The notes beneath the pieces were generated by a model that had not been told where the DNA came from, did no database searches, and was given only the letters and a program-made list of their open reading frames with translations. Of a DNA stretch of 64,000 nt, positions 1 to 64,000 are shown piece after piece. The stretch is from Pseudomonas fluorescens NCIMB 11764. Its GTDB lineage: Bacteria; Pseudomonadota; Gammaproteobacteria; Pseudomonadales; Pseudomonadaceae. Each line of letters begins with the position of its first letter. Position 1 is the stretch's first letter. The position numbers were made by a program, and so were the translations under genes. The DNA lies in assembly GCF_000293885.2 (NCBI RefSeq), contig NZ_CP010945.1:1632001-1696000 (forward strand), read 5' to 3'.

Positions 1-2
1 CG

Positions 3-455
3 TTTCTGGCGTGGCAGGAGTGGGGTTTTCGCAAAACTCTCGCCCCGCCGTTGTCGTTCGCTGCGACCTTACCGGCGCCAACGCCCCGTGCGCCCCTCGA
101 TACCACAGCGGTCGCAACGGTGCTCGGTCTGGCGACTGAAACCTCGTTGCTGCCCAGTGCCGAAGCGCTGACCTTGCAGGCCAGTTTTGTCCTCGACACA
201 GGCTTGTCCAGAGCGTTGCTGGCGGACGCTCAAGGCTCACGGATTTACCAGGTGGGGGATCAGTTGCCGGGCGGCAGCGTCCTGCGTCGCGTCGAGGTGA
301 ATCAAGCGGTGTTGTGGAACAAGGGTCGAGAAGAGGTGCTGACGTTGCAGAGCTCTTCCGCGAGTTTCCTGCGCCAACTCGACTCGCCATCCCAACCACC
401 GACACCGGTCAGTTCTACGCGTTTTCTACGCCCTCTTTCCGGGCAGTCAGAGTGA
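3..455 (+). CDS. gspC: Type II secretion inner-membrane protein GspC, 5' end outside window
   Basis: The open frame runs from the left edge of the window, so the start codon and the N-terminal membrane helix lie upstream. What remains is the periplasmic part. It begins after a Trp-rich stretch, continues as a Pro/Thr linker, and then reads like the homology region of GspC (residues such as ASFVLDTGLSRALLAD, IYQVGDQLPGG and VLRRVEVNQAVLW). In the family this domain contacts the N0 domain of the secretin and links it to the inner-membrane platform. The C-terminus is short and has no clear PDZ domain. gspD follows after 8 bases. Identification rests on the domain pattern plus the gspDEFGHIJKLM order downstream. 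Confidence 0.85.
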   Translation, partial: FLAWQEWGFRKTLAPPLSFAATLPAPTPRAPLDTTAVATVLGLATETSLLPSAEALTLQASFVLDTGLSRALLADAQGSRIYQVGDQLPGGSVLRRVEVNQAVLWNKGREEVLTLQSSSASFLRQLDSPSQPPTPVSSTRFLRPLSGQSE

Positions 456-463
456 TCACACCC

Positions 464-2392
464 ATGAACAGCTTCATCGGCGCGTATCCCTTGCGCATCC
501 TTCTTTTTCTGGTCGCTTTGGCGACGACGTTCTTTCACGACACGTTGCAAGCCGAGGAAGAAAAATGGCAACTGGCGATGAACAATGCCGAGTTGCGCGA
601 CATCGTCGAAGAAATCTCGAACATTCTCGGGACCACAGTGGTGCTCGACCCCAGAGTCTCCGGGCGCATCACCGTCATGTCCCGCCAGGCCCTCGATCGC
701 GAGGGCGTTCGCCGGTTGTTTTATTCGGTACTCGATGCCCATAACTTTACGGTGATCGACGAAGGTGACCGCATTCTGATCACGCCGGTCACCGAAGCGA
801 AAACCCGTGCAGGCCAGAGCACCGCGACAAACGTCACGGCATCGCAGTTTGTCACCCGGGTCATTGAATTGAACACCAGCAGCGCCTCCGATATTGCCGG
901 GCTGGTCCGGCCGCTGGTGTCGGTCAATGGTTACGTCGGCCCGTCGGTGTCGGCGAATGCGCTGGTCGTCACCGATACGGCTGCCAATGTGGGTCGTATT
1001 GCCAAGGTTGTGGGTCAGCTGGATGCGGGGCAGAACAACCTGCATGCCGTGGTGCAGATGCATCACGCCCAGGCCGCCGACGTGATGACGATCATTGAGT
1101 CTTCACTGGGCAAGCGCGCCGCCGATACGCCGATCCAGGTGCTTGCCGACACCAGGACCAATCGACTGATCCTCATTGGTCCACCGTCGGTGCGTCAGCG
1201 CCTGATCGACCTCGCACGCAGTCTCGATACGCCCGCCACTGCATCCCTCGACAATGCCCGGGTCATCCGTTTGCGCCACAGCGATGCCAAGCAATTGGCC
1301 GACGTTCTGGAAATGATGGGGCAGAGCCGAAAACAGGCATCGAACCTGGGCGCCGTGAAGGATGGCTCGTCCGGCGCGACGTTCATGATCAAGGCCGACG
1401 AAAGCCAGAATGCGCTGGTGCTGATCGCCGAGCCCGCGCAAATCCGCACCATCGAAAACATCGTGCGCCAGTTGGACCAGCCCCGGGCCCAAGTGTTGAT
1501 CCATGCCGCTATCGTCGAAATCTCGGGAGACATCGCCGAAGCCGTAGGCGTCCAGTGGGGCATCAGCAGCGGCGACGCGAAAGGCTTTATCAACTTCCCC
1601 GGCACCGATATTCCGATCATTGGCGGGCTGACTTTCGACGAGAAAAAATAGGCGCCGGAAGGCGCGCTCCTGAAACTGGGCAATGACCGTTTTGGCGCGT
1701 TGATTTCGGCGTTGGCCAGCAATACCCATAGCAATCTGCTTTCCACGCCGAGCCTGTTGACCCTGGACAATCAGGAAGCGGAAATCATCGTCGGCCAGAA
1801 CGTACCGTTCAAGACCGGGTCCTACGCCACCAACAGCAACGGGGCGGGCAACCCGTTTACCACCGTCGAGCGCAAGGACGTCGGCATCAGCCTGAAGATC
1901 AAGCCGTACATCAACGAAGGTTCGACGTTGCGCCTGGAAGTGGAGCAGGAGGTGTCGGACATTGCGCCGTCGGTGTCAGGAATCGATTCTTCCGACCTGA
2001 TCACCAACAAGCGTGCACTCAAGAGCACCATTCTCGCCGACGATGGCGAGATCATCGTGATCGGCGGTTTGATCCGCGACAGCGTTCGTACCCAGCAAAG
2101 CGGCGTGCCGCTGCTGCGCAATATTCCTTATCTAGGCGCGCTGTTTCGCTGGACCCGGGATACGCAAACCAAAAGCAACCTGATGGTCTTTTTGCGGCCC
2201 ACCATCGTGCGCAGCAAGGAAGATCTGGCGGATGTAAGCCAACAGCGATACGACGCGCTGCGCAAGCTGAGCCAGCCGGGGGCGCACGGGAACAACTCGT
2301 TATTGCTACCGGCAGAATCGCGCCAGTTGTTCGACCCGGCCCCTGATGCGCCGGTGTTTGATTTGCGCAAGCAGACCCCGGTTTCGCCATGA
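464..2392 (+). pseudogene. gspD: Type II secretion secretin GspD interrupted by an in-frame amber codon
   Basis: GspD forms the outer-membrane gated channel of the type II system. From the ATG at 464 the frame encodes a signal peptide (about residues 1-30, ending LQA), an N0 domain and N1-N3 repeats. A TAG at 1649-1651 (codon 396) then falls within the secretin domain. The same frame resumes at once and stays open to 2392, encoding the remaining secretin core (VGQNVPFKTGS, ERKDVGISLKIKP, RNIPYLGALF), so there is no frameshift. Without the stop the product would be 642 residues, a normal GspD length. The stop removes the membrane beta-barrel part. CAG to TAG is the simplest origin, as the next residues APEGALLKLGNDRFG match a GspD context. 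It overlaps gspE by 4 bases (ATGA). The alternatives are a sequencing error or amber readthrough. Confidence 0.88.
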
Positions 2393-3861
2393 GCGGAAAA
2401 ATCGAACAGTTGCCCTTCGGTTTCGCCCGGCGTTTCGGTGTTTTGCTGGCGAGCGAGGGGCCCGATTCGAGCCTGGTGCTGCGAGCCGATACGCCGCTGA
2501 CAGCCCTGTCGGAAGCACGCCGGATGTGCGGGTGGAATCTGCCGATCCAGGTGCTGGATGCCGAGGTCTTCGCAGCACGTCTGGCCGCTGCTTACCGTGA
2601 CGGTCAAAGCGCGGCGGAGCAGGTGGCCCAGGGCCTGGATGACGAACTGGATCTGCTCAGCCTTGTCGATCAGGTCCCGCAGACCGCCGACTTGCTGGAA
2701 CAGCAGGGCGACGCGCCGATCATCCGGCTGATCAACGCCCTGCTCAGCGAAGCCGTGCGCGAGCAGGCCTCGGACGTGCACCTTGAAACCTTCGAGCACA
2801 CTCTGTCGGTGCGCATGCGGGTCGACGGGCAGTTGCGCGAAATGCTCAGGCCGCGGCGTGAATTGGCGACGTTGCTGGTGTCGCGGATCAAGGTCATGGC
2901 GCGTCTGGACATCGCTGAAAAACGTATCCCGCAGGACGGTCGAATGGCCCTGCGACTGGCCGGGCACGAAGTCGATGTGCGGGTCTCGACATTGCCGTCG
3001 GCGCACGGTGAGCGGGTGGTGCTGCGGTTGCTCGACAAACAGGCCGGGCGCCTGGAGTTGCAGCGACTCGGCATGCCTCCCGACACCCTCGCGGCGTTGC
3101 GCCAGTTGCTCGGAAAACCCCACGGCATTCTGCTGGTGACCGGGCCCACCGGCTCCGGCAAGACCACCAGTCTGTATGCCGCGCTGAGCAGCCTGAATGA
3201 CCAGACGCGCAACATCCTGACGGTCGAAGACCCCATCGAATATCACCTGCCGGGTGTTGGGCAGATGCCGGTCAATCCGAAAGTGGACATGACCTTTGCC
3301 CGAGGCTTGCGGGCGATTCTGCGTCAGGATCCGGATGTGGTGATGGTCGGCGAAATCCGTGATCGCGAAACGGCGGAAATCGCCGTCCAGGCCTCGCTGA
3401 CCGGGCACCTGGTGCTCTCGACGCTGCACACCAACAGCGCGGTGGGCGCGGTGACACGGCTGGTGGACATGGGGGTTGATGCCTACCTGCTCGCGTCGTC
3501 GCTGGTGGGCATCCTGGCTCAACGTTTACTGCGTACGTTGTGCCCGCATTGCAAGGCGTCGTTTCGCGCCGATGCGGCCATGTGTCAGCGTCTCGGGCTC
3601 GATGTGGCGGCGCCACCGCAGCTCTTCAGCGCCGTGGGGTGTGAGCAGTGCCAGCACGGTTATCGCGGGCGTATCGGGATCTACGAACTGATCAGCGTCA
3701 CGCCGGCCGTGTCGACGCTGATTCATCAGGGCGCCAGTGAGCAGGCGTTGATCGATGAGACGCGCAAGGTCTCCCGCAGTTTGTTTCAGGACGGTCGGCA
3801 ACGGGTGCTCGACGGCGTGACCAGCCTTGACGAGTTACTGCGCGTGACTCAGGAGGACTAG
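2389..3861 (+). CDS. gspE: Type II secretion ATPase GspE
   Basis: This is the cytoplasmic hexameric ATPase that powers pseudopilus assembly. The 490-residue protein has the N1E-like N-terminal region, a Walker A motif (GPTGSGKTT, about residues 252-260), the Asp and His boxes, and a Walker B region (DPDVVMVGEIRD from about residue 314). It also has the tetracysteine metal-binding element of GspE (CPHC near 385, CEQC near 418). All catalytic elements are present, so the protein looks functional even though the secretin gene upstream is broken. The ATG overlaps the gspD stop. Confidence 0.96.
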   Translation: MSGKIEQLPFGFARRFGVLLASEGPDSSLVLRADTPLTALSEARRMCGWNLPIQVLDAEVFAARLAAAYRDGQSAAEQVAQGLDDELDLLSLVDQVPQTADLLEQQGDAPIIRLINALLSEAVREQASDVHLETFEHTLSVRMRVDGQLREMLRPRRELATLLVSRIKVMARLDIAEKRIPQDGRMALRLAGHEVDVRVSTLPSAHGERVVLRLLDKQAGRLELQRLGMPPDTLAALRQLLGKPHGILLVTGPTGSGKTTSLYAALSSLNDQTRNILTVEDPIEYHLPGVGQMPVNPKVDMTFARGLRAILRQDPDVVMVGEIRDRETAEIAVQASLTGHLVLSTLHTNSAVGAVTRLVDMGVDAYLLASSLVGILAQRLLRTLCPHCKASFRADAAMCQRLGLDVAAPPQLFSAVGCEQCQHGYRGRIGIYELISVTPAVSTLIHQGASEQALIDETRKVSRSLFQDGRQRVLDGVTSLDELLRVTQED

Positions 3862-3864
3862 CGA

Positions 3865-5073
3865 GTGCCGACGTTCGAATACCGCGCTGATGATGCCCAG
3901 GGCCGACGCTGCAAGGGCCGACTGGAAGCCGACAGCCCGCGTCATGCACGACAGCTGATGCGCGAGCGCGGTTTGTGGCCGCGTGAATTGAATGAGGTCA
4001 ACACGGGCGGCGCTACCGGTGCGCAACCGCGCAGTGGGCGGCTGGGGGCGGCAGAACTGGCGCTGTTGACGCTGCAGTTGTCCACGCTCGTTCAGGCGGG
4101 TCTGCCCCTGGAAGAAGCACTGGAAGCAGTGACCAGACAGAGCGCCAGGCGCAAGGTCGCCGGCCTGTTGTCGGCGGTCCGCAGCCGGGTGATGGAAGGG
4201 CATGCCCTTTCAACCGCGCTGGGGCTGTTTCCCAAGGCGTTCCCCGAGTTGTTTCGCGCCACCGTCGCGGCCGGCGAGCGTTCCGGGCACTTGGGTCATG
4301 TGCTCGAACAGCTGGCGGCTTACACCCAGGCGCGCCAGGCATCGCGGCAGAAAATCCAGATGGCCTTGGTCTACCCGATGATCCTGATGCTGGCGAGCGT
4401 GGCGATCGTGGGTTTCCTGCTCGGTTATGTGGTGCCGGACGTGGTGAAAATCTTCGTCGACAGTGGCCAGCCGTTGCCTTGGCTGACGCAGGCGCTGATC
4501 GGGTTGAGCGACGGTCTGCGTAACCATTTCCTGGCATTGATGGGCGTGCTGGCGACGTTGATCGGCCTCTGGCGCTGGAGTTTGCGCCAGCCGCCCTGGC
4601 GCCTGCGCTGGCATCGCCTGGCCTTGAAGCTGCCGGTAGCCGGTGAGGTGCTGCGGGCGATGGAAGCCGCGCGGTTTGCCAGCACCCTGGCGATCCTCGG
4701 AAAAAGCGCCGTGCCGCTGGTGGACGCGCTGGAAATCGCTGCCGCTGTCATCGGCAATCTGACCATTCGTGCGCGCATGGTCGATGTTGCCCGCTCCGTA
4801 CGTGAAGGCGGAACCCTGACCCGGGGCCTGGAACTCAGCGGCGATATCCCGCCGATGATGCTGCACATGATCGCCAGCGGCGAGCGCGCGGGCGAACTCG
4901 ATCACATGCTGGTAAGGGCCGCCGAACAGCAGGAAAACAGCCTGGCGGCGCGCATCGCGCTGGTTGTGAGCCTCTTTGAACCGGCCATGCTGGTGCTGAT
5001 GGGCGGCGTCGTGCTGCTGATCGTCATGGCCATTCTTCTACCGATACTCAGCCTCAACCAATTGGTGAATTGA
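3865..5073 (+). CDS. gspF: Type II secretion inner-membrane platform protein GspF
   Basis: GspF is the polytopic platform protein that couples GspE to pseudopilus assembly. The GTG at 3865 is chosen because an AGGAGG lies 8 bases upstream and the next residues (PTFEYRADDAQGRRCKGRLEA) are the usual GspF start. Two repeated cytoplasmic GspF domains are visible (about residues 70-190 and 270-390). The transmembrane segments lie near residues 170-195, 220-240 and 370-400. At 402 residues it has the usual length. Confidence 0.95.
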   Translation: MPTFEYRADDAQGRRCKGRLEADSPRHARQLMRERGLWPRELNEVNTGGATGAQPRSGRLGAAELALLTLQLSTLVQAGLPLEEALEAVTRQSARRKVAGLLSAVRSRVMEGHALSTALGLFPKAFPELFRATVAAGERSGHLGHVLEQLAAYTQARQASRQKIQMALVYPMILMLASVAIVGFLLGYVVPDVVKIFVDSGQPLPWLTQALIGLSDGLRNHFLALMGVLATLIGLWRWSLRQPPWRLRWHRLALKLPVAGEVLRAMEAARFASTLAILGKSAVPLVDALEIAAAVIGNLTIRARMVDVARSVREGGTLTRGLELSGDIPPMMLHMIASGERAGELDHMLVRAAEQQENSLAARIALVVSLFEPAMLVLMGGVVLLIVMAILLPILSLNQLVN

Positions 5074-5076
5074 TCC

Positions 5077-5532
5077 ATGCAACCTCTACGCAGCAACTCG
5101 CGCCGCGGGCAACGCGGTTTTACCCTGATCGAAATCATGGTGGTGGTCGTGATCATCGGCGTGCTGGGGGCCATCGTGGTGCCGCAGTTCATGAGCCGGC
5201 CCGACCAGGCCAAGGTCACCGCAGCAAAAATTGATATCCAGGCCATTGCCACCGCCCTGGAAATGTACCGCCTCGACAACTTCCACTACCCCTCGACGCA
5301 GCAAGGGCTGGAAGCCTTGAGCAAACGTCCTTCGGGCCTGCCGGCGGCGAGGAACTGGAACCCTCAGGGTTACCTGAAAAACCTGCCGGTCGACCCGTGG
5401 GGCACGCCTTATCAGTTTCTCAATCCTGGTGTGCAGTCGATCGACGGCAGCTACGACTTGTATTCCCTGGGCTCCGATGGCGTGGTGGGCGGCGAAGGGC
5501 ATGCGACCGATATCGGCAATTGGGGCGACTGA
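5077..5532 (+). CDS. gspG: Major pseudopilin GspG
   Basis: This is the major subunit of the periplasmic pseudopilus. The type III prepilin signal RRGQRG/FTLIEIMVVV is intact, with cleavage after Gly14 and Glu at mature position 5. The C-terminal region has the family features: NFHYPSTQQGLEAL, LPVDPWGTPYQF, and the Asp-rich loop YSLGSDGVVGGEGHATDIGNW, which binds calcium in characterised GspG proteins. The gene lies 3 bases after gspF. Processing needs a prepilin peptidase that is not encoded in this window. Confidence 0.96.
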   Translation: MQPLRSNSRRGQRGFTLIEIMVVVVIIGVLGAIVVPQFMSRPDQAKVTAAKIDIQAIATALEMYRLDNFHYPSTQQGLEALSKRPSGLPAARNWNPQGYLKNLPVDPWGTPYQFLNPGVQSIDGSYDLYSLGSDGVVGGEGHATDIGNWGD

Positions 5533-5535
5533 TTC

Positions 5536-6003
5536 ATGCGCCAACGTTGCCGCGGGTTTACCTTGCTCGAGTTGATGATCGTGATCGTTGTGATCGGCGT
5601 GCTGCTGTGCATGGTGAGTCTGGTCGGCGGCCCGAATCCGGTGCGTCAGGCGCGGCACGAGGCGCACGGGATGGCAGGTCTGATTCAACAGCTGCGTGAG
5701 CGGGCGGTGCTGGATGGCGAGGAATACGGCCTGCGGATCAGTGACAGCGGTTACCGCGCGATGCGCCTCGATGCTCGAGGCTGGGAGCCGGTGGCTGCGT
5801 TTTACAAGTGGCCCGACACCTTGCGGCTACACCTTGAACAGGATGGGCATTCCCTTATGCTGGGTGCCGATGAAGGACTGCCGCAATTATTGATGCTCAG
5901 CAGCGATGAAACCAGCGCCTTTACGCTGACGTTCGCGACCCGGGACAGCACGCTCCTGAGCCTTTCGAGCGATGGACTGGGTGAGGCAGTGATTGATGGT
6001 TAA
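5536..6003 (+). CDS. gspH: Minor pseudopilin GspH
   Basis: This 155-residue minor pseudopilin has the signal MRQRCRG/FTLLELMIVIVVIGV (cleavage after Gly7, Glu at +5), followed by a beta-rich C-terminal domain. In the family GspH joins the base of the minor pseudopilin tip complex to the GspG shaft. It starts 3 bases after gspG and overlaps gspI by 8 bases. Confidence 0.92.
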   Translation: MRQRCRGFTLLELMIVIVVIGVLLCMVSLVGGPNPVRQARHEAHGMAGLIQQLRERAVLDGEEYGLRISDSGYRAMRLDARGWEPVAAFYKWPDTLRLHLEQDGHSLMLGADEGLPQLLMLSSDETSAFTLTFATRDSTLLSLSSDGLGEAVIDG

Positions 6004-6379
6004 GGGCCTGTCTCGGGCACGCACGTGTGGATTCACACTGCTGGAAATCATGGTGGCCCTGGCGGTCTTCGCCACACTGGCGGCGGCCGTGCTGTCGGCG
6101 AGCCAGTACGTGTTGAAACAGACCGGGGCGGTCGAGGAACGCCTCTTCGCCACCTGGTTGGCCGATAACCATTTGAACGAACTGCGCCTGCAACCGGGGC
6201 TGCCCCTCGGTCAACAGCAGCGCGTGGTGCATATGGATCGCCGCGACTGGCTGCTGCGCCAGCACATCAGCGCATCGACTGACCCGCGTCTGCTCAAGGT
6301 CGACGTTGACGTCAGCCTTTCCGGTCGCGAACAAACACTGCACCGCGCCAGCGGCTGGATACCTGATCGTCATGAATAG
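5996..6379 (+). CDS. gspI: Minor pseudopilin GspI
   Basis: The ATG at 5996 gives MVKGLSRARTCG/FTLLEIMVAL, with cleavage after Gly12 and Glu at +5. An in-frame TTG one codon earlier is less likely. The body has WLADNHLNELRL, the helix-end pattern usual for GspI. In the family GspI nucleates the I-J-K tip complex that starts pseudopilus assembly. The gene overlaps gspH at its start and gspJ at its end. Confidence 0.92.
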   Translation: MVKGLSRARTCGFTLLEIMVALAVFATLAAAVLSASQYVLKQTGAVEERLFATWLADNHLNELRLQPGLPLGQQQRVVHMDRRDWLLRQHISASTDPRLLKVDVDVSLSGREQTLHRASGWIPDRHE

Positions 6380-6914
6380 GCAATCCGGTTTCACCTTGCT
6401 GGAGCTGGTGATCGCCATGGCGATATTCGCTTTGCTCGGCCTGGCCAGTTGGGGCTTGTTCGATGGCGTCGTGCGTGCACAGCAGGGCACGACAGCCCAC
6501 GAGCGTGAGTTTCGACGCCTGCAACGGGCGGTGGCGGTGATTGAGCGGGACGTGTTGCAGGTTACCGAACAGCCAGTCGTGCTCCAGCCAATGGGGCTGC
6601 AGTTGCAGCGCAGCCACTGGCGCAATCCTCTGGACCAGCCCCGCAGCGAGCGCCAGACACTGACGTACCGACTCGAAAACGGTGTGCTGTGGCGTGAAAG
6701 CCAAGGCGAGGGCACGCCCCTCATGCAACGGCAACGACTGCTCGACGATGTGCGGGACGTGAGCTGGCGTTTGTTTGATCGTCAAACCGGATGGCGCAGC
6801 GAGGGGCCGTCGGGGCGAGACGCGAAGGCACCGATGGCAGTGGAACTGCAAGTGTCGGCAGGCCGTTTCGAGGCGATCCGTCGGGTGTTGCTGTTGCCGG
6901 GCGTCTTGCCATGA
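6372..6914 (+). CDS. gspJ: Minor pseudopilin GspJ
   Basis: The start is ATG 6372, overlapping the end of gspI by 8 bases, because it places the prepilin signal MNRQSG/FTLLELVIAM at the N-terminus. Earlier in-frame codons would bury it. The protein is 180 residues. The C-terminal part contains the paired motifs DVRDVSWRLFD and PMAVELQV typical of GspJ. It belongs to the I-J-K tip complex. The stop overlaps the gspK start in ATGA. Confidence 0.93.
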   Translation: MNRQSGFTLLELVIAMAIFALLGLASWGLFDGVVRAQQGTTAHEREFRRLQRAVAVIERDVLQVTEQPVVLQPMGLQLQRSHWRNPLDQPRSERQTLTYRLENGVLWRESQGEGTPLMQRQRLLDDVRDVSWRLFDRQTGWRSEGPSGRDAKAPMAVELQVSAGRFEAIRRVLLLPGVLP

Positions 6915-7762
6915 ACGGGCGTCAACGGGGCATCGCGCTGATCAGTGTGTTGCTGGTCGTGAGTCTGGCGTTGTTGATCACCAGCGGCATGCTGCGCAGT
7001 CATCGACTGTCGTTGCAAGGCAGCGGGCAAGCGATGCATTACGTTCACTTGCGGCAACTGGCGGGTGCCGGTGAAACCTGGGCGCTTTTACAGCTACAGG
7101 ACGCCGCGCGTGCTTCGCAAAAAAACGTTGACCTGACTCAGGACTGGGCGCGGACGGCGCCCGACTTCGACATCGAGGGCGTGCAGTTGCGCGTCGATAT
7201 CGAAGACCTCGCCGGGCGATTCAATCTCAATTCATTGTTGACCCAGGGTCAGATAGATCAGGTCACCCTTGATCGTTGGGGACGCTTGCTCGAGCTACTC
7301 GATCTTGCGCCGCTGCAATTGAGTCAGGTCGGCGCATTACAAGAACTGAGCCAGCTGCGCCTGCTTCCAGGTGTCGACGGCCAGCTGTTGCGTCAACTGG
7401 AGCCCTGGGTCGCGGTGCTTCCCACAGAGGCCGCGCTGAACATCAACACCGCGCCTGCGCTGGTATTGAGGATGCTCGATGGCGTGGAAGCGACGACAGC
7501 CGACGCGCTGGTCCGTCAGCAATCGGCCACTGCATGGGCGAGCGTTCAGGCCTTTACTCAAGACCCGCTGCTCTCCGGCGCAGGTGTGAGCAGACATGGG
7601 CTGGGCACCGGCAGCCGCTGGTTCCGGATCACAGTGCAGGTCATTCAGGGCCAAAACCGTTTGCGCCTGGCCACTGATGTCGAGCGAGACCCCGACACGC
7701 ACCAATTCAAGATCCTGCAAAGACGTCTTCTTCCTTCGAGTACCCATGAGATGCCGCGATGA
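6911..7762 (+). CDS. gspK: Minor pseudopilin GspK
   Basis: This is the large minor pseudopilin that caps the tip. The ATG at 6911 gives MNGRQRG/IALISVLLVV. As usual for GspK, the residue at mature position 5 is not Glu (here Ser). The 283-residue protein has the two-part GspK body: the DIEDLAGRFNLNSL motif, then a helical region with ALNINTAPALVLRMLDGV resembling SAM-like folds. It starts by ATGA overlap with gspJ and ends by ATGA overlap with gspL, so translation is probably coupled. Confidence 0.94.
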   Translation: MNGRQRGIALISVLLVVSLALLITSGMLRSHRLSLQGSGQAMHYVHLRQLAGAGETWALLQLQDAARASQKNVDLTQDWARTAPDFDIEGVQLRVDIEDLAGRFNLNSLLTQGQIDQVTLDRWGRLLELLDLAPLQLSQVGALQELSQLRLLPGVDGQLLRQLEPWVAVLPTEAALNINTAPALVLRMLDGVEATTADALVRQQSATAWASVQAFTQDPLLSGAGVSRHGLGTGSRWFRITVQVIQGQNRLRLATDVERDPDTHQFKILQRRLLPSSTHEMPR

Positions 7763-8865
7763 ACACCTGGCTTTACCTGACCGCCGAGGGCCTGACCGAG
7801 CCGTCGACCGACTGGCCGTGCTGCCTGTGGCCTTCGACCGGCCAACGCCAGTTCATGCCATTGAATCAAGCCGCGCAGTCACTGAACGGGCAGACGGTCG
7901 ATCTGTTGTTGCCCATGGAAATGTGCAGTTGGGTGCGCAGCGATCCGTGGCCTTCCAGGCGTCAGCCCGCTGCGCAAGCCATTGCGTTTGCCGTTGAAGA
8001 TCAGCTGAGTGACGCGCTGGAGAAATTGCACCTGGGCATTGGCGCTCGCGACCGGGAAGGGCGCTATCCGGTGATGGTGATCGGTCGAGAGCGATTTGCC
8101 GCTGTGCTCGCGCTGCTGGCGGAGGCGGGGGTTGGCGTCCGTTCTGTCTTTGTCGATGCCGATGTGTTGCCCGGGGCTCAGGCGGTCGTCGTGCGCTGGT
8201 TCGGTCGATGGTTGCTTGGCGGCGCAATGCCGGCTCGCGTGGCGGTGTCGGATGACGGGTTGACCTCGCTGAGACCGGCATTGCCCCCGGATATCCGGTG
8301 GGTCGACGAGCGTCACGATGCGGTCGATGTCGACCAGTGCCTGACCCTTCGCCACCCCCAGGCCATCAACCTGCTGCAAGGAGCATTCGCCCCTCGCGGC
8401 AAACGTCTGCCCTGGCATTTCGGTGGATTGGCGTTACTGATGCTATTGCTGCTGACCTGGGGTGCCAGCGCCACGCGAATCCATTTTATCGAGGGTGAAA
8501 CCCGGCGGCTCTACAGCCAGAACGAGCAGCGGTTCAAGGCCCTTTACCCTGACCAGAGCCGCATCGTAGACCTGGCGACGCAACTCAAGGTGCTGCAGAA
8601 CCAGACCGCCGAACCGGAGAAGACACGTATCGCCGGTTTGGTGGGGCTGATCGAGCAGGTCATCGGCGCGAGTCATGTTGAAGTTCAGCGTATCGAATTT
8701 CGTACAGGCGACGGCTGGAAAGTCCGGCTGACTGCCAACAGTTTTGCCGAGCTTGAGCAACTGCGTGAGCGCGGACGGCAGCAAGGTGTGCCGGTCAGGC
8801 TCGACAGTGCGAGCAGAGAGCGCAATCGGGTACAGGCGACATTGGTTGTGGAGGACAACTCATGA
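7759..8865 (+). CDS. gspL: Type II secretion protein GspL
   Basis: GspL is a bitopic inner-membrane protein that recruits GspE to the membrane. Residues 1 to about 210 form the cytoplasmic actin-like domain. One transmembrane helix (LPWHFGGLALLMLLLLTW, about 215-233) follows, then a periplasmic ferredoxin-like domain of about 130 residues. The length of 368 is somewhat short of the roughly 380-400 common in the family. It starts in the gspK stop and overlaps gspM by 4 bases. Confidence 0.9.
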   Translation: MNTWLYLTAEGLTEPSTDWPCCLWPSTGQRQFMPLNQAAQSLNGQTVDLLLPMEMCSWVRSDPWPSRRQPAAQAIAFAVEDQLSDALEKLHLGIGARDREGRYPVMVIGRERFAAVLALLAEAGVGVRSVFVDADVLPGAQAVVVRWFGRWLLGGAMPARVAVSDDGLTSLRPALPPDIRWVDERHDAVDVDQCLTLRHPQAINLLQGAFAPRGKRLPWHFGGLALLMLLLLTWGASATRIHFIEGETRRLYSQNEQRFKALYPDQSRIVDLATQLKVLQNQTAEPEKTRIAGLVGLIEQVIGASHVEVQRIEFRTGDGWKVRLTANSFAELEQLRERGRQQGVPVRLDSASRERNRVQATLVVEDNS

Positions 8866-9293
8866 AAACCGTCTGGCAACGCCTGTCCAATCGTGAGCAG
8901 CGACTGCTGTTGGCCGTGGGCGTATTTTTGCTGGTTGTCGCGGTGTTCAGCCTGATCTGGCAGCCGACCCGTCAGCGTCTGGAAGCCGTCGAACGCGGTC
9001 ATCAACAGCAACGGGCCTTGGCGGCGCAGTTGCAACGGGCGCAACCCCGAAGCACCGTTGCGGTCGTTGCTGACCAGCCCTTGTCGCTGCGTATCAGCGA
9101 AAGTGCCACAGCGGCGGGCCTCGAACTGCATCAGATGGATGCCGATAACAACTTGCTGCGTTTGACCCTCAGCGGTGATGCGAAGACGCTGCTGCAATGG
9201 CTGGATCGTGCTGAGCGGGATGGGGCTGTGGTGCAATCGCTGGTGCTGGAAAGGCGTGATGCGGTGCTTGAGGCGCGGGTGGTGCTCAGGTAG
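8862..9293 (+). CDS. gspM: Type II secretion protein GspM
   Basis: This small bitopic platform protein has a short cytoplasmic N-terminus, one membrane helix (LLLAVGVFLLVVAVFSLIW, about 15-33), and a periplasmic coiled-coil plus ferredoxin-like domain. It partners GspL. It is 143 residues, and the stop at 9293 ends the operon. No gspN or prepilin peptidase gene follows in the window. Confidence 0.87.
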   Translation: MKTVWQRLSNREQRLLLAVGVFLLVVAVFSLIWQPTRQRLEAVERGHQQQRALAAQLQRAQPRSTVAVVADQPLSLRISESATAAGLELHQMDADNNLLRLTLSGDAKTLLQWLDRAERDGAVVQSLVLERRDAVLEARVVLR

Positions 9294-9295
9294 TT

Positions 9296-9320
9296 GCGGT
9301 GGGTTGGGATTGCCCACTGC
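9296..9320 (+). terminator. Possible terminator hairpin after gspM
   Basis: GCGGTGGG at 9296-9303 can pair with CCCACTGC at 9313-9320 (8 pairs, one G-U). The downstream T-run is weak and distant (TTTT at 9336), so this may be only a rho-dependent end. The call rests on position at the end of the gsp operon. Confidence 0.35.
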
Positions 9321-9337
9321 GCAGGTGCCTGGGGGTT

Positions 9338-9362
9338 TTCACGAGCAGGCTCGCTCACACAA
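9338..9362 (+). repeat. Single REP-like palindrome
   Basis: The core CGAGCAGGCTCGCTCACACA lies between the convergent gspM and MFS genes. It matches the CGAGCAGGCTCGCTCCCACA core of the paired REP elements at 46733 and 48762. Only one half is present here. Confidence 0.6.
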
Positions 9363-9372
9363 GGGGCAGGGT

Positions 9373-10650
9373 CTAAACCTGTGCAGCCCCCGGCAACGGC
9401 GGTAATTTTGCCAGTTTCAACGCGATCAACAACGCCACCACCAGCAACGCCCCGATAAACAACCCGATCCCGTTCCATCCGCCCAGGTGCCAGAACACCC
9501 CGCCCGCTGTGCCGGCGATGCTCGACCCGGCGTAGTAGCTGAACAGATACAGCGACGAAGCCTGCCCCTTGGCTTTGGTGGCGCGGCGCCCAATCCAGCT
9601 GCTCGCCACCGAGTGAGCGCCGAAGAAGCCGAAGGTGAAAATCAGCATGCCGATGATCACCATGGGCAGTGGCGTGAACATCGTCAGGGCCAGGCCGGCG
9701 AGCATCAGCACGATGGTGGCCCAGAGCACCTGGCGTCGGCCCAGCTTGTCGGCCAATGCACCGATTTTCGCCGAGCTGTAGATGCCCGACAGGTACACCA
9801 CCGAGAGCAGCCCGACGAAGGCCTGGTCCATGTGGTACGGCTCGGCCAGCAGGCGATAACCGATGTAGTTGAACAGCGTGACAAACGCGCCCATCAGCAC
9901 AAAGGCTTCGAGAAACAACAACGGCAGGCCGGCGTCGCGAAAGTGCATGGTGAAGCCGTCGAGCAGGCTGCGCGGGTGCAGTGAGCGGGCGCGGAAGTTG
10001 CGTGATTCGGGAAGGATTTTCCAGAACACCGCCGCCGCGATCAGCGCCAGGCCGCCGATCACCAGCATCGCCGTGTGCCAGCTGACGAAGTCGATCAACA
10101 CCCCGGTGATCAAGCGTCCGCTCATCCCGCCGATGGCATTGCCGCCGATGTACAGGCCCATCGCCAGGCCGATGTGTTGCGGATGGATCTCCTCGCTCAG
10201 GTACGTCATGGCGACCGCCGCCAGGCCGCTCAACGACAACCCGATCAGCGCGCGCATTACCAGCACGCCGTGCCAGCTCGGCATCATCGAACTGGCGATG
10301 GTGCACAGCGCCGCGGCGAACAGCGCCGTCACCATCACCGGTTTGCGCCCGACACGGTCGGAGATCGGGCCGGTGATCAGCAAGCCGATGGCGAGCATGC
10401 CGGTGGCCACTGAAAGAATCAGACTGCTCTGCGCCGCGTTGATGGAATATTCGTGGGACAGCAGCGGCATCATCGGCTGCACGCAGTACAGCAGCGCGAA
10501 AGTCGCGAAGCCGCCGGAGAACAGGGCCAGCACCGTGCGCATGAACATCGGCGTGCCTTTTTCGATGTAGATTTCCTTGAGCTCAGCCACGGCATCATCC
10601 AGCGCGGCGGGCGGAACTTCATGGGCGAGTGGGGCGACAGCAGTTTTCAC
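9373..10650 (-). CDS. MFS transporter, drug/sugar efflux type (YnfM-like)
   Basis: This is a 12-helix major facilitator superfamily permease of 425 residues with a cytoplasmic N-terminal tail. The family signature after helix 2 is present (GPISDRVGRKPVM), and a related loop in the second half reads GALADKLGRRQV. The pattern fits the arabinose-efflux/YnfM subgroup; the substrate cannot be told. The GTG at 10650 is chosen because GAGG lies about 9 bases upstream; an in-frame ATG at 10695 would add 15 residues. The gene is divergent from a LysR regulator 118 bases away, which suggests LysR-dependent expression. Confidence 0.85.
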   Translation of the reverse strand: MKTAVAPLAHEVPPAALDDAVAELKEIYIEKGTPMFMRTVLALFSGGFATFALLYCVQPMMPLLSHEYSINAAQSSLILSVATGMLAIGLLITGPISDRVGRKPVMVTALFAAALCTIASSMMPSWHGVLVMRALIGLSLSGLAAVAMTYLSEEIHPQHIGLAMGLYIGGNAIGGMSGRLITGVLIDFVSWHTAMLVIGGLALIAAAVFWKILPESRNFRARSLHPRSLLDGFTMHFRDAGLPLLFLEAFVLMGAFVTLFNYIGYRLLAEPYHMDQAFVGLLSVVYLSGIYSSAKIGALADKLGRRQVLWATIVLMLAGLALTMFTPLPMVIIGMLIFTFGFFGAHSVASSWIGRRATKAKGQASSLYLFSYYAGSSIAGTAGGVFWHLGGWNGIGLFIGALLVVALLIALKLAKLPPLPGAAQV

Positions 10651-10768
10651 GTCAGACCTCGGGGCAGGCAGCCGGTCAGGCAATGAAAAAAGCATATAGC
10701 TGCCTAATGATTCAATCCAATATATTGTTCGACCTGTTTAAGAGGTTTTGCGACCTAATGGGGGTTTC
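10651..10768. promoter_or_regulatory. Divergent MFS / LysR intergenic region
   Basis: This 118-base AT-rich spacer separates the two divergent starts and is the usual place for the LysR-type binding site controlling both genes. The core CATATAGCTGCC...CCAATATATTG (10692-10725) is the most AT-rich part, but no unambiguous T-N11-A dyad could be fixed by eye. Confidence 0.5.
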
Positions 10769-11671
10769 ATGGAATTGCGTCACCTGCGCTACTTCATTGC
10801 CGTCGCCGAAGAACTGCACTTCGGCCGCGCCGCCCAGGTGCTGGGCATCTCGCAACCGCCGTTGAGTCAGCAGATTCAGGCGCTGGAGCAGGAGGTCGGC
10901 GCACGATTGTTCGAGCGTACCAATCGTCGGGTCGAGCTCAGTGAAGCCGGGCGATTGTTTCTGGAAGAGGCGCGGTTGGTGCTGGCGCAGGTCGACAAAG
11001 CCGCGGATGTGGCGCGACGGGCGCAGCTCGGTGAGTTGGGCGAACTCAAAATCGGTTTCACCTCGTCGGCACCGTTCAACTCGACCATCCCTCAGGCGAT
11101 TTTTTCATTTCGCCAGCGTTTTCCGGCGGTGCACCTGAACCTGCGGGAAATGAGCAGCACCCAGGTGGCCGAAGCGCTGGTGGACGAGTCGATCGAAGTC
11201 GGGATCATGCGCCCGTTAGGTTTGCCGGATTCGCTCAGCGTGGTGGAGTTGATGCGCGAGCCGCTGGTCGCCGTGCTCAGTTCCAAGCATCCGCTGGTGC
11301 AGGACAGTGAAGCGGGATTGTTCCTGTCGGCGTTGGCGCTCGAACCGTTCGTATTTTTCCCGCGCAGTTATGGCAGTGGTCTGTATGCGCAGTTGCTCAG
11401 CCTGGCGCGGGACGCCGGTTTCAGCCCGCACTTTGCCCAAGAGGCGGGTGAGGCCATGACGATCATCGGTCTGGTGGCGGCGGGGTTGGGGGTGTCGGTG
11501 TTGCCGGCGTCTTATCAGCGGATGCGGATTGATGGCGTGGTCTATCGGCCGTTGCTCGACCCGGAAGCGGTTTCGGCCGTGTGGCTGGTGCAGCGCAAGG
11601 ATCAGAAGTCGCCGATGGCCAAGGCGTTTGTGGAGTTGTTGACGCGTAAGGTAGAACCCCTCCAATCGTGA
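10769..11671 (+). CDS. LysR-type transcriptional regulator
   Basis: The ATG at 10769 gives MELRHLRYFIAVAEELHFGRAA, the standard LysR N-terminus with a winged helix-turn-helix (about residues 1-60; QPPLSQQIQALEQEVGARLF is the recognition region). A co-inducer domain of two Rossmann-like lobes fills residues 90-295. The total is 300 residues. It most resembles the CatR/BenM-like branch by its general pattern, but the inducer is unknown. The divergent MFS gene is the likely target. A strong terminator follows 12 bases after the stop. Confidence 0.93.
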   Translation: MELRHLRYFIAVAEELHFGRAAQVLGISQPPLSQQIQALEQEVGARLFERTNRRVELSEAGRLFLEEARLVLAQVDKAADVARRAQLGELGELKIGFTSSAPFNSTIPQAIFSFRQRFPAVHLNLREMSSTQVAEALVDESIEVGIMRPLGLPDSLSVVELMREPLVAVLSSKHPLVQDSEAGLFLSALALEPFVFFPRSYGSGLYAQLLSLARDAGFSPHFAQEAGEAMTIIGLVAAGLGVSVLPASYQRMRIDGVVYRPLLDPEAVSAVWLVQRKDQKSPMAKAFVELLTRKVEPLQS

Positions 11672-11683
11672 CCGAACACAAAC

Positions 11684-11710
11684 CTGTAGGAGCCGGCTCC
11701 TACAGTTTTT
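11684..11710 (+). terminator. Rho-independent terminator of the LysR gene
   Basis: A perfect 22-base palindrome (11684-11705, two 11-base arms CTGTAGGAGCC/GGCTCCTACAG) is followed directly by TTTTT at 11706-11710. The palindrome also resembles the GTAGGAGC-type REP found in Pseudomonas, so it may be a domesticated REP acting as a terminator. Confidence 0.8.
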
Positions 11711-11863
11711 GCATCGTGTCAGCGGTGGTTGTGGGACGTTTCCTAAGACGTGTTCCGGGAGGCTACAGCAGCTTGCGGCAGCGCCTACAACTACGCCAGA
11801 ATCCGCCGGCTTGTGCGCTTTGGGGAGCATCGGTAACTTGATTCGTGTCACTGATTCCCAGTG

Positions 11864-12066
11864 ATCGGGTTTAGTAGCCCGGTTTTCCTTCCCAAAAAAA
11901 TGCATAAGCGTCGATCAGTCAGGCATACGCCTGCACTTGATGGTAGCTGTGCGCATGGCGCCCTTGGGTGCGCCGGATTTGGGTCGGTGTCCGGTCTACT
12001 AACTTGCGTACAGCTGCCACCCTTCCGTTTAGTAGCGAGACAGGTTGCAGCACTACTAACAGGAAG
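11864..12066 (+). ncRNA. Structured 5' leader RNA of the first DUF6124 gene
   Basis: This fills most of the 365-base gap after LysR. Hand folding gives four parts. The first is a small hairpin at 11864-11883 followed by TTTT. The second is a closing helix P1 of 13-14 pairs (11941-11954 with 12006-12019) that encloses hairpin P2 (11957-11961 with 11970-11974) and a weaker P3 (11975-11978 with 11989-11992). The third is a hairpin pairing 12029-12035 with 12053-12059. The fourth, continuing the third, pairs 12022-12026 with 12062-12066, which buries the Shine-Dalgarno AGGAAG (12061-12066), 9 bases before the ATG. The words TTAGTAG and CTACTAA occur twice each in alternation, so competing pairings are possible. 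The same architecture precedes the second DUF6124 gene. Strand and ends are inferred from the downstream gene. I do not recall a named Rfam family for it. Confidence 0.6.
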
Positions 12067-12075
12067 ACCTTCCCA

Positions 12076-12366
12076 ATGTCCAAGCCAACTCCGAATCCGC
12101 CGGATTCCGATCCGGTCACTCCATCCGTATCAACAGATTCCGAAACACGCCAACCAAGCAAAATCTTCCTCATCGCCCCCGACATCGACAACCAGACCCT
12201 ACTCGAATACGCCTGTGAATCCCTGGCATCTGCCAACGTCATGGCGAGTGATTTCGCGAGGTATCTGGAGGGATCGCAAAGCAACACACTGCTGGGCATT
12301 CAACAGTCGATCATGCTCGGGGAACTGGCGGTGAACCGGGTGCTGGATAACCTTGACCCACCCTAG
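12076..12366 (+). CDS. DUF6124 (formerly DUF3077) family protein
   Basis: This is a 96-residue soluble protein of the Pseudomonas-restricted DUF6124 family. It starts with the family's Pro-rich MSKPTPNPPDSDPVTP and has the conserved helical core KIFLIAPDIDNQTLLEYACE, SLASANVMASDFARYLEG and a final LGELAVNRVLDNLDP. It is shorter than usual: the family's middle segment between the Pro-rich start and the core is reduced. ATG 12076 is chosen over upstream in-frame codons because AGGAAG lies 9 bases before it and the protein start matches the family. Function is unknown. Its expression is probably set by the RNA leader that sequesters its ribosome binding site. Confidence 0.85.
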   Translation: MSKPTPNPPDSDPVTPSVSTDSETRQPSKIFLIAPDIDNQTLLEYACESLASANVMASDFARYLEGSQSNTLLGIQQSIMLGELAVNRVLDNLDPP

Positions 12367-12444
12367 CTCAGCACTCGATTGATCGTTCCGAGAGGGGCTT
12401 GTGAGGCTCTAAAGATCCTGGGCAACCAGGCCATCGCCGAGAAC

Positions 12445-13158
12445 TCAACGTTTCTCACTGAGTGCTTCACACTCGGGAATCGGCGATGGCTTGGGACTGC
12501 CAAGGCACAGCGAGTACACCTGCTCCCAGTCTGCTTCAATTTCATCGAAGGGTACCCACGGCTTGGCCACCGAAAGAGTAATGAGATAGCGTTCTTCGGT
12601 CGGATTTCTGGAATCACTAAACTGTCCTAGAAGCAGCATTGCTTGATACTTGTCTCCTGCCTGCCAAAAGGATCTCCCTGATCGCTCACTGTCCCGAAGC
12701 CACGCTCGCCATTCGGGTGTATCGGCGATGGTGGGGTTGCTCCGCAGGCCCCTCGCCACCCAGCCTTTTTCGCGCCATTGGTTCTGTAAGTCGAGAACGA
12801 CCTTAAGGGCGTCGTCGAGCAGCAACGGTTCTATTTGAGGGGACATGCGGATGTCGTCAATGACATTGTCGTCGAACCCAACCGTGAAAAAGCGAGCCAG
12901 AGGCGTGACGAACCCGAACTGCGGGTCGATGAATCGCATTCGTGCATCCACCATAGGAACTCCGAGCCACAGGTGCCCACGGATTAACGGGCTAAAAGAG
13001 GCTGAAGAGCGATTACGCATCTCTTCATACGTTCCGCCTATCTCCACGGCGACTTCCGGTTCATCCCACAAAGGCTGTCTCAGTTGGTGTATGGCGGCCA
13101 GCGCCAAAACAGCCAGAAGCAACCAGCCTGCTCCTCGGCGCCAGCTGCGCAAGTTCAT
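12445..13158 (-). CDS. Membrane-anchored protein of unknown function
   Basis: This 237-residue protein has a basic N-terminus and one hydrophobic helix (about residues 10-26), so it is probably anchored in the inner membrane with most of it in the periplasm. Aromatic and acidic residues are frequent, and one Cys pair occurs near the end (YSLCLGS, IPECEAL). I do not recognise a family. The start overlaps the upstream DUF2515-like gene by 4 bases (ATGA), so the two are translated together and probably act together. Confidence 0.75.
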   Translation of the reverse strand: MNLRSWRRGAGWLLLAVLALAAIHQLRQPLWDEPEVAVEIGGTYEEMRNRSSASFSPLIRGHLWLGVPMVDARMRFIDPQFGFVTPLARFFTVGFDDNVIDDIRMSPQIEPLLLDDALKVVLDLQNQWREKGWVARGLRSNPTIADTPEWRAWLRDSERSGRSFWQAGDKYQAMLLLGQFSDSRNPTEERYLITLSVAKPWVPFDEIEADWEQVYSLCLGSPKPSPIPECEALSEKR

Positions 13159-14303
13159 GCCTCGCCACCGGAGGCGATTTCTCGAATCGACTGCTCTAAT
13201 GCCCCTCGGTTGCTGTCGTTTAGCATCTCATCGAACCTCGCCGCCGCCCGGAGTACGAAAGGCATGCGCTGCTTGATGTTCGACAAGTCCGCCAGCGGGT
13301 TGGAACTAAAGCCGATGGTGCGTTCGTCCTTAACGCTTTGGCATTGGCTCGTGAGGGTCAACTCGATAGCCTGAGCCACGCCAGAGGGAAAACCGGTCAC
13401 GTAGGCAGCATGATTGGTACGCAGCAAGGCCACCAATTGCTGGTCCTCGTAAATGGCTGGCTGGAGGATATTGCGCTGCTCATGCCACGCCAGAAACTCC
13501 ACGCTTTGGGCAATATCCCCTTCATCAATCAACTCGAAAGCACGAAAGATTTCCTGATGAAATTGTCCAAAGCGGAGCTTTTTCTGCCCCGCAGGCCAAA
13601 GCACTGACCACTTCGGATGTCCGTAAATCCCCGCTCGCGCTTCCAGACATTTCTTCAACTCCTTCAAGCCTCGCTTCGCATAGAACTCATGCAGCGGGAA
13701 AATATCCAGAAACAGCGTGGTGTTCCCCAGTGCCATCATGTCGTACACATGCCGGAACTGTTGCTGCACCAACGACAAGTCATTTCCCTTGAAACGGAGA
13801 TCTACGGACGGAACCGGGTTACGCGCATCGGCTTCTTTGTAGTCACGCAGCGCTTCGGCCTGTTCGGCCATCCTGTCAGCTGTAAACAACCCGAATTCAC
13901 TACGGCTATCTCGCACGCGCTGTCGGGATTGATGTTCCGCGCCAATATGTCCAATGGTGTCCGCCGCATGCAGCAGTCCGCAGCCAACCTGCTTGGAAGC
14001 AAATGCAGCAAGCCCGGCCCACTGAAACCGCGAATCATGCAACCACAGCCGGGCATAGGCTGCGTTGATCACTCGGTTGCGTTCCACCGGATCAGCAATC
14101 AGCACGCCGCCAGGGGCAACGATGTCTTCGGCTTGGCGTTGGTAGATGCGCCAAAGGCATGCGCACGTGAGGATGGGGACCTTGGTCACCATGGTCTTGA
14201 CGCCGTAAAGCAGTTCTTCTTTGCATTCACAGTCAGCAACGGGCGTGCTGTTGTGGTTCAGGCGCTGATTATCGCTGGGGTGTTCTTTGAAGCATTGGGT
14301 CAT
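13155..14303 (-). CDS. DUF2515-like protein of unknown function
   Basis: The 382-residue protein has no signal peptide. The pattern NRVINAAYARLWLHDSRFQW, followed by ...NTTLFLDIFPLHEFYAKRGL and a helical remainder, resembles DUF2515 proteins (Bacillus YppC type); this is from memory of the family. The N-terminal stretch has a Cys cluster (CECKEEL, ILTCACLW) that might bind a metal. It forms a two-gene unit with the membrane-anchored protein downstream. The unit sits between a DUF6124 locus and the APE operon. A role with the membrane partner, for example as an effector/immunity or lipid-related pair, is only a guess. Confidence 0.6.
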   Translation of the reverse strand: MTQCFKEHPSDNQRLNHNSTPVADCECKEELLYGVKTMVTKVPILTCACLWRIYQRQAEDIVAPGGVLIADPVERNRVINAAYARLWLHDSRFQWAGLAAFASKQVGCGLLHAADTIGHIGAEHQSRQRVRDSRSEFGLFTADRMAEQAEALRDYKEADARNPVPSVDLRFKGNDLSLVQQQFRHVYDMMALGNTTLFLDIFPLHEFYAKRGLKELKKCLEARAGIYGHPKWSVLWPAGQKKLRFGQFHQEIFRAFELIDEGDIAQSVEFLAWHEQRNILQPAIYEDQQLVALLRTNHAAYVTGFPSGVAQAIELTLTSQCQSVKDERTIGFSSNPLADLSNIKQRMPFVLRAAARFDEMLNDSNRGALEQSIREIASGGEA

Positions 14304-14495
14304 GGCTGGAGGGTCGCTTGTCAGGAAATGCCTGAACCCTAACAGCCATAAATCCCGCCCAGATCACGCGGACCCAAAATCAGACGTCACTGGCAGACGA
14401 GATGCGCAAAGTGCGAGGAAATTACGATGAAGCGGGTAGGAAATATCCTCAAGTGCCTCGTTCATCGTAGGAAATCCATGTTTCTTGCTGTGGTG

Positions 14496-14531
14496 AATCA
14501 AACGATTGCTGCAGGCGGCGATCGTTTGATT
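14496..14531. terminator. Strong inverted repeat at the end of the APE operon
   Basis: AATCAAACGAT (14496-14506) and ATCGTTTGATT (14521-14531) are perfect 11-base arms with a 14-base loop, starting 5 bases beyond the last APE stop codon. On the + strand the right arm is followed by TTGC after the TTT of the arm; on the - strand there is no clear T-run. It is probably a transcript end or an RNA-stabilising hairpin for the 18-kb operon. Confidence 0.55.
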
Positions 14532-14535
14532 TTGC

Positions 14536-15762
14536 TTAGGCCCACCGCCGAAAAATCAACGACGTATTAACCCCGCCAAACGCAAAATTATTGTTCATCA
14601 CATACTGATTACTCATCTGCCGAAACTCGCCGCGCAGGTAATCGAGCTTGCCGCAATTGGGATCGACTTCATCAAGGTTGAACGTGTGCGCGTACAGGTT
14701 GCTGTTCATCATTTCGATGCTGAACCAGGACTCCAAAGCACCGCAGGCGCCGAGTGTGTGGCCGAGGAAGCTCTTCTGCGAACTGATCGGCATGTGCTCA
14801 CCGAACAGCGAACTGGTGGCCAGCGTTTCGGCGATGTCGCCCTGTTCAGTCGCGGTGCCGTGACCGTTGACGTAGCCGATGTCCGACGGCTGCAAACCGG
14901 CGTCTTCCAACGCCAGTTCCATGGCCCGGCGCATGGTGGACTGCTCTGGACGCGTGGTGTGCTGGCCGTCGGCGTTGCTGCCGAAACCGACGAGTTCGGC
15001 ATGAATATGCGCGCCGCGCGCCAGTGCGTGCTCCAGTTCTTCAAGCACCAGCATGCCGCCGCCTTCCCCGATCACCAGGCCATCGCGACCGCTGTCGTAG
15101 GGGCGCGGGGACGTCTGTGGCGCATCGTTTTTCAGGCTGGTGGCGTAAAGCGCATCGAAGACCATGGCTTCGGTGGGGCATAGCTCCTCGGCCCCACCGG
15201 CAAGCATCAAGGGCAAACGCCCGAACTTGATCGATTCGTAGGCATAACCGATGCCCTGGCTGCCGCTGGTGCAGGCGCTGGAGGTCGGGATCAGCCGGCC
15301 GGTGAGGCCGAAGAAGATGCTGATGTTCGCCGCCGTGGTGTGCGGCATCATGCGCACATAGGAGTTGGCGTTCAGACCTTCGGCCACGGAGTTGAGCAGC
15401 ATGTTGCCGAACGCCTTGATCTCGTCGGTGCTGCCCGTGGAGGAGCCGCAGGCGACGCCCATGCGGCCGTCCTTGATCGACTCGTCACCCAGCAAACCTG
15501 CATCGGCCAACGCCTGCTCCGCCGCGCCGACGGCCAGGCGCGAAACCCGGCCCATGCTGCGCAGTTGTTTGCGGGTCCAGTGGCTCGGTACCTTGAAGTC
15601 ATCGATGGGCCCGGCCAGGCGTGTGTTGAGTTCGGTAAAGCGATCCCATTCGTCCATCCGGCGAATGCCGCTGCGGTTGGCCGCGAAGTTGGCGGCGATG
15701 GTTGCCCAATCGCTGCCCAATGAGGTGATGCCGGCCATGCCGGTGACGACGACGCGTTTCAT
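14536..15762 (-). CDS. Beta-ketoacyl-ACP synthase (FabF-like) of the APE pathway
   Basis: This decarboxylating condensing enzyme elongates the polyene chain. The 408-residue thiolase fold keeps the Cys-His-His triad: Cys164 in SSACTSGSQ, His301 in NGHGTATEQGD and His335 in FLGHTLGACGA. The start is the ATG at 15762, which overlaps the FabG stop by one base (TGATG); the open frame further upstream is not used. It is the last gene of the operon. Homologues with an intact triad act as homodimeric or heterodimeric ketosynthases in APE pathways; which role applies here is not shown by sequence alone. Confidence 0.9.
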   Translation of the reverse strand: MKRVVVTGMAGITSLGSDWATIAANFAANRSGIRRMDEWDRFTELNTRLAGPIDDFKVPSHWTRKQLRSMGRVSRLAVGAAEQALADAGLLGDESIKDGRMGVACGSSTGSTDEIKAFGNMLLNSVAEGLNANSYVRMMPHTTAANISIFFGLTGRLIPTSSACTSGSQGIGYAYESIKFGRLPLMLAGGAEELCPTEAMVFDALYATSLKNDAPQTSPRPYDSGRDGLVIGEGGGMLVLEELEHALARGAHIHAELVGFGSNADGQHTTRPEQSTMRRAMELALEDAGLQPSDIGYVNGHGTATEQGDIAETLATSSLFGEHMPISSQKSFLGHTLGACGALESWFSIEMMNSNLYAHTFNLDEVDPNCGKLDYLRGEFRQMSNQYVMNNNFAFGGVNTSLIFRRWA

Positions 15763-16490
15763 CAGCACAGGCCTCCGTTGACGGCCAGCACCTGCCGGGT
15801 GATGTACGACGCTTCCGCCGACATCAGGAAATTCACCGCGCCGGCCACCTCTTCCGGGGTGCCCATGCGCTGTGCGGGGATCATTTTCATCAGTTCTTCC
15901 ACTGGCACGTTTTCGTCGAGCATGGCGGTGTCGATCAAGCCCGGGGCGACACAGTTGACGGTAATTTTGCGCTTGCCCAGTTCGATCGCCAACGCTTTTG
16001 CCGCGCCGATCAAACCGGCCTTGGAGGCGCTGTAGTTGACCTGCCCGCGATTGCCGATCAACCCCGAAACCGACGTGATACAAACGATGCGTCCGGCGGC
16101 GCGACGACGGATCATCGGCATCATCACCGGGTGCAGCACGTTGTAGAAACCGTCGAGGTTGGTGCGCATCACCACATCCCAATCATCCTCGCTCAGCGCT
16201 GGAAAAGCACCGTCGCGTGTCAGGCCGGCGTTGAGCACCACGCCGTAGTAGGCGCCGTGGCTTTCTACGTCGGCTTCGAGAATGGCTTTGCAACTGGCGC
16301 GGTCGGACACATCGAATTGCAGGATGCGCGCGTTGCGGCCCAAGGCTTCGACTTCGATCTTCACGGCCTCGGCGTCCGCAAGACCGCTGCGGCAATGCAG
16401 CACGATGTCATGCCCGGCCCGGGCCAGACGCAAGGCGATGGCGCGGCCGATGCCACGGCTGGAGCCGGTGACCAGTACGGATTCAGTCAT
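15762..16490 (-). CDS. 3-oxoacyl-ACP reductase (FabG-like) of the APE pathway
   Basis: This short-chain dehydrogenase reduces the 3-keto group after each condensation, using NAD(P)H. The Rossmann motif TGSSRGIG (residues 8-15), the NAG motif (87-89), Ser140, Tyr153 and Lys157 (YSASK) are all present. At 242 residues it has the usual FabG length. It overlaps the hotdog dehydratase gene upstream by 4 bases and the ketosynthase gene downstream by one base. Confidence 0.9.
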   Translation of the reverse strand: MTESVLVTGSSRGIGRAIALRLARAGHDIVLHCRSGLADAEAVKIEVEALGRNARILQFDVSDRASCKAILEADVESHGAYYGVVLNAGLTRDGAFPALSEDDWDVVMRTNLDGFYNVLHPVMMPMIRRRAAGRIVCITSVSGLIGNRGQVNYSASKAGLIGAAKALAIELGKRKITVNCVAPGLIDTAMLDENVPVEELMKMIPAQRMGTPEEVAGAVNFLMSAEASYITRQVLAVNGGLC

Positions 16491-16948
16491 GACCGGACTC
16501 CTGGGGTTTCATTAAGGTATTGGGCGGCTTGCGGCGGACGAAACACGTTCAGACGAGCGGTGGCGTGAATGCCGGGGGCGTTGATGTGGCATTCGAACAC
16601 GCCCATGCCGTTGTCGTCTTCCAGCGAACGCATCCCGTGGATGGTCAGCTCGGTGCCGGCGGGAAAATATTCGACGTTGCATTCAAATTTACGGGTGCCG
16701 AGCAGGAAGCCCAGCTCCACACCGTCGCCCCGCTGGCGCGCATGGCAACCGGCGAAGGCGGCCACGCTCTGGGCCATCAATTCGATGCCGACCCACGCCG
16801 GCAGGCTGCCGTCGGGACGACTGAACAGGCCATCGGGCTTGACGGTAAGGCGGGTGTGGATCTGCTCGTCATCGAACGCCAGGATCTGATCGATGAGGAT
16901 CATGTCGCCAGCGTGCGGCAGCAGTTCGGCGAGCGGCCAGTCAATCAT
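16487..16948 (-). CDS. Hotdog-fold 3-hydroxyacyl-ACP dehydratase (ApeP-like)
   Basis: This 153-residue hotdog protein has LLPHAGDMILIDQI at the N-terminus (His12) and VGIELMAQSVAAFAGCHA on the central helix, with Glu at the place of the FabA/FabZ acid. It should remove water from the 3-hydroxyacyl-ACP to form the conjugated double bonds. A second dehydratase domain lies at the C-terminus of the ligase (28591-30273). In studied APE systems two such subunits form a heteromer, so these two may pair here. Confidence 0.82.
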   Translation of the reverse strand: MIDWPLAELLPHAGDMILIDQILAFDDEQIHTRLTVKPDGLFSRPDGSLPAWVGIELMAQSVAAFAGCHARQRGDGVELGFLLGTRKFECNVEYFPAGTELTIHGMRSLEDDNGMGVFECHINAPGIHATARLNVFRPPQAAQYLNETPGVRS

Positions 16949-18141
16949 GGGGCGTCTCCGATAATCAGGCTGACGTTATTGCCCCCGAAGGCAAAGGAAT
17001 TGCTCATCAGGTAGCGAGGTGCAATGGACGCCAGGCGATCGGCCGGGGTCACCCAATTCAGGGCCGGCAGATCGGGGTCGGGCTGGCCGTCCCAGACATG
17101 TGGCGGCAACGCATGGTGTTGATTGTCAGCGCTCAGGCTCAACCAGCAGAACGCCGCTTCCAATGCGCCGGCCGCACCGAGGGTGTGGCCGGTCATCGGT
17201 TTGGTCGACGAACAGGGTACGCCGGCCGGGAACAATGCCGACACCGCCAGGCTTTCCATGGCGTCGTTGTGCTGAGTGGCGGTGCCGTGCAGATTCAGGT
17301 AACCGATCTGTTCAGGTTGCAGGCTCGCCCGGCTCAAGGCTTTGCGCATCGCCTGCAGGGCGCCACGGCCGGTCGGTTCCGGTGCGGAAATGTGGTGCGC
17401 ATCGGAACTCGCCCCACTGCCCAACAGGGCAATCGACGGTTCGTCGCCAGCCACTTTCGTCATCAGGAACAGCACGGCGGCTTCGCCGATGTTGATGCCA
17501 TGACGATTCACCGAGAACGGGTTGCAGCGTTGTTCGGACACTGCCTCCAGCGCCGAGAAGCCGTTGAGGGTCAGCTTGCACAACGTGTCGACGCCGCCGC
17601 ACAGCACCGCGTCGCACAGGCCCAGGTCCAGCAGGCGTTGGGCACTCATCAGCGCCCGGGCGCTGGAGGTGCACGCGGTGGAAATCACATAGGCCGGGCC
17701 GCTGAGTTGCAGCCAGTCGGCAAGAAAATTCGCCGGTGCGCCGAGTTCCTGTTGCTGGTAGTCGTAATCGACAGGGAACTGATCCTCGCGGATGTAATGA
17801 GCCAACCCATGACTGGCTTCATCGATGCCGGAGGTGCTGGTGCCGAGGATCACGCCGATGCGATCACGGCCATAAGTCTGGATCGCTTGATCGATGTCGT
17901 CGCGAATTTGCAGCGCCGCTTCCAGCAGCAATTGGTTGTTGCGGCTGCTTTGTTTCGCCAGTTCCACAGGGATCGGCGCCAGTTCGCCGCGCACCGCGGC
18001 CACCGGCAACGAGCGTTCCGGCACCCAGCCGGCCTCGCTGCGCATGCCGGAGCAATCGCCGGCGAACAGGTTGTGTGCAACTTCCTGCTTGCTGCGGCCC
18101 AGGGCGCAGATCACCCCGAGGGCGTTGAGGTAAGCGGTCAT
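16945..18141 (-). CDS. Beta-ketoacyl-ACP synthase of the APE pathway
   Basis: This is a second full-length condensing enzyme (398 residues) with an intact triad: Cys157 in STACTSSA, His285 in NLHGTATQHND and His319 in TGHTLGAAGA. It differs from the ketosynthase at 14536 in its N-terminal half. The GVDTLCKLTLNGF region is typical of the APE subgroup that partners a chain-length factor. The partner could be the short KS-like protein encoded at the head of the operon. Overlaps of 4 bases with both neighbours indicate coupled translation. Confidence 0.88.
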   Translation of the reverse strand: MTAYLNALGVICALGRSKQEVAHNLFAGDCSGMRSEAGWVPERSLPVAAVRGELAPIPVELAKQSSRNNQLLLEAALQIRDDIDQAIQTYGRDRIGVILGTSTSGIDEASHGLAHYIREDQFPVDYDYQQQELGAPANFLADWLQLSGPAYVISTACTSSARALMSAQRLLDLGLCDAVLCGGVDTLCKLTLNGFSALEAVSEQRCNPFSVNRHGINIGEAAVLFLMTKVAGDEPSIALLGSGASSDAHHISAPEPTGRGALQAMRKALSRASLQPEQIGYLNLHGTATQHNDAMESLAVSALFPAGVPCSSTKPMTGHTLGAAGALEAAFCWLSLSADNQHHALPPHVWDGQPDPDLPALNWVTPADRLASIAPRYLMSNSFAFGGNNVSLIIGDAP

Positions 18142-18647
18142 GGCGTTTCACCGGTCAGGGGCGTGACTTGATACGTCGGACCTTTGGGCACGTTCAATTC
18201 AAAGCTCATCGATTGTGAGTAACGGACTTCCCAGTGCGACGGCAGGGAACGTTGTGCGCCATGCTGCCAGGCGCCGGGATAGTTGCCCTGTAATTCATCT
18301 TTGGGCGTGAGCGCAAACAGCAACGCGGCGAACAACTCACGGGCTTCCGGATTCGGTGGCAGCAAGCCGTCAGCCTGCCATTTGCCGTCGATCAGTTTCT
18401 GACGTGCCTGTGGAATGCCCAGCAAATCCATCATCGACCAGCGAATGCCCGGGCCTTCACGCGCAATCACCAACACCCAATCCTGACGCTGGCCGTCCAG
18501 CAGCCGCTGGATGTGCAGTTGCTGTGGCAACGGCACGCTCGGGGTTTGCTCGGGCAAGGGCGCGTGGCTGGTGCAGGCGCTCAGCAACACGACCGCGCCG
18601 AGCAGCAAATATCTCAGCATGTATTTTGAGCGACTGGCAATGAACAT
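18138..18647 (-). CDS. DUF3261 lipoprotein
   Basis: This 169-residue lipoprotein has a signal peptide with the lipobox LLSAC. The lipidated Cys is followed by Thr-Ser, not Asp, so outer-membrane sorting is expected. The body is the DUF3261 type found in APE clusters, possibly an outer-membrane partner of product transfer. ATG 18647 overlaps the methyltransferase stop; the ATG at 18620 would give a shorter signal peptide and is possible. Confidence 0.8.
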   Translation of the reverse strand: MFIASRSKYMLRYLLLGAVVLLSACTSHAPLPEQTPSVPLPQQLHIQRLLDGQRQDWVLVIAREGPGIRWSMMDLLGIPQARQKLIDGKWQADGLLPPNPEARELFAALLFALTPKDELQGNYPGAWQHGAQRSLPSHWEVRYSQSMSFELNVPKGPTYQVTPLTGETP

Positions 18648-19372
18648 CACACAACACCTTCAAGCGGTTTGCGCGCCACCACATTGACCAGGGTTTCTTC
18701 CCGTTGGCCAACAGGTTTTGGCTGGCGCAGGCCAAAGCGTTCGAGCAGGCCGAAATCCTTGGCGCGACTCCACCACAAGTATGGATAAGACACGTTCTGC
18801 GCGCTGAATTCGAACCCTTGGCGACGAATCATCTCAAGGTACTCGGCGGCGCTCTTTTGCACGTGCATCGGATGGCGGAACAGCCAGCGAATCACCCAGG
18901 TATCAATGTAAGCCTCGGTGGATTCGGCGAACAGCAGATAACCGCCGGGCTTGAGCACGCGGTAGAACTCGGCCAGTGCCTTGTCCTGCTCCACCAGATG
19001 GTGGAAGGTCTGGTGACAGAACAGCAGGTCGACGCTGGCATCCGGCACGGCAAGCGTGGCGCAGTCGCTGCCGACCAACTCCACGTCCATGCCCTGACGG
19101 GCGGCTTCTTCGCCGCTCAAGTCGAGGCTGTGCGGGTCGGCGTCCACGCCAATCAGGCGCTGTGGCGCAAAGGTCTGGCGCAGGTACTGGAACGACTTGC
19201 CCTGACCGCATCCGGCATCCAGCAACACCGGGTTGCCTGGCAACGGTTCGCTGAACAGGCTGCACAGGTCATTGATTGCGACGCGCAACACATGGTGCTG
19301 CCAGGTGTGGCTGCGCAGGAACCAGAAACCGAACCGGGTCTCTTCGACGTAGTGTTCGCTCAAATAGCTCAC
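18647..19372 (-). CDS. Class I SAM-dependent methyltransferase
   Basis: This 241-residue methyltransferase has motif I LLDAGCGQGKSFQYL, the acidic residue GVDADP after strand 2, the SDCATLAVPDASVDLLFC segment, and motif III around VLKPGGYLLFAEST. APE head groups are often O- or C-methylated, so the substrate is probably the aryl head or its precursor. It overlaps the oxidoreductase gene by 4 bases. Confidence 0.85.
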   Translation of the reverse strand: MSYLSEHYVEETRFGFWFLRSHTWQHHVLRVAINDLCSLFSEPLPGNPVLLDAGCGQGKSFQYLRQTFAPQRLIGVDADPHSLDLSGEEAARQGMDVELVGSDCATLAVPDASVDLLFCHQTFHHLVEQDKALAEFYRVLKPGGYLLFAESTEAYIDTWVIRWLFRHPMHVQKSAAEYLEMIRRQGFEFSAQNVSYPYLWWSRAKDFGLLERFGLRQPKPVGQREETLVNVVARKPLEGVV

Positions 19373-20616
19373 GAAGCGTCACTCGCGCAAATTTCCGAAA
19401 GCATGCGCAACCGGCGCTTGGCTTCGCTGACGAACGGATTGCGCTCGTCCCACGCATAACCGGCCAGGATCGAGCTGATCATGCGGCGAATATCCGCCGA
19501 GCCGCCCTCGTGATAAATCACGTCCTGGAATGTTCCGGCGTACCAGCCTTCGACATAGCAACGGAACGTATCGACGCCACGCTTGAGCGGTTCGGCGAAC
19601 TCGGCCTGCCAGTCGACGCTTTCCCCCTGCAACTGACGGTGCAGAACCCCGGCGGCCATGCTCGCCGAACGCATGGCGATGGTCACGCCGGAGGAGAACA
19701 CCGGATCGAGGAATTCCGCCGCGTTACCGAGCAGTGCAAAACCGGGACCGTGCAGGGTTTTGACGTTGGCCGAATAGCCGCCGATGGTGCGCGCCGGCGT
19801 ATCCCACACAGCGTTGCCCAGCACGCCGGAGAGGCTTGGGGTTTCAGCGATAAACCCCCGCAGGCACTCGTCCAGATTGTCCATGCGGCCTTCATAGTGT
19901 TCGGCTGCCGCGACGACCCCCACCGAGCAACGGCCGTTGCTGAACGGAATGGTCCAGAACCAGATATCGCGCTGGGTCGGATGGGTGGTGATGAGGATCT
20001 TTTCCCGTTCGAATGCCGGGCTGTCGATATGGTCTTCGATGTGCGTGAACACGGCTTGGCGCACTGGAAAATTCGACGGTGCCTCAAGGTCGAGCAAGCG
20101 CGGCAGGACACGGCCGTAACCGCTGGCGTCGAGCATGAAGTCCGCTTCGATCGCGTACTCGCTGCCGTCTTCACGACGCACGCCGAGCTGCGGTTTCGCC
20201 CGGTCGACATCGACGCTGAAGATGGCTTCGCCGTAGCGGATTTCGACACCCTGCAGCGCGGCCTGATCGGCCAGCAGTTTGTCGAAGTCGGCGCGCTGGA
20301 CCTGGAAGGTGGTCGGCTTGCCGTCACTGAACGTGTCGCCGAAATCGAAAGCGCTATAGCGCTCGCCCCAGGCAAATGCTGCACCGTTTTTCATCTGGAA
20401 ACCGGCGGCGTTGACGGCATCGAGCATGCCGGCCTCCTCGACGAAATCCAGGCAGTGCGACAGCAGGCTTTCGCCGATGGAAAACCTTGGGAAATGCTGG
20501 CGCTCGATCACCAGGACATCATGCCCTTTGCGCTTGAGCAGCGCGGAGGCGATGGCGCCCGACGGGCCGGCGCCGATGATTACTACCTGACGACGTTCCA
20601 TTTCAACGATTGGCAT
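19369..20616 (-). CDS. FAD-dependent oxidoreductase (halogenase/hydroxylase-like fold)
   Basis: This 415-residue flavoprotein carries the dinucleotide motif VVIIGAGPSGAIASALL near residues 11-27, a WFWTIPF motif and the second FAD motif GFALLGNAAEFLDPVFSSGV. These are features of the tryptophan-halogenase-like/geranylgeranyl-reductase group. The halogenase-specific WxWxIP motif is approximated by WFWTIP, but the catalytic Lys could not be assigned, so hydroxylation or desaturation is as likely as halogenation. Its place in the operon suggests tailoring of the aryl head. It overlaps the antiporter-like gene. Confidence 0.82.
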   Translation of the reverse strand: MPIVEMERRQVVIIGAGPSGAIASALLKRKGHDVLVIERQHFPRFSIGESLLSHCLDFVEEAGMLDAVNAAGFQMKNGAAFAWGERYSAFDFGDTFSDGKPTTFQVQRADFDKLLADQAALQGVEIRYGEAIFSVDVDRAKPQLGVRREDGSEYAIEADFMLDASGYGRVLPRLLDLEAPSNFPVRQAVFTHIEDHIDSPAFEREKILITTHPTQRDIWFWTIPFSNGRCSVGVVAAAEHYEGRMDNLDECLRGFIAETPSLSGVLGNAVWDTPARTIGGYSANVKTLHGPGFALLGNAAEFLDPVFSSGVTIAMRSASMAAGVLHRQLQGESVDWQAEFAEPLKRGVDTFRCYVEGWYAGTFQDVIYHEGGSADIRRMISSILAGYAWDERNPFVSEAKRRLRMLSEICASDAS

Positions 20617-21763
20617 GGGGGCTCCTTGCCGGGACGGCAGCTTTCAAGGGGATTCGATGCATGCCGACCAATGCCGGCAGCAGTGTCGCGATCAGGCCCA
20701 TCAACATCAGCGCAAAGTACAGCGGCGGGCTGATGAGCTGTTGTTGCAGCAGCAGGTTGAGAAAGACGATCTCGCTCAAGCCGCGAATATTCAGCAGTAC
20801 GCTTTCGCGCCAGCGGCTGGCGCCAGCAAACGAAGCGCCGGCCCAGCCGAGCCCCAGCCAGTTACCCAGCAGTTTGCTGGCAATCGGCAACAGCAGGAGC
20901 GCGGCCAGTTGCGCCCAGCTCAGGCTGTCCATGGCGCTGTGGACATTGATCTGCACGATGCCGAACGTGAGGATCAGCGGGATCGCGACCCAGGTTTGCA
21001 ATCGATTCATCCAGATCGCTTGCACCGGCAACACCAGCGGCACCTTCAGCGCGGCCATGCACAGCAGATAGCCGATGCCGACAATCAGCGCGTTGAGTTT
21101 GTAGTGTTCAGCCACCACCAGCAGTGCAAAGAAACACCCGCTGTAGAGTCGTGGCTGGCGCAGGCCGGCAACCCACATCAGTGCGGGCACACAGGCGCAG
21201 GCCAAGGGCAGCAGCAGACTGCTCAGGTGCAGGCTGCCCTGGGCAATGGCAAACAGCGTCCAGCAAGTGAGGTCGATCAGAATCGCCGTCTGCACCAGTC
21301 GCCGGGTGGCGGTGGTCGGGTAACCGATATGCCGCAAGTACAGATACAACACCGGTATTGCGGTGATGGCGAACAGCAAGCCCACCGCCAGCGAACTGAT
21401 CCACGGCTGGGGCGGCAGCCACCAGATCGCGGTGGCCAGGCCGCAGGCAAACGGCACGCAGAAACTCGGCAGAGCTATTTTCAGGCTCTGGCGATCAAGG
21501 CGCAGGTCGATTACGTCGCTGAGGATGTAACCCAGCAACAGTGCGAAACTCAGGCTGTAGAGGTTTTTCAGCCAGATCGGTGCGACGAGCGTCGCGCCGC
21601 TCAACTGCCAGTCGGGTTCGATCCAGAAGTACATCAGCAACGGCAGGCCGACGGTGGCCAGCAACAATTGACTGACGATCGGGATCAAGCCGAAGTGACG
21701 CCCGACACGGGTGGCCACGGCGAACAGCGCCAGGGCCATTGCCCAGAACAGCACGACCATCAT
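20603..21763 (-). CDS. CPA2-type cation/proton antiporter-like membrane protein
   Basis: This 386-residue, very hydrophobic protein has about 11-12 membrane segments. Two places resemble Kef/CPA2 exchangers: AITAIPVLYLYLRHIGYPTT followed by ...AILIDLTCW (the discontinuous helix and acidic position), and WRESVLLNIRGLSEIVFLNL near the end. The usual Asp pair is reduced to a single Asp in LIDLTCW. The ATG at 21763 overlaps the MMPL stop (ATGATG). It lacks the TrkA-N domain of true Kef proteins. A role in energising or supporting export of the polyene is possible. Confidence 0.72.
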   Translation of the reverse strand: MMVVLFWAMALALFAVATRVGRHFGLIPIVSQLLLATVGLPLLMYFWIEPDWQLSGATLVAPIWLKNLYSLSFALLLGYILSDVIDLRLDRQSLKIALPSFCVPFACGLATAIWWLPPQPWISSLAVGLLFAITAIPVLYLYLRHIGYPTTATRRLVQTAILIDLTCWTLFAIAQGSLHLSSLLLPLACACVPALMWVAGLRQPRLYSGCFFALLVVAEHYKLNALIVGIGYLLCMAALKVPLVLPVQAIWMNRLQTWVAIPLILTFGIVQINVHSAMDSLSWAQLAALLLLPIASKLLGNWLGLGWAGASFAGASRWRESVLLNIRGLSEIVFLNLLLQQQLISPPLYFALMLMGLIATLLPALVGMHRIPLKAAVPARSPHANR

Positions 21764-24099
21764 GCTGCCGACTCCGCGACGCTGGTCGCCTGCACGTGTC
21801 GCCCGGCCCACGGCGCGAGCAGGAAGCTGAACGCCAGGCCCAGGCTCACCGACAGTCCGAAGTTACTCACCGCCGGCGTGCTGGACACCGCCAGCAAACC
21901 GAACGACAGCCAGGTGGTCAACGCCGCCAGCAAGGTGCCCAGCAGGCTGACGGCGGCGCCGCCGACCTGTTCGCGCATGAGGATCGCGTAGTCGACGCTG
22001 ATCGCCGTCACCAGCAGCAGGCCGAACAGGCTGAACAACGTCAGTGGCTGGCCGAGCCAGCCAAGACTGGCGAGGCTGCACAGCGCTGCCAGAAGCGGCA
22101 GTGAGACGATGCGCAACGCGCCGCCGAGGCCGAACGGCAGGATCAACACCAGCACGATCAGCACGCAGGAGGCGAGTTTCAGTTCGGCGGCGCTGATCTG
22201 CGTCTCGGCGAAAACCTGGTTCAATTCACCCAGGCGATCCACTAGCTCCACACCCGGCAAATCCAGCGCCTGAACCCGCAGCAGCGCGGGGTTGTTCAGG
22301 CCTTGCAGGCTGACCATCGCCGCCACGCCGTCCTCGGTCGGGCCCAGCCACAGTGTGCGATAGGGTTCGGCCAACGGACCGGTCAGCGCGCTGTCGATGT
22401 CTTCAACCGGCAATGCCTGCAACTTCGCCAGCTCTGCTTTCAGTGCTTCAAGCGGCACGCCGACGTCGAGCAGCGGTTGCCAGAATTGCGGCAACCTGTT
22501 CAGCGCTTCGCGTACCAGATCTTGCTCGCGGGGCTGACTCACCAGTTGGTTGAGCGACAGGTAGCCCTGGAGTTTGTCCAGGTTGACCAACTGATCCAGG
22601 CGCTCGCTCAACGCGGTTTGGCGTTCGAGCAGTTCTTGCTGATTGGTGGCCCGTACCAGGAAGAACTGGCTGGTGGGTTGGTAACCGGTGATGCGCGCAA
22701 TGGTCTGGGCTTCGTCCGTCAATTGCTGCGGCGCGCCGACCCATTGGCGAATGTCGTTTTTGCTGTCGAGCTGCAACAGACCGCCGACGCAGAAGGCGAT
22801 CAGCAGCGCCAGCAGCACTGGCGTACGGGCGAAGTTCAACAGCCTTTCGCGCAGTGCCAGCAAATATTCGGCGACGCGCAGCGGCCACTGTGCCGGGCGC
22901 AAATCCGCACCCTTGAGCAGTGCCGGTAGCAGGCACACCGCTGACAGGTAGGCGCCGATCAGTCCGGCGGCGGAGAACACGGCGATCTGGGTCAGCGCCG
23001 GGAACGGCGTCCAGGCCAGCGCGAGGTAACCGATGCAACTGGTGATCAGGCTCAGCGTCAGGCCAGGCAGCGTCAGGCGCAATGCGGGCCAGCTGTGCCA
23101 GGGTTTCAGGCTCCAGCTCTTGGACAGATAGTGCAGCGGGTAATCGACCGCGACGCCGATCAGGCTGGAGCCGAGCACCAGCGTCATCACATGCATATGG
23201 CCGAACAGCGCCACACACGCCACCGCGCCGAACAGCATGCCGACCAGAACCGGAACGAACGCCAGCAACACGCGCCAGCGGCGGAAGGCCAGCAGTAACA
23301 GCAACAAAATACCGACGGTGGCGCCGCCGCCTACCCAGGTCATTTCCCGAGTCGCCTGTTGTTGACCGGCGGCGGCGTAGAGCAAACCGCTGGCGGCCAG
23401 CAGTTGCACGTCGCTATGAGCTGCTTCTTCGCGGCTGTGCTTGAGCAGTTCGGCCACTTGCAGCGGCAGGTTCATGTCGAAGGCATTGCCGGTGGTGCGC
23501 GCACGGAGCATCACCCAGCTCTTGCCGTCGGCATCGGCGACCAGTGCGCCGCTGCCGATGTCCAGTTGCACCGAACCGTGCTGCGGCTGGCTGTTCTGGA
23601 TGCGTCCGGCCAGGCCCAGCCAGTCATCCTGGCTCGGCACCAGGCTGAAACCGGTGAACGGGTCGAACAGCGCCTGCACCCGTTGCTGGATAAAGGCGTC
23701 GGGGTGCTCGATCAGTTGCTGTCGATCCGTTGCTGAAAGCATCGCCAGCCGGCCTTGCAGCAATTGCGTGCGCAGCGCCGGCAAGTCGGCTTGCAGGGTC
23801 CATTGGACTCTTTCGAACAAACCACTGGCCTGCCATTGCTCGCCCAGTTTCTGCGCCATGGCGACGGCTTGCTGACGATCCTTGTGACCGACCAGCACCA
23901 GCATTTCGCGGTTCAGCGGTTCTTGCATGCGTTGCTCGGCGCGCAGCTCCAGCGCGTCCGGTGCCGTGCCCGGCACCAGTTCCATCAGGTTGGCCGACAG
24001 CGGTGCGCCGTCACGCCATTGCCATCCGGCAAGCGCGAGCACTGCCAGCAGCAGGATCAGAAACAGGCGTGGAAGCGTGCGTTCACTCGGCAAAGTCAT
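21760..24099 (-). CDS. MMPL-family (RND-like) exporter of the APE pathway
   Basis: This 779-residue protein has the two-fold RND layout: one helix, a large periplasmic domain and five helices, repeated. Membrane blocks are clear near residues 260-400 and 630-770. It is the MMPL/COG4258 exporter found in APE clusters, thought to carry the finished lipid out of the inner membrane. ATG 24099 is preferred because GGAGC lies 7 bases upstream; an ATG at 24111 would add 4 residues. It overlaps the LolA-like gene. Confidence 0.88.
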   Translation of the reverse strand: MTLPSERTLPRLFLILLLAVLALAGWQWRDGAPLSANLMELVPGTAPDALELRAEQRMQEPLNREMLVLVGHKDRQQAVAMAQKLGEQWQASGLFERVQWTLQADLPALRTQLLQGRLAMLSATDRQQLIEHPDAFIQQRVQALFDPFTGFSLVPSQDDWLGLAGRIQNSQPQHGSVQLDIGSGALVADADGKSWVMLRARTTGNAFDMNLPLQVAELLKHSREEAAHSDVQLLAASGLLYAAAGQQQATREMTWVGGGATVGILLLLLLAFRRWRVLLAFVPVLVGMLFGAVACVALFGHMHVMTLVLGSSLIGVAVDYPLHYLSKSWSLKPWHSWPALRLTLPGLTLSLITSCIGYLALAWTPFPALTQIAVFSAAGLIGAYLSAVCLLPALLKGADLRPAQWPLRVAEYLLALRERLLNFARTPVLLALLIAFCVGGLLQLDSKNDIRQWVGAPQQLTDEAQTIARITGYQPTSQFFLVRATNQQELLERQTALSERLDQLVNLDKLQGYLSLNQLVSQPREQDLVREALNRLPQFWQPLLDVGVPLEALKAELAKLQALPVEDIDSALTGPLAEPYRTLWLGPTEDGVAAMVSLQGLNNPALLRVQALDLPGVELVDRLGELNQVFAETQISAAELKLASCVLIVLVLILPFGLGGALRIVSLPLLAALCSLASLGWLGQPLTLFSLFGLLLVTAISVDYAILMREQVGGAAVSLLGTLLAALTTWLSFGLLAVSSTPAVSNFGLSVSLGLAFSFLLAPWAGRHVQATSVAESAA

Positions 24100-24676
24100 G
24101 TTGCTCCGCATCGCTCAACGGTTGGGCGCTGGTGCTGTCCTGCATGCGTAACAGGGTGCTGTCGCCCTGGGTTTCCAACAGTTCGATGCTGTGCACCAGT
24201 TCACCACCGGTGATGTTGATCTGATTGAACACTTGCTTGAGCAACAGCGAGCGCGGAATCAGGGTCAGTTTCCAGTTCTGCGCCTCGCCGCTCAGGGACA
24301 GTTCGAAGTCCCGTTGCAAGCCGCTGCTGTCGCCTTGCAGCACGGCGAGGAACAAGCGGTTCTGCTCGGCACCGGCACTCTTGCCCGGCAGCATCTGCCA
24401 ACCGCTGGCGTCACGTCGTGCGATGCCTTTGTCGGTGATGCGGTAATCCTGTTGCAGCGGGGTTTTCAGTAGCCAGAGGAGGCCGTGGTTTTTCGCCAGG
24501 ACGAAGGTGCCCTTGCTGGTTAACGGCTGGGGCAGGGCGCGCAGGTGTTTTTCCTGGATGAAGTCGCCGTGGATCACATCGGGTCTGGCCAATTGATCGC
24601 TAAGCTGTTGCAGATCGAAGGCGTGAGCCATCGATGACAACCCGAGCAGCGCCAAAGCAGCGAGGTATCGAAACAC
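24083..24676 (-). CDS. LolA-like periplasmic carrier protein of the APE pathway
   Basis: From the GTG at 24676 the protein starts VFRYLAALALLGLSSMAHA/FDLQQ, a good signal peptide followed by a LolA-like domain (HGDFIQEKHLRALPQPLTSKG, GLLWLLKTPLQQDYRIT). Such proteins ferry lipid-like products across the periplasm. The frame is also open back to an ATG at 24835 that overlaps the thioesterase stop (ATGA). A REP pair occupies most of that extension, and a 53-residue tail ahead of a signal peptide is unlikely to be native. The REP seems to have landed just after the original start. The GTG has no good ribosome binding site, so the real start is uncertain. Confidence 0.8.
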   Translation of the reverse strand: MFRYLAALALLGLSSMAHAFDLQQLSDQLARPDVIHGDFIQEKHLRALPQPLTSKGTFVLAKNHGLLWLLKTPLQQDYRITDKGIARRDASGWQMLPGKSAGAEQNRLFLAVLQGDSSGLQRDFELSLSGEAQNWKLTLIPRSLLLKQVFNQINITGGELVHSIELLETQGDSTLLRMQDSTSAQPLSDAEQHDFAE

Positions 24677-24792
24677 CTGTGGCGAGCGAGCTTGCTCGCG
24701 CTGGGCTGCGAAGCGGCCCCAAAAACCTGCCAGCCATGGCCCTGTTTGTGAGTGCTGCGCACTCAAGCGCGAGCAAGCTCGCTCGCCACAGG
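24676..24792. repeat. REP pair inserted at the 5' end of the LolA-like gene
   Basis: Two inverted REP units, CCTGTGGCGAGCGAGCTTGC at the left end and its near complement at the right end (24773-24792), flank a 70-base middle. The class is the same as at 28476 and 42094 (CTGTGGCGAG...GAGCAAGCT...CGCCACAG). It lies inside the open frame of the LolA-like gene. Confidence 0.85.
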
Positions 24793-24831
24793 AAACGGGG
24801 TTGGCCTCAGAAGAGGTGTCGATATCGGTGT

Positions 24832-25257
24832 TCATGGCAGCATCCTTTCAACGGCGTCGGTGAACACTTTCGGTGAGGCCATCTGCATCTCGCGGCTGGC
24901 CATGTCGACAGCCACCTGCACGGAACTGGCCCGGGTCAAACGTTCACCGGTTTGCAGATCGCTGATCAGGTAATTGATCTTCAACCGGTTCTCCCACTCC
25001 ACCAGATTCGCCCGCACATTCAGCTTCTGGCCGAACACCGCGCCGCGCACGTAGCGCAATTGCAGGTCGATCACCGGCCAGGCGTAGCCCGATGCAACCA
25101 TGGCGTCGTAGTTGTGGCCGATCCTGTCCAGCAGCGCGCAGCGAGCGACTTCCAGGTATTTGACGTAATGGCCGTGCCAGACGACGTTCATGGTGTCGAC
25201 GTCAAAGAACGGCACGAGGATTTCCGTATCGGTGTGAAGCACTCCCTTGCTACGCAT
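24832..25257 (-). CDS. Acyl-CoA/ACP thioesterase (4HBT hotdog)
   Basis: This 142-residue hotdog thioesterase of the YbgC/4HBT type has FFDVDTMNVVWHGHYVKYLE, which carries the catalytic Asp of that family in the DVD motif and the conserved WHGHY. It would release the polyene acid or edit ACPs. ATG 25257 is chosen because GGAGG lies 4-5 bases upstream, inside the end of the ammonia-lyase gene, which it overlaps by 8 bases. Confidence 0.88.
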   Translation of the reverse strand: MRSKGVLHTDTEILVPFFDVDTMNVVWHGHYVKYLEVARCALLDRIGHNYDAMVASGYAWPVIDLQLRYVRGAVFGQKLNVRANLVEWENRLKINYLISDLQTGERLTRASSVQVAVDMASREMQMASPKVFTDAVERMLP

Positions 25258-26794
25258 GCAGCCTCCAGTGTTGTTCGGCAATCCGTTTCAGGCACAGGCG
25301 CAATTCGCCTTCCAGTGCGCGGTCTTCGATGACTGGCGGGAAGTCCTTGGCCAGCGCTTCGTGCATGGCGGCAAGGGCGGGTGGCAACGGGCGGGCATTT
25401 TCAGCTTTGCTGCGCAGCCACACACCCTGATTGGCGGCGAGCAGCGTGGCGGCGGCGACCTGTTCGGTCAGCTCCAGCACACGGATCGCATCACGGGCGG
25501 CGATGGTGCCCATGCTCACCTTGTCCTGGTTGTGGCATTCGGTGGAGCGGGAGAACACGCTGGCCGGCATGGTGTTTTTCAATGCTTCGGCGGTCCAGGC
25601 GCTGGTGCCGATCTGCACGGCTTTGAAGCCGTGGTTGAGCATCGCGCGATCCGCCGTGGCGCCGGACAGATTGCTCGGCAAGCCATGGTTGTAACGCTCG
25701 TCCACCAACAGTGCGAGTTGACGGTCGAGCAGGTCGGCAACGTTGGCCACCAGGTTTTTCAGGCTGTCCATGGCGAACGCGATGTGGCCGCCGTAGAAAT
25801 GCCCGCCGTGCAGCACGCGCTCGGCTTCGGCGTCGATGATCGGGTTGTCGTTGGCGCTGTTGAGTTCGATCTCGATAAACGAGCGCAACCAGTTCAGGCT
25901 GTCGGCCAGGACGCCGAGCACGTGGGGCGCGCAGCGCAGGGAATAGCGGTCTTGCAAGCGATGCAGCGGCGCGGTCGGTGCGTCGATCGCCAGGTCCTTG
26001 CGCAGCCACGCGGCGACTTGCATCTGCCCCGGATGCGGTTTGGCGGCGAACAGGCGCTCGTCGAAGTGCTCTGGATTGCCTTGCAGCGCGACCACGTTCA
26101 GCGCGGTGATTCGGGTGGCCAGTTGCAGCAAATAATCGGCGCGGGCGTAGGCCAGGCAGGCGAGGCCGGTCATCACGGCGGTGCCGTTCATCAGTGCCAG
26201 GGCTTCTTTCGGGCGCAGAACCAGCGGTTCCCAACCCAGTTCGCGATGCACGTCTGTGGCCTGGCGACGTTCGCCGCGGAACATCACTTCGCGCTCGCCG
26301 GACAAGGTCGCCGCGACATAGGACAGTGGCGTCAGATCACCGCTGGCGCCTACCGAGCCCTCTTCCGGGATCAGCGGCAGGATGTCGTGTTCGAGGAACG
26401 CTTGCAGGCGCTCCAGCAATTCCACGCGCACCCCGGACACGCCGTGGCACAGCGACTGCAAACGCGCTGCGAGCACCGCGCGGGTGGCCTGGGCGTCGAG
26501 CAGTTTGCCCAGCCCGCAACCGTGGAATGTGTACAGATGACGCGGCAACGCCTCGACGTGATGCAGCGGCACCGCGACCACGCAGGAATCGCCATAACCG
26601 GTGGTCACGCCATAGATCACGCCTTCCTTGTCCAGCAGGGAATCGAGGAATCGCGCACCCTTGGCGATGCGCTCGCGGTACGCAGGATCGTCCTGCAACT
26701 GCGTCGGCACCTGACGGTTGGCCAGGGCCAGCACGTCTTCGATGCGCAAAGGGAGTTCGCCGAAGGTTACCGGCTCAAGCGTTGGCGTCGTCAT
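25250..26794 (-). CDS. HAL/PAL/TAL-family aromatic amino acid ammonia-lyase
   Basis: This 514-residue lyase removes ammonia from an aromatic amino acid to give an aryl-acrylate starter. The MIO prosthetic group forms from Ala150-Ser151-Gly152 in SVGASGDLTPLS, and the catalytic Tyr61 lies in YGVTTGYG. NSANDNP and the GGHFYG region are also present. In the substrate-selectivity loop (HLYTFHGCGLG) the two key positions read Phe90-His91 by hand alignment, not the Ser-His of histidine lyase or the His-Leu of typical bacterial tyrosine lyases. No hut genes are nearby, so a histidine catabolic role is unlikely. It overlaps its neighbours by 20 and 8 bases. Confidence 0.88.
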   Translation of the reverse strand: MTTPTLEPVTFGELPLRIEDVLALANRQVPTQLQDDPAYRERIAKGARFLDSLLDKEGVIYGVTTGYGDSCVVAVPLHHVEALPRHLYTFHGCGLGKLLDAQATRAVLAARLQSLCHGVSGVRVELLERLQAFLEHDILPLIPEEGSVGASGDLTPLSYVAATLSGEREVMFRGERRQATDVHRELGWEPLVLRPKEALALMNGTAVMTGLACLAYARADYLLQLATRITALNVVALQGNPEHFDERLFAAKPHPGQMQVAAWLRKDLAIDAPTAPLHRLQDRYSLRCAPHVLGVLADSLNWLRSFIEIELNSANDNPIIDAEAERVLHGGHFYGGHIAFAMDSLKNLVANVADLLDRQLALLVDERYNHGLPSNLSGATADRAMLNHGFKAVQIGTSAWTAEALKNTMPASVFSRSTECHNQDKVSMGTIAARDAIRVLELTEQVAAATLLAANQGVWLRSKAENARPLPPALAAMHEALAKDFPPVIEDRALEGELRLCLKRIAEQHWRLHA

Positions 26795-27722
26795 CGGTCT
26801 TCCAGAAGGGGTAAAAGTTGAACCATTGTTGAGGTGCTTCGAGGCAATAGTGACCCAGGCGTTCGGCGTAGCGGGTCGCCCACTGATGAATGACCTGTTC
26901 GCGGTCGCTGCGTTTCCAGGTGATCGCGTCAGCGAACGGTTCCAGGGTCAGCCGGTAATCACCGTCGGGTTTTTTCAGGCACAGCAGCAGGTTGACCGGG
27001 CATTTCAACAGCCCCGCGAGCAGCCACGGCCCTTGCGGAAACTTTGCCGGCTGGCCAAGGAAATCCACGGTCACGCTGCGCCCGCCATGCAACGGCACGC
27101 GATCACCGGCAATCGCCAGCCACTCGCCGCGCTCCAGGCGCTCGTGCAGTTGCAGCATGATCACCGGGTCCAGTTCGCTGACCTGGATAAGCCGCAGATT
27201 GGTCGCCCCGGCTTCGCCCAGCAAACGGTTGAACTGCTCGGCGTGCTTGGTGTGCACCAGCACGTTCATCGTGACCTTTTCGCCGATCTCCGCCAGCGCG
27301 CGACACACCTCGAGGTTGCCCAGATGCGCGCCCACCAGCAGTTGCCCGCGGCTGCCGCGCAGCTGATTGCGCAGCAATGCCGGATCGATGATTTCGATCT
27401 GCTCGAGGCTCAGCTTGCCGTTCCACACGTCGAGTTTGTCGAGCATCGAATCGGCAAAGGCCATGAACTGACCGAATACGCGCCAGTGGCTGGGGCGTAA
27501 TTCCTCGCGATGACTCCAGTCGGCGAGGCGCTGCTGGTATTGCCAGGCACTGTGGCGGGCACTGCGACCGAACAGGAAAAAGTACAGGACGATGCCGTAC
27601 AACAGCGGGCTCAACAGTCGGCGGCCGAGTACCTTGGCGCCGAACGCGGTGAGCTTCATCAGCCAGAAACTGCCGCGCTCCTGGCGGTCGGCCCAGTGTT
27701 CCTTGTCTGCGTTGCTGCTCAT
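26775..27722 (-). CDS. LpxL/HtrB-like lipid acyltransferase
   Basis: This 315-residue protein has an N-terminal membrane anchor (LLSPLLYGIVLYFFLFG) and the lysophospholipid/lipid A acyltransferase pattern. The H(x)4E/D-like motif is VGAHLGNLEVCRAL, and AIAGDRVPLHGG and PAKFPQGPWLLA are the downstream signatures. In APE loci this enzyme is thought to attach the product to a lipid. ATG 27722 overlaps the glycosyltransferase stop (ATGA); the longer open frame upstream belongs to an overlapping frame. Confidence 0.88.
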   Translation of the reverse strand: MSSNADKEHWADRQERGSFWLMKLTAFGAKVLGRRLLSPLLYGIVLYFFLFGRSARHSAWQYQQRLADWSHREELRPSHWRVFGQFMAFADSMLDKLDVWNGKLSLEQIEIIDPALLRNQLRGSRGQLLVGAHLGNLEVCRALAEIGEKVTMNVLVHTKHAEQFNRLLGEAGATNLRLIQVSELDPVIMLQLHERLERGEWLAIAGDRVPLHGGRSVTVDFLGQPAKFPQGPWLLAGLLKCPVNLLLCLKKPDGDYRLTLEPFADAITWKRSDREQVIHQWATRYAERLGHYCLEAPQQWFNFYPFWKTDDDANA

Positions 27723-28453
27723 GCTCGCCACCGTCGCCAAAGGATCACCGGGGCTCGCAGCAACATGCCGAAGAACAGCCGGGTGTGCATGCTCGAAATC
27801 AGCACGTTGTCGTGGAACATCCGGAAGTGTGAGACACCGTCCAGCGGGTAGTGCACCTTGGTCGGCAGCCACTGCATCGGCTGATTGCGCCAGGCCAGAC
27901 GCACCAGAATGTCCGAGTCGAAGTCCATGCGCTTGCCGATTTTCGCCGAGTCGATCAGCGCCAGGGTTGGCGGCAATGGATAGACGCGGAAGCCGCACAT
28001 GGAGTCGCGAATCTGCAGCGACAGGGTGTTTATCCAGACCATTACGTGCGTCAGGTAGCGGGCGTACAGACGACCTTTCGGCACGCTGGCATCGTATTGC
28101 GGATAGCCGCAGATCACCGCGCGCGGATGGGCGCGTGATTGTTCGATGAACGTCGCGATGTCTTGCAGGTCGTGCTGACCGTCGGCGTCTACCTGCAAGG
28201 CATGGCTGAAGCCCAGGCGCGAGGCTTCGCGCAGGCCGGTCATGACCGCGCCGCCCTTGCCCTGATTGGCGGCGAGGCGGATCAGGTAAACCATCTCGCG
28301 TTGGGCCAGTTGATCGAGCACCGCCGCGCAGGCCGGGTCGCTGGCGTCGTCGACCAGAATGCATGGCAAGTTGCTTGCGATCACTGCGTCGACCACGGTG
28401 GTGATCGCGGTTTCGTGGTTGTAGACCGGGATGATTGCGCAGGGGTTATGCAT
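27719..28453 (-). CDS. Family 2 glycosyltransferase
   Basis: This 244-residue GT-A enzyme begins CAIIPVYNHETAITTVVDAV, with DDASD for nucleotide-sugar binding and the metal-binding DADGQHD (DxD region). There is a weak hydrophobic C-terminus (LFFGMLLRAPVILW) that may touch the membrane. It probably adds the sugar or phosphosugar linker of the APE lipid. ATG 28453 is preferred as the residues before it are encoded by a REP pair. Confidence 0.87.
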   Translation of the reverse strand: MHNPCAIIPVYNHETAITTVVDAVIASNLPCILVDDASDPACAAVLDQLAQREMVYLIRLAANQGKGGAVMTGLREASRLGFSHALQVDADGQHDLQDIATFIEQSRAHPRAVICGYPQYDASVPKGRLYARYLTHVMVWINTLSLQIRDSMCGFRVYPLPPTLALIDSAKIGKRMDFDSDILVRLAWRNQPMQWLPTKVHYPLDGVSHFRMFHDNVLISSMHTRLFFGMLLRAPVILWRRWRA

Positions 28454-28475
28454 GATGTGGAACCTGCGCAAAACC

Positions 28476-28590
28476 CCTGTGGAAAGAGCGCTTGCTCCCG
28501 CTGGGCTGCGAAGCAGCTCCAAAACTGATTAGTGCTGACATCAAGGCGACTGCTGCGCAGTCGAGCGGGAGCAAGCTCCCTCGCCACAGG
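28476..28590. repeat. REP pair between the glycosyltransferase and ligase genes
   Basis: The inverted units at 28476-28505 and 28561-28590 share the core CTTGCTCCCGCT/AGCGGGAGCAAG and end in CCACAGG one base before the ligase stop codon. This is the only true gap inside the APE operon. Confidence 0.85.
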
Positions 28591-30273
28591 TTAAGCATTG
28601 CCTGCAGCCTCCAGCAAAATCCGCCCGCTGGAGCAGGTGGCGGTCTCGTTGCGATAGGCGAAATACAGCTTGCTGCGCACCGGATCGAAGCGCAGGTGTA
28701 ACTGGATTTCATCGCCCGGACGCACCAGTTGCTGGAATTTCAGCACTTCCATGCCGGCGAACTTTTCCGGCAGTTTCATCAATTGCTGACCAAGGTTCAG
28801 TGCCCATTCCACCTGCACCACACCGGGCAGAACCGGCGCCTGGGGGAAGTGGCCACTGAAGTAGGCGAGGTCCGGTGGTATCGCCAATTGCAGGCTCCAC
28901 TCGCCATCGACTTCGACCTGCTCCAGCACTTGCGGCGCTTTCGGGCGCGGCGCCAGCAGCAAGGCTTCCACCTCGGCCTGAGGCAGTTTGCCTTGAGTGT
29001 TGAGCGGCAGTTGCCGCAGCAAACGCCAGCGTCGTGGCAGGGCGAGGGCTTCGCAATGCTGGCTGAGGTGTTGGCGCAGTTCCTGAGTGAGGGTGCGTCG
29101 GCCCTGATTGCGCAAGGCATGCAAACCCGATTCGCTGAGCACCAGCAATGCACCCAGCGAGGCACGATTCTCCTGAACCACGCCGAGGCGCGCTTCCGCG
29201 ATCCATTCGTGGGCCATCAGCGCCTGCTCCAGCATCGGCAGCGAGATACGTTTTTCTTCCAGTTTGACGATCCGGTCCAGCCGCCCGAGCAGTTCGAAGC
29301 GGCCGTCGGCGGCGATTCGCGCCGCATCCGCAGTGTGTTCGATGTGACCGGGCGGCAAGTATGGCGACGCAATGAGCAGCGCGCCGTCGCTGTCCTGGCT
29401 CAACTCGATGCCGGCGAAGGCTTGCCAGAGAGTGTTGCCCTGACGCCAGGCGATGCCACCGGTTTCCGAACTGCCGAAGATTTCCGTCGGCCACTGTTGC
29501 AGCCGTTGTTGAAGGCTTTGCGCTGCCTCGGCGGGTAAAGCGCCGCCAGAGGAAAACACCCGGCGAACCGCGCTCAGCGCCGGCCAGTCAAGGTTGTCGC
29601 CCATGCGCTTGAGCAGCGCCGGGCTGGCAACCCACGCAAAGGTCGGGTGTTTGCGGCTGGCGCGCTGCAAATCTTCTGGAAAGGCCAGTTGCTTGCGCAC
29701 GAATGAACGCCCGGCGCACAGCGGCCACAACACCCGAAACAGCAGACCGTAGATGTGCTGGGTGGCGACGCTGCCAATCAGGCACGCCTCGCCCAGATCG
29801 GCACCCCAGAGCTGCTCCAGCGCTTCGACTTCATTGGCCAGTTGGCGCAGGGGCTTGTCGATGCGCTTGGGTTCGCCGCTGGAGCCGGAGGTGCACAGGC
29901 TTAGCGTGCAGCGATCCAGGTCCAGGGCCGCGGCGGTCAGTGACGCGTGGCGATAATCGCTGAGGTGCGCATCATCGGCCTGATCCGTCAGCCACAGGTC
30001 GGCTTCGCTCGACCAGCGTTGACGCGTTTGCGGTTGCAGGTCGGCAGGCAGCAGCACGCTGACGCCGGCGCGCCAGGCACCCAGCAGCGCAATTGCCAGG
30101 TCGGCGGCATCCTCAAGGTGCACGGCAATGCGCTGCACGCCCTGCGTTTGCAGGCCGGCGGCCAGACTCAGGGCCTGTTCGCACAGTTGTGCGTGATTCA
30201 GCACCGGATCAGCCGTCACAGCACGTTCCGGTTGAGCCTTGAGCAACAATTGCTCAAGTTTTATCCAATTCAT
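28591..30273 (-). CDS. Acyl/aryl-CoA (ACP) ligase fused to a hotdog dehydratase domain
   Basis: This is a two-domain protein of 560 residues. Residues 1 to about 450 are an AMP-forming ligase with the P-loop [24 protein letters not shown] and [16 protein letters not shown]. Residues 455-560 are a FabZ/ApeI-type hotdog domain with [11 protein letters not shown] (His475) and QVEWAL. The ligase would activate the aryl acid from the ammonia-lyase and load it on an ACP. The hotdog domain would pair with the other dehydratase. In some other APE clusters these are separate genes. ATG 30273 overlaps the upstream stop by 4 bases. Confidence 0.88.
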
Positions 30274-30815
30274 GGGTGGCCTCGTACCCGTTGTCGTATA
30301 AGCCATTCAATGGCAAACATCAGGCCGATCAATCCATAGGAGATCAGGCCGGTGTACAACATCCACCAACTCAGCGGCGCCCAGAGGGTCAGGGCTGCAG
30401 CGCACAAACCGTTGCAGAGAAAAAACACACACCAGGCAATGGTGACCTGGCGGGTATAGCGAATTGCCTTGGCCGGCAAGCGTGGTTCACGCAGGCGGGC
30501 AAGGCGTTCGATCATCGGCGGGCCGTATTTCAAACTCAACCCGAACAGCATCAGCATGAAGCCGCTGATCAGCACGGGGTACCAGCGCAGCATGGCGGGG
30601 CTGTCGAACAGTGCGAGCAACAGGCAAAACACGATGGCGATGGTGGCCATCCACCGGTTTCCCGGTCGGCGCACGCCCGTCAGCGCCCGAGCCAGCCACA
30701 GGCTGCCCAGCAGCAGACCGAACTGCCACGGGGCAAAATGTTCCATGCCGAAATACACCGCAAAGGGGTACAGCAGGCCCGCCAGCAGCAGGCCAAGGCC
30801 GATCACTCGGCTCAT
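30270..30815 (-). CDS. Small integral membrane protein (COG4648-like)
   Basis: This 181-residue protein has about five membrane helices (near residues 5-25, 25-45, 55-75, 115-140 and 145-165) with short loops and a basic C-terminus. It matches by position and hydropathy the predicted membrane protein found between the ligase and ACP genes in APE clusters. Function is unknown; it may recruit the soluble enzymes to the membrane. It overlaps both neighbours by 4 bases. Confidence 0.82.
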   Translation of the reverse strand: MSRVIGLGLLLAGLLYPFAVYFGMEHFAPWQFGLLLGSLWLARALTGVRRPGNRWMATIAIVFCLLLALFDSPAMLRWYPVLISGFMLMLFGLSLKYGPPMIERLARLREPRLPAKAIRYTRQVTIAWCVFFLCNGLCAAALTLWAPLSWWMLYTGLISYGLIGLMFAIEWLIRQRVRGHP

Positions 30816-31066
30816 GCGGCGGGTTGAACCAGACGGTAGACCGCCTCGACCACGTCGCTGACGGTACGCACCGTTTTGAATTCTTCAGCGGCGATTTTCT
30901 TGCCGGTCTGGCGCTTGATGTGGTCGATCAGGTCGACCGCGTCAATGCTGTCGATTTCCAGGTCCTGGTACAGGTTGGATTCGAGACTCACACGCTCGGG
31001 GTCCAGCTCGAAGAGTTCTACCAAGGCATCGCGCAGGGTGTTGAAAATGTCATCACGAGTTTGCAT
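30812..31066 (-). CDS. Acyl carrier protein (second of the pair)
   Basis: This 84-residue ACP has the phosphopantetheine attachment Ser40 in LEIDSIDAVDLIDHI. It is a four-helix, acidic protein. Growing intermediates would be carried here. Nine bases separate it from the first ACP. Confidence 0.93.
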   Translation of the reverse strand: MQTRDDIFNTLRDALVELFELDPERVSLESNLYQDLEIDSIDAVDLIDHIKRQTGKKIAAEEFKTVRTVSDVVEAVYRLVQPAA

Positions 31067-31075
31067 GGTCCGGTC

Positions 31076-31336
31076 TCAAGCTGCCTGTTTTGCGGTGACG
31101 AACGCCGCAAGGCTCGCCACGTTGCTGAAGTGATTACGGGTGTCCTTGGCGTCGGCGTCGATTTTGATGCCGTATTTTTTCTGGATCGCCAGGCCGAGCT
31201 CCAGGGCGTCGACGGAGTCCAGGCCCAGGCCTTCGCCAAACAAAGTCTGGTTATTGCCGATGTCGTCGACGCTGATGTCTTCGAGGCCCAGGGCTTCGAT
31301 AATCAGTTCTTTGATTTCACGGTGCAGATCGCTCAT
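31076..31336 (-). CDS. Acyl carrier protein (first of the pair)
   Basis: The ATG at 31336 gives MSDLHREIKELIIEAL, 86 residues, with Ser41 in GLGLDSVDALELGLAI as the phosphopantetheine site. An upstream in-frame ATG (31378) overlaps the acyltransferase and is unlikely. APE clusters usually carry two ACPs, one for the starter and one for extension; which is which is not resolved here. It overlaps the acyltransferase end by 20 bases. Confidence 0.93.
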   Translation of the reverse strand: MSDLHREIKELIIEALGLEDISVDDIGNNQTLFGEGLGLDSVDALELGLAIQKKYGIKIDADAKDTRNHFSNVASLAAFVTAKQAA

Positions 31337-32126
31337 CTTCGGCGAGCTCCTTAATAAAGTAGTGATGCAAGTAATCATTGAGCTTGCGCGAGGCTTGAGG
31401 TGCGGGCCCTTGCACGGCGAAGGCCTGTGGGTCTATATCGGCCCCGACCCGAAAACTGAAGTGCACGCGGCGTTTGGGGATCCGATACCAGGGTTCGGCC
31501 TTGGTCAACGTGGTCGGGCTGACCTTGATGACCACCGGGGTGAGAATTTTCGCACCGCGCAGTGCGATCGACGCCGCACCCCGATGAAAGGAGGGCGTTT
31601 CACCGGGCTGGGTGCGGGTGCCCTCCGGAAAAATGATCAGGGTCTGGCCGCTTTTCAGTGCGTCGGCTGCCGCATCGAGCATGTCCATGCTGCCGTCGTT
31701 GCTGATGTATTCGGTGCGGCGTAGCGGGCCGCGGGTAAAGGGGTTTTCCCAAAGGCTGCTTTTGACCACGCAGTTGGAATGGCGTACGAGGCCGATCAGG
31801 AACACCACGTCGATCAGCGACGGGTGATTGGCGATGATCATCTGCCCGGGGCGGCCGAGTTTTTCCGCGCCCTCAATGTCGTAGGTCAGCACGCCGGTAC
31901 GGGCCATGAACCGGACGAAAAACCAGAAACAGCGACTGACGGTTTGCCGCGCGCGTAGCCGGTGCGTCTGTGCGCTGCCGGGCAGGCAGCCCAGCACCGG
32001 AAAAACCACCAGGCGCAGGCACAGCCCACCCAGTCCGAAGAGGGTGAAACTAGCGGCGGTGGCCAGCAAACGCCAGTAATAGGCGTCGCGGTTTTTTTCA
32101 CTTACAGGTTGCGTTGCCAGGTCCAT
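31317..32126 (-). CDS. PlsC-type 1-acylglycerol-phosphate acyltransferase-like protein
   Basis: This 269-residue membrane-associated acyltransferase has the motif NHPSLIDV (His101, Asp106; HX4D) and FPEGTRT. One or two hydrophobic helices lie near residues 20-50. It is the second acyltransferase of the cluster and probably takes part in building the lipid anchor. It overlaps the upstream ketosynthase-like gene by 25 bases. Confidence 0.88.
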   Translation of the reverse strand: MDLATQPVSEKNRDAYYWRLLATAASFTLFGLGGLCLRLVVFPVLGCLPGSAQTHRLRARQTVSRCFWFFVRFMARTGVLTYDIEGAEKLGRPGQMIIANHPSLIDVVFLIGLVRHSNCVVKSSLWENPFTRGPLRRTEYISNDGSMDMLDAAADALKSGQTLIIFPEGTRTQPGETPSFHRGAASIALRGAKILTPVVIKVSPTTLTKAEPWYRIPKRRVHFSFRVGADIDPQAFAVQGPAPQASRKLNDYLHHYFIKELAEDERSAP

Positions 32127-32827
32127 ACACGATTTTTCCAGGCATGTTGGCAGGTGGTCTGCTGGCCTAGCAGGGTACGCAAGAGATTCAGGGCATGGGG
32201 CCAGTGGGCTTTGGACAACTCATCCGAAGTGCTGTTCAGGGACAACTGCCAATCGTTGCCGGGTGTCAGCAACAAACCCACCGCGTAGGGAAAGGGCACG
32301 TCGTCGATCCAGTCCGAATAGGCTTCGGGTGGCTGTTCTTCGGTGACCACCAGCAGAACCGCGGGTGCGCCTTCGGCAAGCAGTGCCGCCGCCTCTAGCA
32401 TGCCGTGTTCAAGGCCATCGCCGGCGGCAGCCAGGGCGGTCATTTCACTGGTTTCGCCACGCATGATCGACCACAGGCCGATGACCGCGTTATGCACGGA
32501 CAGGCTGAACTGGGTCGGCGACAGTGGCTGATCGGCGGCCAAATCGCTGAGGATGTCGAAGGTGCGCGGGGTTTCGCCGTGGCGGGAAATAAAGACCAAC
32601 GGTAGATCAGGGCGACCATCGGCCAACGGCCAGCCGACACTGAACGCCATCCGCGCAAGACGGCTGAGCCGCCGCCGCTGCATGGCCGGCAGAAACGAGA
32701 CGTCGGGGGCAGCATCGCAGCTTGGCAGCGCGACCGGTTGTCGGCTCCAGGCCTGCCAATCGTCCACGCTTTCGAGCCCAGGGGCCCACGCGCGCCATTG
32801 GGCGATGTTGAAGTTGATCACAGGCAT
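32102..32827 (-). CDS. Short beta-ketoacyl-synthase-like protein (chain-length-factor type)
   Basis: This 241-residue protein corresponds to only the N-terminal half of a ketosynthase (Ketoacyl-synt_2 type). It has RRRLSRLARMAFSVGW and TQFSLSVHNAVIGLWSI at the place of the active-site loop, and no catalytic Cys there. In APE systems such a protein pairs with a full ketosynthase. It is the first gene of the operon. An AGGGGCGGGA stretch upstream of the ATG can serve as ribosome binding site. Confidence 0.85.
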   Translation of the reverse strand: MPVINFNIAQWRAWAPGLESVDDWQAWSRQPVALPSCDAAPDVSFLPAMQRRRLSRLARMAFSVGWPLADGRPDLPLVFISRHGETPRTFDILSDLAADQPLSPTQFSLSVHNAVIGLWSIMRGETSEMTALAAAGDGLEHGMLEAAALLAEGAPAVLLVVTEEQPPEAYSDWIDDVPFPYAVGLLLTPGNDWQLSLNSTSDELSKAHWPHALNLLRTLLGQQTTCQHAWKNRVWTWQRNL

Positions 32828-32889
32828 TCATCCCGCCCCTGCGGGCTTTCTTGACGCGACGAGGCGCGAAAACGCGACTCACCTTACGT

Positions 32890-32942
32890 GACGCTTAGCG
32901 TCGAGTGGCGCGCATTATCCCGGTGCGGCGGGCGTGTAGCAA
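32890..32942 (-). promoter_or_regulatory. Sigma70-type promoter of the APE operon with operator-like palindrome
   Basis: On the - strand TTGCTA (32942-32937), a 17-base spacer and GATAAT (32919-32914) form a good promoter. The 13-base palindrome GACGCTTAGCGTC (32890-32902) lies just downstream, near the expected transcription start, where a repressor could block initiation. No other promoter of similar quality was seen between 32828 and 33000. Confidence 0.55.
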
Positions 32943-32950
32943 ATGCTGGT

Positions 32951-32973
32951 TACATTTTGCACAACGAAATGTA
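32951..32973. promoter_or_regulatory. Inverted repeat upstream of the APE promoter
   Basis: TACATTT (32951-32957) and AAATGTA (32967-32973) are perfect 7-base arms 9 bases apart, centred about 20 bases upstream of the -35 box. It is a candidate activator or repressor site. The regulator is unknown. Confidence 0.4.
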
Positions 32974-33035
32974 CCGATTGGTCCGTGAGTGGATGTCGTT
33001 TGGCCATTATCCACATCGGGTCGTGGATGTCTGTC

Positions 33036-33053
33036 GGCTCCGGGAGCCTTTTT
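33036..33053 (+). terminator. Short terminator-like hairpin in the APE-parA intergenic region
   Basis: GGCTC (33036-33040) pairs with GAGCC (33044-33048) and is followed by TTTTT (33049-33053). No gene ends here on the + strand, so if real it would end a short RNA started in this 354-base gap or act as an attenuator ahead of parA. Confidence 0.4.
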
Positions 33054-33097
33054 CTTGACGAGATGGCGGCTTTTTCAGTGAGCGTTTGCACCTGACT

Positions 33098-33149
33098 GTG
33101 TAGTCCTTGTGCCGGCGAGGTAGCTAAGCGACGCCGTGGACTACTACAC
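33098..33149 (+). promoter_or_regulatory. Long inverted repeat in the parA leader
   Basis: GTGTAGTCC (33098-33106) pairs with GGACTACTACAC (33138-33149, one 3-base bulge), and inside it CGGCG (33113-33117) pairs with CGCCG (33132-33136). It ends 32 bases before the parA ATG. It may be an autoregulatory site or an RNA hairpin. Confidence 0.45.
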
Positions 33150-33181
33150 TCGGTCATTCTTTGATACACGGAGGTTTTGAC

Positions 33182-33952
33182 ATGCGGCGCGTGGTATTCA
33201 ATCAGAAAGGCGGCGTAGGCAAATCCAGCATTGCCTGCAATCTGGCGGCGGTCAGTGCCAGCGAGGGCTATCGAACCCTCCTGGTGGATCTCGACGCTCA
33301 GGCCAATTCTACCCAGTACCTCACCGGGCTCACCGGTAATGACATTCCGATGGGTATTGCCGACTTCTTCAAGCAGACACTGTCTTCGGGGCCGTTCTCG
33401 AAGAAAAACCAGGTCGATATCTACGAAACCCCGTTCGACAACCTCCATGTCATTACCGCCACTGCCGAGCTGGCCGACTTGCAGCCCAAGCTTGAGGCGA
33501 AACACAAGATCAACAAGCTGCGAAAATTGCTCGAGGAACTGGACGGCGATTATGACCGGATCTACCTCGACACCCCGCCAGCGCTGAATTTCTATGCGGT
33601 TTCAGCGTTGATTGCCGCTGATCGGGTGCTGATTCCGTTCGACTGCGACAGCTTCTCGCGTCAGGCGCTGTACGGCCTGCTGGCGGAAATCGAAGAATTG
33701 AAGGAAGACCATAACGAAGGGCTGGAGGTCGAGGGTATCGTCGTCAACCAGTTCCAGGCCCGCGCCAGCCTGCCGCAGCAGATCCTCGATGAGCTGATTG
33801 CTGAAGGTCTGCCGGTGTTGCCGGTGTATTTGGCGAGTTCGGTGCGCATGCGCGAATCGCATCAGGCCAACACACCGCTGATCCATCTTGATCCACGGCA
33901 CAAGCTGACCCAGCAATTCGTCGAGCTGCATAACCTGCTGGAAAACGCCTGA
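33182..33952 (+). CDS. Orphan ParA/MinD-family ATPase
   Basis: This 256-residue deviant Walker A ATPase has [14 protein letters not shown] (residues 9-22), [12 protein letters not shown] (A' box) and [10 protein letters not shown] (Walker B). It lacks an N-terminal helix-turn-helix, as in small ParA proteins that position cell components. ATG 33182 is preached by GGAGG 9 bases upstream, so it is chosen over an earlier in-frame ATG. No parB-like gene is adjacent, so this is not the chromosomal parAB pair; the cargo is unknown. Confidence 0.9.
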
Positions 33953-33985
33953 TTCGCGCAAACGACGCCGGCCATTGTGGTGATA

Positions 33986-34420
33986 TTAAATCCCCTGGCT
34001 ACGTAGCCAGCTCATCAACTGCGGCAACGGAAAGGCCCCGCTCTGGCGCGCCACTTCCCGACCGTTCTTGAACAGAATCAGGCTCGGAATCGAGCGAATC
34101 CCCAACTGCGCCGACAACTGCTGGTTGGCCTCGCTGTCCAGTTTCGCCAACCGGCACTTGCCCGCCAGCTGAGTGGCCGCCTGCTCGAACACCGGCGCAA
34201 ACGACTTGCACGGCCCGCACCAGTCCGCCCACACGTCCACCAGCAAGGGCAAATCACCCTTGATCTGGCTGGCGTAATCGCCTTGTTTCAGCTCGAACGG
34301 TTTGCTCGGCAGGACTTCGCCCTTGCAGCGGCCACATTTCGGATGGTCGCTGAGGCGCTCGGCGGGTATGCGGTTGAGGCCGTTGCAGTGGGGGCAGGGG
34401 ATGAGGAGTGGGGCGGTCAT
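33986..34420 (-). CDS. trxC: Thioredoxin 2 (TrxC), zinc-binding
   Basis: This 144-residue cytoplasmic disulfide reductase has an N-terminal zinc finger with two CxxC pairs (CPHC at 9-12, CGRC near 29-32), followed by a thioredoxin fold with the active site WADWCGPCK. TrxC is often induced by oxidative stress (OxyR in E. coli), but no OxyR site was identified. It converges with parA with 33 bases between the stops. AAGGA precedes the ATG. Confidence 0.95.
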   Translation of the reverse strand: MTAPLLIPCPHCNGLNRIPAERLSDHPKCGRCKGEVLPSKPFELKQGDYASQIKGDLPLLVDVWADWCGPCKSFAPVFEQAATQLAGKCRLAKLDSEANQQLSAQLGIRSIPSLILFKNGREVARQSGAFPLPQLMSWLRSQGI

Positions 34421-34546
34421 GAGGGTGGTCCTTTTAAGAAGCCGTCCCCCTGATTTGGAGACGTTTGCTCATATTTTCAACCGTTCGAACAATCGCAGCG
34501 AATCTACGCTAGGAGAACGCTGGCGCGCCGCCGGTCGGCTGAAGAT

Positions 34547-34563
34547 TATCGCAACTTGCGATA
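34547..34563. promoter_or_regulatory. Candidate HigA operator upstream of higB
   Basis: TATCGCAA and TTGCGATA flank one central base, a perfect 17-base dyad centred about 60 bases before the higB ATG. It covers a possible -35 (TTGCGA, 34556-34561) with TTAACT 16 bases on, so an antitoxin bound here could repress the operon. Confidence 0.5.
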
Positions 34564-34613
34564 TTCACTCCCTGTGGTTAACTCATCCATAGCCAATGCG
34601 ATAAGGAAATTGC

Positions 34614-34910
34614 ATGCGTGTGTTTTCTGAAAAACGAATATGGGATTCAAAGGAAAAATGGCCAAATTCAGCAACTGCGCTTGACCATTGGTATCGACTG
34701 CTCAAGCGAAATAGTCCTTGTGATTTTGCCGCCATGAAGTCGTTGTTTTCTGCGACCGACAAGGTTGGGGAGTTACATGTATTCGATATCGGGGGAAATA
34801 AGCTGCGCTTGATTGCATATGTCAGGTACCGGAGCCAAAAGCTGTACATCAAGCACGTACTGGATCATCGCGAATATGACCGAGGAAAATGGAAGGAGGG
34901 AAAAGAATGA
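34614..34910 (+). CDS. higB: HigB-type mRNA interferase toxin
   Basis: This 98-residue RelE-superfamily toxin has the HigB pattern: MRVFSEKRIWDSKEKWP at the start, GNKLRLIAYVRYRSQKLYIK in the beta-sheet and VLDHREYDRGKWKEG at the end. HigB proteins cut mRNA on the ribosome. Toxin-before-antitoxin order is the usual higBA layout. The gene is visibly more AT-rich than its neighbours, in line with horizontal gain. Confidence 0.9.
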   Translation: MRVFSEKRIWDSKEKWPNSATALDHWYRLLKRNSPCDFAAMKSLFSATDKVGELHVFDIGGNKLRLIAYVRYRSQKLYIKHVLDHREYDRGKWKEGKE

Positions 34911-35308
34911 GTGCATTGATCAAACAGGCGGCTGAGCACTGGGAGTTTGTTTCACCCTTGTTGCGGAAGCCGAAAAACGAAGACGACTACGACAGGCTTG
35001 TTCTTGCGCTCGATGAGTTGCTCGAAATAACAGGTGATGACGAGTCGCATCCTCTAATGAGTCTTGTCGACATCATCGGAGACTGGATAGAGGAATGGGA
35101 TCACAAACATCACCCTATGCCCGAAGCCAGCGGTGCTGATGTTCTTGGTTACATGATGCGCGAGCACGGTTTGACTCAGAGCGATCTGCCTGGTGTTGGC
35201 ACTCAATCGGTGGTGTCCGAAATCCTCAGCGGCAAGCGTCAGCTCAACCTGCGACAGATCCGTTGGTTGGCCGAGCGCTTCGGTACGTCAGTGGAAACCT
35301 TTATCTAG
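34907..35308 (+). CDS. higA: HigA-type antitoxin
   Basis: This 133-residue antitoxin has an acidic N-terminal half (DDYDRLVLALDELLEITGDDESHPL) typical of the HigA/COG5499 group. The C-terminal Cro/CI helix-turn-helix reads GLTQSDLPGVGTQSVVSEIL, then SGKRQLNLRQIRWLAERFG. It should neutralise HigB and repress the operon. The ATG overlaps the higB stop (ATGA). The stop lies 7 bases from the end of the convergent selO. Confidence 0.9.
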   Translation: MSALIKQAAEHWEFVSPLLRKPKNEDDYDRLVLALDELLEITGDDESHPLMSLVDIIGDWIEEWDHKHHPMPEASGADVLGYMMREHGLTQSDLPGVGTQSVVSEILSGKRQLNLRQIRWLAERFGTSVETFI

Positions 35309-35314
35309 CCAGGT

Positions 35315-36813
<1,499 letters not shown>

Positions 36814-36826
36814 AGGGACGGGGCGG

Positions 36827-39800
36827 TTAGTCGAGCTTGGCGGCTGGTGGCTCTTGCGGTGGTTTGCCATCCACCAGCGGCACGATGGTTTTGGTTTCCG
36901 ACTCGACCGGCACCATTTTGTATTCCTGGCCGTGCAGGTTCTTCAGGTAAACCTCCATCTGCCGGAACGAGATGTTGATGTGCTGTTTCTTGAACTCGCG
37001 GTTGATGAAGCGGTTGACCTCATCGAGCACCGGGTTACGGTCACCGAGGTCGCGCACATGCATGCGTAGCTCGTGGTCGAGGGTACTTTCGCCGAAGTTC
37101 AGGAAGTACACGTGGGGTTCGGGGTCTTTCAAGACACGCGGATTGTCCCGGGCAGCCTTCAGCAGCAGTTCTTTCACCAGGTCCAGGTCCGAGCCGTAAT
37201 CGACGCCGAGCTTCAAGGTCACCCGGGTGATGGTGTCGGTCAGGGACCAGTTGATCAGTTGCCCGGTAATGAACGTCTTGTTCGGGACGATGATGTCCTT
37301 GCGGTCGAAGTCGGTGATGGTCGTGGCGCGGATGCGAATCTTGCTCACCGTGCCCGACAGGTTGCCGATGGTGATGGTGTCGCCGATCCGTACCGGGCGT
37401 TCGAACAGGATCATGATGCCGGAAATGAAGTTCGCAAAGATCTCCTGCATCCCGAAACCAAGACCGACCGAGAGCGCCGCCACCAGCCATTGCAACTTGT
37501 CCCAGCTCACGCCGAGGGTCGACAGGGTCGAGACAAAACCGACGCCGGCGATCACGTAGGACAGCAACGTGGTCGTGGCATAGGCGCTGCCCTGGGCCAG
37601 GTTCAGCTTCGACAACACCAGAACTTCCAGCAGCCCCGGCAAGTTGCGCGCGAGGGCGAAGGTGATGCCGATGATGATCAGCGCACCGAGCATGTCGCCG
37701 ATGCTGATCGGCACCATGCTCATGTTGGCGCCGGTGCCGCTGGTGTATTCGTAGAGGGTGATGTTGTCCAGGTACGAGAACACCGAGATAAGGTCAGACC
37801 AGACCCAGTACAGCGCCGCCATGAAGCCGCCGAGTAGCGCCAGACGAATCAGGCGCAGGGACTGTTCATTGACCTTTTCGATGTCCAGGGTCGGCTCTTC
37901 GATCACTGCTTCGCCGTCGCCAGCCTCTTTGGCGGCCTGACGTTTGGCCAGCGCCCGCTGATAGGCCAGGCGCCGTGCGGCAACACTGAGCCCTCGGACA
38001 AAGGTGGCTTCGATCACCAGCCAGAACATCAGCAGGTAAAGGGTGTTGATCAAGCGGTCGCTGAGTTTCAGCGCGGTGTAGTAGTAGCCAAAGCAGACGG
38101 CGACGAACAACGCAATGGGCAACGCGGTGAACAGGATGCCCACCGCCTTGCGGAACAGTGAGGCGTTCTGGTGCGTCGGGCTGCTGATCAGCAGGCGGCT
38201 GAGCAACCAGGCCATCAGTGCGTAGCAGGTCAGTACCACCGGCATGCCGAGCACGTCATCGGCCAGTGCTGCCGGTTGCAGCTCGGCAACCGCCACCACG
38301 GCGACCAGGGCCATCACCACCAGACCCAGTCGGCGGACCCAGCCCTGGAGGAATTCGACCTGGGGTTTTTCCCAGCGGAAATGCAGTTCAGCGACGCCGC
38401 CCGGCGCGAGGATTCGGTAGGCGGTGTAGAACACCAGCCAGGCCTGGGCCATCTGCAACAAGGCCGAGCCCATGTTGGCGTTCTGCCCGCGAGCGTCGAT
38501 CTGCAAGGCCAGGCCGCACAAGGCCAGGCCCAGTGCGACCGGCATGGCCAGCAGAATATTGATCAGAATCGCCTGCGGCGTGTGCAGCTGGCTGTCACGC
38601 TTGAAGTGGCCGATGTCCTGGTGAACCTTGTTCAGTCGGGCGTACAGGCTTTTGCGTCGCCACAACAGGGCGCCGATCAGCAGAACCAACGGCAGGAACA
38701 GCAGCGGTCGCTGTGTCAGGCCGTCGATCAGTTCGCTCACGCTCGACGCCAGCGGCAGGGTCGCGATCTGGCGTTGCAGACGCTCCGGCACGCCGCGCAT
38801 CCATTCCGGATCGAGCGGCTTGTTGCTCGGAATCCAGAACATCTGCTCATCGAGGGTCGCCCGCAGGCTTTGCGCGGTACTGAGCAGCTGTTTCTGATTG
38901 AGTTGCAGCGTGATCGATTCGTTGAGCACCGCGCTGAGTTCGCGGTTCAGCCGCTCCAGCAGGTCGGCGCGGGTCGTGGCCAGTTCCAGCAGGCTCTTGC
39001 GCAGTTGCGGGGTGACTTGCTCGGGAGGTTGGGTCGAGAGCAGGTTGTCGACGTAGGTCGCCGGGTTGCTGAGCAGTTCCCGTTGCTGGCTGACTTCGAA
39101 CTGATACAAGCGGATATCGGCGATCTGGTCGGCCAGGTCACGGTCAAGCTTGAGGCGCGGCAGGCCCTGTTTCTGTTTGTAGAGAATCTTCGACAGCAGC
39201 AGGCTGCCCTTGAGCACGTTGATTTGTTCGTCCAGGGCCGAATCGCTCTGGGTCACGTTGTCCAGCTGCTGCTTGGTTTGCAGGTTCTGCTGGGTGACGA
39301 CGTTCAAGCGGTCAGTGCTTTTGAGCAGATAGTCGGAAAGCTTCAGATTGGCCGCGCTTTCGGTGGCTAGCAGGGCGCTGCTGCCGGATTTCTGAGCCTC
39401 GATGGACTGCTGCGTCACGGTTTCCTGAGACTGGGCCAGGCGTTTCTGGTTGATCAGGGTTTGCAGCTCCTGGATCTCCCGGTCCAGGCGATCGGTTTTT
39501 TCCGTCAGCAAGTCATGCTGGCTGTTGCCCAGATCCTGCAACTGGCTGTTGCCGGCCAGTTCCTGGCGGCGCAGCGGGATCAGCGCGTTCAGTGCGGCCA
39601 GCTCGGCATTGAGCAGGTCACGCTGTTCGCCGCTCAAGGTCTTGCCGTTGTCCTTGCCAGCCTTGAGGATGTTGTTGATCTGCTGGATGCGCGTCTGGCT
39701 GGTGGAAATTTCAGCCTGGGCGCGCTCGGGCCGGGTCTGGGCGGTAATGACCAGGCTGTTCGCTTCGGCGAGGGCTTTTTGCATGTCGCTTTGCTGGGTC

Positions 39801-40177
39801 GAACGCTCGGTGAGCATCTGCTCCAGCTGCTGAATGGACTCTTTGCTATAGCGTTGCGCCACCGGCGTCACGTTGGTGGCCTTGAGGCGAGTCAGTTCGC
39901 GCTGGTTCTCGATGTTCTGCTTCGGCGCCGTGGCGAGTTGCTGCTTGAGATCGGTCAGCTTCCGCTCGTAATCACGCTTATTCTCGAGCTGGGTCAGCGT
40001 GTTCTGCAGGAGGGTCTGCAGGGCCTTTTGGTCGGCTTCCGGCAGTTTGCGCTCGGCAATCTTGTCCAGGTTTGCCTGCACGGCTTCGCTGGACGGCGGT
40101 TCGGCCGCTTGCAACGTACCGACAGAAAGACTCAAGCCCAGCAGGGCCATGATGAAAAAGGTGCGCAGGGTTGACAT
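36827..40177 (-). CDS. mscK: MscK/KefA-type mechanosensitive channel
   Basis: This 1116-residue inner-membrane channel opens on membrane tension to release solutes. The signal peptide (MSTLRTFFIMALLGLSLSVG, cleaved after LQA) is followed by a periplasmic coiled-coil region of about 450 residues. About eleven membrane helices come next, then an MscS core (GLGFGMQEIFANFISGIMIL for the pore helix and RPVRIGDTITIGNLSGTV for the beta domain). ATG 40177 is chosen because it starts the signal peptide; the frame upstream is overrun. It is 34 bases downstream of the antiporter gene, and both respond to ionic or osmotic stress. Confidence 0.9.
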   Translation of the reverse strand: MSTLRTFFIMALLGLSLSVGTLQAAEPPSSEAVQANLDKIAERKLPEADQKALQTLLQNTLTQLENKRDYERKLTDLKQQLATAPKQNIENQRELTRLKATNVTPVAQRYSKESIQQLEQMLTERSTQQSDMQKALAEANSLVITAQTRPERAQAEISTSQTRIQQINNILKAGKDNGKTLSGEQRDLLNAELAALNALIPLRRQELAGNSQLQDLGNSQHDLLTEKTDRLDREIQELQTLINQKRLAQSQETVTQQSIEAQKSGSSALLATESAANLKLSDYLLKSTDRLNVVTQQNLQTKQQLDNVTQSDSALDEQINVLKGSLLLSKILYKQKQGLPRLKLDRDLADQIADIRLYQFEVSQQRELLSNPATYVDNLLSTQPPEQVTPQLRKSLLELATTRADLLERLNRELSAVLNESITLQLNQKQLLSTAQSLRATLDEQMFWIPSNKPLDPEWMRGVPERLQRQIATLPLASSVSELIDGLTQRPLLFLPLVLLIGALLWRRKSLYARLNKVHQDIGHFKRDSQLHTPQAILINILLAMPVALGLALCGLALQIDARGQNANMGSALLQMAQAWLVFYTAYRILAPGGVAELHFRWEKPQVEFLQGWVRRLGLVVMALVAVVAVAELQPAALADDVLGMPVVLTCYALMAWLLSRLLISSPTHQNASLFRKAVGILFTALPIALFVAVCFGYYYTALKLSDRLINTLYLLMFWLVIEATFVRGLSVAARRLAYQRALAKRQAAKEAGDGEAVIEEPTLDIEKVNEQSLRLIRLALLGGFMAALYWVWSDLISVFSYLDNITLYEYTSGTGANMSMVPISIGDMLGALIIIGITFALARNLPGLLEVLVLSKLNLAQGSAYATTTLLSYVIAGVGFVSTLSTLGVSWDKLQWLVAALSVGLGFGMQEIFANFISGIMILFERPVRIGDTITIGNLSGTVSKIRIRATTITDFDRKDIIVPNKTFITGQLINWSLTDTITRVTLKLGVDYGSDLDLVKELLLKAARDNPRVLKDPEPHVYFLNFGESTLDHELRMHVRDLGDRNPVLDEVNRFINREFKKQHINISFRQMEVYLKNLHGQEYKMVPVESETKTIVPLVDGKPPQEPPAAKLD

Positions 40178-40211
40178 AGAGACCGATCGAAAACGAGACG
40201 AAGTGTGGAGT

Positions 40212-41954
40212 TTAGAGGAAGAGTCCCGGACCCGGGCGACTTCCTTCGGGGAATCTGACGCCCACTTTGCCGATCTTGTTCCCCTCCATGACCGCGACGG
40301 TCCAGATGGTGTTGTTCCATTCCACCTGGTCACCCACCACTGGCGCACCGCCCACTTTGTGGGCAATGAAACGGGCCAGAGTCATATCCGGATCGATGCC
40401 CTCGACTTTCAATCCGTACAGGGCAGCAACCGCGGCCAGCTGGGCATCTCCTTCCAGTACGAAGTCGCCGAAGAAGCGCAAATCCAGACCTCGTTGCGGT
40501 GCCTGGCTGAACAATTTTCCGAGGGCCGGAAGGTTGTGTTCGTGACCGATTACGCACAGCAAATCATCGACTTCGAGCACCGTACTACCCGACGGATGGA
40601 GCAGTTGCTGGCCACGAAACAGGGCCGCGATACGCGTGCCTTCGGGCATTTTCAGTTCGCGAAGGGGCGAGCCGATGCACCATTTTTCAGCGCCGAGGCG
40701 ATAAACGAACAGCTCCCACTCGCTGGTGACATGCACCTCCAGCGCTGCGCGGGAGATCGGCGCCGGCTCGGGCGGAACGGTCACCTTCAACAGCTTCGCC
40801 ACCCATGGCAGGCTCGTACCCTGCACCAGCAGCGAGACCAGCACGATAAAGAACGCGAGGTTGAAGTACAGCTGAGCGTTGGGCAGGCCGGCCATCAGCG
40901 GGAACACCGCCAGGATGATCGGGACCGCACCACGCAGGCCAACCCAGGAAATAAAGGCTTTTTCCCGGCCGTGGAAGGCCTTGAACGGCAACAGGCCGAC
41001 CATCACCGACAGTGGCCGTGCAAACAGAATCATCCACAGCGCCAGGCCCAGGGCGGGCAGGGCGATGGGCAATAAATCATGCGGCGTCACCAACAGCCCC
41101 AGCACCAGGAACATGCCGATCTGCGCCAGCCACGCCATGCCGTCGAGCATGTGCAAGATGCCGTGGCGGCTGCGCACCGGACGGTTGCCGATCACCAGGC
41201 CGCACAGGTAGACCGCAAGGAAACCGCTGCCGTGCAGGGCGTTGGTCAGGGCGAACACCACCAGGCCGCCGGCAATCACCAGAATCGGATAAAGGCCGGT
41301 GGCCAGATTGATCCGGTTGACCAGCTGCAGCATCAACCAGCCGCCACCCAGGCCGATCACGCCGCCAATGCCGAATTCGCGCACCAGATGCACCAGCAGG
41401 TTCCAGTGCAGGCCGGTTTCGCCGCTGGCGAGCATGTCGATCAGGGTGACCGTGAGGAACACCGCCATCGGGTCGTTGCTGCCGGATTCGATCTCGAGGC
41501 TGGCGGTGACCCGTTCGTTAAGGCCCTTGCCGCCGAGCAGCGAAAACACCGCCGCGGCATCCGTGGAGCCGACGATGGCACCGATCAGCAGGCCTTGAAT
41601 CAGGTTCAGATTGAACAGCCACGCCGCGGCCATGCCGGTCAGCCCGGTGGTAATCAGCACGCCGACCGTGGCCAGCGACAGTGCCGGCCATAACGCCACG
41701 CGGAAACTCGACACCCTGGTTCGCAAGCCACCGTCGAGCAGGATCACCGCCAGCGCGAGGTTGCCGACCAGATAGGCCGTCGGGTAGTTATCGAAAATGA
41801 TGCCGCCGCCATCGACGCCGGCCGCCATGCCCACGGCCAGGATAATCACCAGAATCGGGATGCCGAGGCGGGACGAAAGTGAGCTCACCAGAATGCTTGC
41901 ACCTACCAGCAACGCGCCGATCAAGAACAGGCTGTTGATGGTCGTCGCATTCAA
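40212..41954 (-). CDS. CvrA/NhaP2-type K+(Na+)/H+ antiporter
   Basis: This 580-residue CPA1 antiporter has 12-13 membrane helices; the transport core includes [20 protein letters not shown] and [14 protein letters not shown] with the conserved Asp residues. A cytoplasmic TrkA-C domain (about 400-475) and a CorC/HlyC-like domain at the C-terminus follow, the layout of NhaP2/CvrA. TTG 41954 is the best start: the sequence [17 protein letters not shown] follows and GGAG lies about 9 bases upstream. It is the first gene of a possible operon with the mscK-type gene and selO. Confidence 0.87.
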
Positions 41955-42093
41955 AGGCAGTACTCCAGAAAGCTGAAAGGCGGGCACAAACTGACCACGC
42001 AGTCTGCGTGCCAGCGATTCTAACCTGTTGAAATGTGATGCTGTCAAAAAGGTTTTTGACGGAGCGAACTACATCGCCAGGTCGAGCGCATTT

Positions 42094-42229
42094 ACTGTGG
42101 CGAGGGAGCTTGCTCCCGCTCGGCTGCGAAGCAGTCGCAAAAATCGGATCTCGTGTGGAACCTGATTCACCGCGTTGCCTGCTTGGGGTCGCTACGCGAC
42201 CCAGCGGGAGCAAGCTCCCTCGCCACAGG
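42094..42229. repeat. REP pair downstream of the first chemoreceptor
   Basis: The unit CTGTGGCGAGGGAGCTTGCT at 42095 and its inverted partner at 42203-42229 (GCGGGAGC...CGCCACAGG) flank a 75-base middle that itself holds the small dyad GGTCGCTACGCGACC (42187-42201). It lies between the antiporter start and the chemoreceptor end, both on the - strand. Confidence 0.8.
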
Positions 42230-42243
42230 GGCAGTGTTAGCCG

Positions 42244-43869
42244 TTAGAGACTGAACCGCCCAACCATGTTGTTCAGGTCCAGCGCCAACCGCGACAGCTC
42301 ATTGCTCGCTGCGCTGGTCTGATTGGCCCCGGTTGCCGATTGCACCGACAGATCACGGATGTTCACCAGGTTGCGATCCACTTCCCGCGCCACCTGCGCC
42401 TGCTCTTCGGCCGCGCTGGCGATGACCAGGTTGCGTTCGTTGATTTCGACGATGGCGCTGTTGATCGTGTCCAGCGACAGGCCGGCACCCCGGGCGATGT
42501 TCAGGGTCGACTCGGCACGCTCGGTGCTGTTGCGCATCGAATCCACAGCGTGTTCGGTGCCGCTTTGAATGCTGCCGATCATCCGTTCGATTTCACTGGT
42601 CGACTGCTGGGTGCGATGCGCCAGGGCGCGGACCTCATCCGCCACTACCGCAAAACCACGACCGGCTTCACCCGCGCGAGCGGCTTCGATCGCCGCGTTC
42701 AACGCCAGCAGGTTGGTCTGGTCGGCCAAGCCACGGATCACATCCAGCACCTTGCCGATGTCACGGGATTCATTCGCCAGGTCGCCAATCAGCGTGGCGG
42801 TGCTTTGCACATCGGCGCTCATGCGTTCGATGGCGCTGACGGTTTCCTGAACCAGATCGCGGCCATCGCCAGCCGATGTGGTGGCGTTCTTCGACGCTTC
42901 GGACGTGCTCACCGCGTTGCGCGCCACTTCTTCCACGGCGCTGGTCATTTCGTTGACCGCGGTGGCTGCCTGTTCGATCTCGTTGTTCTGTTGGGTCAGG
43001 CCGCGTGCGCTTTCGTCGGTGACGCTGTTGAGCTCTTCGGCGGCGGAGGCCAGTTGCGTGGCCGAGCCGGAAATCCGCTGCAGGGTGTCGCGCAGCTTGT
43101 CCTGCATCTTCGACATGGCCAGCAGCAAACGACCGGCTTCGTCTTCGCCATCAACGGTGATCGGGCGAGTCAGGTTACCTTCGGCGATTTCTTCGGCAGC
43201 GCTCAAGGCATTGGCGATCGGTTTGGTGATGCTGTTGGTCAGCAACCAGGCAAACAGCACGGTCAGGCCGGTGGCGATGACCAGCAAAGTGATCACCAGA
43301 TTGAAGGACATCGAATACTGGTCACCTGCATTACGGTCGGTTTTGTCGATCTGCAGGGTATTGATTTCAAGCAACTTCGCGAGGGCTGCGTTGACTTCTT
43401 CGGAGTTGGCGAGCAACTCGGTGTTCAACAACTTGCGCAGGTCGTCGACCTGATTGTTGCGCGAGAACGTCTTCATCCGCTCTTCGAGTTGGCGATACTG
43501 CGCCAGCAACTGCACGTACTTATCATAGGCGGCGCGTTCTTCCGGGCCCTCGATCAGTTGCTCGTAGACTTTCTGGGCATCGCGGATCTGCTGGTTGCGC
43601 AGGTCGAACAGTTCCATGGTTTTCTGCTGAACATCAGGTTCGCGGTTTACCAGCAAACGATAGGACAGGACCCGAAGTCGCAAGGTCAGCTGGGTGAACT
43701 CATCCAGGCTTTTGATGCTCGGTACGCTCATGGAGGCGATGTCTTCACCGGCACCACGGATCTTGCTCATCTGGTTCAAGGCAAACACACCCAGAACCAG
43801 CATCAAACCGCCAATCAGAGCGAAGCCGAGGAACGCCCGCGGCGCGATATTCATATTACGAAGGGACAT
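42244..43869 (-). CDS. Methyl-accepting chemotaxis protein with four-helix-bundle sensor
   Basis: This 541-residue transmembrane chemoreceptor has TM1 at about 12-33 and an all-helical periplasmic 4HB domain of about 150 residues ([20 protein letters not shown]...). TM2 near 190-212 is followed by a HAMP domain ([22 protein letters not shown]) and the signalling domain with the hairpin tip [25 protein letters not shown]. No CheR-binding pentapeptide is visible. ATG 43869 is chosen because it leads directly to TM1. The ligand is unknown. The 275 bases upstream (43870-44144) carry no gene. Confidence 0.92.
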
Positions 43870-44144
43870 GGTGTTTACCGAAAAGAGCGCAGCCGTGCGG
43901 CGCTGGGACTGACGTATGGATGACTTATCGGTCATACGACTAAAGTCTTGAATGCCTGTGCGTATTTGTCGCAGCGAGGGCCCGGCGACGAAGTGCAGGA
44001 ACCAGATTCGCCAATCACAGTCTTTAAAGTTCGCGAGGAAGGTCACCCGCCAGCAAAATCAAGGCCTTGCGCCCCAATAACCCTGGCATCCGTGGTGACT
44101 TTTCTTTATCGTACGCGCCCTTTGAAAATGCCTGGAAAATCAAA

Positions 44145-44375
44145 ATGTTGGAAGCATCCCTAAGCCAATTGGAACAGCTGGTCAGCGACCTTGTTCAACA
44201 GAACCAGAACCTGCTCGGCACCAACCAGACCCTGAGCGCAGAATTGGCCCAGGCCAAGGATGAAAACGAAAGCCTGCAGCTGAGTCTGATGGAGCAGGAA
44301 GAAAAACAAGGCGCCACCGCCGCCCGCATTCAGGCCCTGGTTGAACGCGTCAGCGCCGGCCCGGTCAGCGCATGA
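44145..44375 (+). CDS. Small coiled-coil protein, ZapB-like
   Basis: This 76-residue protein is nearly all heptad-repeat coiled coil (LEQLVSDLVQQNQNLLGTN, LSAELAQAKDENESLQLSLM). In size and composition it resembles ZapB/TIGR02449 division-associated proteins, but not closely the TIGR02449 protein next to the usual Pseudomonas zapA. It overlaps the ZapA-like gene by 4 bases (ATGA), so the two are probably partners. Confidence 0.7.
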   Translation: MLEASLSQLEQLVSDLVQQNQNLLGTNQTLSAELAQAKDENESLQLSLMEQEEKQGATAARIQALVERVSAGPVSA

Positions 44376-44674
44376 GTCAGGGCGCCGCAGGGGTAAAAGT
44401 CGTCTCGATCCTGGGGGAGGACTATTCGATCAAGGCGCCGGCCGGGGAAGAGCAAACCCTGCTGGACGCCGCCATGATGTTGAAAGCCGCTTTGGCCGAC
44501 ACCAAAAGAAAGTACCCGACGCTGATCGGTGACCGCCTGCTGGTGCTGGCAGCCATGAATCTGTGCTCGCAGCAGATCGAAATGCAAAAGCAACACAAGC
44601 TCGAACTCGACCGTTACCAAGAGCAAGTCAGCGCCACGGTTGAAGTGATCTCCAAGACGATCAATCAGGCCTGA
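44372..44674 (+). CDS. ZapA-like cell division protein
   Basis: This 100-residue ZapA-family protein has the N-terminal beta-rich head [19 protein letters not shown], the [20 protein letters not shown] segment and a C-terminal coiled coil. ZapA crosslinks FtsZ filaments. The usual pseudomonad zapA is followed by 6S RNA and a 5-formyl-THF cyclo-ligase gene. Neither is here, and the sequence departs from the usual core, so this may be a second, specialised ZapA. Confidence 0.75.
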
Positions 44675-44714
44675 TCGGCTTTGCGCACAACCAAAGAATA
44701 AATTGTCGTTTGTG

Positions 44715-44724
44715 TTGTATACAA
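44715..44724. promoter_or_regulatory. GntR-type palindrome upstream of the second chemoreceptor
   Basis: The perfect decamer TTGTATACAA lies 50 bases before the chemoreceptor ATG. This sequence is a known type of operator for GntR/FadR-class regulators. TATACA within it could also be a -10 box. No GntR gene is in the window. Confidence 0.4.
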
Positions 44725-44774
44725 TCGGCACGGCTGTTGCAGTGTTTCAGCCTCTTATTCTTTGGGGGTGCTCC

Positions 44775-46712
44775 ATGCAGTTCTGGCGACGCAGTATTCA
44801 ATGGCAGTTGATCCTGAGCATGGGCACCGCCCTGCTGGTCAGTATTCTGATCGTGGTTGGCATTTATACCCTCGTGGTCAACCGTCTTGCCCAGAGCTAC
44901 CTTGTCGAACAAGCGCTGCCGTCGAGCATCGAAGCGATGCGCAACGACATCGAACGCATCCTGGTGCAACCCCTTACCGCCGCCAAGGACATCGCCAGCA
45001 ACAGCATGGTGCGTGACTGGCTGGCCGGGGGTGAAGACAGTGCCCGGACCGCCGCGTTCGTGGAGTATCTGGAAGGCATTCGCGCGGAACACAAAGCGTT
45101 TACCGCGCTGATCGTCGGCACGGCTTCAAACCACTATTTCACTGAAAAAGGCCTGGACCGGACCCTCAGCCGATCCAACCCCAAGGACGCCTGGTTCTAC
45201 TCGTTCCTCGACAGCAACCAGCCGCGCACCCTCAATATCGACAATGACACCGCGACCGGAGAGTTGGCGTTGTTCATCGACCTCAAGGTCGAACAGGCCG
45301 GCAAAGTCGTGGGCGTTGCGGGCCTCGGGTTGAGCATGAAAGAGTTGTCGGAGCTGATCCACAACTTCAACTTTGGTGAGCGCGGCAAGGTCTATCTCGT
45401 ACGTTCCGACGGTTTGATCCAGGTTCATCCCGAGGCGCAGTTCAGCGGAAAACGGACCCTGGCCGAGCAAATTGGCGGCTCAGCGGCGCAAACAGTCATG
45501 GGTCAAAAAGCCGCCACCAGCAGCGGATTCACCCGCGACGGCGAAGATTTCCTGGCATTGAGCCTGCCTTTGCGGGATCTGGGCTGGACCCTGGTGGCCG
45601 AAGTGCCACAGTCGCAGATCTACGCCGAAGCCCGCCGCGCCATGTGGATGAGCAGCGGCATCGGTCTGGCGGTGGCGCTGGTGTGCCTGTTGCTGGTGGT
45701 GTTGCTGGCCCGTGGCCTGGTGCGCCCGATTCGTCAGGTAACAGCGGCATTGGTAGCCATCGGTAGCGGTGGTGGAGATTTGACCCACAGGTTAGATTCC
45801 AGCCGCGCCGATGAGCTGGGCGACCTGGCGCGCGGTTTCAATCGATTCCTCGACAGTCAGCGCGAGATGATCGGTGAAGTGCTGACCACCAGTGAGCGCT
45901 TGCGCACCGCAGTCAGTCAGGTGGCGAAGGTTGTGGACAACACCGCCGAACGCTCCGGGCGTCAGCAGGAAATGACCGACATGGTCGCCACCGCCGTCCA
46001 CGAAATGGGCCTGACCGTGCAGGAAATCGCGCAGAACGCCGGCAACGCCGCGGTTGCTTCGCAGAATGCTCGCGATGAGGCGATGCAGGCGCGGGAAGTG
46101 GTCGGCGGTTCGATCCGGCATATTGAAAGCATGTCCGATGAAATCGGCCACGCCGCTAGCGCGGTAGGCGAGCTGGCCAATCAGGTGGCGTCCATCGATC
46201 AGGTGCTGGCGGTGATTCGCGGGATTTCCGAGCAGACCAACCTTTTGGCGTTGAACGCAGCCATCGAAGCGGCGCGGGCCGGGGACATGGGGCGTGGATT
46301 TGCGGTGGTGGCGGATGAAGTGCGCACGTTGGCTCGACGTACGCAGGCTTCCACCGATGAGATTCAGCAGATGATCGGCAGCCTCAAGCAGGGCGCGGAG
46401 AACGCGGTGTCGTCGATGCACACCGGGCAAGCGGCGACGGGCACCGGGGTTGAGTCCAGCCAGCGCACCGGGGCGTCGTTGACGGCGATTACCGGGCAGG
46501 TCGAGCGCATCAGCGACATGAACCATCAGGTGGCGACCGCGACGGAAGAGCAGTCGGCGGTGACGGAAGAGATCAACCGCAATGTGCAGGGGATTTCCGA
46601 TCTGGCCCGGGCGACGGCGGGGGAGGTCAGGGCTTGCCGTGAGGACTGTCAGACGTTGCAGCGATTGGCGGATGATCTGGCGCGGCAGATGGGCAGTTTC
46701 AAGCTGAAGTGA
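44775..46712 (+). CDS. Methyl-accepting chemotaxis protein with dCACHE sensor
   Basis: This 645-residue chemoreceptor has TM1 at 13-35 and a double-CACHE periplasmic domain of about 245 residues ([20 protein letters not shown] and [19 protein letters not shown] are typical of the membrane-distal lobe). TM2 at about 288-310 is followed by HAMP and a signalling domain with [22 protein letters not shown]. dCACHE receptors in Pseudomonas bind amino acids, organic acids or polyamines; the ligand here is unknown. ATG 44775 is chosen because TM1 follows at once and TGGGGG precedes it. Confidence 0.92.
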
Positions 46713-46732
46713 TGTGTTGGTTGTGCTGATGC

Positions 46733-46825
46733 CATCGCGAGCAGGCTCGCTCCCACAGGATTCGGGTGTTGATCACATTATCTGTGACCGACAGAGATCC
46801 CTGTGGGGGCGAGCCTGCTCGCGAT
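46733..46825. repeat. REP pair, second class
   Basis: Inverted units with the core CGCGAGCAGGCTCGCTCCCACAG (46736-46758) and its complement (46802-46823) lie between the convergent chemoreceptor and acyl-CoA dehydrogenase genes. The class differs from the GGGAGCTTGCTCCC units at 28476 and 42094. Confidence 0.85.
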
Positions 46826-46854
46826 TGGATTTCAGCAGCATTGCAAGGCTTTAG

Positions 46855-48657
46855 TTAAAACCACTCATCCTGCATCCCAAGACACACATCATCCCGAGCC
46901 TCAAGAATCGCCAGTTCATGGTGGCAACCCGGCACTTCCCACGTCAGGAAATACCGCGCCGCCTGCAGCTTGCCCTTATAGAAGCCCGCATCCGCCGCAT
47001 TCCCTTTGGCCAACCCTTCCTCGGCGCGAATCGCCTGTTCCAGCCAGCGCCAGCCAATCACTGTGTGCCCGAACACTTTCAGGTACAGCGCCGAGTTCGC
47101 CAGGCTGCTGTTGACCTTGCCTTGGCCCAGATCGGTCAGCAGGCCAATGGTCACGGTCTGCAGGCGTGCCACCAGTTTCTCCAGCGGTTCACGCAACGGG
47201 GTCAACGAATCGTATGCGTGAGCGCGCTCGGCAGTATTGGCGATCAGGCGGATCAATTGCTTGAGTCCCGCGCCACCGTTCTGCGCCAGTTTGCGCCCCA
47301 ACAGGTCGAGCGACTGAATGCCGTGGGTGCCTTCATGAATCGGGTTCAGACGGTTGTCGCGGTAATACTGCTCGACCGGGTACTCACGGGTGTAGCCGTG
47401 GCCGCCGAGAATCTGGATCGCCAGTTCGTTGGCCTTCAGGCAAAACTCTGACGGCCAGGATTTGACGATCGGGGTCAGCAAATCCAGCAGCTCATGCGCC
47501 TGTTTGCGCTCGCCTTCGGTTTCCAGTGTCGTGGTGTCATCGAACAATCGCGCCGCATACAACCCAAGGTCGAACGAACCTTCGACGTAGGCTTTTTGCG
47601 TGAGCAACATGCGTTTCACGTCAGCATGTTGAATGATCGCCACCGGCGCGGTGTTCGGGTCTTTGCTGTCCGGCACGCGGCCCTGTGGGCGCTCGCGGGC
47701 GTACTCCAGCGAATACAGGTAACCGGCGTAGCCGAGCATCACCGCGCCCATACCGACGCCGATCCGCGCCTCGTTCATCATCTGGAACATGTAGCTCAAA
47801 CCGTGGTGCGGCTTGCCCACCAGATAGCCGACGCATTCGCCGTTGTCGCCGAAGTTCAGCGCCGTAGACGTGGTGCCGCGCCAGCCCATCTTGTGGAACA
47901 GGCCGGCCAGCAACACGTCATTGCGTTTGCCTAGGCTGCCGTCATCGTTGACCAGGAACTTGGGCACGATAAACAGCGAAATCCCCTTCACCCCGGCCGG
48001 CGCGTCCGGCAGTTTGGCCAGCACCATGTGCACGATGTTTTCCGACAGCGGGTGATCGCCGCCGGAGATGAAAATCTTGTTGCCCTTCAGGCGATAAGTG
48101 CCGTCCGACGCCGGCTCCGCGCGGGTACGAATATCCGACAGGGATGAGCCGGCATGGGGCTCGGTCAGCGCCATGGTGCCGAAAAAGCGGCCGTCGATCA
48201 TCGGCTGCAGGAAGCGTTGTTTCTGCTCTTCAGTGCCGAAGCTTTCGATCAGGTTCGCCGCGCCCATGGTCAGGAAGGGATAAGAAGTTGACGCCGCGTT
48301 GGCCGATTGAAAGTGCGCGAAGCAGGCCTGGGACAACAGTGTAGGCAGTTGCATGCCGCCGGCGTCGAAACTGCGCGCAGCGTTGAGGAAACCGGCTTCG
48401 AGGAAAGCATCCACGGCCGGTTTCACTTCCGGAATCAGAATCGCCTGGCCGTCCTCATAGCGCGGTTCGTTCTCGTCACCCTTGCGGTTATGCGGGGCGA
48501 AGAACTTCTCGGCGATGTTGCGGGCAGTGCCGATGGCAGCATCGAAGGTCTCGCGATTGTGCTCGGCGAAACGCTCACGCTGTGTCAGGCCTTCGGCATC
48601 GAGGACTTCATACAGCTCGAAAGCCAGATTGCGGGAACTGAGCAACGTCTCGGACAT
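46855..48657 (-). CDS. Long acyl-CoA dehydrogenase (FadE5/DmdC-like)
   Basis: This 600-residue flavoenzyme introduces the alpha-beta double bond in an acyl-CoA thioester. It has an extra C-terminal domain beyond the usual 380 residues, as in the long ACAD class. MALTEPHAGSSLSDIRT is the FAD/acyl-CoA loop, QILGGHGYTREYPVEQYYRD the FAD contact and EGTHGIQSLDLLGRK carries the expected catalytic Glu. The substrate is not identified; homologues in Pseudomonas are assigned to fatty acid degradation. No electron-transfer flavoprotein genes are adjacent. Confidence 0.9.
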   Translation of the reverse strand: MSETLLSSRNLAFELYEVLDAEGLTQRERFAEHNRETFDAAIGTARNIAEKFFAPHNRKGDENEPRYEDGQAILIPEVKPAVDAFLEAGFLNAARSFDAGGMQLPTLLSQACFAHFQSANAASTSYPFLTMGAANLIESFGTEEQKQRFLQPMIDGRFFGTMALTEPHAGSSLSDIRTRAEPASDGTYRLKGNKIFISGGDHPLSENIVHMVLAKLPDAPAGVKGISLFIVPKFLVNDDGSLGKRNDVLLAGLFHKMGWRGTTSTALNFGDNGECVGYLVGKPHHGLSYMFQMMNEARIGVGMGAVMLGYAGYLYSLEYARERPQGRVPDSKDPNTAPVAIIQHADVKRMLLTQKAYVEGSFDLGLYAARLFDDTTTLETEGERKQAHELLDLLTPIVKSWPSEFCLKANELAIQILGGHGYTREYPVEQYYRDNRLNPIHEGTHGIQSLDLLGRKLAQNGGAGLKQLIRLIANTAERAHAYDSLTPLREPLEKLVARLQTVTIGLLTDLGQGKVNSSLANSALYLKVFGHTVIGWRWLEQAIRAEEGLAKGNAADAGFYKGKLQAARYFLTWEVPGCHHELAILEARDDVCLGMQDEWF

Positions 48658-48761
48658 GGCGGCCTACCTTTTTTTGGAATAGGCCGAGTCTAGGCGTGGG
48701 AATAGAGGCTGAACAGGATGATTGATGAGCGTGATGGTGGGATGCGGGCAGCGCGAATCAA

Positions 48762-48854
48762 ATGTGGGAGCGAGCCTGCTCGCGATGAGGCCATAACATT
48801 CAACATATTAGTTGAATGCTATACCGCTATCGCTAGCAGGCTAGCTCCCACAGG
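48762..48854. repeat. REP pair, second class, with internal dyad
   Basis: TGTGGGAGCGAGCCTGCTCG at the left end and its near complement at the right end flank a middle with the dyad ATTCAAC/GTTGAAT (48799-48818). It lies between the acyl-CoA dehydrogenase start and the putA end. Confidence 0.8.
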
Positions 48855-48903
48855 GGAGGTTGCTGACCGGGCGACCATTGCGGACGCCCGGTCTTGTTGC
48901 GAT

Positions 48904-51900
48904 TTAGCCGATCGTCATCAAGCTCGCATTACCACCCGCCGCAGCGGTGTTAACACTCAATGCCCGCTCGATCACCAGACGCTCCAGCGCGATGTTGGTC
49001 TCGCCCTGGGACAACCCGTGAACCCCGACGATCGCCCCGGCACGCTTGGCCACTTGCTGGCAAACCGCGCGCAGCTGATCGGAATGGCCGTGATGCAGGA
49101 CCGCATCAAACACCACTTCGTCCTTGTTCCAGTCGGCAACCAGCTTGATCTTCGCCTGAATTTCCTTTGGCATGCGTGCGAACAATGCCTTGGTCAAGTC
49201 AGCTTCCGGCCAAACCGCCGAACCACCGACAGCCAATACCGCCGCCAGTTGAGTCAACAGATCGCCTTCGACTTCCGCCAGGCACAGCACGTGTTCACGC
49301 GGCAGAATGGCGTAGCTGTTGCGCTCGCCAGTCGGCCCCGCCAGCACACGGGTGATCCCGCTTTGCGATTGCGCCGCGAACTGCACGCACAGGGTGCTCA
49401 GGTCGCTGAGCTTGTTGCTGTCGGCCCAGGCTTGCAGCGCAGTCAGCGGTTTGCTCATGGCGTCACGCAGACGAACATCCGGTGCAGTGACGGCATCGCC
49501 GCGAGCGAAGGACTGTTCGATCGCATCGGTAGGACGGGTCGACAGCAGGCGGTACAGGTACAACGGACCACCGGCTTTCGGGCCAGTGCCCGACAGGCCT
49601 TCGCCACCAAACGGTTGCACGCCAACCACAGCGCCAACGATGTTGCGGTTCACGTAGACGTTACCGGCGTTGACGTTGTCGATCACCTTGGCGATGGTCT
49701 CGTCGATACGCGTGTGCACGCCCAGCGTCAGGCCGTAGCCGGAAGCGTTGATCTGGCCGATCAACTGGTCGATGTCCTTGCGCTTGTAGCGAACCACGTG
49801 CAGCACCGGGCCGAAGATCTCGCGTTGCAGTTCGTCGAAGCTCTCCAGCTCGATCAGCGTCGGCATCACGAAGGTGCCGCGTTTGACTTCTTCGCTGTTG
49901 GCGATCGCCACCTGATACACGTTGCGTCCTTTGTCGCGCATGGCCTGGATGTGCTTCTCGATGCCCGCCTTGGCTTCGGCGTCGATCACCGGGCCGATGT
50001 CCACGGACAGGCGCTCAGGGTTGCCGAGACGGCATTCAGCCATGGCGCCCTTGAGCATTTCGATGACGCGATCAGCGGAATCTTCCTGCAAGCACAGTAC
50101 ACGCAGGGCCGAGCAACGTTGACCGGCGCTGTCGAAGGCCGACGATACGACGTCGATCACAACCTGTTCGGTCAGTGCCGAGGAGTCGACGATCATCGCG
50201 TTCTGGCCGCCGGTTTCGGCGATCAGCGGAATCGGACGACCCTGTGCATCCAGACGACCGGCGACGTTGCGTTGCAGCAAGCGAGCGACTTCGGTGGAAC
50301 CGGTGAACATCACGCCTTTGACCCGATCGTCACCGACCAGACGGGCGCCAACGGTTTCGCCACGACCCGGCAACAGTTGCAGCACGCCTTCCGGAATCCC
50401 GGCTTCGAGCAACAGGCGCACGGCTTGAGCGGCGACCAGCGGGGTTTGTTCCGCTGGCTTGGCCAGAACCGGGTTACCGGCGGCAAGCGCAGCAGCGACC
50501 TGGCCACTGAAGATCGCCAGCGGGAAGTTCCACGGGCTGATGCAGACCACCGGACCCAATGGGCGGTGGGCGTCATTGGTGAAATCGTTGCGAGCCTGCA
50601 CGGCGTAATAACGCAGGAAGTCCACGGCTTCGCGCACTTCGGCGATGGCGTTGGCGAAGGTCTTGCCGGCTTCGCGAGCCAGCAGGCCCATCAGCGGCTG
50701 AATCTCGCCTTCCATCAAATCGGCGGCACGTTCCAGGATCGCAGCACGTTCGGCGGGCGGAGTGGCCTGCCAGATCGGCGCAGCGTTCAGGGCGCACTGG
50801 ATCGCGTTGTCGACGTCGTCGACGGTTGCTTCCTGCACATGGCCGACCACGTCACGCAGATCGGACGGGTTGAGCACTGGCGCAGGTGTTTCAGTGCTGG
50901 AGGCGCAACCGAGCATCGGTGCGGCCTTCCAGTGGTTGTGAGCGGTGGCCAGCAAAGCACAGGACAGCGAAGCCAGACGATGTTCGTTGGCCATGTCGAT
51001 GCCGCTGGAGTTGGCGCGCTCGGCACCATAAAGGTCACGCGGCAGCGGGATACGCGGGTGCGGCAGGCCGAAGCCGCCTTCCAGCGTCGCCATCTGCTCG
51101 ATGCTGGCCACTGGATCGGCCACCAGCTCCTGAATCGAAATGGACTGGTCGGCGATACGGTTGACGAACGAGGTGTTCGCGCCGTTTTCCAGCAGACGAC
51201 GAACCAGGTACGCCAGCAGTGTTTCGTGAGTACCAACCGGAGCGTACACGCGGCACGGACGGTTCAGCTTGCCTTCGGAAACTTTGCCTACAACCTGTTC
51301 GTACAGCGGTTCACCCATGCCGTGCAAGCACTGGAACTCGTACTGGCCGGGGTAATAGTTCTGCCCCGCGATGTGGTAAATGGCCGACAGGGTGTGGGCG
51401 TTGTGCGTGGCGAACTGCGGATAGATGACTTCCGGCACCGACAGCAGTTTGCGCGCGCAGGCGATGTAGGAAACGTCGGTGTACACCTTGCGGGTGTAGA
51501 CCGGATAGCCTTCCAGGCCTTCGACCTGGGCGCGCTTGATTTCGCTGTCCCAGTACGCGCCTTTTACCAGGCGGATCATCAGGCGATGACGACTGCGACG
51601 CGCCAGGTCGATCACGTAATCGATCACGTACGGGCAACGCTTCTGGTAAGCCTGGATCACGAAGCCGATGCCGTTCCAGCCGGTCAGTTGCGGCTCGAAG
51701 CACAGGCGCTCCAGCAGATCCAGCGACAGCTCGAGGCGGTCGGCTTCTTCGGCGTCGATGTTCAGGCCGATGTCGTACTGCTTGGCCAACAGGGTCAGCG
51801 ACAACAGGCGCGGGTACAACTCGTCCATCACACGCTCGTACTGCGCACGGCTGTAACGCGGGTGCAGTGCCGACAGCTTGATGGAAATGCCCGGGCCTTC

Positions 51901-52857
51901 ATAAATCCCACGACCGTGGGACGCTTTGCCGATCGAGTGGATGGCTTGTTCGTACGAGGCGAGGTATTTCTGCGCGTCGTGCTCGGTGAGTGCGGCTTCA
52001 CCCAGCATGTCGTAGGAATAGCGGAAGCCTTTGGCTTCGAACTTGCTGGCGTTGGCCAGGGCTTCGGCGATGGTTTCGCCGGTAACGAACTGCTCGCCCA
52101 TCAGGCGCATGGCCATGTCGACGCCCTTGCGGATCATCGGCTCGCCGCTTTTGCCGATAATGCGGCTCAAGGACGAAGTCAGGCCGGCTTCATTGTGGGT
52201 GGCGACCAGTTTGCCGGTCAGTAGCAGACCCCAAGTGGCGGCGTTGACGAACAGCGACGGACTGTTGCCCAAGTGCGGGTGCCAGTTGCCGGTGCTGATC
52301 TTGTCGCGAATCAGTGCGTCGCGAGTGCCTTTGTCCGGGATGCGCAGCAGCGCTTCGGCCAGGCACATCAGCGCCACGCCTTCCTGGGACGACAGGGAAA
52401 ATTCCTGCAGCAGGCCCTGAACAATCCCGGCACGGCCGCCGGCGCTCTTCTGATTGCGCAGTTTCTCGGCAATCGAGGCCGCCAGCTTGTTGGTGGCTTC
52501 GGCCATGGCGACCGGCAAGCGAGCCTGTTCGATCAACATCGGCACCACTTCCGGCTCAGGGCGACGGTAAGCGGCGGTGATCGAAGCACGCAGCACCGAT
52601 TGCGGCAGGATGCTTTCGGCGAACTCGAGGAAGCACTGGTGTGCATGGTCGACATGGACTTCGCCACTGTCGTCAGCCTCTTTGGAGGTCAAACCGTTCA
52701 GCTCGGTCAGGGTTGCACCACCCTCGAGTTTTTCCAGGTAATTGAAAATTGCCTGCTTGATCAGCCAGTGCGGCGTGCGATCAATCGAGGTCGCGGCCGC
52801 CTTTAGGCGCTCGCGGGTCGGGTCATCAAGTTTGACCCCAAGGGTGGTGGTAGCCAT
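48904..52857 (-). CDS. putA: Trifunctional PutA: repressor, proline dehydrogenase and P5C dehydrogenase
   Basis: PutA oxidises proline to glutamate in two steps at the membrane and represses put genes when proline is absent. The 1317-residue protein starts with a ribbon-helix-helix DNA-binding domain ([20 protein letters not shown], residues 1-50). The FAD-dependent proline dehydrogenase barrel (about 190-500) and the aldehyde dehydrogenase domain with catalytic Cys near residue 915 ([10 protein letters not shown]) follow. A C-terminal domain of about 200 residues, typical of long PutA, ends the protein. ATG 52857 is preceded by GAGGATAAAA. It is divergent from putP. Confidence 0.97.
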
Positions 52858-52929
52858 ATTTTTATCCTCATGTTTGCCACGACCGCGTGGCATCAGCTGG
52901 CCGCAAGATTAGCTGGGCAACCTTTGAGG

Positions 52930-53168
52930 TGCAACCGGGTGCAACCCTTTTTTTGTCGGAATTATAAGCAGCTCGTCAGGAAATAAATTCCGATACGAAC
53001 GTACCGCACTTGCTTGGTGCTTTTAATTCTAGGAACGGTCGTTGACTGCGCTAAAAGGAAGCAAAAACCGGCTTTTTTCGGATAAATCCGACTAGGTGCA
53101 ACTTATTCTCGCGAAATGGGTTGCACCTTATTTGCATTGTTGAATAGCATTCGCGGCTAAGGTGCAAC
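52930..53168. promoter_or_regulatory. Five GTTGCA/TGCAAC boxes in the putA-putP divergent region
   Basis: The 462-base gap between putA and putP holds TGCAAC at 52930-52935, 52940-52945, 53097-53102 and 53163-53168, and GTTGCA at 53120-53125, each within the wider GGTGCAACC form. GTTGCA is the half-site bound by the ribbon-helix-helix domain of E. coli PutA. The first two boxes are 10 bases apart, one helical turn, and lie near the putA start. They may serve PutA or another proline regulator. No other element was clear in this gap. Confidence 0.65.
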
Positions 53169-53319
53169 CAGTCAAAAAGACAGGTGTATCTGGCTGATGG
53201 CTTTCCTGGGGAAACATCAGTCATAAATGCGCGGGATCTGAAATCGTCTGTCAAACGTCGTCGTTTGCGCGCGGTTCACCAGCCGCCGCTACATAAAAAC
53301 AAAGCCAGGGCGTAACTTA

Positions 53320-54804
53320 ATGAGCGTTAGCAATCCAACCCTGATCACCTTCGTGATCTACATCGCAGCAATGGTGCTGATCGGCTTCATGGCCTATCGT
53401 TCCACCAACAATCTTTCTGACTACATTCTGGGCGGTCGCAGCCTGGGCAGCGTCGTGACTGCATTGTCCGCCGGCGCCTCCGACATGAGCGGCTGGTTGT
53501 TGATGGGCCTGCCGGGCGCCATCTACATGTCCGGCCTGTCCGAAAGCTGGATCGCCATCGGCCTGATCATCGGTGCTTACCTGAACTGGCTGTTCGTCGC
53601 CGGCCGTCTGCGCGTGCAGACCGAGCACAACGGTGATGCACTGACCCTGCCGGACTACTTCTCCAGCCGCTTCGAAGACAAAAGCGGTCTGCTGCGGATC
53701 ATCTCCGCGGTCGTGATCCTGGTGTTCTTCACCATCTACTGCGCTTCCGGCATCGTGGCCGGCGCCCGCCTGTTCGAAAGCACCTTCGGCATGTCCTACG
53801 AGACAGCGCTGTGGGCCGGTGCTGCGGCGACGATTGCCTACACCTTCGTCGGCGGTTTCCTGGCAGTAAGCTGGACGGATACCGTGCAAGCCACGCTGAT
53901 GATCTTCGCTCTGTTGCTGACGCCGATCATCGTGCTGCTGGCCACCGGCGGCGTCGACACCACGTTCCTGGCCATCGAAGCGCAAGACGCCAGCAACTTC
54001 GACATGCTGAAAAACACTACCTTCGTCGGCATCATCTCGCTGATGGGCTGGGGCCTGGGCTACTTCGGCCAGCCGCACATCCTCGCGCGTTTCATGGCGG
54101 CGGATTCGGTCAAGTCGATTGCCAAGGCACGTCGTATCTCCATGGCTTGGATGATCCTGTGCCTGGGCGGCACCGTGGCTGTAGGCTTTTTCGGTATCGC
54201 TTACTTCTCCGCGCACCCAGAAGTCGCTGGTCCTGTGACCGAAAACCCGGAGCGCGTGTTCATCGAGCTGGCCAAAATCCTCTTCAATCCTTGGGTTGCC
54301 GGTGTCCTGCTGTCGGCTATTTTGGCCGCGGTAATGAGCACCCTGAGCTGCCAGTTGCTGGTGTGCTCGAGCGCCCTGACCGAAGACTTCTACAAAACCT
54401 TCCTGCGCAAAACCGCTTCCCAGGTTGAGCTGGTTTGGGTCGGTCGCGCCATGGTGCTGCTGGTTGCCCTGATCGCTATCGCGCTGGCGGCTAACCCGAA
54501 CAACCGTGTACTCGGTCTGGTCAGCTACGCCTGGGCCGGTTTCGGTGCTGCGTTCGGTCCGGTTGTGCTGATCTCCGTGATCTGGAAAGACATGACCCGC
54601 AACGGCGCACTGGCCGGTATTCTGGTTGGCGCGATCACCGTCATCGTGTGGAAACACTTCGAGCTGCTGGGTCTGTACGAAATCATCCCTGGTTTCATCT
54701 TCGCCAGCCTGGCGATCTACATCGTCAGCAAACTGGGCAACCCGACGGCGGGCATGCTTCAGCGCTTTGCCGCTGCCGAGGCAGATTTCCGCCTGAACAA
54801 GTGA
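53320..54804 (+). CDS. putP: Sodium/proline symporter PutP
   Basis: This 494-residue sodium:solute symporter has 13 membrane helices. The N-terminal YRSTNNLSDYILGGRSLGS and the sodium-site helix GASDMSGWLLMGLPGAIYMS are typical of PutP. GWGLGYFGQPHILARFMAAD is the family signature. It brings in proline for oxidation by PutA. The ATG at 53320 follows a weak ribosome binding site (CAGGGCG). A strong terminator follows. Confidence 0.96.
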   Translation: MSVSNPTLITFVIYIAAMVLIGFMAYRSTNNLSDYILGGRSLGSVVTALSAGASDMSGWLLMGLPGAIYMSGLSESWIAIGLIIGAYLNWLFVAGRLRVQTEHNGDALTLPDYFSSRFEDKSGLLRIISAVVILVFFTIYCASGIVAGARLFESTFGMSYETALWAGAAATIAYTFVGGFLAVSWTDTVQATLMIFALLLTPIIVLLATGGVDTTFLAIEAQDASNFDMLKNTTFVGIISLMGWGLGYFGQPHILARFMAADSVKSIAKARRISMAWMILCLGGTVAVGFFGIAYFSAHPEVAGPVTENPERVFIELAKILFNPWVAGVLLSAILAAVMSTLSCQLLVCSSALTEDFYKTFLRKTASQVELVWVGRAMVLLVALIAIALAANPNNRVLGLVSYAWAGFGAAFGPVVLISVIWKDMTRNGALAGILVGAITVIVWKHFELLGLYEIIPGFIFASLAIYIVSKLGNPTAGMLQRFAAAEADFRLNK

Positions 54805-54844
54805 TCGGGACGAGCTGAGGCTCCGACCTTTCGCCGAACATGAA

Positions 54845-54881
54845 AACGGCCCGCTTCCTTTGGAGGCGGGCCGTTTTTTTT
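54845..54881 (+). terminator. Rho-independent terminator of putP
   Basis: AACGGCCCGC (54845-54854) pairs with GCGGGCCGTT (54866-54875) and is followed by a run of eight T. This is a strong intrinsic terminator. Confidence 0.92.
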
Positions 54882-55076
54882 GCTTGCGGGGGACAAAGAC
54901 CCGCTCCCCCATTGGCCGGTGGTGGTTTTGAGGGGGATGTCTGTAGTCGGATGTCCCGATTTTTTGAAGGAAGAATCTATAAAAAAGTAGGGCGAATCTG
55001 AGTTTCCTGTCCCTTCATCAACACCCCTTGTCGCTCATGCAGAATCGCCCGCCTACATTTTGCAGAGACACATCGG

Positions 55077-56966
55077 ATGTTCGCTCTCGCCAATCAACCG
55101 CGCTTCACGCTGACCGTCGACGGCAACCAGAATGAGCTCAAGGTGCTTGAGTTCACGGGAAAGGAAGCCATCAGCCAGCCCTACCGTTTTGACCTGGAAC
55201 TGGTCAGCGAACGGCCGGACCTCGATCTCGAAAGCCTTCTGCATTGTCAGGCGTTTCTGAGTTTTGATGCGCAAGGTTGCGGCATCCACGGTCAGATTTA
55301 TCGCGTGGGCCAAGGCGATTCCGGTCAACGTCTGACGCGTTATCAGATCAGCCTGGTGCCGCGTCTGAGCTACCTCGGGCAGCGCGTCAATCAGCGGATT
55401 TTCCAGCACAAAAGCGTGCCGACGATCATTGCGCAGGTTCTCAAGGATCATGGCATCCAGCGTGATGCCTTCGCGTTTCGTCTTGGCAGTGACTACCCCG
55501 AGCGCGAGTACTGCGTGCAATACGCGGAAAGCGATCTGGCGTTCATCCAGCGGTTATGTGCCGAAATTGGCATTCACTACCACTTCCAGCACAGCATCGA
55601 CGGGCATTTGCTGGTGTTTGGTGATGATCAGACGGTTTTTCCTCTGATCGCCAAACCGACGCTTTACTTGCCCGACACCGGTATGGCGGCAGATGCGCCA
55701 GCGATCAATCGCTTCAACGTACGACTGGAAACCCGCACCACGGCGGTAGCTCGTCGCGACTACGACTTCCACAAACCGCGACTGCAACTTGAAAGCCGAA
55801 TCGACAACGGGCAGTTGCCGGCCCTTGAGGACTACCACTTTCCAGGCCAGTTCACGGATCGCGAATACGGTAAGGAGCTGGCTCAGCGAGCGCTTGAACG
55901 CCACAACGCGGACTACCGTCAGGCTGAAGGGTGGGGCGATGAAACTGCTTTGGTAAGCGGGCATTTCCTACGCTTGGCCGAGCACCCGCGTCAGACATGG
56001 AATGACCTGTGGCTGATCACCCAAATTGAACACCATGGCCGTCAGCCGCAGGTGCTGGAAGAGATGGCCGGCAGCAACCCGGAAGATTTCCAAGGCTATC
56101 GAAATACCTTTCTGGCAACGCCGTGGGATGTTTCGTTTCGCCCGGTTCATATCGGGAAACCCTCTTTCACCGGTTATCAAACGGCTGTAGTCACGGGCCC
56201 AAGTGACAGCGAGATCCACTGCGACGAGTACGGCCGGGTCAAGGTACAGCTTGCTTGGGATCGTGACGGGAAGCGCAACGAACATTCCAGTTGCTGGCTG
56301 CGCGTCGCCACGGGCTGGGCGCATGACGGCTACGGCATCGCACTGATTCCTCGGGTCGGCATGGAAGTACTGGTGGGGTTCGTCGATGCCGACGTGGATA
56401 AACCGGTGGTCATGGGCTGCGTTCCCAACGGCGCCAACTCGGCACCACTGAATCTGCCCGCCGACAAAACCCGCAGCATTTTCCGCAGCCAAAGCAGTCC
56501 CGGTGGTGGCGGTTACAGCGAATTACGCATTGAGGATCGCAAAGGCGCCGAGGAAATCTACCTGCGGGCCCAGCGAAACTGGACTCAAGAGGTATTGAGC
56601 GACTTGCACGTCGAGGTCGGCAACCGGCGCAGTGCGGTCGTTGGTGTAAGCGATAACCTGCACGTGCGCGGTGATCGACACATCAGCGTCGGCAACCAGA
56701 GCGTTAAAGCGAGCGGACAAGTCGTCATCGAAGGCGGTACCAATGTCACGCTTCAGGCGGGCGGGCACTGGATCAACATCGGCCCCGCCGGGATCTTCAG
56801 CAGCGTTCCGATAGAACTCGGTGGTGCGCCGATGCCGGCAATGAGTGCGCCGAGCAGCCAAAGACAGCTCGCCGCACTCAGCGTCGCACAGATTCTGAGC
56901 CTCAAAAGCGACGCGCCGTTCTGCGAAGAATGCGCGCGTTGCAAGGAGGGTGTCTGTGCAGCCTGA
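55077..56966 (+). CDS. vgrG: T6SS spike protein VgrG
   Basis: VgrG trimers form the tip of the type VI injection tube and carry effectors. The 629-residue protein has the gp27-like base domain (FTLTVDGNQNELKVLEFTGK, YCVQYAESDLAFIQRLCAE) and the gp5-like OB fold (VTGPSDSEIHCDEYGRVKVQ, SCWLRVATGWA, GMEVLVGFVDADVDKPVVMG). The beta-helix needle follows, then a C-terminal tail ending in a Cys cluster (CEECARCKEGVC). It overlaps the DUF4123 gene by 11 bases. No other T6SS structural genes are here, so it is a solitary vgrG island. The ribosome binding site is weak. Confidence 0.94.
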   Translation: MFALANQPRFTLTVDGNQNELKVLEFTGKEAISQPYRFDLELVSERPDLDLESLLHCQAFLSFDAQGCGIHGQIYRVGQGDSGQRLTRYQISLVPRLSYLGQRVNQRIFQHKSVPTIIAQVLKDHGIQRDAFAFRLGSDYPEREYCVQYAESDLAFIQRLCAEIGIHYHFQHSIDGHLLVFGDDQTVFPLIAKPTLYLPDTGMAADAPAINRFNVRLETRTTAVARRDYDFHKPRLQLESRIDNGQLPALEDYHFPGQFTDREYGKELAQRALERHNADYRQAEGWGDETALVSGHFLRLAEHPRQTWNDLWLITQIEHHGRQPQVLEEMAGSNPEDFQGYRNTFLATPWDVSFRPVHIGKPSFTGYQTAVVTGPSDSEIHCDEYGRVKVQLAWDRDGKRNEHSSCWLRVATGWAHDGYGIALIPRVGMEVLVGFVDADVDKPVVMGCVPNGANSAPLNLPADKTRSIFRSQSSPGGGGYSELRIEDRKGAEEIYLRAQRNWTQEVLSDLHVEVGNRRSAVVGVSDNLHVRGDRHISVGNQSVKASGQVVIEGGTNVTLQAGGHWINIGPAGIFSSVPIELGGAPMPAMSAPSSQRQLAALSVAQILSLKSDAPFCEECARCKEGVCAA

Positions 56967-57693
56967 TCGCTTGTCACCTCGCGAATGGCTGGAGCGCCAA
57001 CCGCTGAAACCTTCGGAGCAACTGTTCGCGATCTTCAGCAATACAAGCTCCGCAGAACCCTTAAAGGCCTGGCAGCGATCGATCGCCGCTCAAGCACCCT
57101 GTCCGATCTGGGCCGACACCGACTATGCCGAGTGGGAGCCGGTCATGCCTTATGTCGGAATCGTCGCTGCCGGCAGTGAGTTTCTGGAATGGGCGGCCAC
57201 GACCGAGTCTTGCGACTGGGGTTGGCTCGCGGTGTCTTCTTCGACTCGGGAAGTGTTGGTCGAGCATTTATGCAGCCTTACGCAAGTGCTTTTGCCTAAT
57301 GGCAGCGCGGTATTTTTCCGTTTCTGGGATGGGCGTTATTTATTGCCGATTCTTCAGTCTGCCGAGGTAAACGCGGCACAACTGATGCCGGTGATCGGGC
57401 GTTGCCTGATCAATGGCCAGTCACTTGAAATTGGCGGTGACGCGCTGAAAACCTCCAGGGTTTTTCCATGGTGGGAAGTCTCCGCAACGCTGCTGGAACA
57501 TCTCGCTGACCAGTCAAGCACCACTCGGGTGAACAACTTGCTCAAGTGGCTGAGCGAAGACCGTCCTGATCTTTTCGAGGCGTTCTCCGAAAACGTCTTG
57601 CGGCACAAGGTGGTGGTCTTTTTAGAGGCGCCAGACCTGCCGTCAGCACCGAAATCAGCCTTGGTGGATTACCTGATATCGGAGCTGGACTGA
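56956..57693 (+). CDS. DUF4123 T6SS effector chaperone
   Basis: This 245-residue protein of the DUF4123 (Tap/TEC) family loads cognate effectors onto VgrG. Typical patterns are LFAIFSNTSSAEPLKAWQ at the N-terminus, WGWLAVSSSTREVLVEHL and VFFRFWDGRYLLPIL. GTG 56956 is chosen because AAGGAGG ends 6 bases before it; a GTG at 56950 would leave no spacing. It overlaps VgrG and, by one base (TGATG), the Rhs gene, so the three are coupled. Confidence 0.88.
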   Translation: MQPDRLSPREWLERQPLKPSEQLFAIFSNTSSAEPLKAWQRSIAAQAPCPIWADTDYAEWEPVMPYVGIVAAGSEFLEWAATTESCDWGWLAVSSSTREVLVEHLCSLTQVLLPNGSAVFFRFWDGRYLLPILQSAEVNAAQLMPVIGRCLINGQSLEIGGDALKTSRVFPWWEVSATLLEHLADQSSTTRVNNLLKWLSEDRPDLFEAFSENVLRHKVVVFLEAPDLPSAPKSALVDYLISELD

Positions 57694-60600
57694 TGGATCA
57701 GATCGTACAGATCGAGCAGGAGCTCGACGGCTTCAAAGACACCTTGACGCTCTATCGCGAACAACTTGGCAACTGGTTCAACCGTACTGCCGACAAAGTC
57801 AGCCGGGCGACGGACATGCCTTCGCTGATGGGCGTGGAACGGCAAATCAAGCTCGGCAGTACCACCCAGTCGGTCAGCAGTAGCGATGACGATTTTATCT
57901 CCAGTGTTGCTCAGTGTCCTGAGAGCAGGATTCTGGAGATCGAAAGCAAGTTCGAGTCGGTTTACGACATTCCACTGGGGAACATTCAGGTTGATGTGAT
58001 TGCCGTTGATGGCGGCGAAAAGACAACGGTCACGCTTGATGAAAACGGCAAGGGACGGTTCGAAGGTACACCCGGCAAGTTCTACCGTGTTCATGTCCAC
58101 AGCGCGGTGACTTCGGATCAAGTTGATGAGCTTTTCAAGTCTTACGACGACCTGAGCGAACAACTCGAAACCTGGCTGCGCAACGAGTGGCAAGGTTTCA
58201 AGCCGCAATGGTCGCAGTCGGTTTTTGCCGCAGCGGGTAACGGCATGCTTGCTGGAAGTTGGGCCGCAATTATTGGTGTGTGGGACAGCCTCAACGTGCT
58301 CTCGGACATTCTCAAGGATCCCGGCGAGTTCGTTGAGCGACTGGGTAGCGGTGCTGATGAGCTGGCCAGGCTCGCAAAAACGGCTCCGGACGTGATGGCA
58401 AAAGTCCAACTGTTGGCCAGCGATGAAGCGGCACTGTGTTTGTTGCTGCGCACCGCCAGCCTCTGGTTGGAGATGCTGCCGCCCAGCGAGGTCGCCGGAA
58501 AAACCGCCGAGGCTGTATCAACAGTCGTCGTGCAGTTGCTCATCGACATTCTGATCGGGATTGTCCTGACCTTCGCTGGCGCGGGGGCTGGCATTGCTTA
58601 TCTGAGTATGCGTTTTGCCAGTTACGGCGCCCGCCTCGTCAGCGCCGTGCAGGGATTCGTCAAAGCGATCTTCAACCTCATCGATAACTTCATGAGCTAC
58701 GTCGACCGCTACAAAAAGGTCGCAGCAAGGGGCGTGGCGGCGGGCCCCAGAAGTGGCGGGGTGCAGCTGCGTTGGGACGCCAAACGCAACACGACCCTCA
58801 AGCAAACCGAACACCAGGACGACGTCCCGGTTCAGGCGAAAAACCCCAACGGCGACCCTGCCGATTCCGCCGATAAAACCGCCACCAACAAATGCCCGGT
58901 GTCGATGGTCACCGGCGAAGAGCTGCTGACCCTCACTGACGGCTCGCTGGACGGCATCCTGCCGTTCGACTTCACCCGCCTCTACCGCACCAGCGCTGTC
59001 GAGATCGATGGCGGGCTCGGTTTCGGCTGGAGTCACAGCCTCGCGCATCGACTGGAAATCGAGGGCGACAACGTCATCTGGATCGATCACGAAAATCGCC
59101 GCACCTCTTTTCCACTGCCGAGCATCGAACGCCCGGCCATCCACAACAGCCTCTCGCGCGCGGCAATTTTCCTGGGCGACGAACCAGAAGAATTGATCCT
59201 CGCCCAGGCCGGCGATGACACGCGTTTCTATCACTTCATCAACGGCCGACTGACAACGATCAGCGACGGTTACGACAACCGACTGCGCGTCACACGCGAC
59301 CGCCAGGAGCGCATCAAGCGCCTCGATAACGGCGCCGGCCGTGCCTTGCTGTTGCGTTATGAGCGCAGCCATCTGGTCGCCGTCGATTATCAGGTTTTCG
59401 TCCCGGCCCAAAATCTCGACCAGGCTTGGCACACCGAACAGACGCTGATCAGTTACCGCTACAACGACCGCCGGCAACTGATCGAAGCCACCAACGCTGT
59501 CGGCGAAAGCGAACGTTACGACTACGACGATCAGCACGTCATCCTGCAGCGGCAACTGGCCGGTGGGGCGAGTTTCTTCTGGGAGTGGGAACGGTCCGGC
59601 AAGGCGGCGCGATGCATCCGTCATTGGGCGTCATTTGCCCAGATGGAGGCGCGGTATGTCTGGGACGACGCGGGCAGCGTCACGGTCCGCAACAGTGATG
59701 GCAGCGAAGAGGTTTACCAGCACGATGATCGCGCGCGGTTGGTGCGCAGGATCGGGCTGGATGGCGGCGAACACTTCAAGGCCTACGACGACAAAGGCCG
59801 GTTGATTGCCGAGCAGGATCCGCTCGGCGCCGTCACCGAATACCACTACGACGAAGTCGGGCGGCTGGTCGCGCTGATTCCACCGGAAGAGGAACCAACT
59901 TCCTACGAGTATCGCAACGGTTTCCTGCATGCGCAGTCCCGCGGCAAAGCCGTGTGGACGTACCGGCGCAATGCCCAGGGCGATGTCATCGAGGCGACCG
60001 ATCCTGACGGTCATGTCACCCACTATCACTACGATGAAAAAGGGCAGTTGCTGTCGATCCGGTATCCGGATAACAGCCGTCATCTCTTCGTCTGGAATGC
60101 CTTGGGCCAACGGGTTGAAGAGACCTTGCCGGACGGTGGTCAGCGGCGGTTTTCCTACGATGCGTTGGGTCGGCAGATTACCCGCCAGGACGAACACGGC
60201 GCCGTCACCCGCTACCAGTGGGATGCCGTCGGACGACTGCTTCAGACGACGCTTCCCACAGGTGCCACTCGGGCATTCAGCTACAACGCCTACGGAAAAA
60301 TCACCGCTGAACGTGACGAACTGGGTCGTGCCACGCGCTACGAATACCTCGACGATTTGCACTTGGTCAGCCGCCGCGTCAATGCCGACGGTTCGCAGCT
60401 GAAGTATCGCTACGACAACGCACAGCTATTACTGACGGAAATCGAAAACGAGTCGGGTGAGAAATATCGCCTGGATTACACGCCCGGCGGATTGATCCGA
60501 CAGGAAACCGGATTCGATGGTCGTCGCACCGCGTATGCCTACGACCTCAACGGCCATCTGTTGGAGAAAACCGAGTTCGGCGATGAGGGGGCGCGGTGGG

Positions 60601-62474
60601 TTACCGCTTATGAACGAGACTCGGCAGGGCGGTTGCTGGTCAAGACGCTGCCCGACGGCATCAAGGTCGAGTATGGCTACGACAGCCTTGGCCGCCTGAT
60701 CAACGTCAATGACGGCCACGATCATCCGCTGGAATTCGAGTACGACCAACAGGACCGCCTGATCACCGAACATCAGGGCTGGGGCACCTTGCGCTATGGC
60801 TACGATGCCTGCGGCCAGCTCAACCGCATGCGCCTGCCGGACGGCAGCAAACTCGACTACCACCACGAAAAGGGCGGCGCGCTGAGCGCCATCGACCTCA
60901 ATGGCGCGCGGCTCACCACTCACCAATTCGCCTTCGGCCGCGAGCAGCAACGCCAACAAGGTCAACTCACCAGCCACTATCACTATGACGAACAGGGCCG
61001 GCTGCAAGCCCACGCGATCAACCAGCCAACCCGATCGCTGTACCTGCGCCACTACAGCTACGCGGTCAACGGCAACCTGGCGACCATCGCCGACAGCCGC
61101 CACGGCCAGCGCAGCTATTACTACGACCCGCTCAACCGCCTGACCCGCGTACGCCATACCCGCGACGACCTACCGGAAACCTTCGCTCACGACCCTGCTG
61201 GCAACCTGCTGTTGCAGGATCGCCCCGGCGTGGCGACCGTTAAAGGTAATCGCCTGCTGATGCAGGGTGACCGCCATTACGACTACGACGCCTTTGGCAA
61301 CCTCATCCGCGAGCGGTGCGGTACTGGGCAAAAACTCGTCACCGACTACCGTTACGACTGCCAGCACCGGTTGATCGGCGTCACCACACCCGACGGACGT
61401 TGCGCGAGTTACCGCTACGACGCCTTCGGCCGCCGCATCGCCAAAACCGTCGACGGTCACACCACCGAATTCTTCTGGCAGGGCGACAACCTCGTCGCCG
61501 AAAGCAGCCGCGAGCATTACCGCAGCTACGTCTACGAACCCGGCACTTTTCGCCCATTGGCCATGCTCGACGGCAAAGGCCCGCGCAAGGCGTGCCCGTT
61601 TTACTACCAGCTCGATCACCTTGGTACGCCGCAGGAGCTGACGGACTTTGGTGGCGAAATTGTCTGGTCGGCGAAGTACAACGCCTACGGAAAAGTCACG
61701 CATTTAGCAGTTGGCGGGGGAGAGCGGCTCGAACAACCGCTGCGGTTTCAGGGGCAGTACTTTGATGTCGAGAGCGGTCTGCATTACAACCGGCATCGGT
61801 ACTATGATCCGGAGGTAGGGCGATATCTGACGCCGGATCCTGTGAAGCTGGCGGGCGGGCTGAATCAGTACCGCTACGCGCTGAATCCGACGGGGTGGGT
61901 TGATCCGTTGGGGTTGAACGGGAATTGTCCGCAGTCGGTTAAGCCCGGGTGTAAGGCGCCGGATGATGCGACTGGCGCTAGGGTTGATGAGGGTGAGCCG
62001 CCTCTGCCGAAGATGACGCCTGAACAGAGGCGGGCGAGAATTGATGAGTTGGCTGAGGCGAATGCTTATCGGGAGTTGGAAAAAATTGAGAAGGCGACTC
62101 CAGGGGGACATTTTTTAGAAAAGCACGGCGCGCAAACTACGTTGCAATCGCAGATGGAGCGCGTGACGTCGGGTAAAAATCCGACAACGGGGGTAGTAGA
62201 AACCTACAGTAGTGGAAGGAGAAGAGGGGAGCCTAAAATACCTTCTGCGGCGACTCACTTCTTGAGCCACAGGGATCAGCTGAATGCTATACACAGAGCG
62301 CAATTGATTTTTCGACAAGCCGGTCTACTGGCGTCACGCAGGCCTATTGATATGGGGAAAAAAGTAGGGGCGGGGTATAAGCGAGGAAGTCTAGAGTATG
62401 GTGAACAGACCAAGGCGGTAGTCATATTGGATGATGTCGGGCGGCCTAAAACTTCTTATACGGACTTTGATTGA
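57693..62474 (+). CDS. Rhs-repeat T6SS effector with C-terminal toxin domain
   Basis: This is a 1593-residue effector. Residues 1 to about 350 form an N-terminal region with a small beta-rich domain (IPLGNIQVDVIAVDGGEKT) and a hydrophobic part (VVQLLIDILIGIVLTFAGAG); no PAAR domain was recognised. Residues from about 400 to 1408 are the Rhs/YD-repeat shell (YDALGR-like repeats). It closes with DPVKLAGGLNQYRYALNP and WVDPLGL, the self-cleavage region of Rhs proteins. The last 185 residues (from 61917) are the toxin. Their GGHFLEKHGAQTT, GAGYKRGS and final KTSYTDF look like the CdiA-type bacterial RNase A fold, where the late T-x-Y and early His are catalytic. This is a hypothesis. The toxin part is AT-richer than the shell. 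Confidence 0.88.
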   Translation: MDQIVQIEQELDGFKDTLTLYREQLGNWFNRTADKVSRATDMPSLMGVERQIKLGSTTQSVSSSDDDFISSVAQCPESRILEIESKFESVYDIPLGNIQVDVIAVDGGEKTTVTLDENGKGRFEGTPGKFYRVHVHSAVTSDQVDELFKSYDDLSEQLETWLRNEWQGFKPQWSQSVFAAAGNGMLAGSWAAIIGVWDSLNVLSDILKDPGEFVERLGSGADELARLAKTAPDVMAKVQLLASDEAALCLLLRTASLWLEMLPPSEVAGKTAEAVSTVVVQLLIDILIGIVLTFAGAGAGIAYLSMRFASYGARLVSAVQGFVKAIFNLIDNFMSYVDRYKKVAARGVAAGPRSGGVQLRWDAKRNTTLKQTEHQDDVPVQAKNPNGDPADSADKTATNKCPVSMVTGEELLTLTDGSLDGILPFDFTRLYRTSAVEIDGGLGFGWSHSLAHRLEIEGDNVIWIDHENRRTSFPLPSIERPAIHNSLSRAAIFLGDEPEELILAQAGDDTRFYHFINGRLTTISDGYDNRLRVTRDRQERIKRLDNGAGRALLLRYERSHLVAVDYQVFVPAQNLDQAWHTEQTLISYRYNDRRQLIEATNAVGESERYDYDDQHVILQRQLAGGASFFWEWERSGKAARCIRHWASFAQMEARYVWDDAGSVTVRNSDGSEEVYQHDDRARLVRRIGLDGGEHFKAYDDKGRLIAEQDPLGAVTEYHYDEVGRLVALIPPEEEPTSYEYRNGFLHAQSRGKAVWTYRRNAQGDVIEATDPDGHVTHYHYDEKGQLLSIRYPDNSRHLFVWNALGQRVEETLPDGGQRRFSYDALGRQITRQDEHGAVTRYQWDAVGRLLQTTLPTGATRAFSYNAYGKITAERDELGRATRYEYLDDLHLVSRRVNADGSQLKYRYDNAQLLLTEIENESGEKYRLDYTPGGLIRQETGFDGRRTAYAYDLNGHLLEKTEFGDEGARWVTAYERDSAGRLLVKTLPDGIKVEYGYDSLGRLINVNDGHDHPLEFEYDQQDRLITEHQGWGTLRYGYDACGQLNRMRLPDGSKLDYHHEKGGALSAIDLNGARLTTHQFAFGREQQRQQGQLTSHYHYDEQGRLQAHAINQPTRSLYLRHYSYAVNGNLATIADSRHGQRSYYYDPLNRLTRVRHTRDDLPETFAHDPAGNLLLQDRPGVATVKGNRLLMQGDRHYDYDAFGNLIRERCGTGQKLVTDYRYDCQHRLIGVTTPDGRCASYRYDAFGRRIAKTVDGHTTEFFWQGDNLVAESSREHYRSYVYEPGTFRPLAMLDGKGPRKACPFYYQLDHLGTPQELTDFGGEIVWSAKYNAYGKVTHLAVGGGERLEQPLRFQGQYFDVESGLHYNRHRYYDPEVGRYLTPDPVKLAGGLNQYRYALNPTGWVDPLGLNGNCPQSVKPGCKAPDDATGARVDEGEPPLPKMTPEQRRARIDELAEANAYRELEKIEKATPGGHFLEKHGAQTTLQSQMERVTSGKNPTTGVVETYSSGRRRGEPKIPSAATHFLSHRDQLNAIHRAQLIFRQAGLLASRRPIDMGKKVGAGYKRGSLEYGEQTKAVVILDDVGRPKTSYTDFD

Positions 62475-62824
62475 TGAAAGATTATTACAATATCGCTGAT
62501 ATACGCAGTCTGCTTTTTGTCTTTGATATCGAGAACACGGATGACGAAGAAAGGGAGGAGATAATAGTTTCCAAAAATGTAAATGATGAGAAGGAGCTTT
62601 CTGAGCTGTTTGATGTTTTGATTAGGCCTGAATTTCTTGTTTATAAGGAGAAAGAACGAGAGTTTTTAATTAGTACAATCTCATATTTTTTAGATGTAAA
62701 TGATACGTTTGATCAGGTCTTTAAGAAGATGACGACCTACTTTGATGATGAGGTCATAGATCAAAGGAAGTTTATGACGATTCTTTTAGGTTGTTTGCAG
62801 CGGTATCAGCGAGACGAGAGTTGA
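62474..62824 (+). CDS. Putative immunity protein of the Rhs toxin
   Basis: This 116-residue acidic, helical, soluble protein is encoded directly after the toxin. The ATG overlaps the Rhs stop by one base (TGATG). Base composition is clearly AT-rich compared with the Rhs shell, as usual for exchanged toxin-immunity pairs. I do not recognise a family. The role is inferred from place, size and composition. Confidence 0.8.
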   Translation: MKDYYNIADIRSLLFVFDIENTDDEEREEIIVSKNVNDEKELSELFDVLIRPEFLVYKEKEREFLISTISYFLDVNDTFDQVFKKMTTYFDDEVIDQRKFMTILLGCLQRYQRDES

Positions 62825-63053
62825 TCGTTGGATTTCTCATAAGTGATCGAGAAATTTCTGGGCAAGGTCGTCGGAAGTTTCCTTCAAGTCGCGGCGGTTT
62901 CCATGAACTGGTTTGGAATACGTTCCATCGATAGTCTCTGGTGGTCACTGAAAATTCAGTGGCAGGGTGTAGGAACCCTTCAAGACTAGAGAGGACGCTT
63001 TGGCGTCGACACTTGAATTGCGGCCATCAACATGCGTCCGTAAGATCAGTTGC

Positions 63054-63176
63054 GGCGGCTGTGCGCGGGCACGCTTCGGTGTGGTCGAGTTCTCTGGTCT
63101 CGATATTCCTACCCCGCGTATAGCTGCCACCCAAGCCTGTAGGAAGGCCGATGGTAGCTTCCCTTCTTACCAGAGG
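63054..63176 (+). ncRNA. Structured 5' leader RNA of the second DUF6124 gene
   Basis: This lies in the 359-base gap after the immunity gene. Helix P1 has 16 continuous pairs (63054-63069 with 63113-63128). It encloses P2, five pairs closed by a cUUCGg tetraloop (63070-63083), and P3, five pairs (63085-63089 with 63099-63103). A second stem pairs 63139-63147 with 63162-63170 and continues, after a 3-base bulge, with 63133-63138 pairing 63174-63179. That last stem covers the Shine-Dalgarno AGAGG (63172-63176), 7 bases before the ATG. The layout matches the leader at 11864-12066, with one-sided pair-preserving changes in P1 (U-G to C-G, A-U to G-U, G-C to G-U) and unrelated P2/P3 sequences. The stretch 62825-63053 holds nothing else I can name. 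Confidence 0.62.
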
Positions 63177-63183
63177 TTTAAAA

Positions 63184-63501
63184 ATGACAAATCTTCACCC
63201 CGATCCACCCTACGAAAAACCAGCCCCTCCACCCAAAAGCCGCTTCATGGCACTGACCAGCAACTGCGACGACATGCCCACCTTGTTCGTCGATACCCTC
63301 GCACCACTCGACGTTTTATACGACGCGGCCAGCTTTCGAATCCGCGCCGTCACCCAAGTCATGGAAAACCTGTCGATGCGTGGCTCGGTCGAGTGTCAGT
63401 CCTTCATCCTCAGTGACTTTGCCTTGCTCTGCGCCATTCCGTTGCGAGACGGGTGTGATGTGCTGGATGTGCTGGGGCGGCGGTTGAAAGCGCTGTCGTA
63501 A
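63184..63501 (+). CDS. DUF6124/DUF3077-type protein, divergent member
   Basis: This 105-residue protein starts with the Pro-rich MTNLHPDPPYEKPAPPPKS seen in the family. The helical core has MPTLFVDTLAPLDVLYDAAS and VECQSFILSDFALLCAIPLR, close in layout but diverged from the copy at 12076. ATG 63184 is chosen over 63151 because AGAGG lies 7 bases before it and the Pro-rich start matches. Function is unknown. It sits inside a T6SS effector island. Confidence 0.7.
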   Translation: MTNLHPDPPYEKPAPPPKSRFMALTSNCDDMPTLFVDTLAPLDVLYDAASFRIRAVTQVMENLSMRGSVECQSFILSDFALLCAIPLRDGCDVLDVLGRRLKALS

Positions 63502-63515
63502 CATCGGTAAAGGGG

Positions 63516-63545
63516 GATCCTTCCGGTTTAATTGCAGGAAGGATC
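63516..63545 (+). terminator. Hairpin terminator after the second DUF6124 gene
   Basis: GATCCTTCC (63516-63524) and GGAAGGATC (63537-63545) are perfect 9-base arms with a 12-base loop. A T-run (63556-63560) lies 10 bases on, so termination may be inefficient. The end of the convergent Tai4-like gene is just beyond. Confidence 0.55.
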
Positions 63546-63566
63546 GTCCGGATGATTTTTGATGAC

Positions 63567-63983
63567 CTACTTTGGTAGGTACTGATCCTGAGATTTGACG
63601 AATGCGTCGAATTCCGCGGAGTTGTAAACCTCTAGGCAACCATAAAAAACCATACTTTTATCGGAGTGCTTGCTGACGGATGAGGTCCTTGCGTAGGCAT
63701 TACGCATGTATTTCTCGGTTTCTGCGTAGGGATCGTGCGTGACTTCAAGGGTGTCCTCGTTTTGAACGATCAGATGCTGACCTTTTCCCATCGACGAGTA
63801 GGCGCCAATCGCGAGTCCTATATCAGATTTGATTTCTGACTCGCCCTTGAATTGGCCGGAAATACAGTTGGCCAACCCATAATTTTTAAGCGTTTCTCGA
63901 GCCTTGTCGATACTGATTTCAGCAGATATGGCTCGCCCTGAAACCAATAGCAGTGCCAGCACAATTAACTGCGAGCGCGTCAT
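63567..63983 (-). CDS. Tai4-like T6SS amidase immunity protein
   Basis: This 138-residue protein has a signal peptide (MTRSQLIVLALLLVSGRAISA/E), so it acts in the periplasm. The mature part has the layout of Tai4 (T6SS amidase immunity): YGLANCISGQFKG early, an AIGAYSSMGKG helix, and YGCLEVYNSAEFDAFVKSQD near the end, with two Cys residues that can form the family disulfide. Tai4 proteins inhibit the peptidoglycan amidase Tae4. A tae4 gene would be expected upstream, beyond the right edge of the window. ATG 63983 is preferred to a TTG at 63998. Confidence 0.65.
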   Translation of the reverse strand: MTRSQLIVLALLLVSGRAISAEISIDKARETLKNYGLANCISGQFKGESEIKSDIGLAIGAYSSMGKGQHLIVQNEDTLEVTHDPYAETEKYMRNAYARTSSVSKHSDKSMVFYGCLEVYNSAEFDAFVKSQDQYLPK

Positions 63984-64000
63984 CCTTTCAACTCCCAAAA

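Follow-up and report, generated by a model that had tools for sequence, protein, structure and literature searches.

The window, i.e. the whole stretch of 64,000 nucleotides analysed here (Pseudomonas fluorescens NCIMB 11764, contig NZ_CP010945.1, positions 1,632,001 to 1,696,000), carries close to its end a small gene at 63184–63501 and, upstream of it, a structured RNA at 63048–63134. This RNA is a C4 antisense RNA and belongs to the known phage-type family RF01695 of Rfam. A second cassette of the same kind (copy 1) is found elsewhere in the window. That C4 serves as an immunity RNA of the phages P1 and P7 has been known since 1990. The names a' and b' follow the record of phage P1, where b' is the hairpin loop of C4 and a' is the single-stranded segment before the closing strand. 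The elements of the two cassettes are as follows.

62878–62912, plus strand: block TTTCCTTCAAGTCGCGGCGGTTTCCATGAACTGGT, 5' of the promoter-like site, strongly conserved in the family of the 63184–63501 gene, a possible operator (alignment of 29 upstream regions)
62930–62936, plus strand: GATAGTC, predicted -10 element of the promoter of the cassette (conserved in the 29-region alignment; role suggested by its position)
62931–62983, plus strand: match to RF03163 (c4-a1b1), 42.6 bits, under the cut-off of 46.7
62969–62975, plus strand: site a1, GTAGGAA, a hairpin-loop sequence upstream of C4 that is complementary to a' (7 pairs); the arrangement in P1 is alike
62986–62992, plus strand: site b1, CTAGAGA, which forms 7 pairs with loop b' including one G-U, read by eye
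63048–63134, plus strand: C4 antisense RNA, RF01695 match with 60.5 bits (cut-off 45)
about 63054–63131, plus strand: predicted mature C4 RNA, by analogy with the limits of P1 C4
63089–63099, plus strand: hairpin loop b' of C4, GUUCUCUGGUC, with complementarity to the Shine-Dalgarno region
63105–63112, plus strand: C4 single-stranded segment a', AUUCCUAC, from the loop and segment analysis of the collected C4s
63139–63145, plus strand: predicted target a2, GTAGGAA, 7 Watson-Crick pairs with a'
63169–63176, plus strand: predicted target b2, ACCAGAGG, containing the Shine-Dalgarno sequence AGAGG; 8 pairs with loop b' (7 Watson-Crick and one G-U), -11.7 kcal/mol
63184–63501, plus strand: putative target gene, open reading frame of 105 aa, product predicted as a helical hairpin
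11834–11885, plus strand: RF03163 (c4-a1b1) match of copy 1, 27.0 bits, under the cut-off of 46.7
11936–12024, plus strand: C4 antisense RNA of copy 1, 51 kb from the copy at 63048–63134, RF01695 match with 66.2 bits
12076–12366, plus strand: putative target gene of copy 1, DUF6124 (PF19619, 77.8 bits)

Membership in RF01695 is defined by a covariance model score above the curated cut-off of 45 bits, and both copies score higher. A sequence-only reading of the same DNA had seen here a structured leader without any described RNA family. Rfam does describe both copies, an outcome which that reading had itself named as a refutation, and a new riboswitch-like RNA family at 63048–63134 was rejected because of the RF01695 hit over the cut-off. 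The second copy, to which that reading had pointed, is a C4 as well. Conversely, a covariance model built from only the 21 C4s of this genome recovers the C4 of phage P1 with 52.7 bits.

The fold of 63048–63134 has an energy of -44.4 kcal/mol and a z-score of -4.4 (none of 200 shuffles as good); for the opposite strand the z-score is -1.5. The elements described before, i.e. closing helix, UUCG hairpin and second inner hairpin, are all present. The count of 16 closing pairs is correct for each copy, but the helix spans 17 positions, one of which is unpaired: a C/A mismatch in the 63048–63134 copy and a U/U mismatch in copy 1. Direct comparison of both copies also reproduces the three outer-helix positions that are changed on one side with pairing kept, and two further positions are changed on both sides. 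Among the 21 copies of the genome two-sided changes occur in 15 of 27 C4 pairs (shuffled mean 6.3; 0 of 500 shuffles reach 15), and standard pairs make up 97.4% of the pair cells. For 61 distinct C4s from loci of the 63184–63501 gene family the corresponding values are 17 of 27 pairs and 96.7%, taken from an alignment that was fitted to the structure and is biased in its favour. According to the earlier description the inner hairpins of the two copies are unrelated in sequence. Loops that act as address codes, each matched to the target of its own copy, would be expected to differ in this way.

The limits originally given for the unit (63054–63179) are too short. The functional unit comprises approximately 62878–63501, which adds the upstream sites a1 and b1 and a promoter-like region. 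The position of the block at 62878–62912 is comparable to that of the Oc4 operator of phage P1. When the fold of the whole leader is predicted, a' and b' of C4 are paired with a1 and b1, not with a2 and b2. Just 3' of the promoter-like site, at 62935–62942, TCTCTGGT repeats the core of the C4 loop and pairs with the Shine-Dalgarno sequence in the predicted whole-leader fold; similar letters are found at this position in the relative L052 despite its other loop, so the match to the loop may be chance. A separate observation concerns a 22-bp sequence with exactly five occurrences in the genome at up to two mismatches (11795–11816 and four other places, L141–L145). Each occurrence is located 137–141 bases 5' of the start of a DUF6124-type C4, and at three of the five places the cassette homology begins near -204 from C4. 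This repeat is possibly an operator or a cassette end.

Each C4 is complementary to its own leader rather than to the leaders of others. The underlying sample consists of 140 loci, namely the 21 of the genome, the best C4 matches in other Pseudomonas species and homologues of the 63184–63501 gene, of DUF6124 and of DUF3077. The model finds 133 matches in them; after removal of three weak ones on the reverse strand 130 remain, of which 116 are distinct sequences. The loci were picked by best score, not randomly, and are mutually related, so that the following are not counts of independent events: in 102 of 116 cases a' forms at least seven contiguous Watson-Crick pairs with the 25 nt immediately 3' of its own C4 (99 of 10,786 for mismatched, dissimilar loci), and at least seven contiguous pairs with the region 5' of its own C4, as an a1-type site, in 101 of 116 (164 of 10,786 for dissimilar loci). 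Since 26 different a' heptamers pair with their own sites, this is co-variation and not one conserved word.

The same holds for the loop. Across the 116 distinct C4s, b' pairs with its own leader with a mean of -13.4 kcal/mol, compared to -6.8 kcal/mol with dissimilar others (0 of 2000 permutations as good). In 76 of 116 cases no dissimilar leader pairs as well as the own one, and the own leader is within the best 5% in 101 of 116. The Shine-Dalgarno zone is at least partly covered by the duplex in 108 of 115. For the loop at 63089–63099, 1.2% of dissimilar leaders pair as well as its own. The fit is poor for nine of the 116 C4s, for which at least 20% of dissimilar leaders equal the own one (copy 1, L057, L073, L079, L085, L087, L097, L108 and L137); in copy 1 (L018) as many as 41% of dissimilar leaders do as well as its own Shine-Dalgarno region.

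This genome, a single contig of 7.0 Mb, contains 21 C4s over the cut-off. With both contacts summed, the own leader is the best predicted target for 20 of 21 C4s and the own C4 is the best regulator for 20 of 21 leaders. A single contact places the own partner best in 15 (loop) or 11 (segment) of the 21. The exception is again copy 1, which is predicted to bind the leader of L013 better than its own. We infer that a' and b' serve as address codes, by which about 20 switches could operate in one genome with little cross-talk.

C4 cassettes are widespread in the genus: a C4 over the cut-off was found in 137 of 149 Pseudomonas genomes, 33 of which have at least 27 copies. In the family sample, which includes five Pseudomonas genomes, C4 is present in 41 of 59 genomes and in 17 of 19 genera, and the highest count (36) again belongs to a Pseudomonas genome. 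In the order sample C4 occurs in 15 of 115 genomes, 12 of them outside the family with one to six copies each. A search of 14 control genomes gave no C4.

The locus sets from genus, family and order, including those of the searches for DUF6124, DUF3077 and relatives of the 63184–63501 protein, represent best-scoring matches and not a random draw. A replication set of 30 C4 loci from other genera of family and order (one of them under the Rfam cut-off) shows a2 pairing in 27 of 30 (background 4 of 680), the upstream site in 26 of 30 and a loop within the best 5% in 29 of 30. The genes behind C4 in these loci include BRO-N and KilA-N proteins (two tested). The gene family of 63184–63501 itself was followed in 79 loci from named genomes, all of them Pseudomonas. 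C4 precedes the gene in 77 of the 79; these hold 81 C4s because four loci have a second one. Pairing at a2 is found in 73 of 78 distinct units of the family. Its 28 different loops track their own Shine-Dalgarno regions (-12.9 kcal/mol for the own region vs -6.0 kcal/mol), and the own target beats every dissimilar one in 64 of 75 cases (0 of 2000 permutations as good). If one representative per loop is taken, the own target is the single best in only 10 of 28, which we ascribe to near-identical loops that share targets.

Losses of C4 were also observed. Among 30 sampled loci of the family, 29 have C4 and one (L070) does not. The two of the 79 named loci that have no full C4 before the gene are L256 and L205. 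Inspection by eye indicates that in L256 C4 is gone while a1/b1, the Shine-Dalgarno sequence and the gene are kept, that only the 3' half of C4 is left in L205, and that L130 has lost C4 and retained the gene. L256, L205 and L130 are natural alleles that are predicted to be unlocked and to offer a ready-made natural test.

Both genes downstream of C4 in the window had been taken for DUF6124 genes. This is correct for copy 1. The protein of 63184–63501, on the other hand, gives no match to PF19619 at E 1, nor at E 5 with an upstream start, and it matches no family in Pfam, NCBIfam, PHROG or PADLOC. Its DUF6124 identity was rejected on this basis and because a profile comparison of both families gave a probability of 3.6%. 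Both proteins are predicted as helical hairpins (pLDDT 81 for 63184–63501 and 77 for the DUF6124 protein of copy 1), but as the profile comparison does not link them, common descent is not claimed. A fold search with the 63184–63501 model in the PDB returned nothing below E 2.6, and with both hairpin models in BFVD nothing below E 0.3. DUF6124 (PF19619) and DUF3077 (PF11275) genes resemble the 63184–63501 gene in being small genes behind C4, although its product matches neither family.

The 21 C4 loci of the genome include six with DUF3077 genes (all six recovered by the DUF3077 search), four of these after a short first frame of 27–37 aa, five with DUF6124 genes (two tested, the others by likeness), two with BRO-N genes and two beside phage regulators (Rha near L003, P22_AR_N near L007). 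In six loci the small gene has no Pfam match over the cut-off; 63184–63501, L010 and L016 are among them, and the latter two are relatives recovered by the search with the 63184–63501 protein. Across genera, a short first frame of 52–57 aa behind C4 was seen in L003, L007, L147, L148, L150, L152, L153 and L160. DUF6124 occurs in 118 of 149 genomes and DUF3077 in 76 of 99. In the sampled loci a C4 match lies within the 3-kb stretch for 21 of 30 DUF6124 loci and 27 of 30 DUF3077 loci, and C4 is absent or decayed in the remaining nine and three, respectively.

Phage records gave no match to the 63184–63501 protein or to its C4 DNA. When five proteins were compared with PHROGs only the DUF3077 protein was matched (phrog_36471, a phage family of unknown function), and PADLOC gave no match for the five. 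A DUF6124 relative appears in a sole phage record (EU982300.1, 58–264), at the very edge of the record and possibly in host flank. Six other cassette neighbours were scanned; five belong to ordinary chromosomal families (ChlI, MatE, hydrolase, LysR, AsnC) and one has no match.

The cassette at 62878–63501 is located 3' of an Rhs gene (57693–62474, RHS repeats), as are 33 of the 79 named relatives judged by an Rhs motif. The Rhs protein has a tail and is followed by a small gene (62471–62824) at the position of an immunity gene, for which no family was found in Pfam, NCBIfam or PADLOC. On the other side, the minus-strand frame 63567–63998 adjoins the cassette and gives a sub-cut-off match to Tai4 (23.4 vs 27.1 bits), a type VI secretion amidase immunity protein.

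A stem-loop that hides the Shine-Dalgarno sequence had been proposed as the regulatory element. Across families the sequence is indeed moderately more buried, with an unpaired probability of 0.31 vs 0.43 in shuffles for 115 leaders. In the 63169–63176 copy, however, the effect does not exceed that of shuffles, 271 of 300 of which bury the Shine-Dalgarno sequence at least as well. According to these models the stem-loop may be a second layer of control. The core of the earlier interpretation, namely that a conserved RNA structure likely controls the ribosome-binding site of the following gene, is retained; the new family and the cis-acting sensor of a ligand, temperature or RsmA are not. Since the loop of C4 itself is complementary to the Shine-Dalgarno region and co-varies with it, antisense repression by C4 is likely rather than ligand, heat or RsmA sensing.

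We propose, with a probability of roughly 85%, that C4 is freed from the leader and represses translation of 63184–63501 by pairing of a' with a2 and of b' with b2. By analogy with P1, a single promoter would give one transcript that carries a1/b1, C4 and the small gene. RNase P trimming would cut C4 free of the leader. The freed C4 would then act in trans on gene transcripts, a' binding to a2 and loop b' to b2. With b2 the Shine-Dalgarno sequence would be covered, ribosomes could not start and the gene would be repressed. For P1 the basis of transcription, cutting, trans action and repression is given in extracts of PMC5320573, PMC8198154 and PMC12197685.

C4 might instead stay attached and fold back on its own a2/b2 within one transcript, without being released as an antisense RNA. 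C4 and the target are only 4 nt apart and likely part of one transcript, and the whole-leader fold allows cis pairing with C4, though by a1/b1 rather than a2/b2. In P1, however, C4 is annotated as a separate 77-nt RNA which RNase P frees, and reads of C4-like RNA from Acinetobacter baumannii also indicate cutting (both in extracts of PMC5320573), so that we consider a permanently attached C4 unlikely. A far less probable candidate is the sensor leader proposed from the sequence, i.e. a ligand riboswitch, an RNA thermometer or a site for RsmA or the DUF protein. It would account for a structured RNA preceding a gene and for the moderate burial of the Shine-Dalgarno sequence over 115 leaders. 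The unpaired bases that should be conserved in a ligand pocket nevertheless vary and track the target (26 heptamers, 28 loops), the Shine-Dalgarno hairpin of the 63169–63176 copy is no better than shuffles, and the RNA is identified as C4 (RF01695). A sensor is therefore hardly to be expected here.

Antisense RNAs beside small genes, in many dispersed copies with separate codes, are also reminiscent of type I toxin-antitoxin systems, with C4 as the RNA antitoxin and the small protein as the toxin. Furthermore, icd, the first gene behind C4 in P1, inhibits cell division according to an extract of PMC8198154. The products are, however, 89–131 aa long where listed (BRO-N aside) and have no membrane-type stretch by eye; two are predicted helical hairpins and four of these proteins have no PADLOC match. 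Retention of the gene after loss of C4 in L256 and L130, as read by eye, would be unlikely for a strong toxin. A toxin function is thus quite improbable. We judge similarly low the chance that the cassettes are prophage debris, that is, leftovers of phage immunity regions on which no selection acts. The known role of C4 in phage immunity fits such an origin, as do the two of 21 loci that adjoin phage regulators (Rha, P22_AR_N) and the two of 21 that carry BRO-N genes. Debris would, on the other hand, hardly maintain the co-variation of loop and target over many lineages, nor be present as C4 in 137 of 149 genomes, and five of the six other neighbours are ordinary chromosomal families.

Release of C4 and antisense repression of the gene behind it thus remains our preferred reading. 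The apparent riboswitch-like leader is then likely an immunity switch of the phage type that is now associated with uncharacterised host genes. For the small protein we guess at a regulator of phage origin that the host has retained. A wider and still speculative picture, which we hold to be possible but doubtful, is that Pseudomonas domesticated a phage immunity module. Each genome would contain dozens of C4 cassettes, and every cassette would use a two-part code of its own to lock, independently of the others, a single protein, either a small helical one (DUF6124, DUF3077 or unnamed families) or a BRO-N protein. The locks would open together when C4 is not made or not used, e.g. if an incoming phage blocks RNase P or bears decoy sites that match, and the module might serve as a host alarm or in superinfection immunity.

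The interest of the finding lies in its setting, a phage immunity RNA turned into a large chromosomal family with readable targets. The likely target, the gene directly behind each C4, is legible from the sequence. A candidate regulator of this kind offers a handle on many Pseudomonas genes of unknown function (DUF6124, DUF3077). In addition, a single genome supplies about 20 natural antisense pairs that should be largely independent according to the predictions and could be tested at once. In searches of open-licence papers no publication among the matches listed deals with Pseudomonas C4 cassettes, judged by title and beginning of the abstract, and no paper mentions DUF6124. C4 is already listed for Proteobacteria and phages in an extract of Weinberg et al. 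2010 (PMC2864571), so its occurrence outside phages is not itself new. What is likely new is that C4 cassettes form a large chromosomal family in Pseudomonas with identified putative targets.

The closest counterpart is the immI operon of phage P1, which in the phage record has the order operator Oc4, promoters, a1, b1, c4 (77 nt), a2, b2, icd and ant. The two systems are alike in fold, in the order of parts and in two-site complementarity with b2 at the Shine-Dalgarno sequence. In P1 the C4 loop and segment pair with their own leader at the annotated sites with -11.7 and -8.3 kcal/mol, and the short first frames behind C4 in Pseudomonas and other genera (27–37 aa and 52–57 aa) resemble icd before ant. 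The systems differ in the target, which in P1 is the icd-ant antirepressor unit, whereas the 63184–63501 gene matches no Pfam, NCBIfam or PHROG family. They also differ in number, since one Pseudomonas genome has 21 C4 copies with mostly different codes. The upstream hairpins match both RF03163 (c4-a1b1) and isrK (RF01394), in each case under the cut-off; IsrK of Gifsy-1 activates orf45-anrP in trans, according to an extract of PMC4825925. Group 1 C4-like sRNAs of A. baumannii likewise comprise many chromosomal C4-type RNAs per genome with a variable loop. In the extract of that report (PMC5320573) their expression is described and their targets are left open, whereas in Pseudomonas each C4 likely targets the gene that immediately follows it.
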